In this document: piece after piece, positions 1 through 64,000 of the stretch | Layout of the letters: every line of letters starts with the position of its first letter | How positions within the stretch are numbered: position 1 is the stretch's first letter | NCBI GenBank assembly: GCA_035609245.1 | Contig: CP141202.1 | Location: 1-64,000 of the forward strand | Direction of reading: 5' to 3' | Length of the DNA stretch: 64,000 bases | Source of the DNA: Bacteroidales bacterium MB20-C3-3 | GTDB taxonomy: Bacteria > Bacteroidota > Bacteroidia > Bacteroidales > UBA932 | The notes under the pieces: model-generated | What the model saw: the letters and a program-made list of their open reading frames with translations, nothing else | Database searches by the model: none | What the model was told of the DNA's origin: nothing | Program-made: the position numbers and the translations under genes

Positions 1-1243
1 TTATGACAATACCGGCAGTTATCGCAATAAAGAATAGTGCAAAACCTGTAAGTATTCTCTTTGGATGCCTTGACAGAAGATGCCCTAGATTAGAGAGAGC
101 CTTTGCTATAATGCTTTTACTCTCTCCGTTGGGATGAAAATGAATTTTTCCCTTTTTCAAATATGAGAGAACAGCCGGTATAAAAGTGAGGCTAAGAAGG
201 AGAGCAATTCCGATTCCTATCGCCGATACAACTCCCATCTGGCTTGCAGGAAGTAGTATATGAACAGTTAAACCCAGAATACCCACAATAGTAGTTAGTC
301 CGCAGATTATAACAGGTCTTTTAAGGTATGAAAGAGACTCCTCAACAATATCTGCCATAGATGACTCAGGATCAATTGCATTAAGCTCCTGGTAGCGTGC
401 CACAAAATGGACTCCGTAATTATTAGCAATAGCTATCATCATAATTGGTATCAGCACTCCTATAATGCTAAGCTCCCATCCAAGAAGAGGAATCAGGGAC
501 ATTGAAATTGCAATTGAAATAAGTACCACTCCAAACGGGAGTATCATCCCCTTGAATTCCCGGAAGGAAAACCAAAAGAATATAAGCATTATAAGCAGAC
601 CCAGTGGTAGTAAAATCATTATATCCTTGCTGATTTTAGCATTTGCCTCATCCCTCAGATATGGCTGTCCGTTTATAAGAACCTCCTCGCTGCCTGGATA
701 TAAAGTAATAATTGAATCAATCTGATTCATTAACTCAGCGTCTTTAACAGAGAGGTCAGAGTTCAGAAGTATCATGGTATTTTTAAAGTCTTCAGATACA
801 AGCAATTTATAAGCAAGATCATTGTCTTTAATTCTGTTTCTAAGCTCTTCACGCTCCTCTTCTGTCTGAGGATAATAATCAATTACAGGATCCACCAACA
901 TCATCCCATCCTCACCCCGTATGTTTTTTGCTGTTGAGAGTGACTGGATGGGAGAGAGCGTTCCCAAATCCCTGAAGCCGTTTGTAAGATTATCAACCCT
1001 CTCAAGAGTCTCCGGTGCCAGAACATCCTCAGTGGAGAGAATTACTACTATAGGCTCCTTTGTCCCAAAAAGATCCCCAATCTTCTGATTATTTATTCTG
1101 GATTCAATATTGTCAGGTAAATAGCTCTCAAGGTCAGGATTTATCCTGAGCGAAAACAGAGGAATGACTGCAGCCGCTGCAAGGATTGCCGTAAGCATGA
1201 TGATGAGTTTGCGGTTTTTCAGTATAAATGATTTTCTTTCCAT
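1..1243 (-). CDS. RND/MMPL-family exporter, N-terminal part (runs off the left edge)
   Basis: The frame is open from an ATG at 1243 to the window edge, giving about 414 residues. It starts with a single membrane segment, followed by a periplasmic domain of about 180 residues and then several hydrophobic segments. This is the first half of an RND-superfamily (MMPL, SSD-like) inner-membrane exporter driven by ion gradients. It begins 10 bases after the stop of the DUF1302-like outer-membrane gene, so the two are probably one operon. RND/MMPL genes next to DUF1302 genes are a known pairing, thought to move lipids or hydrophobic compounds. The C-terminal half is not in the window and the substrate cannot be told. 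Confidence 0.85.
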   Translation of the reverse strand, partial: MERKSFILKNRKLIIMLTAILAAAAVIPLFSLRINPDLESYLPDNIESRINNQKIGDLFGTKEPIVVILSTEDVLAPETLERVDNLTNGFRDLGTLSPIQSLSTAKNIRGEDGMMLVDPVIDYYPQTEEEREELRNRIKDNDLAYKLLVSEDFKNTMILLNSDLSVKDAELMNQIDSIITLYPGSEEVLINGQPYLRDEANAKISKDIMILLPLGLLIMLIFFWFSFREFKGMILPFGVVLISIAISMSLIPLLGWELSIIGVLIPIMMIAIANNYGVHFVARYQELNAIDPESSMADIVEESLSYLKRPVIICGLTTIVGILGLTVHILLPASQMGVVSAIGIGIALLLSLTFIPAVLSYLKKGKIHFHPNGESKSIIAKALSNLGHLLSRHPKRILTGFALFFIAITAGIVI

Positions 1244-1253
1244 AGGGTATTTA

Positions 1254-2576
1254 TTAGAACGAAGCTTTTAATTCAAGGAAAAGGCCATTCATAACAGGGG
1301 CTGAATAGTCATAGAGAGACTCCTTCTCTCCGGTCATTATATGTCCTCCGATTGCCATTGAAAGATTGTCTGCAATGGTCCATGAGAGTTTAGGCCTTAG
1401 CAGAAACTCTCTTGAAGTAATATTATAGTAGGCAGTTAATTCTGCAGTAATAGTGTCATATGCAAAACTTTTCCTTCCGGTAAGTGCAAACGCATGGTTG
1501 CTCTTTTTCTGCTGGCCAAATATTTTTCTGTTAAACATCCTTGTCTGATAATCAACCATCCGGCTCATATAATAGAGCACCTGATCAGGATCTGTTCCAG
1601 AAGGCTGAGGTTCAAAAATGGGCTCAAAGGATGGAGTGTATCTGCCGATATACTGGAAAATTCCCATTATACCCCAGAATTCCCTCTCAACGGCCGCTAC
1701 ATAGGCGAGGGAAGGGAGGGGGATAAAGAGAGAATCGCCACCACCCTTTGTTATATTCCATGCTGCCTCTCCCCTTAGAATCCAGGATCCTGCAGGTATT
1801 GCCAGGTCAGCACCTATTGTCTGCTTCCTGTATGGTGTAGAGGAATAGTTTATTGACGGCATTGGGTTGGGTCCGTTTAAATCCAGCTCAATACCTTTAA
1901 GATTGAAACCATGATATGGGTCGTAACCTCTGAAATATGAGAGAGAGAAACCAACACCGGGCAGTTCAAAATTTAACCGTCCGGCAATTGAAGAATTTGC
2001 AAAACTGAACTCAGGATTTGTCTCTTTACCAAATTTTGCCATTCCACCCATATCAAAGAGGTCAAACCGGTAGTTAGATTGTTTATAAAACGGAATTGCA
2101 ATCAAATCCAGATCTATTGAAGGTGTGATCCTGTATTTAATACGGGCCATAAGATTAGCCCTCAGCTGGTCATCCATATCAGATGTCAGGAAAAAGTAGT
2201 CCCTTGGGGAGATATTATCTGTTGGGCTGAAACCATCTGTTCTCCCCCATTTTACAATCTGATTACCTGCAATAAAGTCAAATTTATCTGAAACATAACC
2301 TGCATAGGCCTCCATGATCTCAAGCCTGTTGTAAAATTCACCAAAATGGTGTCCCCCCAGAAACCAGACCTCGGCATTGAAAACAGTATGCTTACCGCTG
2401 TACTTACCTTTAAGTGCAAACTGGGCAAAAACATTGGTGAGATCGTAGTTTTTTGAAAATCCCTGGAATGACCCCCTGACATACCCGCTGAACTCTGCGT
2501 TCTCTCTTATACTCTCCTGGGCAGGGAGGTTTAGCGAAATAAGGAGAGTAAGCGCAGTAATAATTACCTTTTTCAT
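1254..2576 (-). CDS. DUF1302-like outer-membrane beta-barrel protein
   Basis: About 440 residues. A signal peptide starts MKKVIITALTLL and ends near LPAQ. The mature chain alternates polar and aromatic strands, as in an outer-membrane barrel. The stretch around GNQIVKWGRTDGFSPTDN is characteristic of DUF1302-type proteins, which occur next to RND exporters. The frame is open further upstream to 2609, but a TAACTTTG promoter element at 2597-2604 puts transcription start inside that extension, so the ATG at 2576 is preferred. The RND exporter follows after 10 bases. It is probably the outer-membrane partner of that exporter. The family assignment rests on motif resemblance. Confidence 0.7.
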   Translation of the reverse strand: MKKVIITALTLLISLNLPAQESIRENAEFSGYVRGSFQGFSKNYDLTNVFAQFALKGKYSGKHTVFNAEVWFLGGHHFGEFYNRLEIMEAYAGYVSDKFDFIAGNQIVKWGRTDGFSPTDNISPRDYFFLTSDMDDQLRANLMARIKYRITPSIDLDLIAIPFYKQSNYRFDLFDMGGMAKFGKETNPEFSFANSSIAGRLNFELPGVGFSLSYFRGYDPYHGFNLKGIELDLNGPNPMPSINYSSTPYRKQTIGADLAIPAGSWILRGEAAWNITKGGGDSLFIPLPSLAYVAAVEREFWGIMGIFQYIGRYTPSFEPIFEPQPSGTDPDQVLYYMSRMVDYQTRMFNRKIFGQQKKSNHAFALTGRKSFAYDTITAELTAYYNITSREFLLRPKLSWTIADNLSMAIGGHIMTGEKESLYDYSAPVMNGLFLELKASF

Positions 2577-2596
2577 AACTCTGTTTTTTGACAGGG

Positions 2597-2604
2597 CAAA
2601 GTTA
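2597..2604 (-). promoter_or_regulatory. Bacteroidetes -7 promoter element for the DUF1302-like gene
   Basis: The minus strand reads TAACTTTG, matching TAnnTTTG. Transcription would start near 2590, 14 bases before the ATG at 2576. No clear -33 TTTG was seen. Confidence 0.45.
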
Positions 2605-2653
2605 CTCACTTAGAAGTGGTATGTGAAGTTTAGTTTGTACGGATTGAACGGAA

Positions 2654-3748
2654 TCATACATCTTTTCTGTTTGTTTGGGATTGTTTGAACTCGTTTGGAG
2701 TCATTCCTGCATCCTTTTTAAAAAAAGTGTAGAAAGAGGACCGGCTTTTAAAGCCGCATTCATTCCCTATGGCCTCAATAGAGTATATGTTGCCGGGAGA
2801 GGAGAGTAGTCTTTTTGCCTCCTGGGTCCTTAGTCCATTAACATAAGAGAAGAAGTTAGTCTTCATTACCTTGTTCAGAACCTCAGTAACCAGATATCTT
2901 GGATATCCGGTCTTCTCGGAAAGTATCTGAAGGCTAAGATCAGGATCCCGGAACCCCTTCTCCTCTATTAGAAATTTTCTTATTGCACTCTCTGCAGAAT
3001 CATATCTGTTGACGCTCTCTCTGTTATATGAGTCAGCATCCGAATATGATTTGTTTGATCTCCAGAAAAACTTATGGATATCGCCTTGTCTTACACCATA
3101 ATATGTTATAATAAATGACATTGCAAGCATTACTGTATAGCTGTAAGCCATCGGGAAATAACTGGTGGATTTAATTGTAACAATTGTTAGTGAGGCAATA
3201 AGAAGAATTATCCAGTATATTGTATAAAAAATAGATATGAAAAGAAGCCAGTTTAGCTTGTCAGAAGAGTCGATGGATGAGAGCTCATTTTTAAGATTAA
3301 TTCTGTGTCTGTGAACTAGCATAAGAGCAACAGATGTATACACAAACCAGGATATCAGATTGATTACAGCAAAAGCCATTCTTGTTGCTAAGGCACTATC
3401 CTGTTCAAAGAAAGAGCCAGGTAAAAATTCTGTCTGAGTAATGTGTGAATATATTTCAAAGAACAAAAATGGTATTAAATGAAGAGAATGGCGCCATTTA
3501 AGCCTGAAATTGGTTAATGTTGAACCAGATGCGTACAAATAGAGCAGGGGGTTGAAAATAAGAAATGAGCTGGTAAGTATTGTAAAAGAGTTGTTCCTCA
3601 GATCCAGCCCTAATGACAGAAATACAACAGCCATAATAAGAAGCCAGATAGTAAGTATACGGTCAGGTAAAGATGCTCCCGATTTTGTACCAACTAAAAC
3701 AGCTCCAAACAGACTTTGGGTAAGGCCAATCCAGGCAAGAGTCTCCAT
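2654..3748 (-). CDS. AraC-family regulator with membrane-spanning N-terminus
   Basis: 364 residues. The first 225 or so contain about seven hydrophobic segments. Residues 255-360 are an AraC-type double helix-turn-helix domain, including the second-helix signature GFKSRSSFYTFFKKD. This layout, an integral-membrane sensor fused to an AraC DNA-binding domain, is common in Bacteroidetes. It lies 19 bases downstream of nhaD and upstream of the outer-membrane/RND pair, so it may sense a membrane or envelope signal and control these neighbours. That target is inferred; no operator was identified. Confidence 0.85.
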   Translation of the reverse strand: METLAWIGLTQSLFGAVLVGTKSGASLPDRILTIWLLIMAVVFLSLGLDLRNNSFTILTSSFLIFNPLLYLYASGSTLTNFRLKWRHSLHLIPFLFFEIYSHITQTEFLPGSFFEQDSALATRMAFAVINLISWFVYTSVALMLVHRHRINLKNELSSIDSSDKLNWLLFISIFYTIYWIILLIASLTIVTIKSTSYFPMAYSYTVMLAMSFIITYYGVRQGDIHKFFWRSNKSYSDADSYNRESVNRYDSAESAIRKFLIEEKGFRDPDLSLQILSEKTGYPRYLVTEVLNKVMKTNFFSYVNGLRTQEAKRLLSSPGNIYSIEAIGNECGFKSRSSFYTFFKKDAGMTPNEFKQSQTNRKDV

Positions 3749-3767
3749 ATTCAGTACTTATAGGTCT

Positions 3768-5180
3768 TTAAAAAAAGAGGTCAATCAGAACAAATGTACC
3801 TGCTCCAGCCAGGTATCCCGCAAGAGCAAGAAGAGAGAAGTGCTTAAGATACCAGTTAAATGATATTCTCTCAATTCCCATAACAACAACACCAGCAGCT
3901 GAACCAATTATCAGAAGACTGCCACCAACTCCGGCGCAGTATGCCAGAAACAACCAGAAACTTCCATCCTGAACAAATGTCTGCATAAAAGCGGGATCAG
4001 CAGCTGCAGCAATCATAGATGCATCTGCCAGAGGATACATTCCCATTGCAACAGCAACCAATGGAACATTATCTACAATTGCTGACAGAAACCCTATTGC
4101 AATGTTAATCAGGTATACATTATGTACCCTCTCTTCCAGGAAAGTCCCCGTAGTATTAAGAACACCCGTGCCCTGCAGTGCATTTACCGCAAGTAAAATA
4201 CCAAGAAAAAAGAGAATTGTTGCTGTGTCAACTCTTTTAAGAACTCTGGTAACTCTGTGTTTTAGAGTCTCAGTTGTCTCTTTTCTTGAGTATATTATCT
4301 CTGTGTAGATCCACAGTATACTCAAGCCGATCAGCACCCCCACAAATGGAGGGAGGTGAGTAAGATATTTAAAGACAGGTACCATGACAAGAGCCAGAAC
4401 CCCCATAGCAGATAGTATGAGACGCTCTTTTTCACTAAGTATAGTTGATATGTGTCCGGCAGCTTTTCTGGATGTTTCAACCAGTTCTCCCTTAAGCATT
4501 CTTGTAGCAAGGATCATAGGGACAACCATAGATATCAAACCGGGAATAAACAGAGAGGATATTAGAGGGCCGGTAGTTATCTTACCCTTTATCCAAAGCA
4601 TAATAGTGGTAACATCACCTATAGGAGACCACGCCCCTCCACTGTTGGCAGCAATAATTATCATACTTCCATACACCCATCTCTCTTTGTAATTTGGAAC
4701 AATCTTTCTGACCATCATTACCATTACAATTGAAGTTGTAAGGTTATCAAGAATTGAACTCATAAAGAAGGTGATGAACGCAATAAGGATTAAGAGGAGT
4801 TTTTTGTTTTTGGTAGTGATTCTGTCTGTTATAATGTAGAAGCCACCGTGTACATCAACCAGCTCAACAATTGTCATTGCCCCCATTAAAAAGAAGAGAG
4901 TCTCAGAGATCTCTCCAAGACTTTCAATTATATGGACATCCACAATGTAACTCCTGCACTGTTCAATAAGCGGGAGAATATTAACACTATTGTTGTCTGC
5001 AACGAATTCGTGAAAATGAACAGCGAAAACATTTGGCACTGTAAGTGGAGAGATAAGAATATACAATACCCACAAGATGCCACCGGTAAGCAGAGCTACA
5101 GCGGCTTTGTCAATGCCTACCCTGTGCTCGATGGCTATAAAAAAGTAGCCAATTATAAAGACCAGAACCATTATCTCCAT
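3768..5180 (-). CDS. nhaD: NhaD-type Na+/H+ antiporter
   Basis: 470 residues, strongly hydrophobic, with about 12 membrane segments. Conserved stretches such as SSILDNLTTSIV, the NSGGAWSPIGDVTT region and IVDNVPLVAVAMG are typical of NhaD, a member of the ion-transporter superfamily. It expels Na+ (or Li+) in exchange for protons at the inner membrane, for sodium and pH balance. The length matches the family. It starts 6 bases after the stop of the S9 hydrolase gene and is followed 19 bases later by the AraC-type regulator, so it is probably translated from a shared message. Confidence 0.92.
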   Translation of the reverse strand: MEIMVLVFIIGYFFIAIEHRVGIDKAAVALLTGGILWVLYILISPLTVPNVFAVHFHEFVADNNSVNILPLIEQCRSYIVDVHIIESLGEISETLFFLMGAMTIVELVDVHGGFYIITDRITTKNKKLLLILIAFITFFMSSILDNLTTSIVMVMMVRKIVPNYKERWVYGSMIIIAANSGGAWSPIGDVTTIMLWIKGKITTGPLISSLFIPGLISMVVPMILATRMLKGELVETSRKAAGHISTILSEKERLILSAMGVLALVMVPVFKYLTHLPPFVGVLIGLSILWIYTEIIYSRKETTETLKHRVTRVLKRVDTATILFFLGILLAVNALQGTGVLNTTGTFLEERVHNVYLINIAIGFLSAIVDNVPLVAVAMGMYPLADASMIAAAADPAFMQTFVQDGSFWLFLAYCAGVGGSLLIIGSAAGVVVMGIERISFNWYLKHFSLLALAGYLAGAGTFVLIDLFF

Positions 5181-5186
5181 AACTTC

Positions 5187-6263
5187 CTAAAATCTGTAGG
5201 CCGCTCTTCTCATATCGGCCTCATTTCTGAATGGTTTTGGAGGATTCATATACCTCTCCAGAAACTTATGTATTGTAAATCTGATATCAGTAGACTCCTT
5301 AGAGTCAATCCTGTCAAAACCATGTCCTCCTGAAGCATCCTGAAATACTTTGTACTCAAATTTTTTGTTGTGGGCCTTGAGTGAGTCAATCATCAGCAGA
5401 ACCTCTTCAACATAAACATCGTTGTCGTTTGTATTTGTATGGATCAAAAGTGGTCTGTCAAGCAGATGAGCATAAGCAGATGGTGATCTTCTTTTGTATT
5501 CTTCAGGATCCTCCTTTATTGATTTCCCAATATGATGAGGAGCAGTGAAATATGCTGTATATGATGGGTCGTGAGAGGCAAGCCTGTTTGCCAGATCGCT
5601 TACAGGAACCCCTGCAAAGGCACATTTAAACTGATTGGGATATCTTAAGATATTCATCAGTGAAATCATACCACCGTGACTCCATCCAATAATTGCTACC
5701 CTCTCTTTGTCAACTATTGAATAATTCTCCAGCATGTAATCCTTGCTCACCATGACATCTTCGTTCTCAAGCCCGCCGTAGTCAATATTTTCATAAGTAT
5801 CTCTCCCGTATCCAGTAGAACCCCTGTATTCGGCTGAGACTACAACATAGCCCTGAGCAATCAACTCTCTGACAATATGTGCGTAATATGTAGAGAAATC
5901 TGCGTGAATGCCGCTGTGAGGCAGGACAATAAGAGGATATTTCTCTCCTTTTTTAACATCTTTAGGGATAAATACATAGGTGTAAAACTGCAGTGGATTC
6001 TTTGCAAATCTGTCATTCTCATTTTTAGCCTTCCATCTTGGAGGTCCGGTAAGTCTTACCTTATCCACATAGGCTATATCCTCAAGCATCTTATGCCACA
6101 TCAGATCATCAACCTTTTTGATAATCTGATCATGTGTATGCCTCTGGTTTTCAATTTGTCTCTTAAGACTTGCAATCTCTTTAAGAAGTAACGAGTCACT
6201 TTTCTGAGCAGCAGCCGTAATGGTAAATGTCATGCACAGAAGAGCTGTTAATATATTTTTCAT
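5187..6263 (-). CDS. Secreted S9-type prolyl-oligopeptidase-like hydrolase
   Basis: 358 residues with a signal peptide ending near TAAAQ and a short helical, possibly coiled-coil stretch at residues 25-55. An alpha/beta-hydrolase domain of the S9 peptidase type follows. The nucleophile elbow is GWSHGG (Ser near residue 195), the acid Asp lies in NTNDNDVYVEE, and the catalytic His in SGGHGFD. It lacks the beta-propeller of full-length S9 enzymes, so it is a catalytic-domain-only member that probably cleaves short peptides or esters outside the cytoplasm. It comes directly before nhaD (6-base gap). The exact substrate is unknown. Confidence 0.85.
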   Translation of the reverse strand: MKNILTALLCMTFTITAAAQKSDSLLLKEIASLKRQIENQRHTHDQIIKKVDDLMWHKMLEDIAYVDKVRLTGPPRWKAKNENDRFAKNPLQFYTYVFIPKDVKKGEKYPLIVLPHSGIHADFSTYYAHIVRELIAQGYVVVSAEYRGSTGYGRDTYENIDYGGLENEDVMVSKDYMLENYSIVDKERVAIIGWSHGGMISLMNILRYPNQFKCAFAGVPVSDLANRLASHDPSYTAYFTAPHHIGKSIKEDPEEYKRRSPSAYAHLLDRPLLIHTNTNDNDVYVEEVLLMIDSLKAHNKKFEYKVFQDASGGHGFDRIDSKESTDIRFTIHKFLERYMNPPKPFRNEADMRRAAYRF

Positions 6264-6285
6264 AATTGTTAGTTTACAGAAGAAA

Positions 6286-6293
6286 CAAAGATA
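6286..6293 (-). promoter_or_regulatory. Bacteroidetes -7 element for the S9 hydrolase-nhaD operon
   Basis: The minus strand reads TATCTTTG (TAnnTTTG), 23 bases upstream of the hydrolase ATG, inside the short gap after the MgtC gene. No clear -33 element is visible. Confidence 0.4.
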
Positions 6294-6299
6294 CTAACT

Positions 6300-6968
6300 T
6301 TATCTATTCCATGTTACCTCTTTTACAGAGGTGTCGTTAAGCAACTCCTTTATTACAAGTTCAAGTTTTGACAGATCAGTATGCTCAAATTTAAGATCAT
6401 ATACCAACTCTGTATCATTACGCTCAAGGTTGAAACTCTGAATCTTAAGATCGCTGTTATCCAGAAGTTTTTTGATAAAATCAGATTCAGCTTCCGGGCG
6501 GGTTGTCACTCTCAGCAAAATTGGTTTATATTTTCTGAAATAGACCTGTTCCAAAGGTTTCAGAGCCCACAGAATAATAAGGGCAATTATGGTTGTTGCG
6601 CCTGCTGCAAAGTAGAGCCCGCCTCCCGTTGCTAATCCTATAGCCGCTACTGTCCACAGTCCTGATGCAGTAGTAAGGCCCCTGATTGCCCCTTGTTTAA
6701 GAAACAGAATGGTGCCAGCACCAATGAAGCCAATTCCGCTTATAACCTGCGAGGCAACACGTGAGGGGTCAAGCGAGACATTTTCAGATCCAAGTATATC
6801 AGCAAAACCAAAAGATGAGACAATCATGATAAGGCAAGAGCCCACACTAACCATCATATGGGTTCTAAGCCCGGCAGCCCAGTCTTTTCGCTCCCTTTCA
6901 ATGCCGATAAGACCACCAAAGGCCGATGCAAGCAAAAGCCTGATAAGTATTTCAGATGTTTCGAGCAT
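6300..6968 (-). CDS. MgtC/SapB family membrane protein
   Basis: 222 residues. The N-terminal 140 or so form the MgtC/SapB membrane domain, with the family core around GGLIGIERERKDWAAGLRTH and GIGFIGAGTI. The C-terminal 80 residues form a soluble ACT-like domain. Family members are linked to magnesium limitation and to control of the F1Fo ATPase in some pathogens. In environmental bacteria their role is not settled. The next upstream gene stops 23 bases before this start. Family membership is clear; the role here is not. Confidence 0.9.
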   Translation of the reverse strand: MLETSEILIRLLLASAFGGLIGIERERKDWAAGLRTHMMVSVGSCLIMIVSSFGFADILGSENVSLDPSRVASQVISGIGFIGAGTILFLKQGAIRGLTTASGLWTVAAIGLATGGGLYFAAGATTIIALIILWALKPLEQVYFRKYKPILLRVTTRPEAESDFIKKLLDNSDLKIQSFNLERNDTELVYDLKFEHTDLSKLELVIKELLNDTSVKEVTWNR

Positions 6969-6991
6969 ATTATTTAAATTGATGCAGATAA

Positions 6992-7327
6992 CTATTTAAT
7001 TCCGGCAGGCCCCCTGTACTGATCATCACCAAATGCCAGGATAGGGAGAAAAACAAATGGCAGGAGAACCAGACCAACTGTAAACCCCTCAGTTTTGCCA
7101 AAACTAATTGAAAGGAGATTAAACATCCATATTCCAAAAATTATGTTAACTCCGGGGATTAGGAGAAGCAGAATCCACCACCATGGTTTTCCGATGATTT
7201 CCAGTAACATAAGAATGTTGTAAATTGGGATTATTGACTCCCAGCCTTTTTTGCCAGTTTTTTCAAAGATTTTCCAGAAAGATATAATTACAAGAACCCA
7301 AATTACCAGATAAAATAATGTTTTCAT
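6992..7327 (-). CDS. Small membrane protein, DUF5684-like
   Basis: 111 residues with three hydrophobic segments and the pattern GWESIIPIYNILMLLEIIGK followed by PWWWILLLLIPGVN. This combination is seen in the DUF5684 family of small membrane proteins of unknown function, often annotated as signal-peptidase-associated. It lies just upstream of mgtC on the same strand. No catalytic residues are apparent. Confidence 0.7.
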   Translation of the reverse strand: MKTLFYLVIWVLVIISFWKIFEKTGKKGWESIIPIYNILMLLEIIGKPWWWILLLLIPGVNIIFGIWMFNLLSISFGKTEGFTVGLVLLPFVFLPILAFGDDQYRGPAGIK

Positions 7328-7379
7328 GATATAAGGTTTTTATTATTAAGATATAAAGTTAGAAAAATATTATGGAAAT

Positions 7380-8387
7380 TCATAACAGCTCTACACCCTC
7401 AAGAGCCATAATATTTCTCTGCTCCTCTGACCATATACCAACCTGAACTTCACCGATATGTCTCTTTTTAAGCATAAACATACAGACTCTGGATTGCCCG
7501 ATGCCTCCACCAATTGTGCATGGTAACTCTCCATTAAGTAACATGGAGTGATAAAGCAGATTTGAGCGCTCAGGGCATCCTTTTAAATTAAGTTGTTTCA
7601 TTAATGCTTCAGGGTTAACCCTTATTCCCATTGAAGATAGTTCAAGAGGACATTTTAAAAGGGGATGCCATACAATTATGTCCCCGTTCAGACCTATATA
7701 CCCATCCTCGTTTTGTGTACTCCAGTCATCATAATCCGGAGCTCTGCCATCGTGAGCCTCACCATTTGAAAGTTCGCCACCTATACCCATGATAAATATA
7801 GCTCCATACTCCCGGGCAGCAATAGCCTCTCTCTCCTTAGCAGTAGTATCGGGATACATTGTCAAGAGCTCTTCACTATGTAAAAATTTTATTTCAGGAG
7901 GTAAGACTGACTTTATTTCTTTATAATTCAGTTCAATCTCTTTTTCGGTATTACGCAATGCCTGATATATTGTATTTACAGTCTCCCTTAGTTTCTCAAC
8001 GCATCTTTGGTCTGAGGATATTACCTGCTCCCAGTCCCACTGGTCAACATAAACAGAGTGAAGGTTTGTGTAATCTTCATCAGGCCTCAGTGCCCTCATA
8101 TCTGTAATAATGCCACCTCCGGGTTTCATACCCATCTGCATAAGCCTTATCCTCTTCCATTTTGCAAGAGAGTGAACTACCTGTGCCCTGTTCTCTCCAA
8201 GAGCCTTCACGGGAAATGAGACAGGACGCTCTGTGCCGTTAAGATCATCATTTATACCTGTCCCCTCAAGAACAGCAATAGGTGAAGAGACCCTTACAAG
8301 GTTTAGTTTAGCACACAGGTCTCTTTCAAATCTCTCTTTTACAAAGGCAATAGCCTGTTCGGTTTCCAAAAGCTGATAGTAGTCCAT
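7380..8387 (-). CDS. asnA: Aspartate--ammonia ligase (AsnA)
   Basis: 335 residues, close to the 330 of E. coli AsnA. It makes asparagine from aspartate, ammonia and ATP in the cytoplasm. The family core is visible: RPVSFPVKALGENRAQVVHS, YVDQWDWEQVI, the acidic loop around NEDGYIGLNGDI, and the C-terminal GGGIGQSR motif of this class II aminoacyl-tRNA-synthetase-like fold. The start at 8387 is preceded by a leader holding an Asn-rich peptide gene and a strong terminator, so expression is probably set by asparaginyl-tRNA charging. It reads away from the SPFH gene. Confidence 0.97.
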   Translation of the reverse strand: MDYYQLLETEQAIAFVKERFERDLCAKLNLVRVSSPIAVLEGTGINDDLNGTERPVSFPVKALGENRAQVVHSLAKWKRIRLMQMGMKPGGGIITDMRALRPDEDYTNLHSVYVDQWDWEQVISSDQRCVEKLRETVNTIYQALRNTEKEIELNYKEIKSVLPPEIKFLHSEELLTMYPDTTAKEREAIAAREYGAIFIMGIGGELSNGEAHDGRAPDYDDWSTQNEDGYIGLNGDIIVWHPLLKCPLELSSMGIRVNPEALMKQLNLKGCPERSNLLYHSMLLNGELPCTIGGGIGQSRVCMFMLKKRHIGEVQVGIWSEEQRNIMALEGVELL

Positions 8388-8412
8388 TTTTTAAAATTTT
8401 GAGTTTATGGCA

Positions 8413-8443
8413 TAAAAAAACAGCCTCCGTTGCGGGAGGCTGT
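8413..8443 (-). terminator. Intrinsic terminator in the asnA leader (attenuator)
   Basis: On the minus strand ACAGCCTCC (8443-8435) pairs perfectly with GGAGGCTGT (8428-8420) across a 6-base loop and runs into seven T. It lies 26 bases before the asnA ATG, so it can only stop asnA's own transcript. Its 5' arm can alternatively pair with GGAGGTTGT (8494-8486) inside the upstream leader-peptide gene, nine pairs with one G-U, forming an antiterminator. Confidence 0.9.
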
Positions 8444-8471
8444 CATTAGTGTTATTCTTTTATCCTGTTTA

Positions 8472-8555
8472 TTACACTTTATGGCACAACCTCCTCGCCC
8501 GAATGTTATTATTATTCAGGTTATTATTAAGAAGATTGTTAGAGTGAATAAACAT
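8472..8555 (-). CDS. Asparagine-rich leader peptide of the asnA attenuator
   Basis: A 27-codon reading frame from an ATG at 8555 to a TAA at 8472-8474. Nine of its 27 residues are Asn, in runs of two, three and four (residues 6-17 read NNLLNNNLNNNN). The codons after the runs (AGG AGG TTG TGC) contain the antiterminator strand at 8494-8486. A ribosome stalled on the Asn codons would leave this strand free to pair with the terminator arm and let transcription into asnA. One that reaches the stop would cover it. This is the classic layout of amino-acid attenuators such as those of trp and his operons. The peptide itself probably has no function. Confidence 0.85.
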   Translation of the reverse strand: MFIHSNNLLNNNLNNNNIRARRLCHKV

Positions 8556-8574
8556 TTGTTTCTCTTTTCTTGCA

Positions 8575-8609
8575 CAAATTATAAAAATAATTTTGGAAGA
8601 TTAAACAAA
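8575..8609 (-). promoter_or_regulatory. Promoter of the asnA leader
   Basis: Minus-strand TTTG (8609-8606) and TATAATTTG (8583-8575) are spaced by 22 bases. The -7 box has one extra base relative to TAnnTTTG. Transcription would start near 8568, about 13 bases before the leader-peptide ATG. It interleaves with the divergent SPFH promoter. Confidence 0.5.
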
Positions 8610-8622
8610 TGTAATATATTTG
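8592..8622 (+). promoter_or_regulatory. Promoter of the SPFH gene
   Basis: TTTG at 8592-8595 and TATATTTG at 8615-8622, 19 bases apart, match the Bacteroidetes primary-sigma consensus well. Transcription would begin near 8629, about 28 bases before the ATG at 8657. Confidence 0.65.
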
Positions 8623-8656
8623 ATGTTGTAATAATATCAAAACAATATCAAATATT

Positions 8657-9511
8657 ATGAAAAAAGAGGTCTCAATTAAAGTCTTTAATGGTTACCTGAT
8701 GGTAATTGTTGCAATTGCACTTTTGTCAGTAATTATTTACTCATTTACTAACGAAATGATTATTCCCGGGCTCCTGAGCCTGTTATGCTTTGTCTTTGTT
8801 GCAGCAGGATTTTTTATAATCGGCCCAAATAACTCTAAGGTACTTCTCCTGTTTGGGGCTTATAAGGGGTCAGTAAAGGATAATGGTTTTTTCTGGGCAT
8901 TACCCTTTTATATTAAAACTTCAATATCTCTAAAAGCCAGAAACTTTGAAAGCGAAAGAATTAAGGTAAATGACAAATTGGGAAACCCAATTCTGATCAG
9001 CTCAATATTAGTATGGAGAGTTGAAGATACTTACAAAGCTCTTTTTGATGTAGATAATTATGAGCAATTTGTAAAGGTTCAGACCGATGCGGCCGTACGC
9101 AAGCTCGCGGGTTCATTCCCATACGATCAGTTTGAGGATGAGGGAGCCTCAATTACATTGAGTTCAAATTTTGAAGATGTAAGCAAATGCCTTGAAGAAG
9201 AGATATGTGAAAGGCTTAAGCTGGCCGGATTATCAGTTATTGAGGCTAGAATCGGCTATCTTGCTTATGCTCCTGAAATTGCTCAGGCAATGCTTAAGAG
9301 GCAGCAGGCTTCTGCAATAATTGCAGCAAGATTTAAAATGGTTGAAGGTGCTGTCGGAATGGTAGAAGGAGCTCTTAAACTCTTATCAAAAAAGGGTATA
9401 ATAGATCTTGACGAGGAGAAAAAAGCAGCAATGGTAAGTAATTTGCTTGTAGTACTTTGTGGTGACAGAGAGACAACTCCTGTAATCAATGCCGGTACTT
9501 TAAACCAGTAA
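8657..9511 (+). CDS. SPFH/Band 7 domain protein
   Basis: 284 residues. Two hydrophobic segments at about 10-60 are followed by an SPFH (stomatin/prohibitin/flotillin) domain at about 65-260, with the family-type stretches VKVQTDAAVRKLAGSFPYD and GLSVIEARIGYLAYAPEIAQ. A helical tail rich in Ala and Gly follows. SPFH proteins form ring-like oligomers on the membrane and organise proteases or lipid domains. A 53-codon Arc-like gene starts 11 bases after the stop and probably shares the message. The partner protease or process cannot be told from here. Confidence 0.88.
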   Translation: MKKEVSIKVFNGYLMVIVAIALLSVIIYSFTNEMIIPGLLSLLCFVFVAAGFFIIGPNNSKVLLLFGAYKGSVKDNGFFWALPFYIKTSISLKARNFESERIKVNDKLGNPILISSILVWRVEDTYKALFDVDNYEQFVKVQTDAAVRKLAGSFPYDQFEDEGASITLSSNFEDVSKCLEEEICERLKLAGLSVIEARIGYLAYAPEIAQAMLKRQQASAIIAARFKMVEGAVGMVEGALKLLSKKGIIDLDEEKKAAMVSNLLVVLCGDRETTPVINAGTLNQ

Positions 9512-9522
9512 AACCAAATTAA

Positions 9523-9684
9523 ATGGCAGAGAAGAAGTCATTTGTATTAAGAATAGATGTGGAAACCATGAAAGCCATCGAAAAATGGGCTGCCGATGAA
9601 TTTCGTAGTATAAATGGTCAGTTGGAGTGGATTATCAGTAAAAGTCTTAAGGATGCCGGAAGGTTAAAAAAGAGGGAGCCCTAA
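9523..9684 (+). CDS. Arc-like ribbon-helix-helix small protein
   Basis: A 53-residue reading frame starting MAEKKSFVLRIDVETMKAIE. The short beta strand (SFVLRID) followed by two helices (METMKAIEKWAADE-like and NGQLEWIISKSLKDAG) is the ribbon-helix-helix fold of Arc/MetJ DNA-binding proteins. The same short protein is often found directly behind SPFH genes, as here with an 11-base gap. Its stop overlaps by 4 bases the stop of the convergent flavoprotein gene. DNA binding is predicted from the fold; the target is unknown. Confidence 0.8.
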   Translation: MAEKKSFVLRIDVETMKAIEKWAADEFRSINGQLEWIISKSLKDAGRLKKREP

Positions 9685-10895
9685 CCAAGTTTGCCGGCAA
9701 TAAAGCCTGTAGTCCATGCGGCCTGAAGGTTGTAGCCGCCGGTTAAAGCATCAATATCCAGAACCTCGCCTGCGAAGTAGAGATTTGGAACCACTTTACT
9801 CTCAAGTGTATTCATATTGACACTATCCAGACTAACTCCGCCGCAAGTTACAAACTCTTCACGGAAGGTGGCCTTTCCTTTAACTGTATATTCGTCGTTT
9901 GTGAGGGTATTGACAATTTTGTTGATACCCTTTTTGCCTAATTCAGACCATCTTTTATCAGAAGAGATTTCGCACTTTTCAAGCAAATGCATCCAAAGCC
10001 TTACAGGAAGGGAGTATGGTCTTACTGATGATAGCATTTTTCCTGAGTGCTCTGCAATTATTGAATCAATCTCAAATGTGACAATTTCGTTATTTGGTTC
10101 ATTTATCCAGTTAATCCCAATTTTAAAATTGTAATCTCTCTCTCTTAGAATTCTTGCACCAAAGGAGGATAATTTTAGAATTGCCGGACCACTCATACCC
10201 CAGTGGGTAATCAGAAGTGCACCATCGGCTTTTATCTTTGTCCCCTGAATTGTAACAGCAGCCTTTTCAACAACAACACCCATAAGGTTCTTTACAGGCT
10301 CAGCAGGCATATTGAATGAAAAGAGAGAGGGGAGGGGATCAACAATTTTATGCCCGCATCTCTCAAGCCAGAAAAGACCCTCTCTTTTAGGAGAGCCACC
10401 AGTTGCAATGATTACCTTATTAAATAGTTGCGGCTCTCTTTTTATGTCTTTATAATAAATATTAATACCCTCAGAGGCCGCTTTGATATCTTCAATCCCC
10501 GTTCCCGTAGTAATTTTTATCCCGAGTCTTTCAGTCTCTCCAAGAAAACAGTCAATAATAGTTTGAGAATCCTGTGATGCCGGGAAGAGACAATTATCAT
10601 CCTGGATAGTTAGAGGAACACCTCTTGATTCAAACCACTCTATAGTGTGGTGGTTATTGAATACTCCAAACAGTTTTTTCAGCTGACGACCTCCTCTGGG
10701 GTATGCTGTACAGAGCTGGTCAATAGTGGCGCATCCATTGGTAACATTACATCTGCCTCCGCCCGATATTTTTACTTTAGAGAGTAGCTGCTGAGATTTT
10801 TCCAGAATTATTACCTCTGATTCCGGATAATTCTCCTTTGCAGAGATTGCTGCAAAAAAGCCGGCTGCCCCGCCCCCTATGACTGCAATTCTCAT
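9681..10895 (-). CDS. NAD(P)/FAD-dependent oxidoreductase, HI0933/YhiN family
   Basis: 404 residues. The N-terminal dinucleotide-binding motif GGGAAGFFAAI is followed by SGGGRCNVTN and, near the C-terminus, LYFAGEVLDIDALTGGYNLQ, the flavin-binding signature of the HI0933-like (YhiN, aminoacetone oxidase-like) family. The length matches the family. These cytoplasmic flavoproteins have poorly defined substrates. It begins 1 base after the ABC-F gene's stop, so the two are probably co-transcribed. Confidence 0.92.
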   Translation of the reverse strand: MRIAVIGGGAAGFFAAISAKENYPESEVIILEKSQQLLSKVKISGGGRCNVTNGCATIDQLCTAYPRGGRQLKKLFGVFNNHHTIEWFESRGVPLTIQDDNCLFPASQDSQTIIDCFLGETERLGIKITTGTGIEDIKAASEGINIYYKDIKREPQLFNKVIIATGGSPKREGLFWLERCGHKIVDPLPSLFSFNMPAEPVKNLMGVVVEKAAVTIQGTKIKADGALLITHWGMSGPAILKLSSFGARILRERDYNFKIGINWINEPNNEIVTFEIDSIIAEHSGKMLSSVRPYSLPVRLWMHLLEKCEISSDKRWSELGKKGINKIVNTLTNDEYTVKGKATFREEFVTCGGVSLDSVNMNTLESKVVPNLYFAGEVLDIDALTGGYNLQAAWTTGFIAGKLG

Positions 10896-10896
10896 A

Positions 10897-12534
10897 TTAT
10901 GATTTCATCTCAATCTCTCTGAGATGCTCCATCTTTTTCTTTTCAAGGAATCCCCGGATTGTCTCAAGATGCTCCTTAATCTGCTCGTTCCCAAACTCAT
11001 ACACCTTTGAAACCAATCCATCCAGAAAATCTCTGTCGTGAGAAACTACAATCAGTGTACCGTCAAATGCAAGCAGCGCCTGTTTAAGTATCTCCTTTGT
11101 TCTAAGATCGAGGTGATTTGTCGGCTCGTCAAGAATAAGCAAATTAACAGGTTCCAGCAACAATTTTATCATTGCAAGTCTTGTTCTCTCTCCCCCTGAG
11201 AGTACCTTCACCTTTTTATCCACATCATCCCTGCCAAACATAAATGCACCCAGAAGGTCACGGATCTTTGAGCGGATATCACCCACTGCAATATCATCAA
11301 TTGTCTGAAAAACCGTAAGATTTTCATCAAGAAGCGAAGCCTGGTTCTGGGCAAAATACCCAATCTGTACATTGTGTCCAAGGGTAAGTTTGCCATCGTG
11401 ATCAATCTCCTTCATTATACACTTAACAAGGGTTGACTTTCCCTCTCCATTCCTCCCGACGAAGGCAACTTTATCCCCCCTGTCAATAGTCAGAGAGGCA
11501 TTTGAAAAAATTCGCTTCTCGTCATAGCTCTTGCCTACACCATCCATGATTACCGGAAAGTTTCCGCTCCTTGGAGATGGCGGGAATTTTAGTTTAAGGG
11601 CCGATGTATCTACCTCGTCCACTTCAATAATCTCCAGCTTCTCAAGCATTTTTACACGAGACTGAACCTGAAGGGTTTTCGAATAAGTACCTTTGAATCG
11701 CTCAATAAAATCCCTGGTCTCGGCAATCATCTTTTGCTGATCCTCATACTGTCTCTGCTGTTGCTCCCTTCGCTCCCTGCGAAGCTCAAGATAGTGGGAG
11801 TAGTTGACCTTGTAGTCATAGATCCTCCCCATTGTAAGTTCAATGGTTCTGTTGGTGACATTATCCACAAATGATTTGTCGTGAGAAATAAGTACCACCG
11901 CCTTAGCCTGATTTATAAGAAACTCCTCAAGCCAGATAATTGACTCCATATCCAGGTGGTTTGTGGGCTCGTCAAGTAGAATGACATCTGGCTTGCGCAA
12001 AAGTATCTTTGCCAGTTCAATCCTCATCCGCCATCCGCCGCTTAGCTCGGAGGTCTGTCTGGCGAACTCCTCTCTTTTAAAACCAAGACCCAGCAGCACC
12101 TTCTCAACATCCTCCTCAAAATGAGTTATGTCAACCGCATAATACTTTTCGCTCAGCGCAGAAAGGTCTTCAATAAGTTTATAGTATTCATCAGACTCAT
12201 AATCGGTCCTCTCCTCAAGCTGCTTATTATAATCAGCTATCTGAGCCTCAATTTCATGCAGGTGGCTGAAGGCCTGAGAGGCCTCCTCAAAAACCGTCCT
12301 TCCATCCTCTGTCATAAGATGTTGTGGGAGATAGGCAATAAGAGAATCCTTTGGTGCCGATATTACTCCACGGGATGGTGTTCTCTCCCCTGCGAGAATT
12401 TTCAGCAAAGTCGATTTCCCTGCCCCGTTCTTACCCATAAGGGCAATTTTGTCACTGTCATTTATTACAAAAGATACATTTTCAAACAAAACCGTACCGC
12501 CAAACTCAACACTTAATCCGTCGCAAGAGACCAT
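10897..12534 (-). CDS. ABC-F family ATPase (ribosome-associated type)
   Basis: 545 residues with two ATP-binding cassettes. The first has Walker A GKNGAGKST, signature LSGGWRMR and Walker B VILLDEPTNHLD. The second has GRNGEGKST, LSGGERTR and LLILDEPTNHLD. A charged linker of about 80 residues lies between them. There is no membrane domain, so this is an ABC-F protein like EttA, Uup or YbiT acting on the ribosome. The frame is open to 12609, but that would run past the TATCTTTG promoter element at 12559-12566 and into the divergent peptidase gene. The ATG at 12534 matches family starts. Confidence 0.94.
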   Translation of the reverse strand: MVSCDGLSVEFGGTVLFENVSFVINDSDKIALMGKNGAGKSTLLKILAGERTPSRGVISAPKDSLIAYLPQHLMTEDGRTVFEEASQAFSHLHEIEAQIADYNKQLEERTDYESDEYYKLIEDLSALSEKYYAVDITHFEEDVEKVLLGLGFKREEFARQTSELSGGWRMRIELAKILLRKPDVILLDEPTNHLDMESIIWLEEFLINQAKAVVLISHDKSFVDNVTNRTIELTMGRIYDYKVNYSHYLELRRERREQQQRQYEDQQKMIAETRDFIERFKGTYSKTLQVQSRVKMLEKLEIIEVDEVDTSALKLKFPPSPRSGNFPVIMDGVGKSYDEKRIFSNASLTIDRGDKVAFVGRNGEGKSTLVKCIMKEIDHDGKLTLGHNVQIGYFAQNQASLLDENLTVFQTIDDIAVGDIRSKIRDLLGAFMFGRDDVDKKVKVLSGGERTRLAMIKLLLEPVNLLILDEPTNHLDLRTKEILKQALLAFDGTLIVVSHDRDFLDGLVSKVYEFGNEQIKEHLETIRGFLEKKKMEHLREIEMKS

Positions 12535-12549
12535 TATAATTCCTTTATA

Positions 12550-12579
12550 TTTGAGGTGCAAAGATATTGTGTAATTTTG
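12550..12579 (+). promoter_or_regulatory. Divergent promoters of the ABC-F and DPP IV-like genes
   Basis: Plus strand: TTTG at 12550-12553 and TAATTTTG at 12572-12579 (18-base spacer) serve the peptidase gene, giving a leader of about 13 bases. Minus strand: TATCTTTG at 12566-12559 serves the ABC-F gene. The two promoters overlap physically. Confidence 0.6.
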
Positions 12580-12598
12580 GGAAAACCCATTTTGATTT

Positions 12599-14644
12599 AT
12601 GAAGACCAAATTTTACCTTACACTGACAGCCTTGATGATGTGTTTTCTGCATCTTAATGCTCAGGATTTTAATACTGAATACAAAAAGCTGGATTCGCTC
12701 CCAAATATTACCAGATTTGTAAATAATGTTGCCATTGCACCTAAATGGATTGACAGTTTGAATTTTACATTTGAAATAAGAGAGAAGGATGGAATGAAAA
12801 AGTACAAAGTCAATGTACTTAATAAATCTAAAGAGCTGGTAACTGATGAACTACATTCCCTAAAAAACCCGGCAGCAACAGAAAGAAGAGTTACAAAGAC
12901 GGAGCCTTCAAAACTGATTTCATCTCCTGACTGCAAAAAGGATGCATTTATAAGAGACTACAACATCTGGCTTAAAATTGACCAGAAAGATATTCAGCTA
13001 AGTTTTGACGGGACAGAAAATCTTTTCTATTCACAAATTATATGGTCGCCCGATTCAAAGAAGATAGCAGCTATCCAGACACTTGAGGCAGAGAGGCACC
13101 GTATTCCACTTCTGGAATCGGCTCCGGCAGACCAGAAACAACCAAAGCTTCAGTGGAGGGATTATTATAAACCGGGTGATGTTATTCCAAAAAATCGGCC
13201 TGCACTGTTTAATATTGAGGGAGTTACAAAAGGCGGTAAAGGGTATGATGCCAAAATTGAAATAGACATAAAAGATTTTTCAAATCCATATCAGCTTTTT
13301 TTTAGAAAATGGTCAGATGACTCCAGGTGGTTCAGCTTTGACTATAATGAAAGAGGACATCAGGCCTACCAGATTGTTAATGTTGATTCAGAAACAGGAA
13401 AGACTAAAGTTGTTATTGATGAGCGGTTTGATACTTTTGTACACTATGGAAGAAACTATATTTACTACGCAAAAGATGGAAAAAGCCTCATTTGGTCATC
13501 AGAGAGAGACGGATGGCGGCATTTATACCTGATTGATGCAGTTAACGGATTGGTGAAGAGGCAGCTGACAAAAGGGGAGTGGGTTGTAAGAGAGGTGATT
13601 GAAATAAACGAAACAGAGAATTACATAATATTTGCCGCTAACGGAAGAAATAAAAATGAAGATCCTTATAATCTTCACTATTACAGAATCAAAACAGATG
13701 GCAGCGGTTTAACTGATTTAACTCCTGAAAATGCAAATCACAGAGTTGTTTTCTCCCCGGATAAAAGATACTTCACAGACATATTCTCTCGCCCGGATAT
13801 GGAGCCGGTATCGGTACTCCGTTCGGCAAAAGATGGGTCGGTTTTAATGGAGCTGGGCAAGGCCGATATATCGGAGTTGGAAAAATTTGGATGGACCAGA
13901 CCAGAGGTATTCTCTGCAAAGGGAAGAGATGGGAAAACCGATATCTGGGGGACAATTTACCGCCCTTCAAATTATGATCCTCAAAAAAAATATACGGTTG
14001 TAGAGTATATCTATGCAGGGCCACATGATGCTCATGTTACAAAGGATTTTGCGGCTTATATGAGGTTCTCCAAGTTGATAGAGATGGGGTTCATTGTAGT
14101 AACTATTGATGGGATGGGAACAGCTAACAGGTCTAAGGCTTTTCATGATGTATGCTGGCGGGATCTGAAAGATGCCGGCTTCCCGGACAGGATTCTGTGG
14201 ATGAAGGCGGCAGGGGCAAAGTACCCATCAATGGATATTGCAAGAGGAGTGGGTATTTACGGGTATTCGGCAGGCGGACAGAATGCAATGGGAGCTCTGC
14301 TTTTTCACGGAGATTTCTATAAAACTGCTGTGGCGCTATGCGGATGTCATGATAACAGAATGGATAAAATATGGTGGAATGAGCAGTGGATGGGATACCC
14401 GGTGGGACCATGGTACGGAGAGTCATCAAATGTTGATAATGCATATAAACTCACCGGGAAACTATTACTGATTAATGGGGAGCTTGATGATAATGTTGAT
14501 CCCGCCTCAACTCTCCAGGTTGTAGATGCTCTGGTAAAGGCAGGAAAAGATTTTGAGCAGCTATATCTCCCTGGTTACGGCCACTCGCTTGGATCAGATT
14601 ATGTGACCAGAAGAGTCTTTGAGTTTTTGTACAGGGGGAGATAG
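12599..14644 (+). CDS. Secreted DPP IV-like S9 family peptidase
   Basis: 681 residues with a signal peptide ending at LHLNAQ. The N-terminal 440 residues carry repeated aromatic/Asp strands of a DPP IV-type beta-propeller (for example WSPDSKKIAAIQ and FSPDKRYFTD). The C-terminal alpha/beta-hydrolase domain has the nucleophile in GYSAGG (near residue 560), the Asp in NGELDDNVDP and the His in PGYGHSLG. It would remove dipeptides from, or cleave, peptides in the periplasm. It is slightly shorter than the usual 720 or so residues of Bacteroidetes DPP IV. It stands alone between two minus-strand blocks. Confidence 0.9.
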   Translation: MKTKFYLTLTALMMCFLHLNAQDFNTEYKKLDSLPNITRFVNNVAIAPKWIDSLNFTFEIREKDGMKKYKVNVLNKSKELVTDELHSLKNPAATERRVTKTEPSKLISSPDCKKDAFIRDYNIWLKIDQKDIQLSFDGTENLFYSQIIWSPDSKKIAAIQTLEAERHRIPLLESAPADQKQPKLQWRDYYKPGDVIPKNRPALFNIEGVTKGGKGYDAKIEIDIKDFSNPYQLFFRKWSDDSRWFSFDYNERGHQAYQIVNVDSETGKTKVVIDERFDTFVHYGRNYIYYAKDGKSLIWSSERDGWRHLYLIDAVNGLVKRQLTKGEWVVREVIEINETENYIIFAANGRNKNEDPYNLHYYRIKTDGSGLTDLTPENANHRVVFSPDKRYFTDIFSRPDMEPVSVLRSAKDGSVLMELGKADISELEKFGWTRPEVFSAKGRDGKTDIWGTIYRPSNYDPQKKYTVVEYIYAGPHDAHVTKDFAAYMRFSKLIEMGFIVVTIDGMGTANRSKAFHDVCWRDLKDAGFPDRILWMKAAGAKYPSMDIARGVGIYGYSAGGQNAMGALLFHGDFYKTAVALCGCHDNRMDKIWWNEQWMGYPVGPWYGESSNVDNAYKLTGKLLLINGELDDNVDPASTLQVVDALVKAGKDFEQLYLPGYGHSLGSDYVTRRVFEFLYRGR

Positions 14645-14668
14645 TACTTAATCAACTTCCCTTGAGGA

Positions 14669-15295
14669 TCATACATCTATGAAATTTACGATTGCTGTTA
14701 CTAACTCATGACTTACGGGGATGTCCGGATTAGTATATGAGGCTACATTCTCCTGAATATCTCCTGAGACTGTCTTAAGAACATGATTCATATCTTTTAC
14801 AACATAAAACTGACTCTTAGGTGAGGCGTTTCTAAGAATGGTTGCCTCTTCCATATCAACCTGGATATCTTTTTCTGCCTGAATTATAAGTAAAGGAGAC
14901 TTTAGTTTCTTAACATACTCTGCAGGGTCGTGCCTGAACCATGATATCATATAGGGCTGGACAGAAGGTCTGAACAAAATATTCATCTGGGAGGATACAT
15001 TTTTAACAAGATGACCATTTTTTAGACTGTCAATTATACTCTCGGCCTCACTATACATTGCAGGGGGCATTTTTGGTTTCAGCTGTTTCTTAAGAGTAAT
15101 ATCAATAGGATTACCTGCACCGCAAAGGGACACAAAACCATTAATATTTGTCTCCTGAGCTGCGATTAATCCCAGCAGAGATCCTTCGCTGTGACCAATC
15201 AGATAAATTTTCTTATAGCCTTTTGCAGAGTAGTATTTTACGATAGCTATTATATCATAGAGATTATAAACACCACTGTGAAAATTATCCCGGAC
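14669..15295 (-). pseudogene. Alpha/beta hydrolase fragment lacking its N-terminus
   Basis: The frame is open from a stop at 15296 down to 14669. It contains the nucleophile elbow GHSEGS and a C-terminal part with the Asp (QAEKDIQVD) and His (DMNHVL) of an alpha/beta hydrolase. No usable start codon lies before the nucleophile motif, and the roughly 100 residues normally preceding it are missing. Only an internal Met at 15133, after the active serine, could start a product. It is therefore read as a remnant of a 5' deletion. Another decayed gene lies directly upstream. Confidence 0.7.
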
Positions 15296-15315
15296 TTAAG
15301 TCCCTTTATATTTGA

Positions 15316-15772
15316 CTAGACCCTGAATGAGTTGTACATCAGTGTAACCATCCATACTGTAAGAAGAACCGTAATAATAATAAATATCACAGCAACTGAG
15401 ATCTCCGGGGCAGATATCTCAACCGGCCCTCCCTTCTTAAAATATTTCCACATAATATATTCTCCCAGCCGGCTTATTGATTTTGAAAAATAAAGAATAG
15501 CAGCAATAAATATCAGCTGCCCTTACAGAAGACCTGGAGAATATTAATGAGGCAATATATAGTAATAATGATAATGAGAGCCAGTTAATCCCATTTTGTG
15601 CAAATACAAAGTGCAGTTTAACCTCGAGGCCGGTTTTCACGGATATGATATCGGGGAAATGTGTGTTAGTTAGATAACCGGCAAATGAGGTTGCAATAAT
15701 TACGGCTATACCTAGGAGCAATGATTTTCCTCAGGCGATATAATCAAAAGGATTTAACAGCTTTTTTATCAT
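15316..15772 (-). pseudogene. Decayed small membrane protein gene
   Basis: From an ATG at 15772 the frame reads MIKKLLNPFDYIA and then meets TGA. It continues in the same frame through two hydrophobic segments (LGIAVIIATSFAGY and INWLSLSLLLYIASLIF). Near 15518 the coding continues only after a frame change (GQLIFIAAILYFSK), ending with another hydrophobic segment and a TAG at 15316. One nonsense and one frameshift mutation mark it as a pseudogene of a protein of about 150 residues with about four membrane spans. Its ATG overlaps the stop of the DUF2089 gene by 4 bases, so it was once translationally coupled. Confidence 0.7.
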
Positions 15773-16044
15773 TTTTCATCCATTTTAACAATTTTCTCTA
15801 TAAGGTCGTCAAGCATATTTCTTACAGTAGGATAGCTGAGTTTAAGCTTTTCAGCCATAATTTTCAGGCTACCACTACTCTTTACGAATTCCAAAATAAA
15901 TGACTGCTCTTTCTGATCAAGCCTCATTAAAACAGGTAACTGAAAAAATCCGGTTACTGTAGTATCGCAATGTTCACACAGCATACTACTGACTCTTAAC
16001 TGAGAGTCGCAGCTGGGACACAAAACAGGTAATCTCTTTTCCAT
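15769..16044 (-). CDS. DUF2089 family zinc-ribbon/HTH regulator
   Basis: About 91 residues. It starts MEKRLPVLCPSCDSQL, with CPSC and CEHCD pairs forming a zinc ribbon. A helix-turn-helix-like C-terminal part follows (LKIMAEKLKLSYPTVRNMLDDLIEKI). This matches the DUF2089 family, small putative transcription regulators usually next to a small membrane protein gene, here decayed. Another ATG four codons upstream (16056) is possible, but a TATATTTG promoter element at 16072-16065 puts transcription start at about that ATG, favouring the one at 16044. Confidence 0.75.
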   Translation of the reverse strand: MEKRLPVLCPSCDSQLRVSSMLCEHCDTTVTGFFQLPVLMRLDQKEQSFILEFVKSSGSLKIMAEKLKLSYPTVRNMLDDLIEKIVKMDEK

Positions 16045-16064
16045 TATATTTATCATTTATTCGA

Positions 16065-16072
16065 CAAATATA
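16065..16072 (-). promoter_or_regulatory. -7 promoter element for the DUF2089 gene
   Basis: The minus strand reads TATATTTG, a perfect TAnnTTTG match, about 21 bases before the preferred ATG at 16044. Confidence 0.45.
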
Positions 16073-16246
16073 ATTGGAAATTTAATATAATTAAAAGTAA
16101 ACTAAAATAAATTAATATTAAAATAAGAATAATTCAAGAGTAGCGAAGAATTCTTTCACTTACTCAAATCTATATTAGATAATTAAGATTTATTAAAAGA
16201 GAAATCGCTCAAAGGAAGAACTTTTTCTCATTGGGCTTTTTTGTAC

Positions 16247-16254
16247 TATTTTTG
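16247..16254 (+). promoter_or_regulatory. -7 promoter element very close to the acyltransferase start
   Basis: TATTTTTG matches TAnnTTTG and ends only 5 bases before the ATG at 16260. If used, transcription would begin at or next to the start codon, giving a leaderless or nearly leaderless message. No matching -33 element at the normal distance is evident. Confidence 0.35.
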
Positions 16255-16259
16255 CCGAC

Positions 16260-17438
16260 ATGGAAAAAATCTCAGCAGCAGCATTTGCAGATACAAAGCC
16301 ACACTACAACATTTTAGACGGATTCCGGGGTGTAGCTGCATTAACGGTAGTATGGTTCCACATATTTGAGGCATTTGCAACCAGTCATATTGATCAGCGC
16401 ATTAACCACGGCTATCTGGCTGTGGATTTTTTCTTTATCCTCTCCGGCTTTGTGATGGGTTACGCCTATGACGACAGGTGGAAAACCATGAGTTTGAAAG
16501 AGTTCTTTAAACGCAGGATAATAAGACTTCATCCTATGGTGGTTATGGGAGCGCTAATAGGTGCTGCAATGTTCTATACACAAGGGTGTTCCGTATGGGA
16601 TGTGACAAAAATATCGGTGGGGATGCTAATAATTGCAACCGTTTTGAATGCCTTTATGATTCCAGCCACAACAGGCGGAGAAATCAGAGGAGTGGGGGAG
16701 ATGTATCCGCTTAATGGCCCCACATGGTCACTCTTTTTTGAGTATATCGGCAATATACTTTATGCCCTCTTTATCCGCAAACTGGCTACAAAACCTCTTG
16801 CCGTACTGGTTGCCCTTGCAGGAGTTGGACTTGCCATTTTTGCAATCTGGGGGCCGTACGGTGATATTTGCGTGGGCTACTCAATGACAGGGGATAACAT
16901 ACTGGGAGGTTCGCTCCGATTGCTTTTCGCTTTCTCGGCTGGGTTGCTTATGTCAAGGGTATTTAAGCCGATCAGAAGAGAAGGTAATGGCTTTTTGGAC
17001 AAATTCAAAGGAGGACTGGTTTATTACGCCTTCTGGATAGGTGCTGCGGCTATAGTGGTTTTGTCTGCTGTTCCGAGAATCGGAGGGGCAGAAAAACTAT
17101 GGATGAACGGGATATACGACACATTCTGTTTTGCGGTTGCCTTTCCGCTACTGGTTTATATGGGTGCATCGGGAGAGACAAAAGGGAAATTCACTGTACG
17201 TATTAATAAATTTCTGGGAGATATTTCATATCCTCTATATATGGTTCACTATCCGTTTATTTACCTGTATTATGCATGGGTAAAGAATGAAAACCTGACT
17301 TTTGAACAATCGCTTCCCGGCGCACTTGCACTATTCTTTGGATCAATTGCACTGGCCTACATTTGCCTTAAACTTTATGATGAGCCGGTGAGAAAGTGGC
17401 TTACAAAGAGGTTTTTACTCCAGAGTAAGAAAAAATAA
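16260..17438 (+). CDS. Membrane acyltransferase (Acyltransf_3 / OafA-like)
   Basis: 392 residues with about ten hydrophobic segments. The N-terminal LDGFRGVAALTVVWFHIF carries the Arg and His typical of acyltransferase family 3. The C-terminal GDISYPLYMVHYPFIYLYY is the other hallmark. Such proteins transfer acetyl or other acyl groups from the cytoplasm to sugars or glycolipids at the inner membrane. The length fits the family. Its 3' end overlaps the tail of a truncated LysR gene on the other strand, so it may have arrived together with the deletion that cut that gene. The acceptor is unknown. Confidence 0.9.
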   Translation: MEKISAAAFADTKPHYNILDGFRGVAALTVVWFHIFEAFATSHIDQRINHGYLAVDFFFILSGFVMGYAYDDRWKTMSLKEFFKRRIIRLHPMVVMGALIGAAMFYTQGCSVWDVTKISVGMLIIATVLNAFMIPATTGGEIRGVGEMYPLNGPTWSLFFEYIGNILYALFIRKLATKPLAVLVALAGVGLAIFAIWGPYGDICVGYSMTGDNILGGSLRLLFAFSAGLLMSRVFKPIRREGNGFLDKFKGGLVYYAFWIGAAAIVVLSAVPRIGGAEKLWMNGIYDTFCFAVAFPLLVYMGASGETKGKFTVRINKFLGDISYPLYMVHYPFIYLYYAWVKNENLTFEQSLPGALALFFGSIALAYICLKLYDEPVRKWLTKRFLLQSKKK

Positions 17439-17927
17439 CGAAGTGTTCTTCTCTACTTTAAATAGCCTTCCCAACAGTATACCAGGATGAGAAGTAATAT
17501 TCTCCTCCAGTTGCCGCTCCATCTCAAATGAATTTCCGTTAACAAGGTATATACTGATTTTAGGGTATCGTTTATGGAAAGAGGCAATTATTTTTGGAAT
17601 TACATACTGTGAAATCGTAGAGCTTGTTCCTATCCTGAACTCACCTGAGATACTATTTTGCATCTGACTAATCTCAAACTCCAGACCTCTGTATAGCTGA
17701 GCTATCTCCTTATATGAATTATAGACCCTCTCTCCAGCTTTAGTCAGGTAGATTTTATTCCCTTTTCTTTCAAAAAGACTTACTTTATATTTCTCTTCCA
17801 GCTCTTTGACATGTCTTGTGACAGCCGGCTGTGTAATATTCAGTTCATATGCGGCTTTTGAAAAGCTCAAATTCTCTGCTACTGCAATAAACACTTTGTC
17901 CCTGTAGTCCATGATATGTGATAACAA
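17415..17927 (-). pseudogene. LysR-type regulator, C-terminally truncated
   Basis: 170 residues, against about 290 for intact LysR regulators. The N-terminal helix-turn-helix is complete (LSFSKAAYELNITQPAVTRHVKELE) and the effector domain begins normally (GEFRIGTSSTISQYVIP). After about residue 140 (ERQLEENI) the sequence no longer resembles the family. It runs 24 bases into the 3' end of the convergent acyltransferase gene. Most of the co-inducer domain is missing, so it is probably non-functional, or at best a DNA-binding fragment. Confidence 0.7.
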
Positions 17928-17937
17928 TCTCCTTTGG

Positions 17938-18468
17938 TCAAGTTTTTAATAAGCTATATATGAAAAGATCAGTAAATAAGCCTCCTGTAAGGAGCTCTCC
18001 ATCTCTTTCTATACCTTCCCGCATAAATCCCAGCCTTTCCGGAACTGCTATGCTGGCTGAGTTTCCAACAGCGCATTTAATCTGAATTCTATTCATGTTG
18101 AGTTCCTGGAATGCAAATTCGCAAAGTCTTTTAACAGATTTCGTTATTATTCCACGACCTTGAAAACTCTCTGATAACCAATATCCAATCTCGGTTTTCC
18201 TGTTCGCTCTGTCAGTACTCTTAAAGCCAATCAGTCCGGCCAGGCTGCCATCTATCCGTATGGTGAATGTGTACTCCATTTTATCCTTAGGCAGGTCAAT
18301 TATAGAATCTACAAAGGATTGTGTATCAAATACTGACTTAGTCTGCTCTACAAACGGGAGCCATTTACCAAGATATTCGCGCTGCGAATTTATTGCAGCA
18401 AAGATATCAGCAGCATCCTCTTTGATAAGCTGCCTTAATTTGATTGTATTGTCTACTATTAACTCCAT
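17938..18468 (-). CDS. GNAT N-acetyltransferase, RimJ/RimL type
   Basis: 176 residues. The order of strands and the acetyl-CoA loop around GYWLSESFQGRGIITKSVKRL (Q-x-x-G-x-G type) followed by NRIQIKCAVGNSASIAVPERLGF is typical of RimJ/RimL/SpeG-like acetyltransferases, which modify ribosomal proteins, amines or small molecules. Length is normal. It starts 10 bases from the truncated LysR gene. The substrate cannot be assigned. Confidence 0.88.
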   Translation of the reverse strand: MELIVDNTIKLRQLIKEDAADIFAAINSQREYLGKWLPFVEQTKSVFDTQSFVDSIIDLPKDKMEYTFTIRIDGSLAGLIGFKSTDRANRKTEIGYWLSESFQGRGIITKSVKRLCEFAFQELNMNRIQIKCAVGNSASIAVPERLGFMREGIERDGELLTGGLFTDLFIYSLLKT

Positions 18469-18515
18469 CGCTTGCGCTTAGTTTAGTGCGTTGAAAAAAT
18501 CTTGTTGCCAGCCTC

Positions 18516-18621
18516 GCCTCAGAGGAAAAGTGTCAAACACCAAAAAATCAATCGTTTGCAAATATTTAAATAATCATGTAAATAGCATTATATCAAGTGT
18601 TTGACACTTTTCCTCTGAGGC
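18516..18621. repeat. 25-bp perfect inverted repeat with 56-bp loop (hairpin element)
   Basis: The arms at 18516-18540 and 18597-18621 are perfect inverted copies. The outer half reads CCTCAGAGGAAAAGTGTC. The right arm supplies the last codons of the neighbouring 139-residue gene. There is no T-tract, so it is not a normal terminator. The arms resemble those at 46787-46897 (about 16 of 24 bases alike), suggesting a repeat family or transposon ends. Confidence 0.85.
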
Positions 18622-19012
18622 AGTTCTTAGCCTGTTCACGGTCAACCGAAAATGTTTTGCTTTGAAGGTCACAAAGTTCGTATAGTTGGAGTGACTTCTC
18701 AAGGTATATTTGTGAGTTATCAAATCTCCCATTAAACCCAATTTGAGCGAGGCAATCCGCAAGAGCCTCAATGTTTTCAACATTGAATCCTTTATGACTA
18801 TGCAAATATTTTTCAGATTCCTCTTTTTCTAATTCCAGAAATTTATCAAGATCAAAATTCATCTCGCTCAATAACATTCCCTTAGCCTCTTCAATTTGAC
18901 TCTCAAGGGTAATTGCTAATAGGTCTGAACCACCAAAAAGTAACTGACGAATTGCATTAATTATCTGTCCTATTTTGCTGATTTCTCGTAGTATATAGTC
19001 TTTCTGTTCCAT
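18593..19012 (-). CDS. Hypothetical helical protein, 3' end probably replaced by a hairpin element
   Basis: 139 residues, mostly amphipathic helix, starting MEQKDYILREISKIGQIINA. I cannot name the family with confidence; the start loosely recalls DUF6483 proteins. The final 8 or so residues (LRGKVSNT) and the stop lie in or at the right arm of the inverted repeat at 18516-18621, so the original C-terminus may have been lost when that element inserted. It begins 8 bases after the lipoprotein gene's stop, so the two could be co-transcribed. Confidence 0.6.
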   Translation of the reverse strand: MEQKDYILREISKIGQIINAIRQLLFGGSDLLAITLESQIEEAKGMLLSEMNFDLDKFLELEKEESEKYLHSHKGFNVENIEALADCLAQIGFNGRFDNSQIYLEKSLQLYELCDLQSKTFSVDREQAKNCLRGKVSNT

Positions 19013-19020
19013 GTAGATCC

Positions 19021-19449
19021 CTACTTTTTCCTTATCACCTTAAACAGTGCTGGATTATTTTTCTGATCAACAAACGACATCTCATCATCTTTAAGTATTC
19101 TGCCACTGATGGTAGTTGCTTTGAGGATGCTCTTGGTTTGGTCTATAGGGATCAGGGTAGCGACAGGATGGGAGTATGTATATTCGTAAGTATCAGTGCT
19201 CTTTTTGCCAGTGGAGATTTCAGTATAGTTAAAAAGGCAGGTGGTTCTGTCGAAAACAATCTCAAGCGCAAAGGATGTATTGCTTCCGTTCCATTGAGTC
19301 ATATAGAGCCCGTTTGTCTCTATTGGAAATAGCATATTGTAATTAGGGCCTGTACCACCGAGCGGATTGTCATCGTTGCATCCGCTAAGGGTTAAAACTC
19401 CAATAATCAGGCTTAGAGCTATTAATAAAAATGGTTTTCCTTTTATCAT
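19021..19449 (-). CDS. Predicted lipoprotein of unknown function
   Basis: About 142 residues. A signal sequence leads to a lipobox ending LSGC, followed by an Asn/Asp-rich linker (NDDNPLGG), so it is probably lipid-anchored. The rest is beta-rich with aromatic residues (GLYMTQWNGSN), suggesting a small sandwich domain. The ATG at 19449 is preferred over a TTG three codons upstream. It follows the glutamate-synthase-like gene by about 23 bases on the same strand. No family recognised. Confidence 0.65.
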   Translation of the reverse strand: MIKGKPFLLIALSLIIGVLTLSGCNDDNPLGGTGPNYNMLFPIETNGLYMTQWNGSNTSFALEIVFDRTTCLFNYTEISTGKKSTDTYEYTYSHPVATLIPIDQTKSILKATTISGRILKDDEMSFVDQKNNPALFKVIRKK

Positions 19450-19463
19450 GATATTCAATTAAA

Positions 19464-19484
19464 TACAAAAAACTATGGCAAGGT
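19464..19484. repeat. 21-bp direct repeat, copy 1 (3' end of the glutamate-synthase-like gene)
   Basis: Identical over 21 bases to 21005-21025. It includes the last codons and stop of the gene at 19473-20951. The second copy lies upstream of that gene, just past the stop of the AlkD-like gene, so the gene sits between direct repeats 1.54 kb apart. Confidence 0.8.
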
Positions 19485-20951
19485 ATACTCTCGCGCCTCT
19501 TTTGTCAACGGAATTACATCTGACTGATGGATGTATTTAAGGCTGAATTTGCGGTTGAGGGCCATAAGGAGCTTCAGTCCGAATGAGAGCCTGGAAAGGT
19601 AGGAGTAGAGGCCGATAGCACCGTAAGAGATTGGCTTGCCGGTCTCTTTGTAAATGCTTTTGATATAATTGGCATCTTTGAAAATGGTATCGGCAGTATC
19701 CCCAAAAGCTTTGTAGGAGGCGGGAGTGGCATCATTTTCAATTAATTCTCCAATATTCTTCCCTGTGACAGCTGCGGCCATTGCAGCCCGGCCTATACCT
19801 ACTAATTTAATATTTGGTGCCCCCAGTGCCAATGCCTTGAACATAGTGTCCTCCATTGCGATACCTCCGGCAATTGCTATTTCCGGAATCCACAAATTCT
19901 CCTCTCTCAGCTCTCCAACCAGCCTGTTTACGATTTTTATAAGATCAATTGTTGGATGGCTCCACTCATTCATCATTTTATTAGGGCTGTTGCCACTACC
20001 GCCTCCTGCTCCGTCAAATGTAATCAGGTCAACATTATTGGCAGAGGCAATTTGCAATACTCTTCTGATATCGTTAACATCAAACCCTGCCATTTTGAAA
20101 AATATGTTTTTTGCACCATAGGTCCGGAACCTGGCAATAATCTCCCCAAAAGAGGCCTCATTCCACATAGGTAGTCGGCCACACTGAATCAGTCCAGAAC
20201 CATTTGGATTCTCAAAAACCAAATACCCGTTTTTCTTAAGAAATTCCGCCTCTTCTGCTGAATTTACAGGCGCCACATGCTGAATTCCCTTTGCAGCCTG
20301 TCCGAATTTAATTTCAATTGACTTCAGATCAAAGTTTTGCAAGGCATACTCCGCCGTGCCCAAAACAATATCATCGGCATTAACCTGGAGAATAATATCC
20401 CCGTACCCTCTGTCATACCGCCTGAAATACTCAACCATCTTACCAAGGAACGGAGCATGAGAAATCTTACCATTACTGTCATGACGCAAATCCTTATCCA
20501 ACTTAATGGCATTCTCCCCAATCACAACCATTATACCCGCCATCGCAGCCCCGGAGTAGTAATCCTGCCAGTTAAGCTTAGCCATTGCCGGTAAAATGAC
20601 CGGAGCCCTGAGCTTTATTTTTCTCTCATAACCAAACTCATATGAAATATCTACAGAATGAACATTGGTTGTTTCAGAGTCTTCAGCCGCACCCATCGCC
20701 CCAAAAACACGGCCATTAATGTTAAAATGAGAAAAGTCAAAAGGGTAAACCTTTTCTGATGCAAATTGGTTGTTTGCTGTGCCGAATGGATAGGCCGCCT
20801 CAATCCCCCTTACGGCAGAGAGCCCGATTTCGCATAAGCCGGGGCACTTGTCCGAACACACTGAGCACATCCCGGATAAATCAGATATATCATTGGGAGT
20901 TCTCAGCTTTGTGTTGTTAAACAACGATGATAATTTTGGACTATGTGACAT
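19473..20951 (-). CDS. FMN-binding glutamate synthase family protein
   Basis: 492 residues related to the central and FMN domain of glutamate synthase (GltB). The N-terminus has a Cys cluster (CSVCSDKCPGLC) that could hold an Fe-S centre. The FMN-barrel core shows LITFDGAGGGSGNSP and PEIAIAGGIAMEDTMFKALALGA, which matches the phosphate-binding and alpha/beta-barrel part of GltB. It lacks the N-terminal amidotransferase domain, so ammonia or another donor would be used, or the reaction differs. Stand-alone proteins of this type are common in anaerobes. The physiological reaction is not established. Confidence 0.85.
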   Translation of the reverse strand: MSHSPKLSSLFNNTKLRTPNDISDLSGMCSVCSDKCPGLCEIGLSAVRGIEAAYPFGTANNQFASEKVYPFDFSHFNINGRVFGAMGAAEDSETTNVHSVDISYEFGYERKIKLRAPVILPAMAKLNWQDYYSGAAMAGIMVVIGENAIKLDKDLRHDSNGKISHAPFLGKMVEYFRRYDRGYGDIILQVNADDIVLGTAEYALQNFDLKSIEIKFGQAAKGIQHVAPVNSAEEAEFLKKNGYLVFENPNGSGLIQCGRLPMWNEASFGEIIARFRTYGAKNIFFKMAGFDVNDIRRVLQIASANNVDLITFDGAGGGSGNSPNKMMNEWSHPTIDLIKIVNRLVGELREENLWIPEIAIAGGIAMEDTMFKALALGAPNIKLVGIGRAAMAAAVTGKNIGELIENDATPASYKAFGDTADTIFKDANYIKSIYKETGKPISYGAIGLYSYLSRLSFGLKLLMALNRKFSLKYIHQSDVIPLTKEAREYTLP

Positions 20952-21004
20952 ATTATTAAATATTTAACAATTGCATTTTTGTAACCAATTTTATGCAAGC
21001 AAGT

Positions 21005-21025
21005 TACAAAAAACTATGGCAAGGT
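21005..21025. repeat. 21-bp direct repeat, copy 2
   Basis: Identical to 19464-19484. It overlaps the last base of the AlkD-like gene's stop codon and carries a stray copy of the 3' end of the glutamate-synthase-like gene. This points to a past duplication or recombination. Confidence 0.8.
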
Positions 21026-21750
21026 CAAACCTTTTTCATCGCCTCCACCTTCATCTCCTTTGGCATCTTCTCAATGGCGTACCTAAGTGCAGTACGGGGC
21101 ATTACTGCTCTTTTGGAGATAACATATTCAAATACCTTATTCCGATTATCCAGATTGCTTTCGCTGGCGGCCTTAAGCATCCAGCCGTACCCCTTCTGAA
21201 CCAGATCGTCCTTGTCAAGGAGGAGAATGTCGGCAATTTCAAATACCTCCTTCAGAAAGAGCCCCCTTCTTGCCGGAATAATAAGTGTCACTGCCGAAGC
21301 CCTCTTTGTCCACCGGTTTTCTGATGTAGCCCACCTCTTTAACTCGCCGATGTAATCGGGATACATCATAATAAAGTTGCCGATGGTGTGGTTGCAAAGG
21401 GTATCACAGTCCGCCCAGTTGGTAAGATAGTTGTTTACCCAATGCTCAAATATTTTGAAGTCCGCAGGCTCATACTGTTTCTCAAGCGACTCGGCCAGTT
21501 TACAGGCAATTATCGCCTCCTCAAAATAGCCCGACCTCCATAGTTCGTCACAAATTTCAAATATCTCCCGCTTTGGCATCAATTTAACCTCTTTGGAGAA
21601 ATCCTTCGCTATCTGTATCGCCAACTTAGTTGGAACGCCATAAAGCATAGCCTCTTCCCCCTTCTTGAAGAAACGGCCGGACGATTTACGAACTTCTGGA
21701 TCTGCATTGCTTTGCAGCAACGATCTGAGGGAGGAGAGGAGGGTGGTCAT
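21025..21750 (-). CDS. DNA alkylation repair enzyme, AlkD-like HEAT-repeat protein
   Basis: About 241 residues, nearly all helical. The features are those of the AlkC/AlkD-like DNA glycosylase family: SSGRFFKKGEEAMLYGVPT, the pair NYLTNWADCDTLCNHTIG, then WATSENRWTKRASAVTLIIPAR and LVQKGYGWMLKAAS. Such enzymes remove positively charged alkylated bases without flipping them. The frame extends upstream into the serine-hydrolase gene, but the ATG at 21750 is just clear of that gene's stop at 21764 and fits family starts. Confidence 0.88.
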   Translation of the reverse strand: MTTLLSSLRSLLQSNADPEVRKSSGRFFKKGEEAMLYGVPTKLAIQIAKDFSKEVKLMPKREIFEICDELWRSGYFEEAIIACKLAESLEKQYEPADFKIFEHWVNNYLTNWADCDTLCNHTIGNFIMMYPDYIGELKRWATSENRWTKRASAVTLIIPARRGLFLKEVFEIADILLLDKDDLVQKGYGWMLKAASESNLDNRNKVFEYVISKRAVMPRTALRYAIEKMPKEMKVEAMKKV

Positions 21751-21763
21751 GGTAGTGAGGTAT

Positions 21764-23086
21764 TTATTCTTTCGTAAATTTAATTTGAGCACCGCCTTGA
21801 AATAATACCATTGTCTTTTCATTAGGATTAAATTCAAATTCTGCTCCTGCCAGGTCAAACTTAAATTTGTCTTTGCCGGTTGCTTCAAGTGGAAATGAAG
21901 GTTGTCCCGATCCTTGTGCGATTAAAGTGCTTCCCTCTTTTGTAATTGTAATCTTCAACGGAATTTGACTGGAAGAGTAAACACCCAAATACTTGTCTAA
22001 GTCTTCAGAAGTTAAGTTGAATGCAGTAAATGTTGGAATTTCGTACGGCTTGTCGTAAACTGCACTTAAAACTGCAACGGAAATATTGTTGATACTAAAG
22101 TTTGATCCGTTAGAAATTAGAGCATACGAAATTTTATCGTCTGCAAAATGTGAATAAACTGAACTAAAACCGTCAATTCCGCCGGTGTGTCCGTATCCGA
22201 CACTATTGTGGAAAGGAAACTGAAACAAACCAATTCCGTAACCATCTTTAATGGTTTTCATTATTTCAAGACTCTCATTTGTTACAAGTTTGCCGTTAAA
22301 CAAAGCGTCTGCAAATATTGTCAAGTCGGTGGGTGTAGAAGTTATTGCACCGGCACCTAGCGGAATTGTAAAATCTGTTTCGGTCTCTGCTTTCCAAGTC
22401 CCGGCGAAACTGTATGATTTACACTCGTTGTTGAGTGGATTGATTTTTCCAAAAACATAAGTATTTGTCAAACCTAGTGGTTTAACAATAAATTCTTGCA
22501 ACAAATCAGAATATGATTTTGAAAAGGTCTTTTCAAGGATGAAAGTCAAAAGGACAAAATTTGAATTACTGTACTCTGCTTTGCTATCTGGGTTGAAGTC
22601 GCTGCCGCCTTTTACAATAATTTCAACCAACTCTTTTTCTGTCTTTGGTTGCGTGTTCCATGTCAGGTAGTCTTTGTTATTTGTGAAATTGTGTATCCCA
22701 CTTCTATGATTCAGCAAATGTTTTACGGTTATATCCTTTGCGTTTATAATTGCTGGAAACCATTTATCAATAGTCTGGTTTATGTTTAATTTATTTTCTT
22801 CAACTGCTTTTAATATCAAAACTGTCGTAAAGGTTTTTGAAATAGAGCCTATTCTGTATTTTGATTTTTCTGTCGCTTTTATGTTATTCTCTACATCTGC
22901 AAATCCGATTGATTTCTTATAAATAATCTCTCCGTTTTTTGAAACGGCAACACTTCCCATAAACTTGTCGTTTTGTTCAAGTGCGTTGAAGTACTTGTCT
23001 AGTTTGGTTTTGTCAAAGTTCGTTTGAGCCAATCCAATTTGACTAAGCGTCAAAACTATTAATGTCGTTAAAACTGCTTTTTTCAT
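21764..23086 (-). CDS. Secreted serine hydrolase, beta-lactamase/PBP class C-like
   Basis: 440 residues with a signal peptide ending at QIGLAQ. The nucleophile motif SISK (in YRIGSISKTFT), the second motif YSNSNF and the third motif HTGG define the class C beta-lactamase/penicillin-binding-protein fold. The last 100 or so residues form a separate beta-rich domain (DUF3471-like). Such proteins act in the periplasm as esterases, D-aminopeptidases or peptidases, and only rarely as true beta-lactamases. It is followed 13 bases later by the AlkD-like gene. Confidence 0.9.
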   Translation of the reverse strand: MKKAVLTTLIVLTLSQIGLAQTNFDKTKLDKYFNALEQNDKFMGSVAVSKNGEIIYKKSIGFADVENNIKATEKSKYRIGSISKTFTTVLILKAVEENKLNINQTIDKWFPAIINAKDITVKHLLNHRSGIHNFTNNKDYLTWNTQPKTEKELVEIIVKGGSDFNPDSKAEYSNSNFVLLTFILEKTFSKSYSDLLQEFIVKPLGLTNTYVFGKINPLNNECKSYSFAGTWKAETETDFTIPLGAGAITSTPTDLTIFADALFNGKLVTNESLEIMKTIKDGYGIGLFQFPFHNSVGYGHTGGIDGFSSVYSHFADDKISYALISNGSNFSINNISVAVLSAVYDKPYEIPTFTAFNLTSEDLDKYLGVYSSSQIPLKITITKEGSTLIAQGSGQPSFPLEATGKDKFKFDLAGAEFEFNPNEKTMVLFQGGAQIKFTKE

Positions 23087-23107
23087 TTTTTGATGATTAT
23101 GTTATTG

Positions 23108-23575
23108 TTAATGATTCGCTTTTCTCCACTCCCACGGCGGAGTGGGGGCGGGCTCTCTCCAAAGGCCGATTCCCTTTTGGCGGGCTGTTGCCTCAAGGGG
23201 GGTGTATGCGGTGTCAAATTCGGTATAGCTCCAGGCAAGGCCCATCTCTACCATTCGGGCTCCCACATCATCTATGGCTTGGGTGCTCACCCTTGCGACG
23301 TGCCGGCCCCAGCCATCGGTTTTGAGGACGTCAACAACAACGGTTTTGCCGTGAATCATATCGGAGAGAGCCCTTTTTGCCACATTGCTGAAGGGTTGCC
23401 TCCTCTCGGGTGCGTCAATGCCGGCTATCCTGAATTTTAGCCTCAGGTTATCCCGATTAATTGCGGTAAATGTATCTCCATCGCTGATTCCCACCACTTT
23501 AACTCTGAAGCTCTGCCCCGAGCAGAGAGAAGAAATTAATAGGATAATGCTTAAAGTGATGGTTTTGAAACGCAT
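23108..23575 (-). CDS. Secreted thermonuclease-family (SNase-like) nuclease
   Basis: 155 residues with a signal peptide (MRFKTITLSIILLISSLCSG). The staphylococcal-nuclease fold is marked by VVGISDGDTFTA, FRIAGIDAPERRQP, the Arg in DGWGRHVARV and ARQKGIGLW. It hydrolyses DNA or RNA, with calcium usually the cofactor, and would act outside the cytoplasm. An upstream ATG at 23638 would place 21 non-signal residues ahead of the signal peptide, so 23575 is chosen. A convergently placed exonuclease remnant begins just beyond its start. Confidence 0.9.
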   Translation of the reverse strand: MRFKTITLSIILLISSLCSGQSFRVKVVGISDGDTFTAINRDNLRLKFRIAGIDAPERRQPFSNVAKRALSDMIHGKTVVVDVLKTDGWGRHVARVSTQAIDDVGARMVEMGLAWSYTEFDTAYTPLEATARQKGIGLWREPAPTPPWEWRKANH

Positions 23576-23605
23576 TGAGTACACGATTTGGGTCAGCAAG
23601 TTACA

Positions 23606-23920
23606 AAAAAACAATCTACCTCCCCGCAGGTGTGGCATCAGATTGAGCTAATGATTGAGGGTCTGCCGCTTGTAGCCCACAACAAGGGTTTTGACGAAAA
23701 CTGCCTGAAGGCCTGCTTCCAAATGTACCAGCTGGATTATCCCTATTATGAATTCCACTGCACCTTGCAGAGGGCTAAGAAGCAAATAAAAGGCTTACCC
23801 GATTATAAACTCAGCACAGTTTCGGCCTATTGCGACTTCTCACTGGGTAACCACCACCACGCACTGGCAGATGCAGAGGCCTGTGCAAGGATTGCGATTC
23901 AGGTGTTTCTAACAAATTGA
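23606..23920 (+). pseudogene. DnaQ-like 3'-5' exonuclease, C-terminal fragment
   Basis: The frame ending at 23920 encodes about 100 residues of the DEDDh exonuclease domain: VWHQIE, PLVAHNKGFDENCLKA (Exo II region), and HHHALADAEACARIAI (Exo III with the catalytic His and Asp). The N-terminal Exo I motif (DxE) is missing, and the region where it should be is the thermonuclease gene's upstream part. There is no convincing start codon. It is read as a remnant truncated at its 5' end near 23610. Confidence 0.75.
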
Positions 23921-23978
23921 CTGAATTAACGTAAAAATTGTCAATGAACTGACTGAATTAATGTAAAAATTGTCAATG
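23918..23978. repeat. Two tandem copies of a 29-bp unit
   Basis: 23918-23946 and 23950-23978 are the same 29 bases except for one C/T difference, separated by 3 bases. Each holds TGACTGAATTAA and AAAAATTGTCAATG. They lie between the exonuclease remnant and the DUF4143 ATPase. The second copy supplies the -33 region of the ATPase promoter. Confidence 0.85.
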
Positions 23979-24000
23979 GATGGAATAAATATTATATTTG
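23969..24000 (+). promoter_or_regulatory. Promoter of the DUF4143 ATPase gene
   Basis: ATTG at 23969-23972 and a perfect TATATTTG at 23993-24000 are separated by 20 bases. Transcription would start near 24007, which favours the ATG at 24018 over one at 23970. Confidence 0.55.
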
Positions 24001-24017
24001 TATATAATAAATGTGAA

Positions 24018-25148
24018 ATGGAGACGATTAAAAGATTGTTAGAGGAGAGTGTTACTTCTAAAATATTACCAAACAAAGCTGTTCTTATATTTGGAGCAAG
24101 GAGGGTTGGCAAAACAATTTTATTGCGTCATATTATAGACAAATTCAATGGTAAGGTACTTTTACTTAACGGAGAGGATTTTGATTCCATTTCCCTTCTT
24201 GAAGAAAAGAGTATTTCAAATTACAGACATATATTAGATGGTGTTAATTTACTGGCTATTGATGAAGCACAGGCAATTCCGGATGTTGGGGCAAAGCTGA
24301 AATTGATTGTTGACGAAATTCCGGGAATCTGTGTTTTAGCAACAGGTTCATCTTCTTTTGACCTTTTTAACAAAGCCGGAGAGCCATTGGTTGGAAGAAG
24401 TTCATTATTTTACCTTACACCCTTTTCACAACGAGAAATCGGGCAAACTGAGAATGTGCTGGAAACGAGACAAAATATTGAGTCAAGGCTTATATACGGA
24501 TCTTATCCAGAGGTTGTGACGATGTCCGGATTTGATAACAAGGCACAGTATCTGGGAGATATAGTTAGTGCTTATTTGCTCAAGGATATTCTTTCAATTG
24601 ACGGACTTAAAAATTCCGGAAAAATGAAAGATTTGCTCAGACTTATTGCATTTCAGGTAGGGAATGAGGTATCCTATGATGAGCTGGGAAGACAACTTGG
24701 TATGAGTAAAAATACTGTTGAGAAATACTTGGATTTACTATCAAAAGTTTTTGTGGTTTTTAGGTTAGGTGGCTTTTCAAGAAATTTAAGAAAAGAGGTG
24801 ACAAAAGCCGGTAAATGGTATTTTTACGATAATGGTATTCGAAATGCAATAATTGGAAATTTCAACCCAATTTCAATCAGGCAGGATGTGGGGGCACTAT
24901 GGAAAAATTATTTAATTAGCGAGAGGATAAAGTTAAATTTTAATGAGAGATTAAATAAAGAATTTTATTTCTGGAGAACGTATGATGGACAGGAAATTGA
25001 CCTTATTGAAGAAACTGCCGATTCCCTAGCAGCTTTTGAGTTTAAATGGGGTGAGAAGAATCCGGCTGCACCCAAAGCCTTTAGAGAGGCTTATCAAGAT
25101 TCCTCTTATGTTGTTGTAAACAGGGATAATTATCTTAGTTATTTGTAG
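24018..25148 (+). CDS. AAA+ ATPase with C-terminal DUF4143
   Basis: 376 residues. Walker A is GARRVGKT and Walker B is LLAIDEAQ, followed by the sensor stretch VLATGSSSFDL typical of the AAA_14/DUF4143 group. The C-terminal half is a DUF4143 domain, a PD-(D/E)XK nuclease-like fold (WRTYDGQEIDLIEE and AFEFKW). These proteins are very common in Bacteroidetes, often in several copies, and their function is not known. A decayed second member lies at 31539-32348. It converges on the toxin-antitoxin pair with a 10-base overlap. Confidence 0.88.
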   Translation: METIKRLLEESVTSKILPNKAVLIFGARRVGKTILLRHIIDKFNGKVLLLNGEDFDSISLLEEKSISNYRHILDGVNLLAIDEAQAIPDVGAKLKLIVDEIPGICVLATGSSSFDLFNKAGEPLVGRSSLFYLTPFSQREIGQTENVLETRQNIESRLIYGSYPEVVTMSGFDNKAQYLGDIVSAYLLKDILSIDGLKNSGKMKDLLRLIAFQVGNEVSYDELGRQLGMSKNTVEKYLDLLSKVFVVFRLGGFSRNLRKEVTKAGKWYFYDNGIRNAIIGNFNPISIRQDVGALWKNYLISERIKLNFNERLNKEFYFWRTYDGQEIDLIEETADSLAAFEFKWGEKNPAAPKAFREAYQDSSYVVVNRDNYLSYL

Positions 25149-25642
25149 ATCGCAAACAACTCATCAAGCGTTCTCATAGGAATAAACATCTTTCCGCTAT
25201 CCGGAAGCTCAGTAAAACCATAATGAAGGTAAAACGCTTTTGCCTCCTGATTTAAAGGATCAACAACAACCGCATAAGAGGCTACAATCTGCGAGTTCTC
25301 CCAGCTCCGTTTCAAAGCATCAATTAGCAGAATTTTACCTAACCCTTCTCCATGCCTTCTTTTGTCAATTGCCAGCCTGCCGAGCAGGGTAGTGGGGATA
25401 GTGGTATATGTGCCAGGTAGTCTCTTTCTAATTTGCGTAGAGAAGCTGCTTATTGGTATGCCGTAGTTAGACAGGGTGTAGTATCCTATTACAGATTTTG
25501 TTTCGCCATGAGCTAATACATAGCAGGCCGATAGTTTTCGCTTGACATCCTGCCCTGCTTGATTTCTCAGATAGTTATTTAGTAACTCCTTACTACAGTC
25601 AAAACCATCTTTGTTATGACCTCTATGGAGCAGCTCAACCAT
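25139..25642 (-). CDS. GNAT-type toxin (TacT-like acetyltransferase)
   Basis: 167 residues of the GNAT fold, with LLGRLAIDKRRHGEGLGKILL (acetyl-CoA pyrophosphate loop) and AVVVDPLNQEAKAFYLHYGF. It is encoded directly behind a DUF1778 protein with an 8-base overlap, the arrangement of TacA/TacT and AtaR/AtaT systems. There the toxin acetylates the amino acid on charged tRNA and blocks translation. Length and motifs fit. Which tRNA would be modified cannot be predicted. Confidence 0.88.
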   Translation of the reverse strand: MVELLHRGHNKDGFDCSKELLNNYLRNQAGQDVKRKLSACYVLAHGETKSVIGYYTLSNYGIPISSFSTQIRKRLPGTYTTIPTTLLGRLAIDKRRHGEGLGKILLIDALKRSWENSQIVASYAVVVDPLNQEAKAFYLHYGFTELPDSGKMFIPMRTLDELFAIYK

Positions 25643-25937
25643 TATGTTTGCCTGATTTTGCGAAGAATGATTTATAATCCGCCAGAGCCTTTTTCAAAGG
25701 CTGAGCAGGTTTGTCAGGATTTGTAATGGCATCAAAAAATACTTGACTATCCCTCTCTGAAGCAATAACCAGCTCCTTCTCTTTGATAATCTCCTTCGCC
25801 TTATCCTGAGCGGCAGCAAATATAAAATCGGTTAAATTCCGATAACCTCCCAGCAATGCAGCCTTCTCAAAGAGAAGTTTCTGCTCCTTAGGCAGTCGGG
25901 CGTCAAATCTCGCTGTATCTGAAGTGGTTGTACTCAT
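25635..25937 (-). CDS. DUF1778 antitoxin (ribbon-helix-helix)
   Basis: 100 residues. The N-terminal strand-helix-helix (ARFDARLPKEQKLLFEKAALLGG) is the DNA-binding part of DUF1778 antitoxins. The C-terminal part would wrap the toxin. It precedes the GNAT toxin gene by translational overlap. By analogy with TacA it would neutralise the toxin and repress its own promoter. Upstream lies an AT-rich gap with no clear operator. Confidence 0.88.
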   Translation of the reverse strand: MSTTTSDTARFDARLPKEQKLLFEKAALLGGYRNLTDFIFAAAQDKAKEIIKEKELVIASERDSQVFFDAITNPDKPAQPLKKALADYKSFFAKSGKHNG

Positions 25938-25996
25938 TGTGATGGTTAGTTTATTTATGCAAATGTACGGAAAATATCCGTATTTGTAAATCTTTT

Positions 25997-26038
25997 ATTT
26001 CATTCATTTCACGAACCCCGCTTTCTCTTTTTTACCTC
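25997..26038. repeat. 42-bp direct repeat, copy A (downstream of the hip operon)
   Basis: 40 of 42 bases match 27816-27857. Copy B covers the end of hipB and the start of hipA. Copy A lies at the end of the Gp37-like gene, supplies its stop codon and contains a stray hipB-hipA junction. The two copies flank hipA plus the Gp37-like gene. Confidence 0.85.
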
Positions 26039-26778
26039 GGGTGGTCACCAGGGGTAGTTATATTAATTCCAAATTCTTTTGCTACAGAGCTCTGCTTGAA
26101 TGGGTTGATTTTTTGAACTTTGCCTTCAAATTCAAAAAACGACCCTGTGTTTTTGAACCAAAAAGTTGTTCCTGCTTTAAGACAGTGGTCACGTATATCT
26201 AGAATCCAATCATAATTACATATTCGTGCCTCTCGTCCTGTTTCGCCACCTACGGTAACATGGTCTATTCCATTTAGATAGGCCGATATATCAATAGCCT
26301 CCAAAAGAGGTGCTGCCGCTATAAACCTCCGTTTAATAGGGTAGGATAGAAATAGGGGAAGCCGATAATCGGCTGACTCCTGATTTTCAATTGTGCACCC
26401 GATATTCACATTATCATATCCATCACCCCAGTCGTTAGGGAGAGAGATGTTAAAGCGGTCAATGCGTTTAGTTAAAATCAAAAAGTCAAGGTCAGGTCGT
26501 TTTTTTATCATTGCCCAGGCCTCTGCACGCCAATCATCGGCTTCCGCAATAAAGAAATCGGTTGAGAAACAAGTAGCAACAACCTTTCCGCCGGGAATCC
26601 TGTATGTGCCTTTCGTAGTTTTAGTTATCGGTTTATCAAATTCTTCGGTTTTATATACTCTGTTTTGTCCGTAACGTTTTGAAAACGGGCCATAGTAATA
26701 GCAGTAAGTACAACCATCGCTTATTTTATAACAACCTGTCCACGGGTCCCAGTTCATATTTTGAGTTAATTTCATCAA
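26032..26778 (-). CDS. Gp37/Gp68 (DUF5131) family protein
   Basis: 248 residues. The N-terminus [20 protein letters not shown] carries the spaced Cys triplet of the phage Gp37/Gp68 (DUF5131) family, which is related to radical-SAM proteins such as spore photoproduct lyase. Later motifs FLILTKRIDRF, NVNIGCTIENQESAD and HVTVGGETG are also typical. The function is unknown. Its start overlaps the end of hipA by 53 bases, an unusually long coding overlap, and its stop lies in the 42-bp repeat. The overlap and shared strand suggest co-expression with HipBA. Confidence 0.85.
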   Translation of the reverse strand: MMKLTQNMNWDPWTGCYKISDGCTYCYYYGPFSKRYGQNRVYKTEEFDKPITKTTKGTYRIPGGKVVATCFSTDFFIAEADDWRAEAWAMIKKRPDLDFLILTKRIDRFNISLPNDWGDGYDNVNIGCTIENQESADYRLPLFLSYPIKRRFIAAAPLLEAIDISAYLNGIDHVTVGGETGREARICNYDWILDIRDHCLKAGTTFWFKNTGSFFEFEGKVQKINPFKQSSVAKEFGINITTPGDHPR

Positions 26779-27826
26779 TTATTCCATTCATCCGTTGTCT
26801 GTTAAGTCCGGATTTTATACCCACGGCCAATACATCATCTTTTGACGGATCTCCATTATTGTTTACAGTTGTTGTGTGGAAACCGTTGAATCCGTTGCCT
26901 GGGAGCAGGTCGTAGGCAGGGGAGAGCCTCCACTCTCCGTCAATAAGCTGGAATGAGAAGTTTTTGGCGTGGTCATCTCTGTTCTTAATTGCAACATTAA
27001 AGACCATCTGCCTGAATAGTGAATGGACCTCCTCCATATTCTTTGTGAGAATGTGACATAACTGCAGAAGGTCACTATAGTCAAGACTCGGGATTCTGTA
27101 GTCGGCATTCAGCAATCCGGCGGCACTAACTGTGTGGATCTTCCCCCGGGGAGTTCTGTCAAATCTTTCCGTTCCAAAATATTTACCCTCAAACAATCGG
27201 GTTTCCGGCATTCTGATACCGCACCTCTTGGCAAGTAAAGAGTAATTGTATTCAATTTCACCAATATTCTCAGGGTCAGATGCTGTTCTGAATTTTACAA
27301 GCCACTCTTTGCCATCAATTTTCACAAATACCTTTGGCCTTGCACCACCCGAAGAGCCTCCGTATCTATATAAAGTATCAAGCGAGCCCTCTTCATAGTC
27401 CGATGTCAGGATTTTCAGAGTATCATCGGCCAGTCTGTTAAGGTCTATGAACTCTTCTTCCATTCTGAGGCTATTATTCGGCCTATATTCAAGCGCACCC
27501 CGGCCCGAACTGCCCACCAATGTGAGCCTTTGGAGAACCGAGAGTTTATAGGGATTAATCCCTTTGCTTTTCAGATACCTGTCGAGTATGAGGGCTCCCC
27601 ATCCGTCCGGCAGGCTGTCGTCAAATACGCCAAATCCTCCGTTAAATGGGGTTCGTTTTGCAATAAATACCTCTTTTTTGAGCGGAAGGCCAAAGGGGGA
27701 GATTGACTTACCGGTCTGTAAATAATCGGGGTCGTATTCAAAAGCGCAAAGTGAGTCAGCAGTCTGAGCAATCCGCCCCACCTTTACTTTATTCATAAAT
27801 ACATCTATGACCTTAATTTCATTCAT
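26726..27826 (-). CDS. hipA: HipA-type serine/threonine kinase toxin
   Basis: 366 residues. The couple_hipA N-terminal region (KVGRIAQTADSLCAFEYD) is followed by SSGGARPKVFVK, the catalytic loop NRDDHAKNFSF and the metal-binding LSPAYDLLPG. HipA of E. coli phosphorylates glutamyl-tRNA synthetase and causes dormancy. Other HipA proteins target other synthetases. It is somewhat shorter than the usual 400-440 residues at the C-terminal end, where it overlaps the Gp37-like gene. It overlaps hipB by 8 bases. Confidence 0.9.
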   Translation of the reverse strand: MNEIKVIDVFMNKVKVGRIAQTADSLCAFEYDPDYLQTGKSISPFGLPLKKEVFIAKRTPFNGGFGVFDDSLPDGWGALILDRYLKSKGINPYKLSVLQRLTLVGSSGRGALEYRPNNSLRMEEEFIDLNRLADDTLKILTSDYEEGSLDTLYRYGGSSGGARPKVFVKIDGKEWLVKFRTASDPENIGEIEYNYSLLAKRCGIRMPETRLFEGKYFGTERFDRTPRGKIHTVSAAGLLNADYRIPSLDYSDLLQLCHILTKNMEEVHSLFRQMVFNVAIKNRDDHAKNFSFQLIDGEWRLSPAYDLLPGNGFNGFHTTTVNNNGDPSKDDVLAVGIKSGLNRQRMNGIIDEINSKYELGPVDRLL

Positions 27827-27857
27827 TTCGTGAACCCCGCTTTCTCTTTTTTACCTC
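27816..27857. repeat. 42-bp direct repeat, copy B (hipB-hipA junction)
   Basis: 40 of 42 bases match 25997-26038. It is coding here, for the last residues of HipB and the first of HipA. Confidence 0.85.
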
Positions 27858-28136
27858 ATATTCATTGATGATTTCGTCAAGAGTCTGATACGATTTTTTT
27901 GTGAAAAGGGCAGCGAATGACTCTGTATCGTCAAGAGCAATGGCACATAATACCAGATTCTTGAGAGTTATTTCACCGCTGTTTTCAAAATTACGATATG
28001 CATCATAGCCCACTCCGGCTCTTTTTGCAAATGCCTTTTGGGTGAGATTTAGCTCCAGTCGCCTCTCTTTAACCCTCTCTGCAATTCCTTTGAGAATTGA
28101 TTCAGGAGATGAGTTTATAATTGTGTTTATATGCAT
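27819..28136 (-). CDS. hipB: HipB-like XRE-family antitoxin
   Basis: 105 residues with a helix-turn-helix of the Cro/C1 type at about residues 17-60 (RRLELNLTQKAFAKRAGVGYDAYRNFE). The basic C-terminus (VKKRKRGSRNE) overlaps the 42-bp repeat. Encoded directly before hipA with an 8-base overlap, it should bind HipA and repress the operon. No clear operator palindrome was identified upstream. Confidence 0.85.
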   Translation of the reverse strand: MHINTIINSSPESILKGIAERVKERRLELNLTQKAFAKRAGVGYDAYRNFENSGEITLKNLVLCAIALDDTESFAALFTKKSYQTLDEIINEYEVKKRKRGSRNE

Positions 28137-28307
28137 GATTAAGCCTATAAATATGGAGATAGTGTGCTTTCATACACAATTATAAAGATAGGGATAATTT
28201 ATTTGATTCCAAACTAAATTTCCACCACGGAAGTAGTTTAAAGCCCTTAAACAATTTTTTAATCAACTTGTTAAATATAAAAATAAAACCCTTAAACCTT
28301 AGAAATT

Positions 28308-29957
28308 ATGAACAAGATATCTAAAATAATAGTAGCAATCTCTTCTTTTTTGTTTTGTGTAGCGGTTTTACATGCCCAGGATCTACAACCAGCCTTTATA
28401 TTGAAAAAATCAACTAAAATAAAAATATGGGGCTATGAAGATGAAACAGGGAAAATGGTTATTAAACCAAAATACGAGTTCGCAGATGTTTTTGAAGACG
28501 GGAGAGCAAAGGTTTGGTACAAAAAAAAATATGGCTACATAGACAAAACAGGAAAAGAAATCATACCCATAAAATATGATGGAGCAAAATTATTTTCAGA
28601 AGATCTATTAGGCGTGAATCTAAAAGGTAAATGGGGATTTATAGATAAAACCGGAAAAGAGATTATTCCTCTGAAATATGAGGATGTCGGCAAATTTAAA
28701 GAAGGGCTTGCGGCGGTAAAGTTGACGGGAAAATGGGGATTTATTGATAAATCCGGTGCCCAAATTATCCCACTTCAATTCGAAGAGGTCAAGTATTTCT
28801 ACAATGGGATGTCCGGAGCTAAACTCAACAACCTTTGGGGAATTATTGATAAATCGGGAAATGAAATAGTTCCTTTTAAATATGTGGCTGTTAGTTACTT
28901 CGATAAAAATGAATATGTACAAGTAAAAATCAATAATGACACATGGAAATTTCTCGACATGAATGGGAAACTCTTTGATACTTACAGTAAAATAGTTGAA
29001 AATTATACATTTAATAATTCGTATAGCGATTATAAGAATTTCAAATCCTATTCCGGGGAAATGCTCTTTAGGCCGGTATATATTCCATTGCCTAACGGTC
29101 GTGGAAAAATAACCTATATTGATGGAAGCACATACGAGGGGTATATTTTTATGGGCAAGCCACAAGGAATGGGTGGAAAAATGGTATATGCTAATGGAGA
29201 TGTTTACGAGGGGGGGTGGAATGAAGGTGAATGTAATGGAGAGGGTACATTAACAAAAACAAATGGATACCGATATGAAGGAAACTGGAAAGCTGGTGCC
29301 CAGAATGGCAAAGGGAAACTGACTTATGGAGACGGCTCAATATATGAAGGAGATTTTGAAAATAATATTTGTAGCGGATATGGAATACTACGCTTTACAA
29401 CTGGCGACACCTACAACGGAAGGTTTATTCAAAACAAATTCGTGAAAGGAGAATATACATTTAATAACGGTGATGTTTATAAAGGGGATTTTGAAAATGA
29501 TCAAATTTTCGGGAATGGAAAAATGACCTATGCCAATGGAAAGGTGGAAGATGGATATTGGGAGAATAATAAATTTATCAGCAAGATATATAACGATGTC
29601 GCTGAAATCCCTTTTTCAGATGGGGGCAAATACACAGGTACATATATTATCATTTCAAACAATAAAATCCCGCACGGGAAGGGTCAGTTTAAATTTCTCA
29701 ATGGTGACTTCTATGAGGGAGATTTCAGGAATGGTAAAATACATGGCGAAGGTGATTATAAAGGTGCAAACGGAGACCGATATATCGGCGGTTTTGTAAA
29801 CCATCAAAGGGAAGGTAAGGGAAAAGAGATACATAAGAACGGGACAATATTTGAGGGTGATTATGTTAATGGTCTACCACATGGTAACGGAAGAGCAACC
29901 CTGCCGGATGGCAGAACAATTACCGGGAAATGGTACAAAGGAGAGTATCAAAGATAA
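28308..29957 (+). CDS. Secreted WG-repeat and MORN-repeat protein
   Basis: 549 residues with a signal peptide ending VAVLHAQ. Residues about 45-215 contain five WG repeats (pattern WGFIDKTGKEIIPLKY). Residues about 255-545 contain about eleven MORN repeats (pattern YEGDFENG, G.GKLTYANGD). Both repeat types form extended beta structures and usually bind proteins or lipids. No enzyme domain is visible. The next gene starts inside its last codons, so a four-gene cluster of exported or membrane proteins (28.3-31.4 kb) is likely one operon. Confidence 0.85.
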   Translation: MNKISKIIVAISSFLFCVAVLHAQDLQPAFILKKSTKIKIWGYEDETGKMVIKPKYEFADVFEDGRAKVWYKKKYGYIDKTGKEIIPIKYDGAKLFSEDLLGVNLKGKWGFIDKTGKEIIPLKYEDVGKFKEGLAAVKLTGKWGFIDKSGAQIIPLQFEEVKYFYNGMSGAKLNNLWGIIDKSGNEIVPFKYVAVSYFDKNEYVQVKINNDTWKFLDMNGKLFDTYSKIVENYTFNNSYSDYKNFKSYSGEMLFRPVYIPLPNGRGKITYIDGSTYEGYIFMGKPQGMGGKMVYANGDVYEGGWNEGECNGEGTLTKTNGYRYEGNWKAGAQNGKGKLTYGDGSIYEGDFENNICSGYGILRFTTGDTYNGRFIQNKFVKGEYTFNNGDVYKGDFENDQIFGNGKMTYANGKVEDGYWENNKFISKIYNDVAEIPFSDGGKYTGTYIIISNNKIPHGKGQFKFLNGDFYEGDFRNGKIHGEGDYKGANGDRYIGGFVNHQREGKGKEIHKNGTIFEGDYVNGLPHGNGRATLPDGRTITGKWYKGEYQR

Positions 29958-30184
29958 ACAGATGGCTTTTTGCAATAGCAATCGCCATTTTTTCTGCACT
30001 TCTGGTTGCATATGCTTATGACATTGATCAAGGCATCCCAATTAGTCTTGCAAGTACAAATGCAGCTAATCAGAAGATTCTGATGTCAGTAGCCGGTGCA
30101 TTAGGATTCAGAGGCAGCATTATTCTTGGAGTACTTGCCACAGGAGCCGGTATATATAACGCAATAAGAAAAAGCCGAACATGA
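29930..30184 (+). CDS. Small membrane protein of unknown function
   Basis: 84 residues with two hydrophobic segments (WLFAIAIAIFSALLVAYAY and GSIILGVLATGAGIY). Its ATG at 29930 lies 28 bases inside the MORN-repeat gene, and its stop overlaps the next gene's ATG in an ATGA, so it is probably translationally coupled to both. No family recognised. Confidence 0.6.
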   Translation: MVQRRVSKINRWLFAIAIAIFSALLVAYAYDIDQGIPISLASTNAANQKILMSVAGALGFRGSIILGVLATGAGIYNAIRKSRT

Positions 30185-30972
30185 AAACAATAAGATTAAT
30201 CAAGATATTTTGTCTTATGTCCTTAACACTCCTCTCCTTAACGCTCTACTCTTCTCCAGAGGGCTATCCCAAATCATATTCACCTGAAGAGCTGCTTCAA
30301 AAGATGCTCTCAGGTGAGTGCTTATCAAACTATAAGGCGGTAAAATGGTACGGCACACCGGGAGACATACATGAGTTTAACGGACTTCTTGGTGAAAACG
30401 GAACTTTATATTCGTTTATTGATACAACTTTTATTGTACAGAGAGGCAGTGATACAATGTATTATACGATATTCCGTACTGCCCCGATGATTATAAACGA
30501 ATATGGTGATTTTGTTAACTCTAACAATTGCCATGTTTGTGACGTAAACTTAGGATTATTTTCGTACACCATTGAAAATGACAGCATATATATTTATAAG
30601 TTTAAGCGAAACTTTGCGACTCATGGCTCATTTGGTGAGAAATCGTATGATTTGTCAATGGTTAACCTGGGAGATGGTTATGAACTGCTGAAAGTGGATG
30701 ATATTTATGAAGGGATGGGTACTACTTCTATTATCACAAGATTTTACATGGATGGTGAACTTAAGCTTAGCATGATATCGGCTGAGAATAACAGAGGTAG
30801 CCGGGACAATAACCAGAATGGTTATTATGAGTTTTCATCAGATTTTTCTTATGATAACAATGACCGAAGCATTATAATAAAGCAATCGGGATACAGGATA
30901 GATGAGAGGAGGGGTAGAAAAATACCGATATTTAAAATCCATAAAACAACCATAGATAATTATTCATTTTAA
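30181..30972 (+). CDS. Secreted protein of unknown function
   Basis: 263 residues starting with a signal peptide (MKTIRLIKIFCLMSLTLLSL, cleavage near LYSSPEG). The mature part is beta-rich with many Tyr and Asp. It contains two Cys in NNCHVCD and one upstream (GECLS). No known domain was recognised. It is coupled to the preceding small membrane protein by an ATGA overlap and followed 11 bases later by the DUF3592-like gene. Confidence 0.6.
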   Translation: MKTIRLIKIFCLMSLTLLSLTLYSSPEGYPKSYSPEELLQKMLSGECLSNYKAVKWYGTPGDIHEFNGLLGENGTLYSFIDTTFIVQRGSDTMYYTIFRTAPMIINEYGDFVNSNNCHVCDVNLGLFSYTIENDSIYIYKFKRNFATHGSFGEKSYDLSMVNLGDGYELLKVDDIYEGMGTTSIITRFYMDGELKLSMISAENNRGSRDNNQNGYYEFSSDFSYDNNDRSIIIKQSGYRIDERRGRKIPIFKIHKTTIDNYSF

Positions 30973-30983
30973 CAAAATGAGAT

Positions 30984-31448
30984 ATGAGGAAAATAGGAGT
31001 AATTCTGATAATAATAGGGTTTCTTTTTGGTATTCTTGGAGTAGTCTCATTCTGGCGAGACAATAGTTTCAAAAAAGCAAGCACCGCATCAAAAGCTATT
31101 GTTGATTCAGTGGATATAAAACCCATCCGGGACGGGCTTTCTAATATATTTTACTATCTGGTATATATGAGGGATGGCAGTATGGACACCCGGGAGCACC
31201 AAATTACAACGGAGTATACTATTAAAAACCCCATTCCATCCGCTGAAGAGTTGAAGTCAACAATTTTTTATGTGCATTATGTGCCATCAGCTAATAAAGA
31301 GAGAACATATTTCCCTGAACGGGTATATGTCAACAATAGCCCGGAATACGAAGGATTGTATAAAGAAGCGCTTTTTGGACAGATGTTAACCTTAATTTTG
31401 TTAGGTATTATGGTAAGGCTTTTTTTTAGAAGGGCTAGCAGGGGATAG
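30984..31448 (+). CDS. DUF3592-like membrane protein
   Basis: 154 residues with an N-terminal membrane segment (IGVILIIIGFLFGILGVVSFW) and a second near the C-terminus (GQMLTLILLGIMVRLFF). Between them lies a small beta domain containing the pattern VHYVPSANKERTYFPE, resembling the DUF3592 family (VxYxPxNP type). The function is unknown. It is last in the WG/MORN gene cluster. Confidence 0.65.
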   Translation: MRKIGVILIIIGFLFGILGVVSFWRDNSFKKASTASKAIVDSVDIKPIRDGLSNIFYYLVYMRDGSMDTREHQITTEYTIKNPIPSAEELKSTIFYVHYVPSANKERTYFPERVYVNNSPEYEGLYKEALFGQMLTLILLGIMVRLFFRRASRG

Positions 31449-31538
31449 CTTTCAATCTTTGCTCAATATTTAAGGAAATATTTGCAAAATCAATAATACT
31501 GAGTAAATTTACTAGTCTTATTGAGTAAATATTAGTTT

Positions 31539-32348
31539 ATGTTTGAACGTCCTTATTTGAGCTGATTAAGCCAAGAATAGAAGAGCCGAGAAAGTTTATT
31601 CAGAAGATTGATAATTGGAGTGAAATTGTAAAACAATAGTGGGATAAAGATACACGTGAGAACATCAATATAAAAGTTATTCTGCTTGGTTCGTCACGTC
31701 TTTTAATTCAAAAGGGGTTGGCCGAATCCTTAGCTGGTCGTTTTGAAACCCTATACTTGGGACATTGGTCTTATACAGAAATGCAAGAAGCATTTGGGTG
31801 GAATATCCAGTTGTCTATATTCCGGACAGATTCTTTCATATACAAAAATCATTGGACAACTTCAAGATGCAGGAAACACAACAACTCTGGCCAATTACCT
31901 GAAGCTGCATTCTGAATGCGGATTACTGGGAGGATTAGATAAATATGCCGGAGATATCATTCGTAAACGAGGTTCCAGTCCGAAGCTTCAGGTATATAAC
32001 AACGCCCTGATAACATCTCAGAGCAATGATACTTACGAAAAAGCGATAATAAATCCTGAATTATGGGGACGACTTGTTGAATCTTCTGTGGGTGTACATT
32101 TGATTAATTACACTATTTCCGAAAGATTTAATCTTTACTACTGGCGAGATGGTAACTACGAAGTTGATTTTATACTGGAAAAAGGAGATGAGGTAATAGG
32201 ACTTGAAGTGAAAAGTGGAATGAGAGCAGAGAACGCTGGTATGAGAGTATTTTCAGAAAGGTTTAACCCTAAAAAAGTCCTGCTTGTTGGAACAGGAGGA
32301 ATTCCTTATGATGAGTTTTTGAAGATAAATCCTAAAGAACTATTTTAA
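31539..32348 (+). pseudogene. Decayed DUF4143 ATPase
   Basis: The sequence reads MFERPYLS then a stop. In another frame it continues ELIKPRIEEPRKFIQ, jumps directly to NWSEIVKQ (a stop follows), then runs through ILLGSSRLLIQKGLAESLAGRFE and MQEAFGWNIQ. After another frame change, SGQILSYTKIIGQLQDAGNTTTL runs intact to the C-terminus (YWRDGNYEVDFIL, EVKSG). Against intact relatives the Walker A/B region and the segment after FGW are deleted. Two stops, two frame changes and two deletions make it non-functional. Confidence 0.85.
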
Positions 32349-32411
32349 TAATGGATGCTTACTTTTATCGGATGTTTACGAATAAAGGTGTCCATATATT
32401 GCCAAAGTATA

Positions 32412-33032
32412 TCAGCTGGCTATAAATAGAAAATATGGATCTCTGAATTGATATTCTTGGATTCCGTCCAGTGTATTATTTGTCTTAAATGATTCAATGA
32501 AGATCAGTTTACAAATATTAGATGTTATCTGAAAATCATTGTTGCGTTGATAAACGCCTAAATTTGGTCTTTTAATAAGGCCGGCTTCAATAAACATAGG
32601 AATAACGCTGTAAAGTGCGTTCTCTGTTGCTCTGTTACCACCATATTTATTTGAGAGGGCCCTTTTAATAGTTTCAGAATTGACTAAATTCTGTACACTA
32701 AGATATTTCCCCAAACACTGAAGTGTGTCAAACGCAAAGGCAAATGAACTGTTGAGTAGAGCTATTAGTATTAAATTTCTGTCATGTTTCTTTTTTATTG
32801 CTTGTTTTATGTATTCTTTATTTTCTTCAATAAATCCATTCAGTGAGTTACGTATAATAATCTTATCTACAATTCTCAGCGATTTTTTTAATCTATTCTC
32901 GCCTTTAAATTCAAGCTTTAATTGCTCCATAATGTAATTTTCACTGTAATAGCCGTTTAAATGGCTTTCCAATGCGGCATACAATGTATCCAATGGGATA
33001 CGCTGATTTATATCTATAGATTTATGATTCAT
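32412..33032 (-). CDS. brxA: BREX type 3 protein BrxA (DUF1819-like)
   Basis: 206 residues, mostly helical. It is the last gene of the operon and overlaps pglZ by 11 bases, exactly where type 3 BREX systems carry brxA, a DUF1819 protein of about 200 residues. Within it, DTLYAALESHLNGYYSENYI, ENRLKKSLRIVDKIIIRNSL and KYGGNRATENALYSVIPM are consistent with the family. BrxA of type 1 BREX is a DNA-binding helix-turn-helix protein. The assignment leans on position as well as sequence. Confidence 0.8.
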   Translation of the reverse strand: MNHKSIDINQRIPLDTLYAALESHLNGYYSENYIMEQLKLEFKGENRLKKSLRIVDKIIIRNSLNGFIEENKEYIKQAIKKKHDRNLILIALLNSSFAFAFDTLQCLGKYLSVQNLVNSETIKRALSNKYGGNRATENALYSVIPMFIEAGLIKRPNLGVYQRNNDFQITSNICKLIFIESFKTNNTLDGIQEYQFRDPYFLFIAS

Positions 33033-34479
33033 GTTTTATTTCTACAAATGGTATTAATACTTCCAGCAGGTGTGCTCCTCCATGTGTCACCAGTGATTCT
33101 TTATTTGAAAAACTTAGATCGGTTTTGAAATAAATGGCTTGTTCTTCCATTACCACTGAGTCACTTACTTCCGGATTATTAGCTATGAATTCTTCAGACA
33201 ACCATTTTTCTGAATACTCAATATGTCTCTCACTTCTGCTGCCTGATTTATTGGTTCCTAATTTTTCCCGTCCTTGCAAGCCTCTCCAACCTTTAGCCTG
33301 AATGTTTCCGTGATCTGATGTTAGAAAAACAGTAAACCCTCTCGAAATTAAATCATCAACCATCTGAATGATTCCACTTCGTTCAATCCAGTTATTGGTA
33401 AGCATTAGCAAATCGACATAGTCTGTCGAGCTATGCATTTTATCATCAAGGTCTTTAAAAACAATAGCCAATTTTGATACTGAATCAATGTTTGATAAAT
33501 CAATTTTCTCATGTTGATAGACCACTTCAAATGCATGACATCCTTTATCTTTCCAATACATTTTCCAGAGTTTTTCTTCACTCGTAGGACCTTGTCTGTA
33601 ATCAGATAGCGGGATATCACCACGAAAGATGGCTTGGCGTGACAGTTGTGTTATGGAAGGCAACCAAGAATATATTACCTCTTCATGTTTGGTCCCTGGT
33701 AAGCGGTTTTTCAATAATTCATATTGCCATAAAGCCATCCCGTCAACCACGATAAGAGCAATTTTCTTTTCTCGATAGTTAAAGTTGATATAATCCAGAA
33801 TTTTAGAAACAATTCGGGGCTTTTTTACAGCGCTTGAGTTTTTGGTTTGAGGATAACTCGTTTGCAAAGTCTCTAGAAAAACTGTATTGGCTTTGTTTAT
33901 TTGATCATACAATTCTTCAAATTTTGGAGTGCCAATGGTTTTCGAAATACCTTCAGCAATTAACCGACTTACTACAGCCCAATTGATCTCCTCCTCATGG
34001 AGCAATACATGCAATCCGTCAATGAATTCGGCCAAATTGTATTCTGGTTCAGAAGATGTGGCTTCATCTTTTAGTTTCTCAATATATTCCTGAGTCTCTT
34101 TTCTGCTTAGTCCAACTAATGGTTGATTTCTAAACAGTTTGTCGATAATCGAAAGATCTAATTCAATAAGAGATGGTATGTGATATGATTGCAAAAAATT
34201 AGCTAGACTAAATTCAATCGCTACCGCTTCATTTTTTATGTCTTCAAGATAATTGGCGTTGTCTTGACTAAGCAAAACAAGTAACCCATCAGGTTCTCGC
34301 ATTTCAAATGTTATGCGCTGTTCCATGCTGGTGCCATGATTGATTTCAATACCAATTGCCCCAAAGGCATCCTGTACATCGCTTCTGTATAAAAAGCGAT
34401 CGTTATTCTCCACCAAAAATACTTTTGCCGGATAACTTTTCAGACGGTCTGTGATATGTTGGATAAGTCCTTTAGCCAT
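33022..34479 (-). CDS. pglZ: BREX type 3 phosphatase-like protein PglZ
   Basis: 485 residues. The C-terminal half is the PglZ alkaline-phosphatase-superfamily domain. It contains ALIVVDGMALWQYELL (first metal Asp), the SWLPSITQLSRQAIFRGD stretch, FLTSDHGNIQAKG (Asp-His metal ligands) and VTHGGAHLLEVLIPF. PglZ is found in every BREX type and is needed for defence. It overlaps the helicase gene by 8 bases and brxA by 11, so translation is coupled through this part of the operon. Confidence 0.93.
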   Translation of the reverse strand: MAKGLIQHITDRLKSYPAKVFLVENNDRFLYRSDVQDAFGAIGIEINHGTSMEQRITFEMREPDGLLVLLSQDNANYLEDIKNEAVAIEFSLANFLQSYHIPSLIELDLSIIDKLFRNQPLVGLSRKETQEYIEKLKDEATSSEPEYNLAEFIDGLHVLLHEEEINWAVVSRLIAEGISKTIGTPKFEELYDQINKANTVFLETLQTSYPQTKNSSAVKKPRIVSKILDYINFNYREKKIALIVVDGMALWQYELLKNRLPGTKHEEVIYSWLPSITQLSRQAIFRGDIPLSDYRQGPTSEEKLWKMYWKDKGCHAFEVVYQHEKIDLSNIDSVSKLAIVFKDLDDKMHSSTDYVDLLMLTNNWIERSGIIQMVDDLISRGFTVFLTSDHGNIQAKGWRGLQGREKLGTNKSGSRSERHIEYSEKWLSEEFIANNPEVSDSVVMEEQAIYFKTDLSFSNKESLVTHGGAHLLEVLIPFVEIKHES

Positions 34480-37237
34480 TGATACGAATCATTAATAGTT
34501 GTTTAATGCCCGGAATGATTTTGCTCCCCGATTCAAATTCCTTAATCCATGCTTTGTGTTCTTTTTCAAGTCTTTGAAGTTTGGCTTGCCGTATATTGTC
34601 GATGCCGATCCTTTCAATTCTGGATTTCTGAAAACAGTAGGAATTCAACCGGTTTTCTTTTTTTGCTTTCATTCGAATCATTATATCTGCTTCCAGATTC
34701 TGGAATGAAAGAAACAAGGATTGATTCATCTCTTTTTGGAAAGACTCCGGTTCATTGATCTCCTGAGAGCCATCTATGCTAAATTTTCCAGATCCATTGA
34801 TCAAACGATTCCAGATATCATTGGCATAGGCACTGTATTGCTTTCCATTATCGGCTAAAAAGTAGCATTGATACTGAGTTTTGCTTTCCATTGAATTGCG
34901 AGCGCTTATTTGCCACAAACTCCAATAGCCCGGGGTTTCTTCTCCGGTGCTTGATTTGATTACAGGAATGCTATTTGACAGATCAAATTCGCCCAGATCA
35001 TTTAAAAGTTTCCTGATCCAGTCGTGCTGCAGTGTAATATGCTCAACGCCGGGATTACCTAATGAAACCTCGGCATCAAAGGTGATTTTCCTGCTTTCGC
35101 CCTGTACTTTAATGTCTGCATATCCCAATAGATTTTTTGTCAAGGTACCATGATGCACCATAATATACTGTTGTACCAAAGTTTCCAGCCAAAAAGGAAG
35201 CGGGCTGTGTTTTACCTCTGCAGCTTTTTTGTATTCAATTTCTGATTCTGCTACCTGTGGCAATATGCCCTCGGTGCTTTTATACTGACGCAATTTGCTC
35301 TTTATGTCATGCAACCATCGTTCCCCTGCAAATTCAAACCTTTCCGGATCTAACAAACTCTGCAGGTGTAGTTTGTTTACTTTCTTCATATCGAGGGTAG
35401 AGTCGAGCACATCCGAAGTTTTGTCAATGCCCAACTGCTCCAAAATGTTGTTGAGCTTTTCTTCAATTACCTCATATACACGCAAGTCAACACTATTGTT
35501 GGTGAGCATATTATAAGCTTTTACCGGATATTTTTGACCAATCCTATCAACCCGGCCAATGCGCTGTTCAATCATCATGGGATTCCAGGGCAGATCATAA
35601 TTGAACACTATATGACAAAACTGCATGTTCAGGGATTCTCCTGCAGCATCGGTCGCAATTAGGATTTGTGCTTCGTTTTTGAAATGTGTTAACGCTCTTT
35701 TACGCTCATCCAGATCCTGTCCACCATGAATAAATGAGACTATGTACCCTTTGCCTTTGAAATAGTCCACCAACATTCTCTGTGTAGTTCTGAACTCTGT
35801 AAAGACCAGTATTTTCAAGTCCTGATTTGGTTGAACCTGCTTTAATTCCTCGATTTTCTTTAGAAGCGCATCGGCTTTGGCATCGGTTTCTGTTGCCAGA
35901 CAATCTCTTGCCTGCGCTATAAGGCCTGACAGCAATTCTTCTTCATTGGCTAAGCCCGGTGCAATGCGCTGTACGATGTCTTCAAAATCGACTTCTTCAT
36001 TCTCATCAAACTCATGATCTACTTCGTGCGCAAAATCGTCCAGAGTTGATTCTTCGCCTAATCGCAATCGCTCCAACCTGCCTTGCATGGCAGAGAGAAT
36101 GGCTGCTGTGGAACTGCTCACCAAACGTTGAAACAAAATCATGATCAATCCTTTTGCAGGATTACCAGCACTTTTAGCTGTGTTAAATCCCCTTCGTACA
36201 TAATCTGTCACGGCATCATACAAGGCCATTTGTTTTTGATGCTTGTTGATATCCAACTTAACATCAAAGCGCCTCGTCCACCTTTCATTGAATAGCTTTT
36301 TGCCTTCATAATTCACAGCAAAACGCCTTTCGGTTCGGATGACATAAGGCTCCAGTTCTTCAATATCGGGCAACCCTTCACCAGCAAATGCATCCGGGTC
36401 CAAAAGCTGCAATATTCTTCTGAAATGGTCTGATTTACCCCTATGGGGAGTTGCCGAAAGCAATAACACATTCGGAACGGAATTGCATAATTCCTGAGCC
36501 AAGATGTAGCGCGAAACCGTTGAGGTTGCACCACCCATTTTATGGGCTTCATCCATAATGACCAAGTCAAAATCTGCTTCCAAAACCGCTTGCATACGGT
36601 ACTTGTTGTATTCATCTACCCGCTCTTTTGGCCAGCCTTGTCTTTTCTCCAAAGGTTTCAGAGCATCGGTAGAAACAATAATTTGATTGTGCTGTGTCCA
36701 GAAGTTAAACTCTTCATCGGCATTGATATTGGCAAAGGTGCGAGCCATAGAAGTAATCATCTCCGAATCATAGAGATGAAATACTTCATTGAAATGTTCT
36801 TTTAACTCGCTTTGCCATTGCAGCATAGCGGTCTTTGGGACTATACACAAAATGCGTTTAATATCGCCTCTGATTTTAAGTTCTTTCAGAATCAAACCGG
36901 TCTCAATGGTCTTTCCCATGCCCACCTCATCGGCCAACAAAAATCGATTTTGATTGGACTGCATCACTTTTTCCAGCACCAGTATCTGATGCGGCAAGGG
37001 GATCAAACTGCTCTCATATGGAGCCAATAGGTTTTTTCTGGCTACTTCGTCTTTAATTTTTGCCGCAATGGATACAAAGCGCAAGTAAGGCATAGAAAAA
37101 TCGGTAGTTGATTCTTCCAATTCATCATAAGGGACTTCATGGAAGCTGCCGTCTACCATCAGGCGGATCCAGGCAATGCGTTGCCCGAACACTTCTTTAT
37201 CTCCTACTATTTCACAAGCCTTGCCTTTGTATCTCAT
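34472..37237 (-). CDS. brxHII: BREX type 3 SNF2-like helicase BrxHII
   Basis: 921 residues. Superfamily 2 helicase motifs are clear: Q-like PHQILVLEKVM, motif I DEVGMGKTIETG, II DEAHKMGG, III LLSATPHRGK, V AQILIATDAAGESLN, VI QRIGRVDRIGQK. It belongs to the SNF2/RapA-like group found as BrxHII in type 3 BREX (and DrmD in DISARM). The PglZ and BrxC neighbours settle it as BREX. It would move along or remodel DNA in the defence complex. It starts 1 base from the pglXI stop. Confidence 0.92.
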   Translation of the reverse strand: MRYKGKACEIVGDKEVFGQRIAWIRLMVDGSFHEVPYDELEESTTDFSMPYLRFVSIAAKIKDEVARKNLLAPYESSLIPLPHQILVLEKVMQSNQNRFLLADEVGMGKTIETGLILKELKIRGDIKRILCIVPKTAMLQWQSELKEHFNEVFHLYDSEMITSMARTFANINADEEFNFWTQHNQIIVSTDALKPLEKRQGWPKERVDEYNKYRMQAVLEADFDLVIMDEAHKMGGATSTVSRYILAQELCNSVPNVLLLSATPHRGKSDHFRRILQLLDPDAFAGEGLPDIEELEPYVIRTERRFAVNYEGKKLFNERWTRRFDVKLDINKHQKQMALYDAVTDYVRRGFNTAKSAGNPAKGLIMILFQRLVSSSTAAILSAMQGRLERLRLGEESTLDDFAHEVDHEFDENEEVDFEDIVQRIAPGLANEEELLSGLIAQARDCLATETDAKADALLKKIEELKQVQPNQDLKILVFTEFRTTQRMLVDYFKGKGYIVSFIHGGQDLDERKRALTHFKNEAQILIATDAAGESLNMQFCHIVFNYDLPWNPMMIEQRIGRVDRIGQKYPVKAYNMLTNNSVDLRVYEVIEEKLNNILEQLGIDKTSDVLDSTLDMKKVNKLHLQSLLDPERFEFAGERWLHDIKSKLRQYKSTEGILPQVAESEIEYKKAAEVKHSPLPFWLETLVQQYIMVHHGTLTKNLLGYADIKVQGESRKITFDAEVSLGNPGVEHITLQHDWIRKLLNDLGEFDLSNSIPVIKSSTGEETPGYWSLWQISARNSMESKTQYQCYFLADNGKQYSAYANDIWNRLINGSGKFSIDGSQEINEPESFQKEMNQSLFLSFQNLEADIMIRMKAKKENRLNSYCFQKSRIERIGIDNIRQAKLQRLEKEHKAWIKEFESGSKIIPGIKQLLMIRING

Positions 37238-37238
37238 T

Positions 37239-39845
37239 TTATACTCTTGAACTGGCTATATCATAAAATTGCAACAGTACTTCATCTTCCATGAGCAGGT
37301 TGTTGGGGATGCGGTCGCCAATTTGTACGATGGTTTTGAAATCCTTCTCCTGGTAGCAATGCTTAAACCCGGCACGCAGGGCTTCTACCCGGGCTTCTTT
37401 TATTTTGCCTTTGGGTTTGGACGCTTCGGTTTTATAGGTTTCAAATTGCTTGAGGAGGCGTTTGGTACGGAGTTTCTCCAGGTCGGATTCGTTTTCCGGA
37501 TCAGGCAGATACCATTGGCCCTTTTCGTTTTTCAGGAAGTTTTCTTCCAGTATGGTACGCATCTCTGGCAAGGTATCGCCCTTACGCATGTTGCCGGCCA
37601 CTTCCTTCATCCATAGGGGGTGCAGGTCTTGCTCGGTTTTGGGTGCTGCCTCCAAAATGTGGCGCAGCCAGTAAATGGCATCTTGCTCGCTGGCTACAAA
37701 AATGCTGAGCTGCACAAAGTTGGGCACTGCGGCTTTTTTCCGGTCGTACTCCTGCACCTGCTCGTTGGTAAAGAACATCCCATCGCGCTCAACAAAACGC
37801 TCCCGCAAACCCTGCTGAAACTTCCCGGCATCGATGGGCACAGGCAAACCCCGTTGCACATAAAAAGCAATAAGGCGGTCGAACAAAATTTTGGGGCTAC
37901 GCTCGATGATGGCGGTGGTGGAGTTGCCAGAAACCAAGTGGATGGGTAAATGCTCCAAATGTTCGGCTACAAACTCCCATACACCTACATCGGATTGTTT
38001 GTGTTGATTGAATTTTTGGTCGAATACGGAGGATGGTTTGTAGCAAGAGATAATTAAATCTTGCTTAACTGAAGTTGCATTTGTTACTGAATTATAACTT
38101 CCTTGCTTTTTATCAATACCTGTAATATTTGCGATTACAAAACCAGCCTTTTGTAGAGCGGTTTGAATTCCATTCCAAATACTTGAGTTTGTATTGCTAA
38201 ACTCAACAGTCATCCATCTTCCTGGCTTTAATATTCTAAAAAACTCCTTAAAACAATCAGTCATTAATTGATTGTAACTTGAAGTAGTCTTTTTTTGAGT
38301 TTTATTTTCTATTGCTTCTCTATTTGGGTCTGTTAATACCTTTAGCCAACCTTCTGTAATTAAATTCAACTCAGAATACATCAAATTGGCACCAAATGGT
38401 GGATCAGTAAAAATGTAGTCTATCGTGTTGTTATTTAATTGAATATTATCGGCACTTCCAAGTTGAACTAAGTTTGTTTGAGAAATATCAAATTTTAAAT
38501 CTTTTATTTTTTCTTTTAATAGCTTAAAAACATTATTTTCTTGGGTTAATGACGCTATATAAAGAGTACCATTTAGGTAACCCCCTTTTCCGTTAGCTCT
38601 CCATCGGTAGAGCCTACTAGAGTTTAAAATGATACTTGTAAATAATAAACCTATCCTATCGGTAAAATTAATCCTACTTAATAATGATGATAAAGCTTTC
38701 AGATTCCGATCTGTGAATAAGTCATAAACATTTTGATATCCCATTCTTCTAGGCTCTCCCGTTTTATCTCCTAAACCAATCTCTATATTGGGTATATATT
38801 TTTTGTTTACAGGAAGTCTTTGGACCCTTTCAAGGACTTCATAATCTTCCTTTGTTGGAATTCTTTCATATCTCTTGTTTCCAACAGAATAGTTAATTAC
38901 TACTGGTATTGTTTTAGTCTTTTTTACAACTTTATTAGATACTAAATCAACTGATGTTGCAAATACTTTATTTAAGGCCTTCTTATCTAAATCTCTCTTG
39001 CAATTTGGGCAATTAAATTGTTCATATTGCTCCTTTTTGTCTTTGCTAACAGCATTGTCCCAAAAAACAATTTCTTCATTGCAGGTTGGACAACCAAAGA
39101 CTTCACTCCAGATTGTATAATTAATCTTACCAATTACACTTTTAGTATGTTTTACTTCATACATCCAACCATTCTCTCTTTCAAGTTCATCTAAAATGAA
39201 AGAAGCTTGATTAAGGAACTTCTCTAAATCAAACTTTGAATTATAGTTGTAAGAGATAAATGACGCTATCGGAGATAAGTCATTTAAAACTGATTTTCTT
39301 TTTCCCCATCGTAAAATATCTTTTGGTTTATTGAATATCCACTCATTTTCTATTTGTATTTTTTCTGATACCTCTGGCTTATTACACCTACTTATTGCAA
39401 CCCCCGTCATCCCAGTTCCAGCAAATCCATCAAAAACAATGTCTCCCGGCTGTGTGTAATGCAAAATGTAACGCATAATGGCCGGATGTGGTACTTTCGT
39501 GTGGTAGCTATGTGCCATGTAGATTGGATTGTTTTTCCCTTCACTCACATCCGCAGCATACGGCTCGGTCACCTCAAAATCCGCTTTCCGCAAGCCCTGT
39601 TTTTCCAGTTCCTTTTTTTCTGCTTCCCACAGGGCAATAAAGTCGTTGAGCCAAGGATTTGGGCAAGCGGTGTAGTATGGCGGGTCGCTTAGGTTTAGGA
39701 TGTCTTCGTCTTCGCCTATGGGAAAGCCTTCCATCAGTTTAAGTTCAGGCAGTTTTTTGCGCAGCTCTTCGCGGAAGTAGCTGCGGCGTTCTTCTTCTGA
39801 GTTGAAGGTAAGGCCTAAAACGGTGATTTTATTTTCGGTGCTCAT
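37239..39845 (-). CDS. pglXI: BREX type 3 adenine DNA methyltransferase PglXI (mosaic gene)
   Basis: 868 residues. Motif I (FDGFAGTGMTGVA, near residue 140) and the catalytic motif IV DPPF (near residue 480) mark an adenine-N6 methyltransferase of the DUF1156-like/PglXI group. Two CxxC pairs (CPTC, CPNC) suggest a zinc ribbon between them. It would mark host DNA at the BREX site, so that unmarked phage DNA is excluded. Base composition is strikingly uneven. About 38,030-39,440 is very AT-rich, while both ends are clearly GC-richer, suggesting that the catalytic/recognition core was exchanged by recombination. Confidence 0.92.
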   Translation of the reverse strand: MSTENKITVLGLTFNSEEERRSYFREELRKKLPELKLMEGFPIGEDEDILNLSDPPYYTACPNPWLNDFIALWEAEKKELEKQGLRKADFEVTEPYAADVSEGKNNPIYMAHSYHTKVPHPAIMRYILHYTQPGDIVFDGFAGTGMTGVAISRCNKPEVSEKIQIENEWIFNKPKDILRWGKRKSVLNDLSPIASFISYNYNSKFDLEKFLNQASFILDELERENGWMYEVKHTKSVIGKINYTIWSEVFGCPTCNEEIVFWDNAVSKDKKEQYEQFNCPNCKRDLDKKALNKVFATSVDLVSNKVVKKTKTIPVVINYSVGNKRYERIPTKEDYEVLERVQRLPVNKKYIPNIEIGLGDKTGEPRRMGYQNVYDLFTDRNLKALSSLLSRINFTDRIGLLFTSIILNSSRLYRWRANGKGGYLNGTLYIASLTQENNVFKLLKEKIKDLKFDISQTNLVQLGSADNIQLNNNTIDYIFTDPPFGANLMYSELNLITEGWLKVLTDPNREAIENKTQKKTTSSYNQLMTDCFKEFFRILKPGRWMTVEFSNTNSSIWNGIQTALQKAGFVIANITGIDKKQGSYNSVTNATSVKQDLIISCYKPSSVFDQKFNQHKQSDVGVWEFVAEHLEHLPIHLVSGNSTTAIIERSPKILFDRLIAFYVQRGLPVPIDAGKFQQGLRERFVERDGMFFTNEQVQEYDRKKAAVPNFVQLSIFVASEQDAIYWLRHILEAAPKTEQDLHPLWMKEVAGNMRKGDTLPEMRTILEENFLKNEKGQWYLPDPENESDLEKLRTKRLLKQFETYKTEASKPKGKIKEARVEALRAGFKHCYQEKDFKTIVQIGDRIPNNLLMEDEVLLQFYDIASSRV

Positions 39846-39851
39846 TTATAT

Positions 39852-41372
39852 TTATTTGATGATTTTCCAATAGCCGCCCTTTGCAGGGCCTACCCGTTGA
39901 ATAATTTCTTTTTCTTTGAGTTTTTTGATGTTGTTGCCAATAGCGGTTTCTACAATACCAATGGTTTCGGCCAGTTTTAGCATCGAAACATCGGGTATGG
40001 CAGCCATCATATCAAGGATTTTTATCTCGCTCCGGTTCAGACTTATATGTAATTCCTGCTTCCACCAATTCTCTATTTCAGGCCAGTGTTGTTCCCAGTG
40101 ATCACCCCACTTTTCACCCCACTTTTCACCCCACTTTTCACCCCACTTTTTACCCCATGTATCGGTGTCTCTATCAGTGTCTTTATCGGTGTCTTTTATC
40201 GCGAGTTTCATGATGGTACTATCAAATTCACGTAGAATCTCTGGTGTGGTTTGGTTGTACAGTTGCCAGTTGCTTTCAATTTTATCTAAGCCAAAACCCA
40301 CATTTTCCGCCAGTTTTACCATACGAAAGAGCTTAGTGATAATGGGATTTCGCGGCAAAGAAAGGTCTTTGGCTTTCAATTCTTCAACGGGTTTAGGTAA
40401 TCCGCCCGGGTTGTAAAATTCTATGTGATCAGTAAAAATCCTGATGCGGGCATGGCCGGGTGCAAAATAATCGGCATGCATCAGCATATTGACCAAAGCT
40501 TCTCGAATAGCTTCTAATCCGGGCGATAGTTCTTGCCCGAAACCTTCGGCTGTTAAATTGAAGCGCACATCTACTTTTTGTTTCAAACGTTCAAAGCAGG
40601 CAAAGTAATATTCCCAGATATTTTCTTGCTCCTCCAGCCGGTAGGTATATCTTATTTTGGCATCCGTATAGGAAGTCCCGGGCACCTCGAGCAAATCAAT
40701 CCGAAAGTCGGGAAAATATTTTTCAATGAATGTCCGCTGCCCAAACATCAGCAATCCGCTGTAGGTAAGCATGCCGTTTTCGGTGATGCGAAGTTTTTCG
40801 AGAAACTCATCGGTTGTATATCGGTTATAGCTTACCGCAGGATTAAAACGGGACATATAGTCACGGTATCTATCGATAGAATTTAGATGCAGGTAATTTT
40901 GCTGCGTACCTGCTGCCACCTGTGAAGTTTTAGTACCAAAAGCCTGATCGCGGTACATTGCATCTATTTCAATTTTACTGGCACGTTGGTCGGCACTACC
41001 TCTTCGAATAAAAGTATTGGAGAGCGTGTTGAAATAAATAGGTTTATCGGCAGAAGGTTCTATATAAAAACAGAGTACGGATTTGCCATCGAAGTTTAGG
41101 ATGGATTGTTGGGAAGTAATTTTCGCATTGAACTTTTCGCTACGCAAAGTATTTAGAAAATCTTGTTCCAGTTTTTCAGGGTTTTTTACGCCTGCAATTT
41201 CAAAGGTATTGCCTTTTTGCACAATGCCCAAAATGAGCCAGCCGCCATTGGTATTAGCAAATGCAGAAACTGTCTCCCATGTGTTTTTAGGGATTTCAGA
41301 AGCGGCTGCCTTTACTTCAAAGTCTTCCCATTCAATTTCCGCAATTCTTTCTATCAATTCTGCTTTAGTCAT
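39852..41372 (-). CDS. AlbA_2 (Schlafen-like) ATP-binding protein inserted in the BREX operon
   Basis: 506 residues. The N-terminal AlbA_2 domain contains WEDFEVKAAASEIPKNTWET and FANTNGGWLILG. The middle is the ATP-binding part of this group (LREALVNMLMHADYF, HIEFYNPGGLP). The C-terminal winged helix contains IPDVSMLKLAETIGI. Residues about 400-435 are low-complexity: DTDKDTDRDTDT, then KWGE repeated four times. Proteins of this type are regulators or Schlafen-like effectors. It lies between brxC and pglXI with 6- and 10-base gaps, so it is expressed with BREX, although it is not a core BREX gene. Confidence 0.85.
   Translation of the reverse strand: MTKAELIERIAEIEWEDFEVKAAASEIPKNTWETVSAFANTNGGWLILGIVQKGNTFEIAGVKNPEKLEQDFLNTLRSEKFNAKITSQQSILNFDGKSVLCFYIEPSADKPIYFNTLSNTFIRRGSADQRASKIEIDAMYRDQAFGTKTSQVAAGTQQNYLHLNSIDRYRDYMSRFNPAVSYNRYTTDEFLEKLRITENGMLTYSGLLMFGQRTFIEKYFPDFRIDLLEVPGTSYTDAKIRYTYRLEEQENIWEYYFACFERLKQKVDVRFNLTAEGFGQELSPGLEAIREALVNMLMHADYFAPGHARIRIFTDHIEFYNPGGLPKPVEELKAKDLSLPRNPIITKLFRMVKLAENVGFGLDKIESNWQLYNQTTPEILREFDSTIMKLAIKDTDKDTDRDTDTWGKKWGEKWGEKWGEKWGDHWEQHWPEIENWWKQELHISLNRSEIKILDMMAAIPDVSMLKLAETIGIVETAIGNNIKKLKEKEIIQRVGPAKGGYWKIIK
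40103..40150 (-). repeat. Four perfect copies of a 12-bp unit within the AlbA_2 gene
   Basis: CACCCCACTTTT is repeated four times without mismatch, with a fifth degraded copy after it. It encodes K-W-G-E repeats. Because the unit is a multiple of three, slippage would change linker length and not the reading frame. Confidence 0.95.
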
Positions 41373-41382
41373 ATTTCTTCCA

Positions 41383-44300
41383 TTACTTCAAAATGATTCT
41401 GATTTTATCCCGCTCTTTGCCCTTGGCGATTTGGTCAATGTAGGCTTTGAAGGCTTCAATGGCTTCATCGGGAGTGAGTGGCTTATTGAACGTGCTTTTC
41501 ATGCTCTCGATACACAGCTCCACTTTTTCTAAACCTTTGTGTAAATCCATAATGGCATTGCGGATGCGCAGGGCATTGTCTTTAGCCAGATCTATGGCTC
41601 CGGATTTAAAATCAGAAAGCAATTTTTGGGTAGCGTCATCCAATAGGTTCATTTTCTTTTTCACCATGGGGTCATCCAGGGTGTCTTTGAGCGTACCGGT
41701 CCATTGGTCCAGCAGTTCTTCCAGGTCTGTTTTCAGTTGCTTTACATTCAGCACTTCGGCTCCTTCAAAATCAGCCGGGTTGAAATCCTGATAGGGAGCT
41801 GTCAGTATCAGGTTCTTGTTCACTTTGCTATCGGCCGGTTGCAGTTTGTTGATTTTTTGGAGCCACTGCATGAACTGACCTGAAGAAAGGAAATCGGCAT
41901 CTTTCAGGATATCGCAGATGGCTTTTGAATCCGAGTCGAGCAGCGCTATTTTTTGGGTATGATCTTTTTGGCTGATGCGGTGCTTCAAGTACAAATCAAG
42001 GTACCAATCGGCATAGCGCTCTTTGAGTTGATGGAGCTGCTTTTTGTACTTTTCCAGTTCCGCTTCATCGTCCTTACCCAAAACCAGAGCCAATTGATGG
42101 ATGGCTTCCGACACCTCTTCTTTGAAGGCATTGTCGGTAATGAACTGTTTGCATTGCTGCAAATAGGAAATGTCCTCATTCAGCAGATTTAGTTCAGCCA
42201 GTTGCTTTTCCAATTGTTCCACTTCGGCTTTAGCAGGCAGGATGCGGTTCAAGTCATCCACAGAAAAAGCGAAGTTTTTAATCTTGGCCTCGGATGTATA
42301 ATTGGCCAGCTTGTCGCAGAAACCGGAGAATGCTGTGAAGTGTTGACGGTATTTGCTTGCCTGCTCGGTGCTTACAATATCGATGCCTTTAAAAATGTAC
42401 CCTCCCTGAATTTTGCCGAGCAGGGTTACAGTGCGTTTTGCCCAATCGTTGGCAGCGCTTACCAGATGCGTATATGTTGAAGGGTCTTTAAGCTGATTGC
42501 TTAAATCCCGACCCAACATGCCCATAAACATAGTTTTCAGCGCAGCGAGGTTTAGTCCTTTGGGTGGCTTGATGTGCGTGAAAGAGTAGAAGTCCTGTTT
42601 TTGGATATCCTTCAGTTCATTGAGATTCGTTGAATTGATAGACTTTCCGGAATTCAAGGTGATTTCAATTTCACCCAAAGCTGCCAGTGTAGCCATAACT
42701 ACAAATTCCAGTTCGGCTTCAATCTGAAAATCTTTGGTGAGCCACAGGTTATCGCTTCTATCCACATATTCAATAATTTCATCTCGATTTAGTACTTTCC
42801 CTTCTCCTTTATCAGCCAATAGTTTTAATAAACTCTTAGCATAAGGAGAATGACTGTAATCAAGCATGCCAGGTACCCAACATCCCAAACCCGTTAAAAT
42901 ACCTTCCCCGTCTCGGTTTGCTTGTTCGGGGTTAGATACTTTTATAAGTGCTTGTTTGACCATTCGGTCAAAGTTTTCTTTAGCTACTGAGGAATTGAGT
43001 TGTGTAAACTTGGGATAATTGGGACGTTCGTCTTCAAACCAATTTTCAAACACAATAGATGCCACAGTAGAGAAGATTTGCTCTTTAGTGGAGCCAGCAC
43101 CAGGCAGTGGGTATCCGCTCAAAGGAAGTTCTTTGCCCTGATAGTCCACCTGGGTTATTTGCACATATTCCTGGTCAAAAAGTGCTCTGGCTTTTTTATT
43201 CAGTTCCTCAATCTTTTGGCGGTAAATGGGCTTCTGTGAACTATCTGATCGCACTTCCAATGCCAGGGCAGCACCATAGAGTGTCACTGCTTCCTTGAAC
43301 TCTTTAGACAAGCCATCAAAAACAAAATATATTTCATCCTCTTCGTGATTGCGACTTTTCTTGCTCTCATCGAAGATAGGCATAAAGTACATGTAAAAAT
43401 GCTGACGAGGATGAGTGGTGGATTTTTCGTTGGGATTGCCGAAGAAGATATACCCGTCACGATAGGTTTTGTGCGATTTCCAGTCGATGCTATGTTCCCA
43501 TATACGAAAGCCTGTACGGTAGGTATCATGATCAAGCGGAAGGTTTACTTCCAAAAATTTAAAGAAGTATTCATCCTTTTGGGAGTCGGCCATGGTTGCC
43601 GCATAGTCCTTTATCTTTTGGTCGAAATTGACTCCGCCTTCAATGCGTAAGTGGTATTCGGCATTCTCTGCGTTTTTATCAAAGTACTGACCGGATGTTG
43701 CAGTAATGATTTGCTGCGCTGCCGAATCAATAATGTCGATTAAGAAATCACGGTCAGTGGCTAGTTTATCGGTTAGGCATAAATCATCAACAAGGTGTTC
43801 AGTATTGGTTCCATTTTGTTTTTGAAGTTCGTGTTGTAAGATTTTTATAGCACACGCATTAACAATGCGTTTGGCTACCGTTTTTTTTGAAACCCTCACT
43901 CCGGTGAAGTACGATTCTACTTTATCCTGAATGGTGTCGGTTATCTCCTTTACTTTTCGAATATCCGGGACTGCCATTAAGTCTTGACTTCTCTGTATAT
44001 CTTCCCAATAGCGATCGTAGGTGAGTAATCCGGGATTGTCTTTGGGTACTTCTTGCTCTAAAATTTCGGAAAACTGATTGGATAGCGTTTTAAGGATTTC
44101 ACGTTGGCTTTTCCCGATTCTGATTTTTTCGAAATTTTCAAAATAGGTTGGATGAACAGGGTAGAGGTCCACATAATCCTGTGTACGTCCGTGCATGTCT
44201 GTGAAAAGAGCCAAAAAGGGATCAAGGTGTGATTTAATTTTTTGCTTTTGGTGTTCGTCTTTTCGCAGCAAACGGTTTTTTACGATGAAGGCTACATCTT

Positions 44301-45042
44301 CTTTGGTAATCATGATGTCCTTGTATCTGTCGTTTACTTTCTGCAGCATATCAGCCGCAAATTGGAATTCGGGCGAATGATAAATCATTTCCTGAACACC
44401 AAAAATGAATTTAAACTTTGACTTGTCGCAGGCCTGTCCCAATGCCTGTAGCACGGCTAAATCCTGATTCAGTTTATCGGCTGCACTACGGCCTTTCAGA
44501 TAGGCAAGCATCTCATCAATGACGATAAGGAAGCCTTTGTCCGGGAATTTATCTTCGAACTCAGCCATCATTAAAAGCAGCTTATCGAAATAGGGCTTAG
44601 GGCCGTGTCCATCAAACGAGAAATTGATTCCCTGGCTTTTGAGGTAATTTTCTATTTGATATGTGATCACCTCCCAAAGACTTTCGGTATTACCCAATTC
44701 AAAACGCAATACTTTGAATTTTCCGGCAATAGCTTTTAATTCCTTTTTAGGCTTTTCGTCATTCACTAAGTCAATTAACGATGCATCTTCAGCAAGCAAG
44801 GATACTAGTGACATCAAATGCGATTTACCGGTACCATAGTTGCCGACAACCTGCAAGCCAAATGATTCTCCGGAATAGTTAAAATCAAGGTTTCGAATCA
44901 TCAAGGGTATGAGATGATTTTTGAACGTATCAGAGAACACAAAGGTTTTAATCAATGATTTCCGATAATCTGATTCACTTGTCCGGCTAAATTTTACTAC
45001 TTCGGTGATGGGTTCGAAGTTCAATAGTTCTTTATACTTCAT
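41383..45042 (-). CDS. brxC: BREX type 3 ATPase BrxC (DUF6079-like)
   Basis: 1219 residues. Walker A GNYGTGKS lies at residues 67-74 and Walker B in GFLIVIDEMLAYL, followed by a long helical C-terminal region with coiled-coil potential (residues about 960-1060). This is the large AAA+ ATPase of BREX (BrxC/PglY), a core component present in all types. Length is in the expected range. Its ATG overlaps the brxF stop (ATGA), and it is followed after 10 bases by the AlbA_2 gene. Confidence 0.92.
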   Translation of the reverse strand: MKYKELLNFEPITEVVKFSRTSESDYRKSLIKTFVFSDTFKNHLIPLMIRNLDFNYSGESFGLQVVGNYGTGKSHLMSLVSLLAEDASLIDLVNDEKPKKELKAIAGKFKVLRFELGNTESLWEVITYQIENYLKSQGINFSFDGHGPKPYFDKLLLMMAEFEDKFPDKGFLIVIDEMLAYLKGRSAADKLNQDLAVLQALGQACDKSKFKFIFGVQEMIYHSPEFQFAADMLQKVNDRYKDIMITKEDVAFIVKNRLLRKDEHQKQKIKSHLDPFLALFTDMHGRTQDYVDLYPVHPTYFENFEKIRIGKSQREILKTLSNQFSEILEQEVPKDNPGLLTYDRYWEDIQRSQDLMAVPDIRKVKEITDTIQDKVESYFTGVRVSKKTVAKRIVNACAIKILQHELQKQNGTNTEHLVDDLCLTDKLATDRDFLIDIIDSAAQQIITATSGQYFDKNAENAEYHLRIEGGVNFDQKIKDYAATMADSQKDEYFFKFLEVNLPLDHDTYRTGFRIWEHSIDWKSHKTYRDGYIFFGNPNEKSTTHPRQHFYMYFMPIFDESKKSRNHEEDEIYFVFDGLSKEFKEAVTLYGAALALEVRSDSSQKPIYRQKIEELNKKARALFDQEYVQITQVDYQGKELPLSGYPLPGAGSTKEQIFSTVASIVFENWFEDERPNYPKFTQLNSSVAKENFDRMVKQALIKVSNPEQANRDGEGILTGLGCWVPGMLDYSHSPYAKSLLKLLADKGEGKVLNRDEIIEYVDRSDNLWLTKDFQIEAELEFVVMATLAALGEIEITLNSGKSINSTNLNELKDIQKQDFYSFTHIKPPKGLNLAALKTMFMGMLGRDLSNQLKDPSTYTHLVSAANDWAKRTVTLLGKIQGGYIFKGIDIVSTEQASKYRQHFTAFSGFCDKLANYTSEAKIKNFAFSVDDLNRILPAKAEVEQLEKQLAELNLLNEDISYLQQCKQFITDNAFKEEVSEAIHQLALVLGKDDEAELEKYKKQLHQLKERYADWYLDLYLKHRISQKDHTQKIALLDSDSKAICDILKDADFLSSGQFMQWLQKINKLQPADSKVNKNLILTAPYQDFNPADFEGAEVLNVKQLKTDLEELLDQWTGTLKDTLDDPMVKKKMNLLDDATQKLLSDFKSGAIDLAKDNALRIRNAIMDLHKGLEKVELCIESMKSTFNKPLTPDEAIEAFKAYIDQIAKGKERDKIRIILK

Positions 45043-45470
45043 ATTACGATATGGCTTAAGTTCTTGATATTTATTTTGATTCCGTTTTCTTTGGTCAGAA
45101 AGTAGATGTTATCTGCATCAATTTCTCCTTTCCATTTGACGAAAAGCACGTTATTTTGCGAGTAGCTGTCTAGTATCCTATTGAAATCGATTTTTAATGC
45201 TGGTTCGAAAAGGACGCCCAGATTATTAATGGATAAATATTCCCTAAAAAGATCGTGATTAGAGATTGCTGCATTGAGGATCCTATCCAATTCTAAAGAA
45301 ATCCTCATAGGAATTCTTCCCGGCTCAATTAAATTATAGATACTCTCAGATATTCGCAACCCGATATTTATAGATTCTAGCTCGGAAAGATCCTGTGAGT
45401 GAAAAATGATCTTGTTACGTGCTTGTGACTTTATGTAGTCCACAATAATGTTGGAAAGTTGCTTATCCAT
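45039..45470 (-). CDS. brxF: BREX type 3 protein BrxF, apparently without P-loop
   Basis: 143 residues, first gene of the operon. Position directly before brxC, length and the C-terminal part (NNLGVLFEPALKIDFNRILDSYSQNNVLFVKW) fit BrxF, which is found only in type 3 BREX and is usually described as a P-loop protein. Here the place where a GxxGxGKS/T loop would be expected, after NKIIF, reads HSQDLSELESINIGL, so no nucleotide-binding loop is visible. It is either a divergent variant or a degenerate BrxF. The name is given mainly on context. Confidence 0.7.
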   Translation of the reverse strand: MDKQLSNIIVDYIKSQARNKIIFHSQDLSELESINIGLRISESIYNLIEPGRIPMRISLELDRILNAAISNHDLFREYLSINNLGVLFEPALKIDFNRILDSYSQNNVLFVKWKGEIDADNIYFLTKENGIKINIKNLSHIVI

Positions 45471-45516
45471 TTATTTTAAGTTACTTGTTCTGTCAAAAAA
45501 TTGTTACATCAACATT

Positions 45517-45592
45517 TTGTAATGGTCTAAAAATTTTGGACAGGAATTAATAAACAATTAAATTTCTGTCCAAAATTTTTAGACCATTACAA
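45517..45592. repeat. Long palindrome upstream of the BREX operon
   Basis: 27-bp perfect arms (45517-45543 and 45566-45592), extendable by four more pairs after one G-T, leave a loop of about 12 bases. Ends read TTGTAATGGTC and GACCATTACAA, and GGTCTAAAAATTTTGGACAG recalls IS3/IS150-type terminal repeats. It lies 47 bases upstream of brxF. There is no T-tract. It may be a small MITE-like element or an operator/hairpin of the operon. Confidence 0.8.
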
Positions 45593-45749
45593 TTACGGGT
45601 TATTTCTGTCGCTATAAAATTAAAATTTTATTATTTCTAATCCAATACTTGCTTCTAGCAAATTCTAGAATATCAAAATATCAAACCGGTGTGTGTTCTG
45701 GCTTAATCTTCTAAAAGTTGATTGGTTATTGTGAGATTGCTTTTCAAAA

Positions 45750-46325
45750 TTACTCTGCTTCTTCGTAATAGTAAGAGTAATCAATCCCCCTCATATAGGT
45801 CTCCCGACTGTTTATTTCATCAGTGAGGGCGTTTTTTATGAGGCTCTTTAAATTTGAACTGTCTGCCGGACTTTTTACCATAGCGTTTAAATATTCGGCT
45901 TTGTTAATCTTACTCCAGTCAACACATAATTTCATACTGCTTTTGAATATCAAGTCAAGCCAGATGCGCATTGTTCGTCCGTTGCCTTCCATAAATGGAT
46001 GGGCGATATTCATCTCAACGTACTTGTCCACGATTTCATCAAATGTGCTTTGAGCCATTTTTTCTATCTGGCTCAGAGTGTCGTTCAGATATAGTGCAGA
46101 TGCAAATTGGAAGCCCCCTTTGGATATATTGTTGTTTCTGATTTTACCCGCAAAATCGTAAAGTCCTCCAAAAAGATATGCGTGTATTTGCTGCAGGCCT
46201 TTGGTAGTGCCTACCTCTATGCTACCGTTATTTAAACTTTCAAAAAGAGCATATGCTTTAATTTTGCTTTTTCCGTCAATGGTCTCAGTCCCTTTTGAGA
46301 TATATATTTTCCGGTTGTTGCTCAT
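45750..46325 (-). CDS. Class III Fic protein (AMP transferase)
   Basis: 191 residues, the same length as the studied Neisseria Fic protein, with the same order of segments (TTKGLQQIHAYLFGGLYDFAG, NISKGGFQFA). The active site is HPFMEGNGR at 109-117. Such enzymes transfer AMP to targets such as gyrase. The C-terminus ends SYYYEE, in which Ser184 and Glu188 match the inhibitory-helix motif (S/T)xxxE(G/N) of class III Fic proteins, but the residue after Glu is Glu rather than Gly or Asn. It would be self-inhibited and needs no separate antitoxin. Confidence 0.92.
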   Translation of the reverse strand: MSNNRKIYISKGTETIDGKSKIKAYALFESLNNGSIEVGTTKGLQQIHAYLFGGLYDFAGKIRNNNISKGGFQFASALYLNDTLSQIEKMAQSTFDEIVDKYVEMNIAHPFMEGNGRTMRIWLDLIFKSSMKLCVDWSKINKAEYLNAMVKSPADSSNLKSLIKNALTDEINSRETYMRGIDYSYYYEEAE

Positions 46326-46360
46326 ATAACAAAGTTAGTCAAAATGGTTGAAAAAGTGAA

Positions 46361-46660
46361 TCAAACCTCAAGATAGTCATAGTTCATCTCCCTCAGAAAC
46401 TGCTTTGTGGTGGCGGTGGAGAGTCGGCCCATAATTTTGTCAATCTCCTCCTCGTTGGTGGGGTTGTCGGCAATGAAAAGTCTCATATTTTCCCTGGTGT
46501 CGTTAAGGCCTATTGTGTCTGCAATTTTATAGCGCAGGTCTGTGTGTTTAAGCACCAGCTGTGCATTCTCCCAGTTGCCTGTTCCGCCGTTCTCCTCAAT
46601 CTCCCACTGAATTGCAAGCAGATCAAACAGCCACTCCCGTATAAGTTCATTTGTGTCCAT
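46361..46660 (-). CDS. Hypothetical protein upstream of Fic
   Basis: 99 residues, acidic and helical, starting MDTNELIREWLFDLLAIQ. No family was recognised. A TAACTTTG promoter element on the minus strand (46694-46687) lies about 27 bases before the ATG. The Fic gene begins 35 bases after its stop on the same strand and has its own TAACTTTG close to its start, so the two may be co-expressed. Confidence 0.6.
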   Translation of the reverse strand: MDTNELIREWLFDLLAIQWEIEENGGTGNWENAQLVLKHTDLRYKIADTIGLNDTRENMRLFIADNPTNEEEIDKIMGRLSTATTKQFLREMNYDYLEV

Positions 46661-46725
46661 AACTTGTCGTTTTTTAAATTATGGTACAAAGTTAGGGTGG
46701 GGGATTGACAGGTTTTGACAATGAA

Positions 46726-46754
46726 AAAAGGTGCTTCGCAGTTTATACGGCCGG
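46726..46754 (+). repeat. 29-bp dispersed repeat, copy 1
   Basis: Identical over 29 bases, in inverted orientation, to 54972-55000, 8.2 kb away. It contains GGTGCTTCGCAGTTTATACG. Both copies are intergenic and lie beside large hairpins. Confidence 0.9.
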
Positions 46755-46786
46755 GAACCGGCCGGGTGTCGTCGTCGACGTAGTCG

Positions 46787-46897
46787 CTACCTCAGGGGTA
46801 AATGGCCAGACAGTTGATAATTAGCGTGTTGTGTACTTTCTTAAATTTTTCATAATACGCTCAAAACCAGCTATCTGGCCATTTACCCCTGAGGTAG
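46787..46897. repeat. 24-bp perfect inverted repeat with 63-bp loop (hairpin element)
   Basis: Arms 46787-46810 and 46874-46897. The arm reads CCTCAGGGGTAAATGGCC, like the element at 18516-18621 in sequence, arm length and loop size. Two further pairs form after a mismatch at the inner side, and the loop has its own AGCGT/ACGCT stem. Confidence 0.85.
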
Positions 46898-47106
46898 TAG
46901 CAGGTGACTTGTCGGTCGTAGTTCCGGCGCGCCAGGTGCAGGGCGCCGGGTGTCGCTCCCGCTCGGGAAAAATAGCCGCTGCGGGCTAAGAGCCCGTAAA
47001 AGAGAAAGGCTCCTATGTTTGACCAAACAAGCTTGGTCATCCATAATGAGCCTTCCTCTATTTTCGCTTCGCGAAATTTGCGGCTTTTTTCCGCTTGCTT
47101 ATTCGC

Positions 47107-49020
47107 TTACTTTACCTCCTCAAAATCCGCGTCTGTTACCTCTTGGTCGCCGGAGCCGGAGTTTTGGTTTGCGCCTGGGCCTGGGCCTTGTTGGTCGGCG
47201 CCGGGTTGTGGGCCGGACTGGGCGGCTTTGGCCATCTCTTCTGAGGCGGCGTGCCATGCGGTGTTCATCTCTTCGGTAGCTTTGTCAATGGCTTCCAGGT
47301 TCTGAGATTTGTGTGCCTCTTTGAGGTTGTTGAGGGCGGTTTCGATAGGGGCTTTTTTGTCTGCCGATATCTTATCGCCGTACTCTTTGAGGTTCTTCTC
47401 GGTCTGGAATATCATTGCGTCGGCTGCGTTGATTTTGTCTACGCGCTCTCTTTCGGCCTTGTCGGCTGCTTCGTTTGCTTTTGCCTCGTCGCGCATCTTT
47501 TGGATTTCTGCCTCGGTAAGTCCGCTTGAAGCTTCAATTCTGATCTTCTGCTCTTTGCCGGTTCCTTTGTCTTTTGCGGATACGTGGAGGATTCCGTTTG
47601 CGTCGATGTCGAATGTCACCTCAATTTGTGGAACGCCTCTTGGTGCAGGAGCGATACCGTCAAGGTGGAATCGGCCTATGGTTTTGTTGTCTTTAGCCAT
47701 TGGTCTCTCTCCCTGTAGAACGTGAATCTCTACGGAAGGCTGGTTGTCGCTGGCGGTGCTGAATACCTCGGACTTGCGGGTAGGGATGGTGGTGTTTGAC
47801 TCGATGAGTTTGGTCATCACGGAGCCGTAGGTCTCGATGCCGAGTGAAAGTGGTGTAACGTCCAGAAGGAGTACGTCTTTTACGTCGCCTGAGAGTACGC
47901 CGCCCTGGATGGCTGCACCTACTGCTACTACTTCGTCCGGGTTAACGCCTTTGCTTGGGGCTTTGCCGAAGAATTTCTCTACTATTTGCTGGATGGCAGG
48001 GATTCTGGTTGAACCTCCTACAAGGAGAACTTCGTCTATGTCTGCTGCCTTTAGTCCTGCATCGCTGAGGGCTTTGCGGCATGGCTCAACGGTTCTCTGA
48101 ATGAGTGAGTCACAAAGTTGTTCAAATTTTGCTCTTGTAAGTGTTTTTACAAGGTGTTTTGGAACGCCGTCAACCGGCATAATGTATGGGAGGTTGATCT
48201 CTGTTGATGTCTGGCTTGAGAGTTCAATCTTTGCCTTCTCAGCTGCCTCTTTAAGCCTCTGAAGGGCCATCGGGTCTTTACGAAGGTCAAGGTTATTTTC
48301 GTTTTTGAATTCATCTGCCAGCCAGTCAATGATCATCTGGTCAAAGTCGTCACCGCCAAGGTGTGTGTCACCGTTTGTGGATTTTACTTCAAATACTCCT
48401 TCACCTAATTCCAGAATTGATATGTCGAATGTACCGCCACCAAGGTCAAACACTGCAACCTTCATGTCTCTGTGCATCTTGTCAAGTCCGTATGCAAGGG
48501 CTGCTGCGGTAGGCTCGTTGATGATTCTTCTCACCTTAAGACCTGCGATTTCGCCTGCCTCTTTGGTTGCTTGTCTTTGTGAGTCGCTGAAGTATGCCGG
48601 AACGGTGATAACTGCCTCTGTTACCTCTTGTCCCAAATAGTCTTCTGCTGTCTTCTTCATCTTTTGTAGGACAATTGCCGATATCTCTTGTGGTGTGTAT
48701 AGTCTTCCGTCTATGTTTACGCGTGGTGTGTTGTTGTCCCCCTTGTCAACTTTGTAAGGAACTCTGCCAACCTCTTGTGATACACGGTCAAAGGTCTCCC
48801 CCATAAATCTCTTTATTGAGAATATGGTTCTTGTTGGATTTGTAATTGCTTGCCTCTTTGCAGGGTCGCCGATTTTTCTCTCACCATTGTCTGCAAATGC
48901 AACAATGGATGGTGTGGTTCTTTTACCCTCACTGTTGATTATTACTGCCGGTTCATTTCCCTCCATCACTGCAACGCAGGAGTTGGTAGTGCCCAGGTCA
49001 ATTCCTATTATTTTTCCCAT
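47107..49020 (-). CDS. dnaK: Chaperone DnaK (Hsp70)
   Basis: 637 residues. It starts [18 protein letters not shown] and contains the three Hsp70 signatures ([35 protein letters not shown]). It ends with the regulatory tail motif DADFEEVK. It folds newly made and damaged proteins with DnaJ and GrpE, neither of which is nearby. The frame stays open to 49566, but the extra 182 residues are not Hsp70-like and run across the divergent RluA gene. The ATG at 49020 is the true start. Confidence 0.99.
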
Positions 49021-49085
49021 TTTATATTGATTTTTTAATTGTTTACTTTGTTGAGTGGTTTTCCCCTTAGGGTCTGCCTCAATAC

Positions 49086-49127
49086 TTCTAACATTGTGCC
49101 AATACAGAAATACTGACAAGGTGTCAG
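49086..49127 (-). promoter_or_regulatory. Candidate control region of dnaK (sigma-54-like box and palindrome)
   Basis: On the minus strand the perfect palindrome CTGACACCTTGTCAG (49127-49113) lies 10 bases upstream of TTGGCACAATGTTAGA. The latter fits the -24 half of a sigma-54 promoter (TTGGCAC) well and the -12 half (TTGCA) poorly. No CIRCE element is present. The leader to the ATG would be about 55-60 bases. Confidence 0.35.
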
Positions 49128-49133
49128 AAGGCA

Positions 49134-49165
49134 TTGTTGATTCTGTAATTATTTGTCTAGATTTG
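49134..49165 (+). promoter_or_regulatory. Promoter of the RluA-type gene
   Basis: TTG at 49134-49136 and TAGATTTG at 49158-49165, 21 bases apart. Transcription would start near 49172, which rules out the upstream ATG at 49153 and supports the one at 49186. Confidence 0.5.
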
Positions 49166-49185
49166 CACATCTGAAATTGATTAAA

Positions 49186-49926
49186 ATGAGCGAAAATAAT
49201 AGGGGGATCTTGGGTAAAACTGCGCAGAAAAACTCTGCTGAGTGGCTGGATATCTTGTTTGAAGACAATCATATAATTATTGTGAATAAGAGGCCGGGGG
49301 AGATTGTACAGGGTGACAAGACAGGAGATACTCCGCTGAGCGAGATTGTGGCGGGGTTTATTGCGCGCCGGGATGCAAAGCCGGGCGCGGCGTTTATTGG
49401 TGTGCCTCACAGATTGGACAGACCGGTGAGCGGAATTGCAATATTTGCAAAGACATCTAAGGCCCTTGAGCGTCTGAATGAGATGTTCAGGGAGGGGGCA
49501 ATTGAGAAAAAATACTGGGCCATTACGGCGAGCCGGCCTCAGAAGGAGGCGGGCTCGCTCCGCCACTACCTCTACCGTAACGAGCAGCAGAACAAATCAT
49601 ACGCATACGATAAAGAGCGTAACGGCTCCAAGGAGGCCCGTCTCAACTACAAACTCATAGCCACAGGAGACCGGTACAACCTCATCGAAGTAGAACTTCT
49701 TACAGGCCGGCACCACCAAATCCGCTGCCAGCTCGCCGCCATCGGCTGCCCCATCAAAGGCGACCTCAAATACGGCTCACCACGCTCAAACCGAGACGGC
49801 AGCATCTCACTTCACTCCCGCAGTGTCAAATTCACCCACCCCATAAAGAAAACCCAAATCTTCATCACCGCCCCGCCACCGATAGATCCCCTCTGGGACC
49901 ACTTTATTGCTGTTGTGGGCAAGTAG
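49186..49926 (+). CDS. RluA-family pseudouridine synthase
   Basis: 246 residues. The catalytic Asp is in [17 protein letters not shown], and the later motifs [24 protein letters not shown] and [14 protein letters not shown] are family-typical. It isomerises uridine to pseudouridine in rRNA or tRNA. It lacks an S4 domain, so it belongs to the shorter RluA type. The start was chosen from the promoter position. Base composition rises sharply in GC after about 49,600. Confidence 0.93.
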
Positions 49927-49999
49927 TGGATGCCAATTCTAAATCTCGCTGTAAACATCTTACCCGCACCACTTTAACGCTCTGTATATCTTCAATATA

Positions 50000-50036
50000 A
50001 CACTTAATCCCGCGGATCATCCGCGGGATTAAGTGT
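50000..50036. repeat. Near-perfect palindrome, 18-bp arms with one central base
   Basis: Arms 50000-50017 and 50019-50036 around a single C (CTTAATCCCGCGGAT-C-ATCCGCGGGATTAAG core). It lies between the convergent RluA and nadD genes. There is no T-tract. A hairpin with essentially no loop is more likely to act as a cruciform or a recognised repeat than as a normal terminator. Confidence 0.85.
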
Positions 50037-50099
50037 CAATGCGCACACAGCAAGCTAGTTACAGCGCTGCGGGTTTTGGATTTTAGTGTAAATTGTAAA

Positions 50100-50696
50100 T
50101 CAGTATTTGAGTGAGTCAGTAGCTTCGCCGCGGAGTTCCATTTCGCGGATTTGTGTGGAGGAGATGTCCAGGTAGGGGGCGTCAATTAGTTTGACACCGT
50201 ATTGGGCGCATAGAGAAGCAACCTGAGTGGATTGTGGGGCTTCTGCCGAGCATGCTCCGGCGGGTGACTGACGGCGCGGATAAACCCACACTTCAAATTC
50301 ATCAAGAAGGTTGCGCCAGGAGTTCCACTTCTCAATTACCTCAAGGTTATCCGATCCTATTATAAGTATGTGTTCAACGCCGGGCTCTGTCTCCCGAAAC
50401 TTTCTAAGAGTGTTGATTGTGTAGAGTGGCTCTTCCATTGAGAATTCAATATCTGACACATCGATTTTCTTGCCTCTGTTTTTCAACTCCGGCTCGGCGG
50501 AGAGCCTGGCAGCCGCCTCGCGCACCTGATCCAGCCTCTGAAGGGGAGAGCTCTCTACTCTCTCTTTAAGTGGGTTTTTCGGGCTAACAACTAGTACGAG
50601 CCTGTGGAGTCCGCCCTCTGTAAGAATCCACCTTGCAATGGCGGCGTGCCCTGCGTGAAATGGGTTGAATGATCCAAAGTAAAGGGCTGTACGCAT
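50100..50696 (-). CDS. nadD: Nicotinate-nucleotide adenylyltransferase
   Basis: 198 residues. The nucleotidyltransferase signature FGSFNPFHAGHAAIA at the N-terminus and ISSTQIR near the C-terminus are diagnostic. It joins ATP and nicotinate mononucleotide to deamido-NAD in NAD synthesis. It follows gmk after 4 bases, so gmk-nadD form an operon, which is a common order in Bacteroidetes. Confidence 0.96.
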   Translation of the reverse strand: MRTALYFGSFNPFHAGHAAIARWILTEGGLHRLVLVVSPKNPLKERVESSPLQRLDQVREAAARLSAEPELKNRGKKIDVSDIEFSMEEPLYTINTLRKFRETEPGVEHILIIGSDNLEVIEKWNSWRNLLDEFEVWVYPRRQSPAGACSAEAPQSTQVASLCAQYGVKLIDAPYLDISSTQIREMELRGEATDSLKY

Positions 50697-50700
50697 AAGT

Positions 50701-51282
50701 TCAGAAGTTCTCTCTTATAATTAACTCCACCTCATTAAGTGCAGTTTGCAGGTCATCGTTTATAAGGATTTTGTCAAAATTACCTGAGTATAGCATCTCT
50801 TTCTCAGCCTTGGCTACTCTTTTTTCAATTGCTTCCGGCGTATCGGTGCCGCGCTTTACAAGTCTTTCGCGAAGGGTCTCCAGGGATGGAGGGGCAATAA
50901 AAAGTGAGAGAGCTTTGTCGCCGTAAAGCTTTTTAAGATTCATTCCTCCCATAACATCTATGTCAAAGAGGATAATCTTTCCATTGCCCCAGATTCGTTC
51001 AACTTCGCTTTTGAGGGTTCCATAGAATAATCCGGGATATACCTCTTCGTGCTCAACAAATTCTCCGGCAGAAACCATGCTTTTAAACTCGGCCTCAGAG
51101 AGGAAGAAGTACTCCTTTCCATGAACCTCCGCCCCTCTGGGAGCCCTTGATGTTGCCGATACCGAGAAGTCAAAGCAGTTAAAGGTTTTCAACAGATGCC
51201 CCACTATGGTGCTTTTGCCTCCACCTGACGGGGCAGATACAATTAGAACATTTTTAGTAACTGAATTTTTAGAATTATTCAT
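50701..51282 (-). CDS. gmk: Guanylate kinase
   Basis: 193 residues. The P-loop SAPSGGGKST is followed by FSVSATSRAPRGAEVHGKEYFFL and ILFDIDVMGGMNLKK, all typical of GMP kinase, which makes GDP from GMP and ATP. An ATG at 51297 is possible, but the ATG at 51282 is preceded at the right distance by AGGAGG, an unusually good Shine-Dalgarno site for this genome. The SD lies within the last codons of the creatininase-family gene, which overlaps by 8 bases. Confidence 0.96.
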   Translation of the reverse strand: MNNSKNSVTKNVLIVSAPSGGGKSTIVGHLLKTFNCFDFSVSATSRAPRGAEVHGKEYFFLSEAEFKSMVSAGEFVEHEEVYPGLFYGTLKSEVERIWGNGKIILFDIDVMGGMNLKKLYGDKALSLFIAPPSLETLRERLVKRGTDTPEAIEKRVAKAEKEMLYSGNFDKILINDDLQTALNEVELIIRENF

Positions 51283-52039
51283 AGAGATCCTCCTCATTTT
51301 CTATCTGTGAAAATTCCAGAATAAATTTTGCTATTTTCTCTGTGCACTGTTTTACAAAGAGTTCTCCCTTCTCTTTTGTCGCTTTTTTTGGATTACCCAC
51401 ACCTGTATCTTCAGAGATGTAGATCCACCTTCTTGGAGTCCATGCCCACTTTTCACGAAGCCCCTCAATTTTAAACTTTGTCTCGGCCCCTGTCCCTGCT
51501 TCGTCAAGCGGAGCTACAAGGTTAGGATTGGTGTACATCATTGCCGATGTCTCCAGTTCACCTGCATGGTCGCCCGGCTCTACAAAGTACTTATCGGCCT
51601 TTGCAACTGTCCACCAATTAACATATGACATTACTATGTCAGGAAATTCTAAAGATAACTCTCTGATTAATGGCTGGAAAGCGTTTCCTCCGTGTCCGTT
51701 TATTATGACAAATCTTCTGATTTCGTGCGTGTCCAAAACATACAGGATATCTCTGAGAATGGAAAGCTGAGTCGTAGGGTTCATATGCATACAGAGCGGT
51801 ATCTCCATCTGTCCGCTGTTTACTCCATATGCTATGGATGGCAAAACTATTGCTCCGGCACCGCTGAGATTTGCAATTTCTGCAGCATCTGCCGCGATTC
51901 TTTCTGCCAGAATTGTGTCTGTACCGTATGCCAGGTGGAGGTTATGCGCTTCAGTGGCTCCCCATGGGAGAATTGCCACATTGTAAAGAGAATTTTTGAC
52001 GCTCTCCCAGTTGGTTTCCTGAAGGATATGAGTTTTCAT
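51275..52039 (-). CDS. Creatininase-family amidohydrolase
   Basis: 254 residues with the metal-binding pattern of the creatininase/MftE family: LPWGATEAHNLHLAYGTD, INGHGGN and PGDHAGELETSAMMY. The family hydrolyses cyclic or linear amides (creatinine, formylated bases, peptide tails). The substrate here is unknown. It is first in the creatininase-gmk-nadD operon. A TAACTTTG -7 element (minus strand, 52064-52057) lies about 18 bases before the ATG. Confidence 0.9.
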   Translation of the reverse strand: MKTHILQETNWESVKNSLYNVAILPWGATEAHNLHLAYGTDTILAERIAADAAEIANLSGAGAIVLPSIAYGVNSGQMEIPLCMHMNPTTQLSILRDILYVLDTHEIRRFVIINGHGGNAFQPLIRELSLEFPDIVMSYVNWWTVAKADKYFVEPGDHAGELETSAMMYTNPNLVAPLDEAGTGAETKFKIEGLREKWAWTPRRWIYISEDTGVGNPKKATKEKGELFVKQCTEKIAKFILEFSQIENEEDLYE

Positions 52040-52172
52040 CTTTTCAGTGTTTTATGCAAAGTTAGTGTTTAAGCTTATAAATTTGTATTTTTGCATGATT
52101 TTTGATTGAATCGATGCAGCAATTCATGATAATTGATATTCAGAAATAATAACTCCAAACAAATTATATAAA

Positions 52173-53135
52173 ATGATTTCATACAAAGAACTAGGCCTGG
52201 TAAACTCAAAAGAGCTTTTTGCCAAGGCAGTAAAGGGCGGATACGCTATTCCGGCTTTCAATTTTAACAACATGGAGCAGATGCAGGCAATTATCTCTGC
52301 CTGTGTTGAGACAAAATCGCCTGTTATTCTTCAGGTTTCAAGCGGTGCACGCAAATATGCAAATCAAACTTTGCTCAGATATATGGCTCAGGGTGCTGTA
52401 GAGTACGCAAAAGAGCTTGGACAAAATATTCCTATAGTTCTTCACCTTGACCACGGTGACAGCTTTGAGCTTTGCAAATCTTGTATTGATATGGGATTCT
52501 CATCAGTAATGATTGACGGATCTCACCACTCATTCGAAAAGAACATCGAGCTAACAAAGCAGGTTGTGGAGTACGCACATGCTCATGGTGTTACCGTTGA
52601 GGGGGAACTTGGAGTACTTGCCGGTGTGGAAGATGAAGTTTCTGCCGAACACCACACATATACTCAACCTGAAGAGGTAGAGGAGTTTGTAAAGAGAACA
52701 GGTGTTGATTCACTGGCAATCTCAATAGGTACTTCACATGGTGCTTTCAAATTCAAACCAGGACAAAAACCTGAAATCCGTCTTGACATTCTGAAAGAGA
52801 TTGAGCAGAGAATTCCCGGATTCCCTATCGTTCTTCACGGAGCATCAAGCGTTCCTCAGGATGTGGTTGCGGACATCAATAAATTTGGAGGCAAGCTGGA
52901 AGATTCTATCGGTATTCCTGAAGAGCAGCTAAGGATGGCAGCCGCTAGTGCAGTTTGCAAAATCAACATCGATTCAGATGGCCGTCTAGCAATGACAGCA
53001 GCAATCCGTAAAGTATTCGCTCAAAGCCCTGCCGAATTCGACCCGCGCAAATACCTCGGCCCGGCCCGCGACGCACTTAAAGAGCTCTACAAGCACAAGA
53101 TTCTTAATGTGTTAGGCTCAAACGACAAAATGTAA
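52173..53135 (+). CDS. fba: Class II fructose-bisphosphate aldolase
   Basis: 320 residues. Zinc- and substrate-binding segments VLHLDHGDSFE, GVTVEGELGVLAGVED and PIVLHGASSVPQD mark a class II aldolase, which splits fructose-1,6-bisphosphate into two triose phosphates in glycolysis. Length fits the Bacteroidetes type. A TATTTTTG element at 52086-52093 is a plausible promoter, and a strong terminator follows at 53169. Confidence 0.97.
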   Translation: MISYKELGLVNSKELFAKAVKGGYAIPAFNFNNMEQMQAIISACVETKSPVILQVSSGARKYANQTLLRYMAQGAVEYAKELGQNIPIVLHLDHGDSFELCKSCIDMGFSSVMIDGSHHSFEKNIELTKQVVEYAHAHGVTVEGELGVLAGVEDEVSAEHHTYTQPEEVEEFVKRTGVDSLAISIGTSHGAFKFKPGQKPEIRLDILKEIEQRIPGFPIVLHGASSVPQDVVADINKFGGKLEDSIGIPEEQLRMAAASAVCKINIDSDGRLAMTAAIRKVFAQSPAEFDPRKYLGPARDALKELYKHKILNVLGSNDKM

Positions 53136-53168
53136 CCTTGCCACAGTTTTTGGCAACTAATTGATAAT

Positions 53169-53197
53169 AAGGCCTCTGGATGGGGGCCTTTTTTTAT
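53169..53197 (+). terminator. Intrinsic terminator after fba
   Basis: AAGGCCTC pairs with GGGGCCTT across the loop TGGATG (8 pairs, one G-T), followed by seven T. It lies 33 bases after the fba stop. The T-tract runs into the stop of the convergent photolyase gene. Confidence 0.9.
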
Positions 53198-54615
53198 TGT
53201 CTGCTCGATAAATAAGCGGCAAGTGCCCGCTCCCGGGCAAATTTGTGTTCAACAATTGGTGAAATATAGGCCGATCCATCTGTGCCCATAGCCTCCGGAA
53301 CCCAGCGGCGGATATAGCTGCCTTGCGGGTCAAATTTTCTGGCCTGTTCTGATGGGTTGAAAATTCTGAAATATGGTGCTGCATCACAGCCTGTTCCGGC
53401 TGCCCACTGCCAGTTCCCAACATTTGATGATAGTTCGTAGTCATTGAGTTTTGCGGCAAAATAGCTCTCGCCAATCCGCCAGTCTGTCAGCAGGTGTTTT
53501 GTCAGGAAGCTGGCCACCACCATTCTAACCCGATTATGCATATGCCCTGTCTCGTTTAGCTCACGCATACCTGCATCCACAAGCGGATAGCCGGTCTCTC
53601 CACGCATCCAGGCCTCAATCTCCTGCTGGTCGTCTCTCCAGGGGATAAAATTGTACTGCTTTTTGAAAGGGGCCTCTTCAGAATATGGAAAGTGCTTGAT
53701 AATATGCATAAAAAATTCTCTCCATATAAGCTCACCAAGCCATGTGTCGTTTAATTTTGCCCCAATTGCCACCGCCTCCCTTATGCTTATTGTGCCGAAT
53801 CTCAGGTGTATCCCGATTTTTGTTGTTCCGGTATCTAATGCGGGTATGTCTCTGGTTTTGTGGTAGCTGGGAATTGTCTCTTTTATTTTCAGAAGTAACT
53901 GTTCCGGATTATCTTCAAATCCAAGGTTTTGTATGGTTTTAAAGCCGATTTGTTCAGGAGTGGGGGTTGAACCGAATAGTTTAAGGGTGGGGGAGTCGAG
54001 CAAGAGTTGGGCTTCTGAAGTTCCTCTTCCACTTATCTCCCCGCTCACTCTTTTGCTCACATTTCTACTTCCGTTTCCGCTTGCGCTTTCTCTACCCTCA
54101 TACGCCACCCGCCACCTCTTAGAATACGGTGTATAAATCGTATAGGGACTCCCGTCCGGTTTTCTGATTCTGGAATCGTCAGGAGAGAAGATCACCTGGT
54201 CTGTAAATTTAAAAACTTGAACACCTCTCTGTCTTAAAATCTCTTCAACCTCACTATCACGCTTTAAAGCAAATGTTTCGTAATCCTCATTAAAGAAGAG
54301 TGCCCCGGGCAAATAATCAATGCCATCCATAATACCCGCCTGCAAGCCTCCATCAAGTATCCACTTAAATGCATCTTTGGGTTTACAATAAAAACAGAGA
54401 ATCGGCCCCAACTCACTCTCAACCCTTCTCAAACTCCGGATAATAAATTCAACCCGCCTATCCTCACTGTTCGGCAACAACTCAAGGATTCCAGGGTCAA
54501 ACACAAAAACCGGAACTACGCTCAATCCGCTCGCCACAGCCGCCTCCAGCGCCTTATTGTCACTTGCCCTAAGATCCCTCCTCAGCCAAACCAGCGCAAC
54601 TTTTTCGTTATTCAT
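53194..54615 (-). CDS. phr: Deoxyribodipyrimidine photolyase
   Basis: 473 residues. The N-terminal antenna-cofactor domain begins VALVWLRRDLRASDNKAL. The FAD-binding C-terminal domain shows LGELIWREFFMHI, GYPLVDAGMRELNETGHMHN and WQWAAGTGCDAAPYFRIFNP. The enzyme uses light to split cyclobutane pyrimidine dimers. Length is normal for a class I CPD photolyase. A light-driven enzyme suggests that the organism is exposed to light at times. Confidence 0.95.
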   Translation of the reverse strand: MNNEKVALVWLRRDLRASDNKALEAAVASGLSVVPVFVFDPGILELLPNSEDRRVEFIIRSLRRVESELGPILCFYCKPKDAFKWILDGGLQAGIMDGIDYLPGALFFNEDYETFALKRDSEVEEILRQRGVQVFKFTDQVIFSPDDSRIRKPDGSPYTIYTPYSKRWRVAYEGRESASGNGSRNVSKRVSGEISGRGTSEAQLLLDSPTLKLFGSTPTPEQIGFKTIQNLGFEDNPEQLLLKIKETIPSYHKTRDIPALDTGTTKIGIHLRFGTISIREAVAIGAKLNDTWLGELIWREFFMHIIKHFPYSEEAPFKKQYNFIPWRDDQQEIEAWMRGETGYPLVDAGMRELNETGHMHNRVRMVVASFLTKHLLTDWRIGESYFAAKLNDYELSSNVGNWQWAAGTGCDAAPYFRIFNPSEQARKFDPQGSYIRRWVPEAMGTDGSAYISPIVEHKFARERALAAYLSSRQ

Positions 54616-54680
54616 ACTTTTCTGTAATTCTTATGTAAATCTAAGAAAATCGGTTGAATATTTACAGCAATCCTTACCAC

Positions 54681-54867
54681 TCACCCGCAGCCCCTCCGGA
54701 ACTTTTCCTCCTCATTCGCTTCGCTGCTTCCGGCGGAGGTTCCTTCGCTCAAAGACCTGCTCCTTATCCCTACCTGAATCACCCGCAGCCCCTCCGGAAC
54801 TTTTCCTCCTCGCTCACTTTGTTCGCTGTGGCGGAGGTTCCTTCGTGTCTCGGTTGATTCAGGTAGG
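54681..54867. repeat. Two direct copies of a 67-bp hairpin unit plus enclosing 13-bp stem
   Basis: 54681-54747 and 54779-54845 share TCACCCGCAGCCCCTCCGGA at the start and GGCGGAGGTTCCTTCG at the end. The middles differ (a Gly/Ala-codon-like GCTTCGCTGCTTC versus ACTTTGTTCGCTG). Each unit can fold, as CCTCCGGAAC/GGAACC-type arms face each other. CCCTACCTGAATC (54768-54780) and its inverted copy (54855-54867) enclose the second unit. Confidence 0.85.
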
Positions 54868-54971
54868 GGCATGGCAATCTTTTTAACATAGTTTACATTG
54901 CAGATCATCCGTAAAAAAGTGTTAATAAGAAGAATAACAGCGCTATACAGAGGTGCGGGTATGACGGATAA

Positions 54972-55000
54972 CCGGCCGTATAAACTGCGAAGCACCTTTT
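54972..55000 (-). repeat. 29-bp dispersed repeat, copy 2
   Basis: Perfect inverted copy of 46726-46754. Confidence 0.9.
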
Positions 55001-55020
55001 AAACTTGGCGGGAGGCGGTG

Positions 55021-55170
55021 AATTGCCAGAAGGCGGGCGAGGGTTTGACAGGGATATTTGTTTATCTAATAGGTTGTTAGGTGTTTAAGAATTGGTTTTT
55101 TAAAAACTTTTTCAAAAAGCAATTTGCAATTGCTAGATTTATAAGCACATATACGAATATCCCTGTCAAC
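55021..55170. repeat. Imperfect inverted repeat with about 90-bp loop
   Basis: The inner core TTGACAGGGATATTTGT (55045-55061) faces an inverted copy at about 55152-55168 with one mismatch. Outside it the arms continue as GGCGGGCG-rich imperfect complements. The overall design (20-40 bp arms, long AT-rich loop) is like the hairpin elements at 18.5 and 46.8 kb. Confidence 0.7.
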
Positions 55171-55260
55171 CTACCCGCCCGCCCGGCCTGAGTTGCCCAT
55201 TCGGCAGATGATTTTTGCGAAACCCGTGCGGTTCTAAGTCTCAGATTATAAATGTATAGA

Positions 55261-55295
55261 CAATCCACCTGTCAGGTCACCTGACAGGTGGATTG
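55261..55295. repeat. Perfect palindrome, 17-bp arms with one central base
   Basis: Arms 55261-55277 and 55279-55295 around a single C (CCACCTGTCAGGT-C-ACCTGACAGGTGG core). The same design as 50000-50036. Confidence 0.9.
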
Positions 55296-55416
55296 CTTAT
55301 GTTTAGGTAATCAGCGTGTTACAGCGGTGCGAGTATATATATAGATTACTTCTGGTCTTTGACATGGGAAACTTTAGGTCAACCCGCGGCTTCTGCTTGT
55401 TACAATGCCACGGGTT

Positions 55417-55520
55417 GCAATAAGCACTCCGCCCTGAGACCTGCAGGAGCCTCCGCCGCAGACTGCAGGGCAGCCGAGGAGGAAAAGCTCCTGCAGGTCT
55501 CAGGGTGGAGTGCTTATTGC
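55417..55520. repeat. 34-bp inverted repeat just after the Hdr-like operon
   Basis: Arms 55417-55450 and 55487-55520 match at 33 of 34 positions; the odd pair is G-T. The loop of 36 bases carries a smaller CTCC/GGAG stem. It begins 10 bases past the stop of the QmoC-like gene on the minus strand, so it could end or stabilise that transcript, though no T-tract follows. Confidence 0.85.
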
Positions 55521-55529
55521 TGCGCCTGG

Positions 55530-56579
55530 TTACTTGCTCTTCTGCAACTTGTCAAAGTACATCGCAAATGACCTGTAAAGGAAGTGGGTCCATTTACCGA
55601 ATGGTACTATGATTAGTGCCCACTGCGCCAGGATGGTGAAGTGGAAGAGGAAGAGCCAGAGGTTCCCGGCCAGGAGGTCAAGGTCTATGAAGAGTCTTAC
55701 TGCAAATGCTGTGATTCCCATAAGGAAGAGCCAGATAACGAAGAACCAGTCAGATGGCCGGGAGTGTTTTGCAACCTCCTGCTTCTGTTTGATTCGGCCC
55801 AGCACAAATATGAATGTCACTGCAAATACAATTGCACTTACCACATATCCCAGTATAACTACGAACATACTCTCTGTTGAGAACCAGTCAAGGAATACGG
55901 TTGTGAATAGGAGTGTCAGGTAGCCGATCACAAGGATAAGGTGGGCGAACCATCTTGCCTGGTTGTCGTCGCAACCTAAAGCCCTCTTTTGTGTGAACAT
56001 GTGGATAAAGAGCTCGCTCATGGATGAGGCGTAAACCTTCACCGGGAGTTTGTAGCCCGGCTTTATCACTGTCAGATACCACATTCTGATGATGTTCGGA
56101 AGGAGGATAACTGCAAAGACTCCCATAATTGCAAACATCTCAAAGTAGTGGGCTGTGTGCATAATGCGCTCCATGTCAAAAGATTCATAAGCTGCATATC
56201 CAATCACTCCTGCAAATACCAGAACCATCGCAATAATCGTAACCAGCGATGATCTGTAGAATAGTCCGGACAACCCGGTCCAGTCATAACGGCCTGTGAG
56301 CCACCTTCTGAGGGACATCATCAGCTCGCCAGGGTTTGCTGTTTGCGGGCAGCTTGTTGAGCATTCGCCGCAATAGTAGCACAGCCATGGTTTAAGTGAA
56401 CTTTCAATCCCTTTCTGGTCTCCTGCAGCGCTGAGTCTCACCATTGAACGCGGGAACGAGTCCTCACTGTTTGTAAGCGAGCAGACAGCGGTACAGGTTC
56501 CGCAGTTGTAGCAGCGGTTGAACTCTGTAGCTCCGTATTTTTTTAGTTTTTTACCAAATTTTGTATCTAACCTGCTCAT
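55530..56579 (-). CDS. QmoC-like membrane Fe-S protein (HdrC fused to HdrE/NarI-like domain)
   Basis: 349 residues. The N-terminal part has two 4Fe-4S clusters, Cys 23/26/29/33 and Cys 67/70/73/77. The rest contains about six membrane segments of the nitrate-reductase-gamma/DUF3483 type. This fusion is that of QmoC, which passes electrons between membrane quinones and the HdrA-like QmoA/B in sulfate reducers. It is the last gene and overlaps the winged-helix gene by 4 bases (ATGA). The direction of electron flow here is unknown. Confidence 0.85.
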   Translation of the reverse strand: MSRLDTKFGKKLKKYGATEFNRCYNCGTCTAVCSLTNSEDSFPRSMVRLSAAGDQKGIESSLKPWLCYYCGECSTSCPQTANPGELMMSLRRWLTGRYDWTGLSGLFYRSSLVTIIAMVLVFAGVIGYAAYESFDMERIMHTAHYFEMFAIMGVFAVILLPNIIRMWYLTVIKPGYKLPVKVYASSMSELFIHMFTQKRALGCDDNQARWFAHLILVIGYLTLLFTTVFLDWFSTESMFVVILGYVVSAIVFAVTFIFVLGRIKQKQEVAKHSRPSDWFFVIWLFLMGITAFAVRLFIDLDLLAGNLWLFLFHFTILAQWALIIVPFGKWTHFLYRSFAMYFDKLQKSK

Positions 56580-56857
56580 TTTGTTTTCAGTTTATAGGTG
56601 AAGTACTCATCCATGTCGTCCACTTTACCTGTTGCAACAAAACCAAACTTAGCCAGTGACATTGTTATGTAGAGTGTCTTTGCCCTGTCCATTCCGGTTG
56701 CTTTGCTCAGTTGTGCAATGGTCTGCTCGCCCTCTTTAAGGGCCTCAAGGATGCTCTTTTTATCTTTGTTGAACTGTTTGAGATTATCCTTTACCTCGTC
56801 TGACACCTTGTGCGTTTCACGAAGGATTTTTACTGTCATACTTTTTTCTGTAGCCAT
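56576..56857 (-). CDS. Small winged-helix protein inside the Hdr/Qmo-like operon
   Basis: 93 residues. Residues about 30-90 (KKSILEALKEGEQTIAQLSKATGMDRAKTLY, then GFVATGKVDDMDEYFTYKL) look like a winged helix-turn-helix. No Cys or His cluster is present. It lies 12 bases after the larger HdrA-like gene and overlaps the QmoC-like start, so it is made with the complex. It could be a regulator of the operon or a small structural subunit; position favours a close tie to the complex. Confidence 0.7.
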   Translation of the reverse strand: MATEKSMTVKILRETHKVSDEVKDNLKQFNKDKKSILEALKEGEQTIAQLSKATGMDRAKTLYITMSLAKFGFVATGKVDDMDEYFTYKLKTK

Positions 56858-56869
56858 AATTTCTCCTTG

Positions 56870-58606
56870 TTATTGTGCCAAAACATCTATCATACTCTCC
56901 ATCTCTTTGTTTGTGAAAGAGATCAGCTCTATTGAGTCACTTGGACAAACCGGCAGGCACATTCCGCAACCTTTACAGTTGCTCTTGTTTATTGCCGCCA
57001 CAGATTTGCCGTTGTGGTCAATCATACTCACCGCGCTAAAAGGACATACATCCGAACAGGCTGTACACCAGTTGCAGGTTTCGTTGTCAACATAGGCCAC
57101 TATCGGCTCAAGCTCCAGTTCTCCCAGACTCACGAATGAGTGGGATTTTGCGGCTGCGGATAGTGCCGAATTCACCGACTCGGCCACATTTTTAGGTCCC
57201 TGGCAGGTTCCTGCTATTGTGATTCCGTCGATTACGGTCTCTACCGGTCTGAGTTTAGGGTGTATCTCGTTAAAGAACTTGTCGCGACCTTTAGGTAGTT
57301 TCAGAAGGTTTCCAAGAGCAGTATCTGAATCAGGAACCATTCCGGTTACAAGAACCAGAAGATCTGCAGCAACCTCGGATTCGCTCTTGTCAGAGAGAAT
57401 ATCAATTGCCTTAACAAGTACCTTTCCGTTCTCCTCTGTAACCACTGGCGGCTTTTTGTCAGGGAACTGGATATAGACATCGCCCTTATCGTTTGACTCT
57501 TTGTATATAAGCTCCTGTTTTCCGTAGGTTCTCACACCTCTTGTAAAGTGGAAGTTGTCCACATGAGGGAACTTCTCTCTTACATCAAGGGATGACTGTA
57601 TAGCGGCAGTACAGCAGTAGCGTGAGCAGTATTTATTCTCACCCTTAACTTGTCTGCTTCCTACGCAGTATATGTATGCAATTGACTGAACCTCTCTGTT
57701 GTTGTAATAGAGGTGCATTGTTCCGTCTGCATCGGCTTTACCACCCTCAGAAATCAACTTTTTAAAATCCGGCAGGGTAATGACATTTTTAATATTGCCG
57801 TAGCCGAATTCGCCTTCTGCAGGGGTGTATGAGTTGAAGCCTGTTGCAACAAGGATTGAACCCGCCACAAACTGCTTTACCACCTCGCCCTGGGATCCTT
57901 TAATGGTCACATCCACCTTAAAATCTCCGATGTTTCCGCCAGTAGAGGTAACCTCGGCATTTGTAAGGAGGGTGATATTTGGCTCTGCTGCAATCTCTTT
58001 CTCAAGTCTTGCCAGCAGCTCCCTGCCATCGGTCCCCTCTGGGCTTATCCTCTCTAAGGCCGATAGGTGTCCGCCTACTCTTGCCTCTCTTTCGATAAGA
58101 TATACCTCGTCTTTCATTCTTGCCAGAGATATTGCAGCCTTCATTCCGGCAACGCCTGCTCCAATTACGGCAACAGATCTCTTTGACTCAATTATAATTG
58201 GTTCAAGGGATTCGGCCAGACGGGCCTTTGCAATTGCTGCCTTAACAAGGTTGATAGCCTTCTCGGTAGCTCCCACTTTGTTGTCTGAATGGGCCCATGA
58301 GCCCTGCTCCCTTATATTTGCATGGACATAGTTGTATTTGTTCAAACCTGCTCTTTCACTAACGCCTCTGAAGGTTGTAAGGTGTAGTTTTGGTGAACAG
58401 CTTGCCACAACTATTCCGCTTAGGTCGTTCTCTTTGATGTCCTGCTCCATATCCTTCTGATTGGTATCACCGCAGGCAAACATGGTGGTCTTGGCCAGTA
58501 CCAGACAATCCTCGTCCTTAACAGCCTCCCTCACCTTCTCAATGTCTACATAGTCAGAGATGTTACCTCCGCACGCGCATATGTATACTCCTAATTTCTT
58601 TTTCAT
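56870..58606 (-). CDS. HdrA-like flavoprotein (QmoB/HdrA type)
   Basis: 578 residues. The N-terminal HdrA domain carries GVYICACGGNISDYVD. The FAD-binding Rossmann motif is VIGAGVAGMKAAISLARM. A Cys motif (YCSRYCCTAAIQ) is typical of HdrA. Two C-terminal 4Fe-4S clusters follow (CNWCTACSDVCPF and CKGCGMCLPVCP). HdrA proteins can split or combine electron pairs on FAD (electron bifurcation). The start at 58606 fits the family; an ATG at 58657 would overlap the preceding HdrA-like gene. It follows that gene by 11 bases. Confidence 0.9.
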   Translation of the reverse strand: MKKKLGVYICACGGNISDYVDIEKVREAVKDEDCLVLAKTTMFACGDTNQKDMEQDIKENDLSGIVVASCSPKLHLTTFRGVSERAGLNKYNYVHANIREQGSWAHSDNKVGATEKAINLVKAAIAKARLAESLEPIIIESKRSVAVIGAGVAGMKAAISLARMKDEVYLIEREARVGGHLSALERISPEGTDGRELLARLEKEIAAEPNITLLTNAEVTSTGGNIGDFKVDVTIKGSQGEVVKQFVAGSILVATGFNSYTPAEGEFGYGNIKNVITLPDFKKLISEGGKADADGTMHLYYNNREVQSIAYIYCVGSRQVKGENKYCSRYCCTAAIQSSLDVREKFPHVDNFHFTRGVRTYGKQELIYKESNDKGDVYIQFPDKKPPVVTEENGKVLVKAIDILSDKSESEVAADLLVLVTGMVPDSDTALGNLLKLPKGRDKFFNEIHPKLRPVETVIDGITIAGTCQGPKNVAESVNSALSAAAKSHSFVSLGELELEPIVAYVDNETCNWCTACSDVCPFSAVSMIDHNGKSVAAINKSNCKGCGMCLPVCPSDSIELISFTNKEMESMIDVLAQ

Positions 58607-58617
58607 CTCTTTCAGGT

Positions 58618-59913
58618 TTAACTGTTTAGGTAACTGATTGCCTCGGTGGATGCGCATCCTGCAGAGAGGATGGAGTCCGGGATATCTTTTGGTCCGGTGG
58701 CTGCTCCTGCAACAAATACCCCCTCAATGGTGGTTTTTGCAGGGCTTAGCAGAGGGTCACTCTGTTTAACATATTTAAGGTTATCAAGTTCCAGCTTCTG
58801 GGTCTTGAATAGTGACTGAGGCTCCTCGTTTGGTTTTGCACCTACTGAAAGAACCACAAAATCGTGCTCCGCCTCTTTTAGCTTACCTGTTGATACATCT
58901 TCGTATCTGAGTACAAGATTACCGTTCTCCTTTTCCGATATTTTGCCGATTTTTCCCTTTACCAGCCTTACACCCATAGCAACCGCCTGCTCGTAGAACT
59001 CATCGTATCCTTTGCCGAATGCGCGGATGTCTATGTAGTAGATAGTGATGTCTGCCATCGGCAATGCACCCATAAGAAGTTGTGCCTGCTTTATGGAGTA
59101 CATACAGCATATCTGAGAGCAGATTGGGTTCCCCATTGAGTCGTCTCTTGATCCGGCGCAGAGTACATAGGCGATTTTGTCCGGAACCTTACCGTCGCTC
59201 GGCCTTAATATTGTATGGAATGGCCTTGTGGGTGCAAGAAGTCTCTCCATCTGCATTGATGTGATAACATTCTTTCCCTCCTGGTAGCTGTATCTTTTTA
59301 CGGTTGAAGGGTCAAATAATTCAAAGCCTGTTGCAACTATGGCTGTCTTTACGCTTACCTCATAGTGTTTAGGTTTCATTGTGAAGTCAATGCAACCCGG
59401 AGGGCACACCTTTTCGCAGGCGCCGCAAAGTGTACAGTTGTCAATATCTATTGCTGCAACCTTTGGGCTGCAGATGCTGAATGGTATATAGGCAGCCTTA
59501 CGACCCACGAGTCCGTACTGGAACTGGTCCTTTACAATAACCGGGCAGGCCTCTTCGCAAAGCTGGCAAGCTGTGCAATCCTCTTCAACAACATAACGCG
59601 GTCTTCTTGTTACCTTTGCTACAAAGTTTTGCTCTCCAAGTTTTTCGATTGACTCTATATCGCTTTCAGTAAATATCTTAATGTTCGGGTGTCTGGAAAT
59701 TTCAGACACTTTGGGTGTGGTTATGCAGGCCGAGCAGTCCAGGGTTGGGAATACCTTGCTGAGCATAATCATCTTTCCCCCTACGGAGAGGCTCTTCTCC
59801 ACCACCAATACCTTATAGCCGTTGTTGGCAAGGTTCAGGGCAGCTTCACCTCCTGCAATTCCTCCGCCTATGACAAGTGCGTCATAGGTAAGTTTAATTC
59901 GTTCTGTCTGCAT
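58618..59913 (-). CDS. HdrA-like flavoprotein (QmoA type)
   Basis: 431 residues, close to QmoA (about 410). The FAD motif is VIGGGIAGGEAALNLANNGY. A CSACITTPK segment follows, then two 4Fe-4S clusters (CTACQLCEEACP and CTLCGACEKVCPPGC), CSQICCMYSIKQAQ, and the C-terminal FAD motif GVFVAGAATGPKDIPDS. It probably forms a heteromeric flavin/Fe-S core with the second HdrA-like protein. It is separated by 2 bases from the MvhD-like gene. Confidence 0.9.
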   Translation of the reverse strand: MQTERIKLTYDALVIGGGIAGGEAALNLANNGYKVLVVEKSLSVGGKMIMLSKVFPTLDCSACITTPKVSEISRHPNIKIFTESDIESIEKLGEQNFVAKVTRRPRYVVEEDCTACQLCEEACPVIVKDQFQYGLVGRKAAYIPFSICSPKVAAIDIDNCTLCGACEKVCPPGCIDFTMKPKHYEVSVKTAIVATGFELFDPSTVKRYSYQEGKNVITSMQMERLLAPTRPFHTILRPSDGKVPDKIAYVLCAGSRDDSMGNPICSQICCMYSIKQAQLLMGALPMADITIYYIDIRAFGKGYDEFYEQAVAMGVRLVKGKIGKISEKENGNLVLRYEDVSTGKLKEAEHDFVVLSVGAKPNEEPQSLFKTQKLELDNLKYVKQSDPLLSPAKTTIEGVFVAGAATGPKDIPDSILSAGCASTEAISYLNS

Positions 59914-59915
59914 AA

Positions 59916-60314
59916 TTACTGGATTTCCTGTTTTAATAATATTTCGTTAAAGCTCTTAACCTGCTTAACGAATGATTCGCTGCACACCGAACAGATGGCA
60001 GCCATTCTCAGGCGTGATGGCTCAATATTCTGGGCCTTCATCATTTCGTGGACCCTCTCTACAAGATGACCCGTCTTCTCTGTGCAGCTCTCGCCATATG
60101 AGCAGTCGCTTCCGTCTGCAGCAATGAATACTCCGTCAAACCCCTTTTCAAAGGCGCGAAGAATCCATCTCGGCTTAATTCCGCTTGAACACCTTACCGG
60201 AATTGTGAATACCTCCGGCGGATAGTGTAATTTGAGAAGACCCGCCATGTCAATGGCGGGGTCGGATATTTTTTCTGTTGAGAAGACCAGGATTTTTGCA
60301 TTCCTTTTGCTCAT
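59916..60314 (-). CDS. MvhD/FlpD-like hydrogenase Fe-S subunit
   Basis: 132 residues. The family pattern is visible: IPVRCSSGIKPRWILRAFEKG, the Cys-rich GSDCSYGESC and the later AAICSVCSESF. MvhD-type proteins hold a 2Fe-2S cluster and link an electron donor or acceptor to HdrA. In QmoB this domain is fused to the C-terminus; here it is a separate gene immediately before the HdrA-like gene. Confidence 0.88.
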   Translation of the reverse strand: MSKRNAKILVFSTEKISDPAIDMAGLLKLHYPPEVFTIPVRCSSGIKPRWILRAFEKGFDGVFIAADGSDCSYGESCTEKTGHLVERVHEMMKAQNIEPSRLRMAAICSVCSESFVKQVKSFNEILLKQEIQ

Positions 60315-60325
60315 CTCAACTATTT

Positions 60326-60586
60326 TTAGATTTCGTTCTTACGCATGTAAATTTTGAAGTAACCATTCTCCTCAACGGTTCCCAGGTAGTCGTGTCCCTG
60401 TTTTGAACACCATTTAGGTATATCTACCTTTGTTCCTTCGTCGGCAGAGAGAATCTCCATAATTTCGCCCTCCTCTATTGTTCCAATGGCTTTTTTTGCC
60501 TCGAGCAGTGGTCCGGGACATGCTGTTCCTCTTGCGTCAACACTCTTATCTACGTTTAGTGCTTTTAGTTCCTCTTGTGTCATCAT
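60326..60586 (-). CDS. TusA-family sulfur carrier
   Basis: 86 residues. The active CPxP motif is in DARGTACPGPLLEAKKAI, with Cys23 as the persulfide carrier. TusA proteins hand sulfane sulfur between enzymes in tRNA thiolation, molybdenum-cofactor or dissimilatory sulfur pathways. The company of DsrE2 and Hdr-like genes favours sulfur delivery to, or from, the Hdr-like complex. The gap to the MvhD-like gene is 11 bases. Confidence 0.92.
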   Translation of the reverse strand: MMTQEELKALNVDKSVDARGTACPGPLLEAKKAIGTIEEGEIMEILSADEGTKVDIPKWCSKQGHDYLGTVEENGYFKIYMRKNEI

Positions 60587-60650
60587 AATTCAATTGTTTT
60601 TATTGTTAATGAAATTTTTTGTTTAATTGTTTGCAATCTGTTTTTGATTG

Positions 60651-61238
60651 CTAAATGAATAATTGCGCAGCGCTTTCGCCGGCATCAGCCACAAATGTTG
60701 CTGCCCCTGCATACGAAAGGTGAGGGTAATCAATGAACTCCTCTTTTTTGAAGCCCATCAGACCCATTGACATCTCGCATACGATAATCTCAATACCAAG
60801 TTCTCCAGCAGTCTTGAACATCTCGTCAAGTGAGAGAACATTGTTTTTCTTCATAAGGTGCTTGATCATAACCGGGCCCATACCAAGCATATTCATGTTT
60901 GAAAGTTTAAGAGCATTTTTGCCCTTTGGAAGCATTATCCCAAACATTTTTGAGATAAAGTTCTTTCCCTTGGCGCTCTTTTTCTCATCTCTGAGTGCAC
61001 TTAGCGCCCAGAAGGAGAAGAACATCTTTACCTTTGTGTCCATCGCTGCTGCAGCAATACCAATAATCATCGAGGCCATCACCTTATCCAGGTCGCCCGA
61101 TACCACAGCCATAGAGAGCTGGTCTTTTCTGGCATTCTCCAGTTTGTCCACCCTCTTTTTCAGCTTATCCAGTTGTTCTTGCATCTCTTTGAATTTAGAT
61201 TGTTTATATCCGTTTACAAAGAAAGCCCATTTAGCCAT
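60651..61238 (-). CDS. DsrE2-like sulfurtransferase
   Basis: 195 residues. A short coiled-coil N-terminus (residues 18-38) precedes a DsrE/DsrF-like domain. Two hydrophobic stretches follow (ASMIIGIAAAAM and KMFFSFWALSAL), and the conserved Cys154 lies in IIVCEMSMGLMG. This is the DsrE2 type, which often pairs with TusA to move protein-bound sulfane sulfur and may be membrane-associated. An ATG at 61184 (MQEQLDKLKKRV) is an alternative start, since the first 18 residues look unlike the family. It leads the Hdr-like operon. Confidence 0.85.
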   Translation of the reverse strand: MAKWAFFVNGYKQSKFKEMQEQLDKLKKRVDKLENARKDQLSMAVVSGDLDKVMASMIIGIAAAAMDTKVKMFFSFWALSALRDEKKSAKGKNFISKMFGIMLPKGKNALKLSNMNMLGMGPVMIKHLMKKNNVLSLDEMFKTAGELGIEIIVCEMSMGLMGFKKEEFIDYPHLSYAGAATFVADAGESAAQLFI

Positions 61239-61279
61239 GCAAGCCGGCCAAACCCCAATGATATGAATACGGGTCAGGA

Positions 61280-61295
61280 TGTGATATGAATCACA
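61280..61295. promoter_or_regulatory. CRP/FNR/HcpR-type operator upstream of the DsrE2-TusA-Hdr operon
   Basis: TGTGATATGAATCACA is a perfect TGTGA-N6-TCACA dyad, the site of CRP-family regulators including HcpR. It is centred about 49 bases upstream of the DsrE2 ATG. A TATCATTG -7-like element (minus strand, 61263-61256) would start transcription near 61249, placing the dyad near -38, where an activator of this family commonly binds. Confidence 0.65.
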
Positions 61296-61303
61296 AAAAA
61301 AGA

Positions 61304-61888
61304 TTACAAAGAGTCAAAATCTACCCTATAAAACCAAGACGGAATATAGTCGTACCACTCCTTATATTCCTGAGGAATAACAAATTTTAGCTCTTCCCTG
61401 AATCTCTTCTCTAATTGATATATCCTTTCCGGCTTAAGATTTTTTAGAATGCCAGGATATGTTTGAAAACGGAATTTGATATTTAATATTTTTCCGTTAA
61501 GATCAAGTGCCACTGCATATTGAAGACAAGGTTTAGCTAAATGATATACTTTTGGATTCATTGACTCAGGATAAGAGTTTTTTAAAGCCGTAATCTCCTC
61601 TTTAGAAAACACCTCTTTAATGATCTCTGCATCTTTACTTTCTTGAGCCAATTTAACCTTTTTGAAAGCGCCAATACTCGTTGAGTACCCCTTTTTGGTA
61701 ACTACATAGTTTCCCAGAAGTGAATTATGGATATCTCCTATTTCAAATATTGTTCCCCCTCCAAAGTCCCATTTTAATTTATAGGTTATTTCATTTATCT
61801 GAATTGTGTCCTTTCTCTCTATCAGACTTTGAGCAAAAGTTAATGAGTAGAAGCAGACAGATAATAGAATCATAATAAACTTTTTCAT
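61304..61888 (-). CDS. Secreted protein of unknown function
   Basis: 194 residues with a signal peptide (MKKFIMILLSVCFYSLTFAQ). The mature protein is basic, with alternating strands (YKLKWDFGGGTIFEIGD) and a helical C-terminal half. It resembles the small DUF5043-like proteins of Bacteroides only loosely. It follows the metallopeptidase-like lipoprotein gene by 26 bases on the same strand. Confidence 0.6.
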   Translation of the reverse strand: MKKFIMILLSVCFYSLTFAQSLIERKDTIQINEITYKLKWDFGGGTIFEIGDIHNSLLGNYVVTKKGYSTSIGAFKKVKLAQESKDAEIIKEVFSKEEITALKNSYPESMNPKVYHLAKPCLQYAVALDLNGKILNIKFRFQTYPGILKNLKPERIYQLEKRFREELKFVIPQEYKEWYDYIPSWFYRVDFDSL

Positions 61889-61914
61889 GATGATTTATTT
61901 TATTGTTGATGTTA

Positions 61915-63255
61915 TTACAAAGGATTAGCAATTTGGATGCTATAGCAGGCCTGGAATATGTCTCTTATTCTATCAAAAGATCTATTTAATATATTTTCTG
62001 TATAATTGCTATATGTTTCACTGTAGCCTCTTACAGCATCTGCCAGAGCTAAATAATTTTCAGATGTAGGATCTTCTAAATAATAATCAAATAAGATCCA
62101 TTCTATATCACCGGGAAGCATAAGCCCTTTATTCATTGAAAAAATATAGTATGCCATAAATGCTTCTATCTCGGTGTTTAAATTATTAGATAACATCAGG
62201 TTTTGTTCTTTTTGAAGAGCATGGACAAGTTCATGTATTAAGTCATTAGCATTTGGTGTATTAGTTTTCCATGAAATGATATGTCCATTATTACTTGAGT
62301 AGGCATATGATAAACTATAAGTTTGATTTGGATTATGATTTATGTATATATTTCCGGAAATATTTGAAACAATACTGTTGCCTGCACAAGTAGCATATAA
62401 TTCTTCAATTTTATCTTTTACTGATAAACTCTCTTCATCAAATTTGATTTTATCATCCGGAGATTGGTTGTCGTTAGAATCAACATATCCACCCCCTTCG
62501 GACCCTGAGCCTCCTCCTCCTCCTCCGGAATATGGATAATCAACGGTCCAACAGTTTATCTCTTCATTTACTTCAATATTTGATATATCCATTGCAGGAC
62601 TATTATTATATGTCCACTCAATCCAACTTATATGATAAGTGGATTGACAGTATGTAACAGAGTTTTTTGTAGGGACATTATGACTTGAGACCCTAAGTTT
62701 TGATATTATTTTCCCCTCTTCATATTTCCAGCCACCAACATATTGTCCTTCTAAATTTTTATATAATACAAGACCGTCAAATTTTCTGTCTCTAAAAAGA
62801 TAAGTCATCTTTGCTAAAGAATTACCGCTATTTCTTACAAACTTCTCTGATGGTACAACAATCATAAAAAACGCCCTGTAGATTCCTTGATTGTTGGATT
62901 CAATGACCAAAGATTCCTTATTGACTAAAGACAATATTTCCTGATTACTAGGTTTATGTATAAATAATTTAGTCGAAATAATATCTTGGAAAAGATATGA
63001 TAATGGAACCTCTAAAGTTTTGGAAGTGTCATTGTGAAATATAAGTCCTTTTTCCCACATGGGCATCCATTTGGCATTGGATTTCGTCAAAAAAGAGTTC
63101 TTACTTAACCAGTTTATTGACTTTTTAATCTCTTCCTCTTTTTTTACAAAATAAATTTCCTGAGAAATAGGTGTATTCGTTGGTTCAATTTTTTCACAAG
63201 AGATTATTAACATTGTAAAAATCAATTTTAGTAATACAAAAGATAATTTATTCAT
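61915..63255 (-). CDS. Lipoprotein with zinc-metallopeptidase motif
   Basis: 446 residues. The signal ends in a lipobox (IISC), so the protein is probably lipid-anchored at the cell surface or periplasm. A Gly/Ser-rich linker (YSGGGGGGSGSEGGG) splits it into two parts. The second part has HELVHALQ (His341, Glu342, His345) and, 17-19 residues later, NTEIEAF, whose Glu could be the third zinc ligand as in gluzincins. No known peptidase family was recognised, so this is a candidate peptidase only. It lies between two small secreted-protein genes. Confidence 0.7.
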   Translation of the reverse strand: MNKLSFVLLKLIFTMLIISCEKIEPTNTPISQEIYFVKKEEEIKKSINWLSKNSFLTKSNAKWMPMWEKGLIFHNDTSKTLEVPLSYLFQDIISTKLFIHKPSNQEILSLVNKESLVIESNNQGIYRAFFMIVVPSEKFVRNSGNSLAKMTYLFRDRKFDGLVLYKNLEGQYVGGWKYEEGKIISKLRVSSHNVPTKNSVTYCQSTYHISWIEWTYNNSPAMDISNIEVNEEINCWTVDYPYSGGGGGGSGSEGGGYVDSNDNQSPDDKIKFDEESLSVKDKIEELYATCAGNSIVSNISGNIYINHNPNQTYSLSYAYSSNNGHIISWKTNTPNANDLIHELVHALQKEQNLMLSNNLNTEIEAFMAYYIFSMNKGLMLPGDIEWILFDYYLEDPTSENYLALADAVRGYSETYSNYTENILNRSFDRIRDIFQACYSIQIANPL

Positions 63256-63302
63256 ATTAATATGTGTAAGTTATTATTTTTTTGTTTCCCTACCATGCCT
63301 AT

Positions 63303-63701
63303 TTACAGCCAATCGTATATTTTATCGTTCATTAGTTCAATTTCACCAACATATTTGTCATCATCGCTTATTATGACGATATTGTAATAACCATGAACAG
63401 TAGTAATAAAATTGTATTTATGAATTGAACCATCGCAGATAATTGGTGATAGACAAATAATATTACCCAGATTATCAATTATATAAAATATATTATTGCT
63501 TTGCAGTTTATTAAATGATATTGAGATAGTATTATCCCCATAATTTATCCACACAGATGGTAATGCATTCAAAGTTCGAGGTCCGGGATTCACTGGCTCA
63601 GTTTTTCTCATCTCTACCTCAGTGCTGTTGCTTTGAGAGTACAAGGAGATTGTTGAAATCCAAAAGAAAGAAATAATTAACAGGATAGATTTAATTTTCA
63701 T
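63303..63701 (-). CDS. DUF3244-like secreted protein
   Basis: 132 residues with a signal peptide ending ISLYSQS. The mature region (NTISISFNKLQSNNIFYIIDNLGNIICL, then HGYYNIVIISDDDKYVGEIEL) has the strand pattern of DUF3244, a small immunoglobulin-like domain common in Bacteroidales. The role is unknown. It is upstream of the lipoprotein gene on the same strand with a 47-base gap. Confidence 0.65.
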   Translation of the reverse strand: MKIKSILLIISFFWISTISLYSQSNSTEVEMRKTEPVNPGPRTLNALPSVWINYGDNTISISFNKLQSNNIFYIIDNLGNIICLSPIICDGSIHKYNFITTVHGYYNIVIISDDDKYVGEIELMNDKIYDWL

Positions 63702-64000
63702 ATAATCAAATTTTTATATATCCAAAAATACTTACAAAAGACTACCTATCAGTCGAAATCACTGATAATATTTAGTCATTTTTGGATCTGTAAAAATTTG
63801 ATTACTAACGATAAATAGTTTTAGGAAGTCATTGCGATTGTTAGCTGGAAATTATCCTAATTTCACCACTGATATAATCGTCAATATTTGATTCAATTTT
63901 CATCTTTTGCGTGAGGCGTTTTTTTCTTCCATAAATGGATTTTTCGTTTGTATAATTAAAAAATACAGTCATTTCTATAGCAGAAAAATTACAACAAATA
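63702..64000. other. AT-rich end region without recognisable gene
   Basis: 299 bases. Only very short frames (10-20 codons) occur on either strand, and none resembles a known protein. It probably contains the promoter of the DUF3244-like gene, but no convincing TTTG/TAnnTTTG pair was found. Confidence 0.5.

Follow-up and report, generated by a model that had tools for sequence, protein, structure and literature searches.

The asnA gene of Bacteroidales bacterium MB20-C3-3 is very probably controlled by a ribosome-mediated transcription attenuator that would sense charged tRNA-Asn, as judged from the sequence. Within the analysed stretch of 64,000 nucleotides, referred to here as the window, an Asn-rich leader frame, an intrinsic terminator and a set of mutually exclusive RNA pairings precede asnA. 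Together with their conservation and spacing in related loci, these elements support the original prediction of an Asn-codon attenuator at this site. We assign the element to the leader-peptide attenuation kind with high confidence.

The leader frame and competing helices upstream of asnA

The gene under putative control, asnA (7380–8387, minus strand), encodes a 335-aa aspartate-ammonia ligase. The protein matches PF03590 (E = 3.3e-99) and TIGR00669 (390.8 bits; cut-off 292.8), in agreement with the identity first proposed for it. A gap of 269 bases separates asnA from a Band_7 gene (8657–9511, plus strand). Because this upstream gene is divergent, the terminator in the gap ends no upstream gene and belongs to the leader RNA of asnA itself. 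Directly 3´ of the Band_7 gene is a 53-aa frame (9523–9684, plus strand), which scores 20.1 bits against an Arc-like DNA-binding domain, below the cut-off of 20.4.

The genome is assembled as one contig and encodes AsnS. GatB was not found in it (0/1) by a search that was positive in 12 of 14 control genomes. The sole PF00733 match in the genome, considered as an AsnB that would provide a second asparagine route, is MnmA. Since neither AsnB nor GatB was found, AsnA appears to be the only asparagine-making route encoded in this genome, which would make charged tRNA-Asn a sensible signal for asnA. At a genome completeness of 97.24%, an overlooked AsnB or GatB is possible. No Asn leader was seen before asnS in the frame listing of the same genome, where 58 nt separate asnS from the preceding gene.

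The leader frame (8472–8555, minus strand) encodes the peptide MFIHSNNLLNNNLNNNNIRARRLCHKV. Nine of its 27 codons specify Asn and are arranged in runs of 2, 3 and 4, as predicted, so that codons for the end product are clustered in a short frame before asnA. An intrinsic terminator, identified with a terminator scanner at 8444–8414 on the same strand, is located between the frame and the gene. It comprises a hairpin (8444–8419) and a T-run extending to 8414, and the distance from the T-run to the asnA start is 26 nt, which matches the strong terminator that had been placed 26 bases before asnA. The scanner and the fold define region 4 (8414–8428), which consists of the 3´ arm (8428–8419) and the U-tract. 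Region 3 (8435–8443), the 5´ arm, was obtained from the scanner, fold and duplex calculations and is also used by the antiterminator. Region 2 (8486–8496; core 8494–8486), the antiterminator strand, begins 12–13 nt past the first base of the last Asn codon. The duplex between 8494–8486 and 8443–8435 scores −15.3, whereas shuffled sequences average −7.3 (p = 0.003). The claim that an antiterminator strand within the leader frame shares the terminator 5´ arm therefore stands, and through this common arm the antiterminator excludes the terminator.

A further pairing, which was missing from the original prediction, completes the classical 1:2/2:3/3:4 layout. Region 1 (8529–8539), the 5´ strand of a protector hairpin, covers the first Asn codons and two Leu codons and pairs with region 2 (8539–8529 with 8496–8486; duplex p = 0.010). 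The protector also contains an inner helix (8498–8520; 8520–8514 with 8504–8498) that surrounds the run of four Asn codons. The folding energies of the competing helices are −15.2 kcal/mol for 1:2 with the inner helix (z = −4.71), −17.3 kcal/mol for 2:3 (fold of 8494–8433; z = −4.44) and −17.9 kcal/mol for 3:4 (z = −7.06). The entire stretch from 8580 to 8405 folds better than its shuffled versions (z = −5.52).

This arrangement suggests the following sequence of events. RNA polymerase would start upstream of 8555, at around 8570 or 8600 according to the promoter box used, and a ribosome would translate the leader while the polymerase transcribes. When Asn-tRNA is ample, the ribosome would reach the stop codon and cover region 2; regions 3 and 4 could then form the terminator, and transcription would stop 26 nt before asnA. 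If the leader is not translated, region 1 would pair with region 2 and the terminator would form too. When Asn-tRNA is short, the ribosome would stall in the Asn runs and cover region 1, leaving region 2 just free; region 2 would pair with region 3, no terminator would form and asnA would be made. We infer the promoter, the stalling, the coupling of polymerase and ribosome, and the direction of the response, with asnA switched on at low levels of charged tRNA-Asn.

The promoter is the weakest part of this reading. Bacteroidetes promoters follow a −33/−7 pattern, and the candidate promoter region (8575–8613, minus strand) contains two boxes of this type. An exact TANNTTTG box, TACATTTG (8613–8606), precedes the leader ATG by 58 nt. 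A near match, TATAATTTG (8583–8575), precedes it by 28 nt and occupies the usual box position of the genus relatives. Among 16 genus rows, nine have a TANNTT(T/C)G box 26–32 nt before the leader ATG, and L127 has it at 55 nt. A sigma-70-like site is also predicted at 8640–8613. The putative promoter thus comprises an exact box and a near match, and the box in use and the transcription start are uncertain, since the exact box lies at 58 nt and only the near match lies at 28 nt.

Pairing and spacing in related leaders

The 25 leaders in which the pairings were evaluated are 24 first, single or nearest units, plus the second unit of L125. All 25 have a terminator hairpin between the frame and asnA, with energies from −10.1 to −23.0 kcal/mol. 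For the 2:3 pairing, the best duplex between the stretch past the last Asn codon and the terminator 5´ arm was compared with 300 shuffles, and p ≤ 0.05 was obtained in 23 of the 25 leaders; the exceptions are L126 (0.060) and L125 (0.080). Under two scorings, the values for L042 are 0.043 and 0.063 and those for L125 are 0.080 and 0.100, both marginal. The 1:2 pairing reaches p ≤ 0.05 in 14 leaders and lies above this value in the other 11. The leader rows are related, and no joint p was used.

Region 2 begins 11–17 nt past the first base of the last Asn codon in each of the 25 leaders, within a search span that extends from 3 nt past that codon up to the terminator. Four further leaders have the same spacing (L134, 15 nt; L175, 17 nt; L220, 11 nt; L038, 15 nt), with 2:3 p values of 0.12, 0.003, 0.003 and 0.286, respectively. 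L038, which has four Asn codons and the p value of 0.286, was not counted as a leader. A ribosome with a codon in its A site would cover approximately 13 nt from that codon. The spacing of 11–17 nt is therefore where the front of a stalled ribosome should lie, according to the sequences.

Folding with a masked ribosome is consistent with this geometry. Each RNA was folded as far as arm 3, with all positions behind the ribosome front masked and a 13-nt front assumed. In the window, the probability of the 2:3 helix is 0.05 in free RNA, rises to 0.81 when the ribosome stands at the last Asn codon and falls to 0.00 when it stands at the stop codon; the corresponding means over the 25 leaders are 0.43, 0.75 and 0.01. 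With this assumed footprint length, a stalled ribosome frees region 2 and a ribosome at the stop codon covers it. Ribosome-free RNA in which arm 3 is just complete already prefers the 2:3 helix in 11 of the 25 leaders, and these would consequently read through if untranslated. In this folding model, the protector in those 11 leaders would be an imperfect one.

Across 19 aligned leaders, 84.7% of the 2:3 cells pair, compared with 57.9% in the best slid version, and 80.9% of the 1:2 cells pair, compared with 66.5%. Cells changed on both sides are moderately above shuffles, as 12 of 500 shuffles reach the count for 2:3 and 18 of 500 for 1:2. Pairs changed on both sides show no excess over shuffles in the same 19 leaders (180/500 for 2:3; 155/500 for 1:2).

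It could be argued that the Asn-rich frame encodes a working small protein, with the hairpin serving as an ordinary terminator or marking the end of an RNA. The Asn columns of the alignment alternate between AAT and AAC codons while the Asn residue stays unchanged, so these positions are conserved as residues, which fits a protein. The residues that follow the Asn runs vary by lineage, whereas the strand of the RNA pairing with the terminator is preserved. In the Hymenobacter-type rows, these residues read GRLL, WKAM, WKAI, WKAV or RKAI because the frame passes through one and the same RNA strand in different ways. The residues vary while the pairing strand stays, which indicates that these rows preserve the RNA rather than the end of the peptide. 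Furthermore, the frame precedes asnA in separate lineages with a different sequence (L042 and L220), where the same layout is built from other strands: TAGCAG with CTGCTA in L042, and GCCGGCGG with CCGCTGGC in L220, the latter identified by eye. The hairpin present between frame and gene in all the tested leaders also argues against a working small protein, and we regard this explanation as very unlikely.

A leader acting mainly at translation or through Rho, with stalling altering access to the asnA start or the loading of Rho, would be another route to the same regulation. It draws its strength from the fact that coupling of polymerase and ribosome in these bacteria is an assumption here. 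Against it stand the strong intrinsic terminator and the fold ending at the asnA start, which leaves the 13 nt immediately preceding that start unpaired, and such a mode of action is improbable to a high degree. The preferred reading thus remains transcription attenuation by the leader peptide.

Distribution of Asn leaders and chance controls

AsnA is rare across the phylum (22 of 394 genomes), and it is present in 127 of 299 family genomes and in 23 of 25 genus genomes. Two of the 23 genus upstream regions (G192 and G219) are cut by contig ends, which leaves 21 readable loci, and an Asn leader is located upstream of asnA in 17 of them. The four genus genomes without a leader (G111, G122, G143 and G198) carry an asnA from another clade, and a leader model, R1, gives no match in them. 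Outside the genus, leaders were observed in Hymenobacter (L034–L037), Solirubrum (L032), the family coded f12 (L214 and L218), an uncultured Mesonia (L042), a Bacteroidales MAG (L098) and the distant locus L220. Among the loci read in the window's family, leaders occur only in the genera coded g1, g3 and g4, the latter two represented by L134 and L175; many asnA genes of the family (g9, g14, g15, g22 and others) lack such a leader. The original prediction had named related asnA upstream regions as the place where Asn-rich frames and terminator/antiterminator pairs should recur, and they do so in the genus, in Hymenobacter, in Mesonia and in others. It had also named a terminator kept without the Asn frame as evidence to the contrary. 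No such case was seen in the genus; one was found outside it, in L180, which has a terminator-like hairpin (−10.8 kcal/mol) and no leader. The near relative L175 has a leader, and the absence in L180 looks like decay as far as the sequences indicate. In L175, short GC-rich repeats (CCGCCAAAGGCAAC and the like) are located between the leader terminator and asnA.

R1 was built from 19 sequences, and its automatic structure retains only a 7-pair 2:3 helix. It matches 18 of the 25 genus genomes at E < 1e-6, including G219 at the contig end; 12 of these match by construction and six are independent. Against 395 phylum genomes, R1 gives eight matches at E ≤ 0.01. The three strong ones (the window, L214 and L218) all served in building the model, and the five weak ones are leaders for other amino acids.

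In an asnA tree of 113 rows, built with a quick method and SH-aLRT support only, the leader-labelled rows form one group of 30 rows that includes the window (support 99) and one group of 10 rows (support 100). Hymenobacter and the window's genus fall together in the 30-row group. The tree-based count of leader changes (8) was not used because the cut-off upstream regions of L129, L132, L078 and L194 are labelled as leaderless, as are L220, L038 and L217. We infer that asnA was likely transferred together with its leader.

The leader also stands out against sequence composition. Among short ATG frames in the 400 nt before asnA, up to nine Asn codons fall within a 15-codon stretch, compared with a maximum of seven in 300 dinucleotide-preserving shuffles. 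Asn enrichment at p ≤ 0.01 was observed in 16 of 20 genus loci. The remaining hits at this level (Tyr, three; Pro, one) are confined to loci in which an Asn leader already exists; in L119 and L128, the Tyr frame overlaps that leader in a different reading frame. Nine further loci prove nothing by count because they were picked for having a leader. A detector requiring at least five codons of one amino acid within 15 and a terminator near the stop codon was applied to 216 asnA upstream regions, which are non-identical and include close relatives. It gives 28 hits for Asn, three for Tyr, two for Ser, and one each for Thr, Lys and Glu. On 20 shuffled sets, the mean is 0.05 Asn hits per set, and on the reverse strand of the 216 regions the detector gives no Asn hit, one for Ile and one for Leu. 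Among ATG frames of 8–45 codons with a terminator near the stop codon, on both strands of the 64-kb window, only two reach 5/15 of one amino acid: the asnA leader and an Arg-rich frame (9716–9820) that is antisense to a gene.

These controls bear on the notion of a chance AT-rich stretch of AAT repeats, open by luck and placed beside a constitutive terminator. The region is indeed AT-rich with AAT and AAC as its Asn codons, and the DNA pattern AAYAAYAAYNNNAAYAAYAAY (≤1 mismatch) has four genome matches, the window's own included, compared with seven for the backward control. Dinucleotide-preserving shuffles almost never yield such a leader, and its presence in most readable genus loci, together with the other comparative data, opposes chance, which we consider almost negligible as an explanation. 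The same pattern was discarded as a means of finding further Asn-rich leaders; its match in L228 falls within a 477-aa frame. Control of asnA by a T-box or metabolite riboswitch, with the frame incidental, would have a parallel in Firmicutes, where T-boxes upstream of asn genes sense uncharged tRNA, and is scarcely credible here, because the 11 Rfam matches at 8200–9000 (E up to 10) include no T-box or riboswitch family and no amino-acid leader family above its gathering cut-off, the top bit score being that of Phe_leader (22.7; gathering score 55).

Serial leaders, other amino acids and known systems

Two Asn-rich frames in series, each with a terminator, precede asnA in L119, L128, L125, L131 and L098, and L042 has a second, weaker candidate leader. 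In L125, the second leader is nearer to asnA and another is located further upstream. The second frames are of another type, in which Asn runs are followed by Pro codons, as in NNNNNNNRPPP. By eye, the Pro codons serve as region 1 and GGCGGG or a similar strand serves as region 2. The 2:3 p values of the second units are 0.05 (L131), 0.10 (L125) and 0.21 (L098), so the automatic scoring is weak, and the second-unit terminator of L119 and L128 has an energy of −15.8 kcal/mol. The frames and terminators in series are observed directly, and the second units are candidate switches.

Leaders rich in other codons were observed before other genes. L236 and L238 have Ile-rich leaders (MSNLNNIIIVINIIAIQQ; MTNFNNIIITIISIIAIQQ) with terminators, 420 nt upstream of a 414-aa gene, which are likely Ile attenuators. 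The gene behind the L236 leader is threonine ammonia-lyase (NF006390), and that of L238 is assigned only by its similar start. In L237, a Val/Ile-rich leader, MLSTVISLVIIRVIGISYRSGKAIC, and a terminator are located upstream of the frame 1–1476 (minus strand), ilvD (TIGR00110). In L239, the gene at 1826–2644 (plus strand), which encodes a uroporphyrinogen-III C-methyltransferase, is preceded by two serial frames rich in Cys (MKNLFTVCMPCNCCAKCGEVAAMV; one ends in MLCCCCCC), both with a terminator. L257, L258 and L259, from the window's genus, have a Tyr-rich leader, MKSTNYNINSLYYYYHRLPRVGYGIGLC (or ...YYYYRRL...), and a terminator upstream of a 485-aa gene of the tryptophanase/tyrosine phenol-lyase family (NF009709 for L257). 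In L235, asd (467–1459, minus strand), which encodes aspartate-semialdehyde dehydrogenase (TIGR01296), is preceded by a terminator and a leader, MIINITIKKHTKMKRVLHGRL, that contains Lys, Thr and Met codons.

A broader proposal, on which we are evenly divided, is that Bacteroidota possess a portable design, consisting of a codon cluster, a spacing of ~11–17 nt, an antiterminator strand rich in G and a terminator rich in C, which would be retuned to many amino acids (Asn, with Ile, Val/Ile, Cys, Tyr and Lys/Thr as candidates). On this proposal, asnA and its leader would be a mobile unit, Asn leaders would have arisen more than once, and serial pairs would act in an AND-like manner, two Asn attenuators in series giving a steeper response to asparagine. 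Asparagine would join the amino acids sensed by leader-peptide attenuation, with a complete and conserved layout in a group where such attenuators are hardly described. With one gene, an apparently sole asparagine route and one short leader, the locus offers a clean test bed. The sequence-and-structure model and the spacing rule are usable to find other such switches, and the model already yields the Ile, Val/Ile, Cys, Tyr and Lys/Thr candidates.

The available text of a study of Flavobacterium psychrophilum presents strong indications of attenuation by leader peptides upstream of amino-acid operons and describes structured 5´ elements before pheA, hisG, alaS and other genes (PMC9723704). These leaders share the phylum-level group and the inferred mechanism with the window; asparagine and asnA are absent from the main text of that article. 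As far as the accessible parts of the two reports go, a Bacteroides thetaiotaomicron map contains short frames reminiscent of leader peptides, without asparagine (PMC7366714), and an RNA survey of 26 genomes contains a Cys leader before cysS and no Asn leader (PMC8632094). The portions available of PMC4833913, PMC2864571, PMC5009743, PMC9045200, PMC11838884 and PMC3675131 contain no Asn leader. In the literature covered by the search, in which subscription journals are thinly represented, no description of an Asn leader peptide was found. This outcome agrees with the original statement that few or none have been described, and we conclude with moderate confidence that an Asn leader peptide is previously unreported. 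Lopatovskaya et al. 2010 and Lyubetsky et al. 2007 are said to be attenuation surveys, and an earlier Asn prediction may exist among them.

Leader-peptide attenuation is classical, with the trp, his, phe and ilv attenuators of the E. coli type as its examples. The asnA leader shares with these attenuators the codons for the end product, the 1:2, 2:3 and 3:4 helices, and a ribosome at the stop codon that covers region 2. It differs from them in the amino acid (Asn), the gene (asnA), the position of region 2 inside the leader frame, the Bacteroidota lineage, and the two Asn leaders in series found in some relatives. In Firmicutes, asn genes are controlled by T-boxes, which likewise read the charging of tRNA-Asn and end in a choice between terminator and antiterminator. 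In contrast to the asnA leader, the T-box binds the tRNA directly, without a leader peptide. The asnA gene of E. coli is controlled by AsnC, which places the same enzyme family under asparagine control with a DNA-binding protein rather than an RNA leader.
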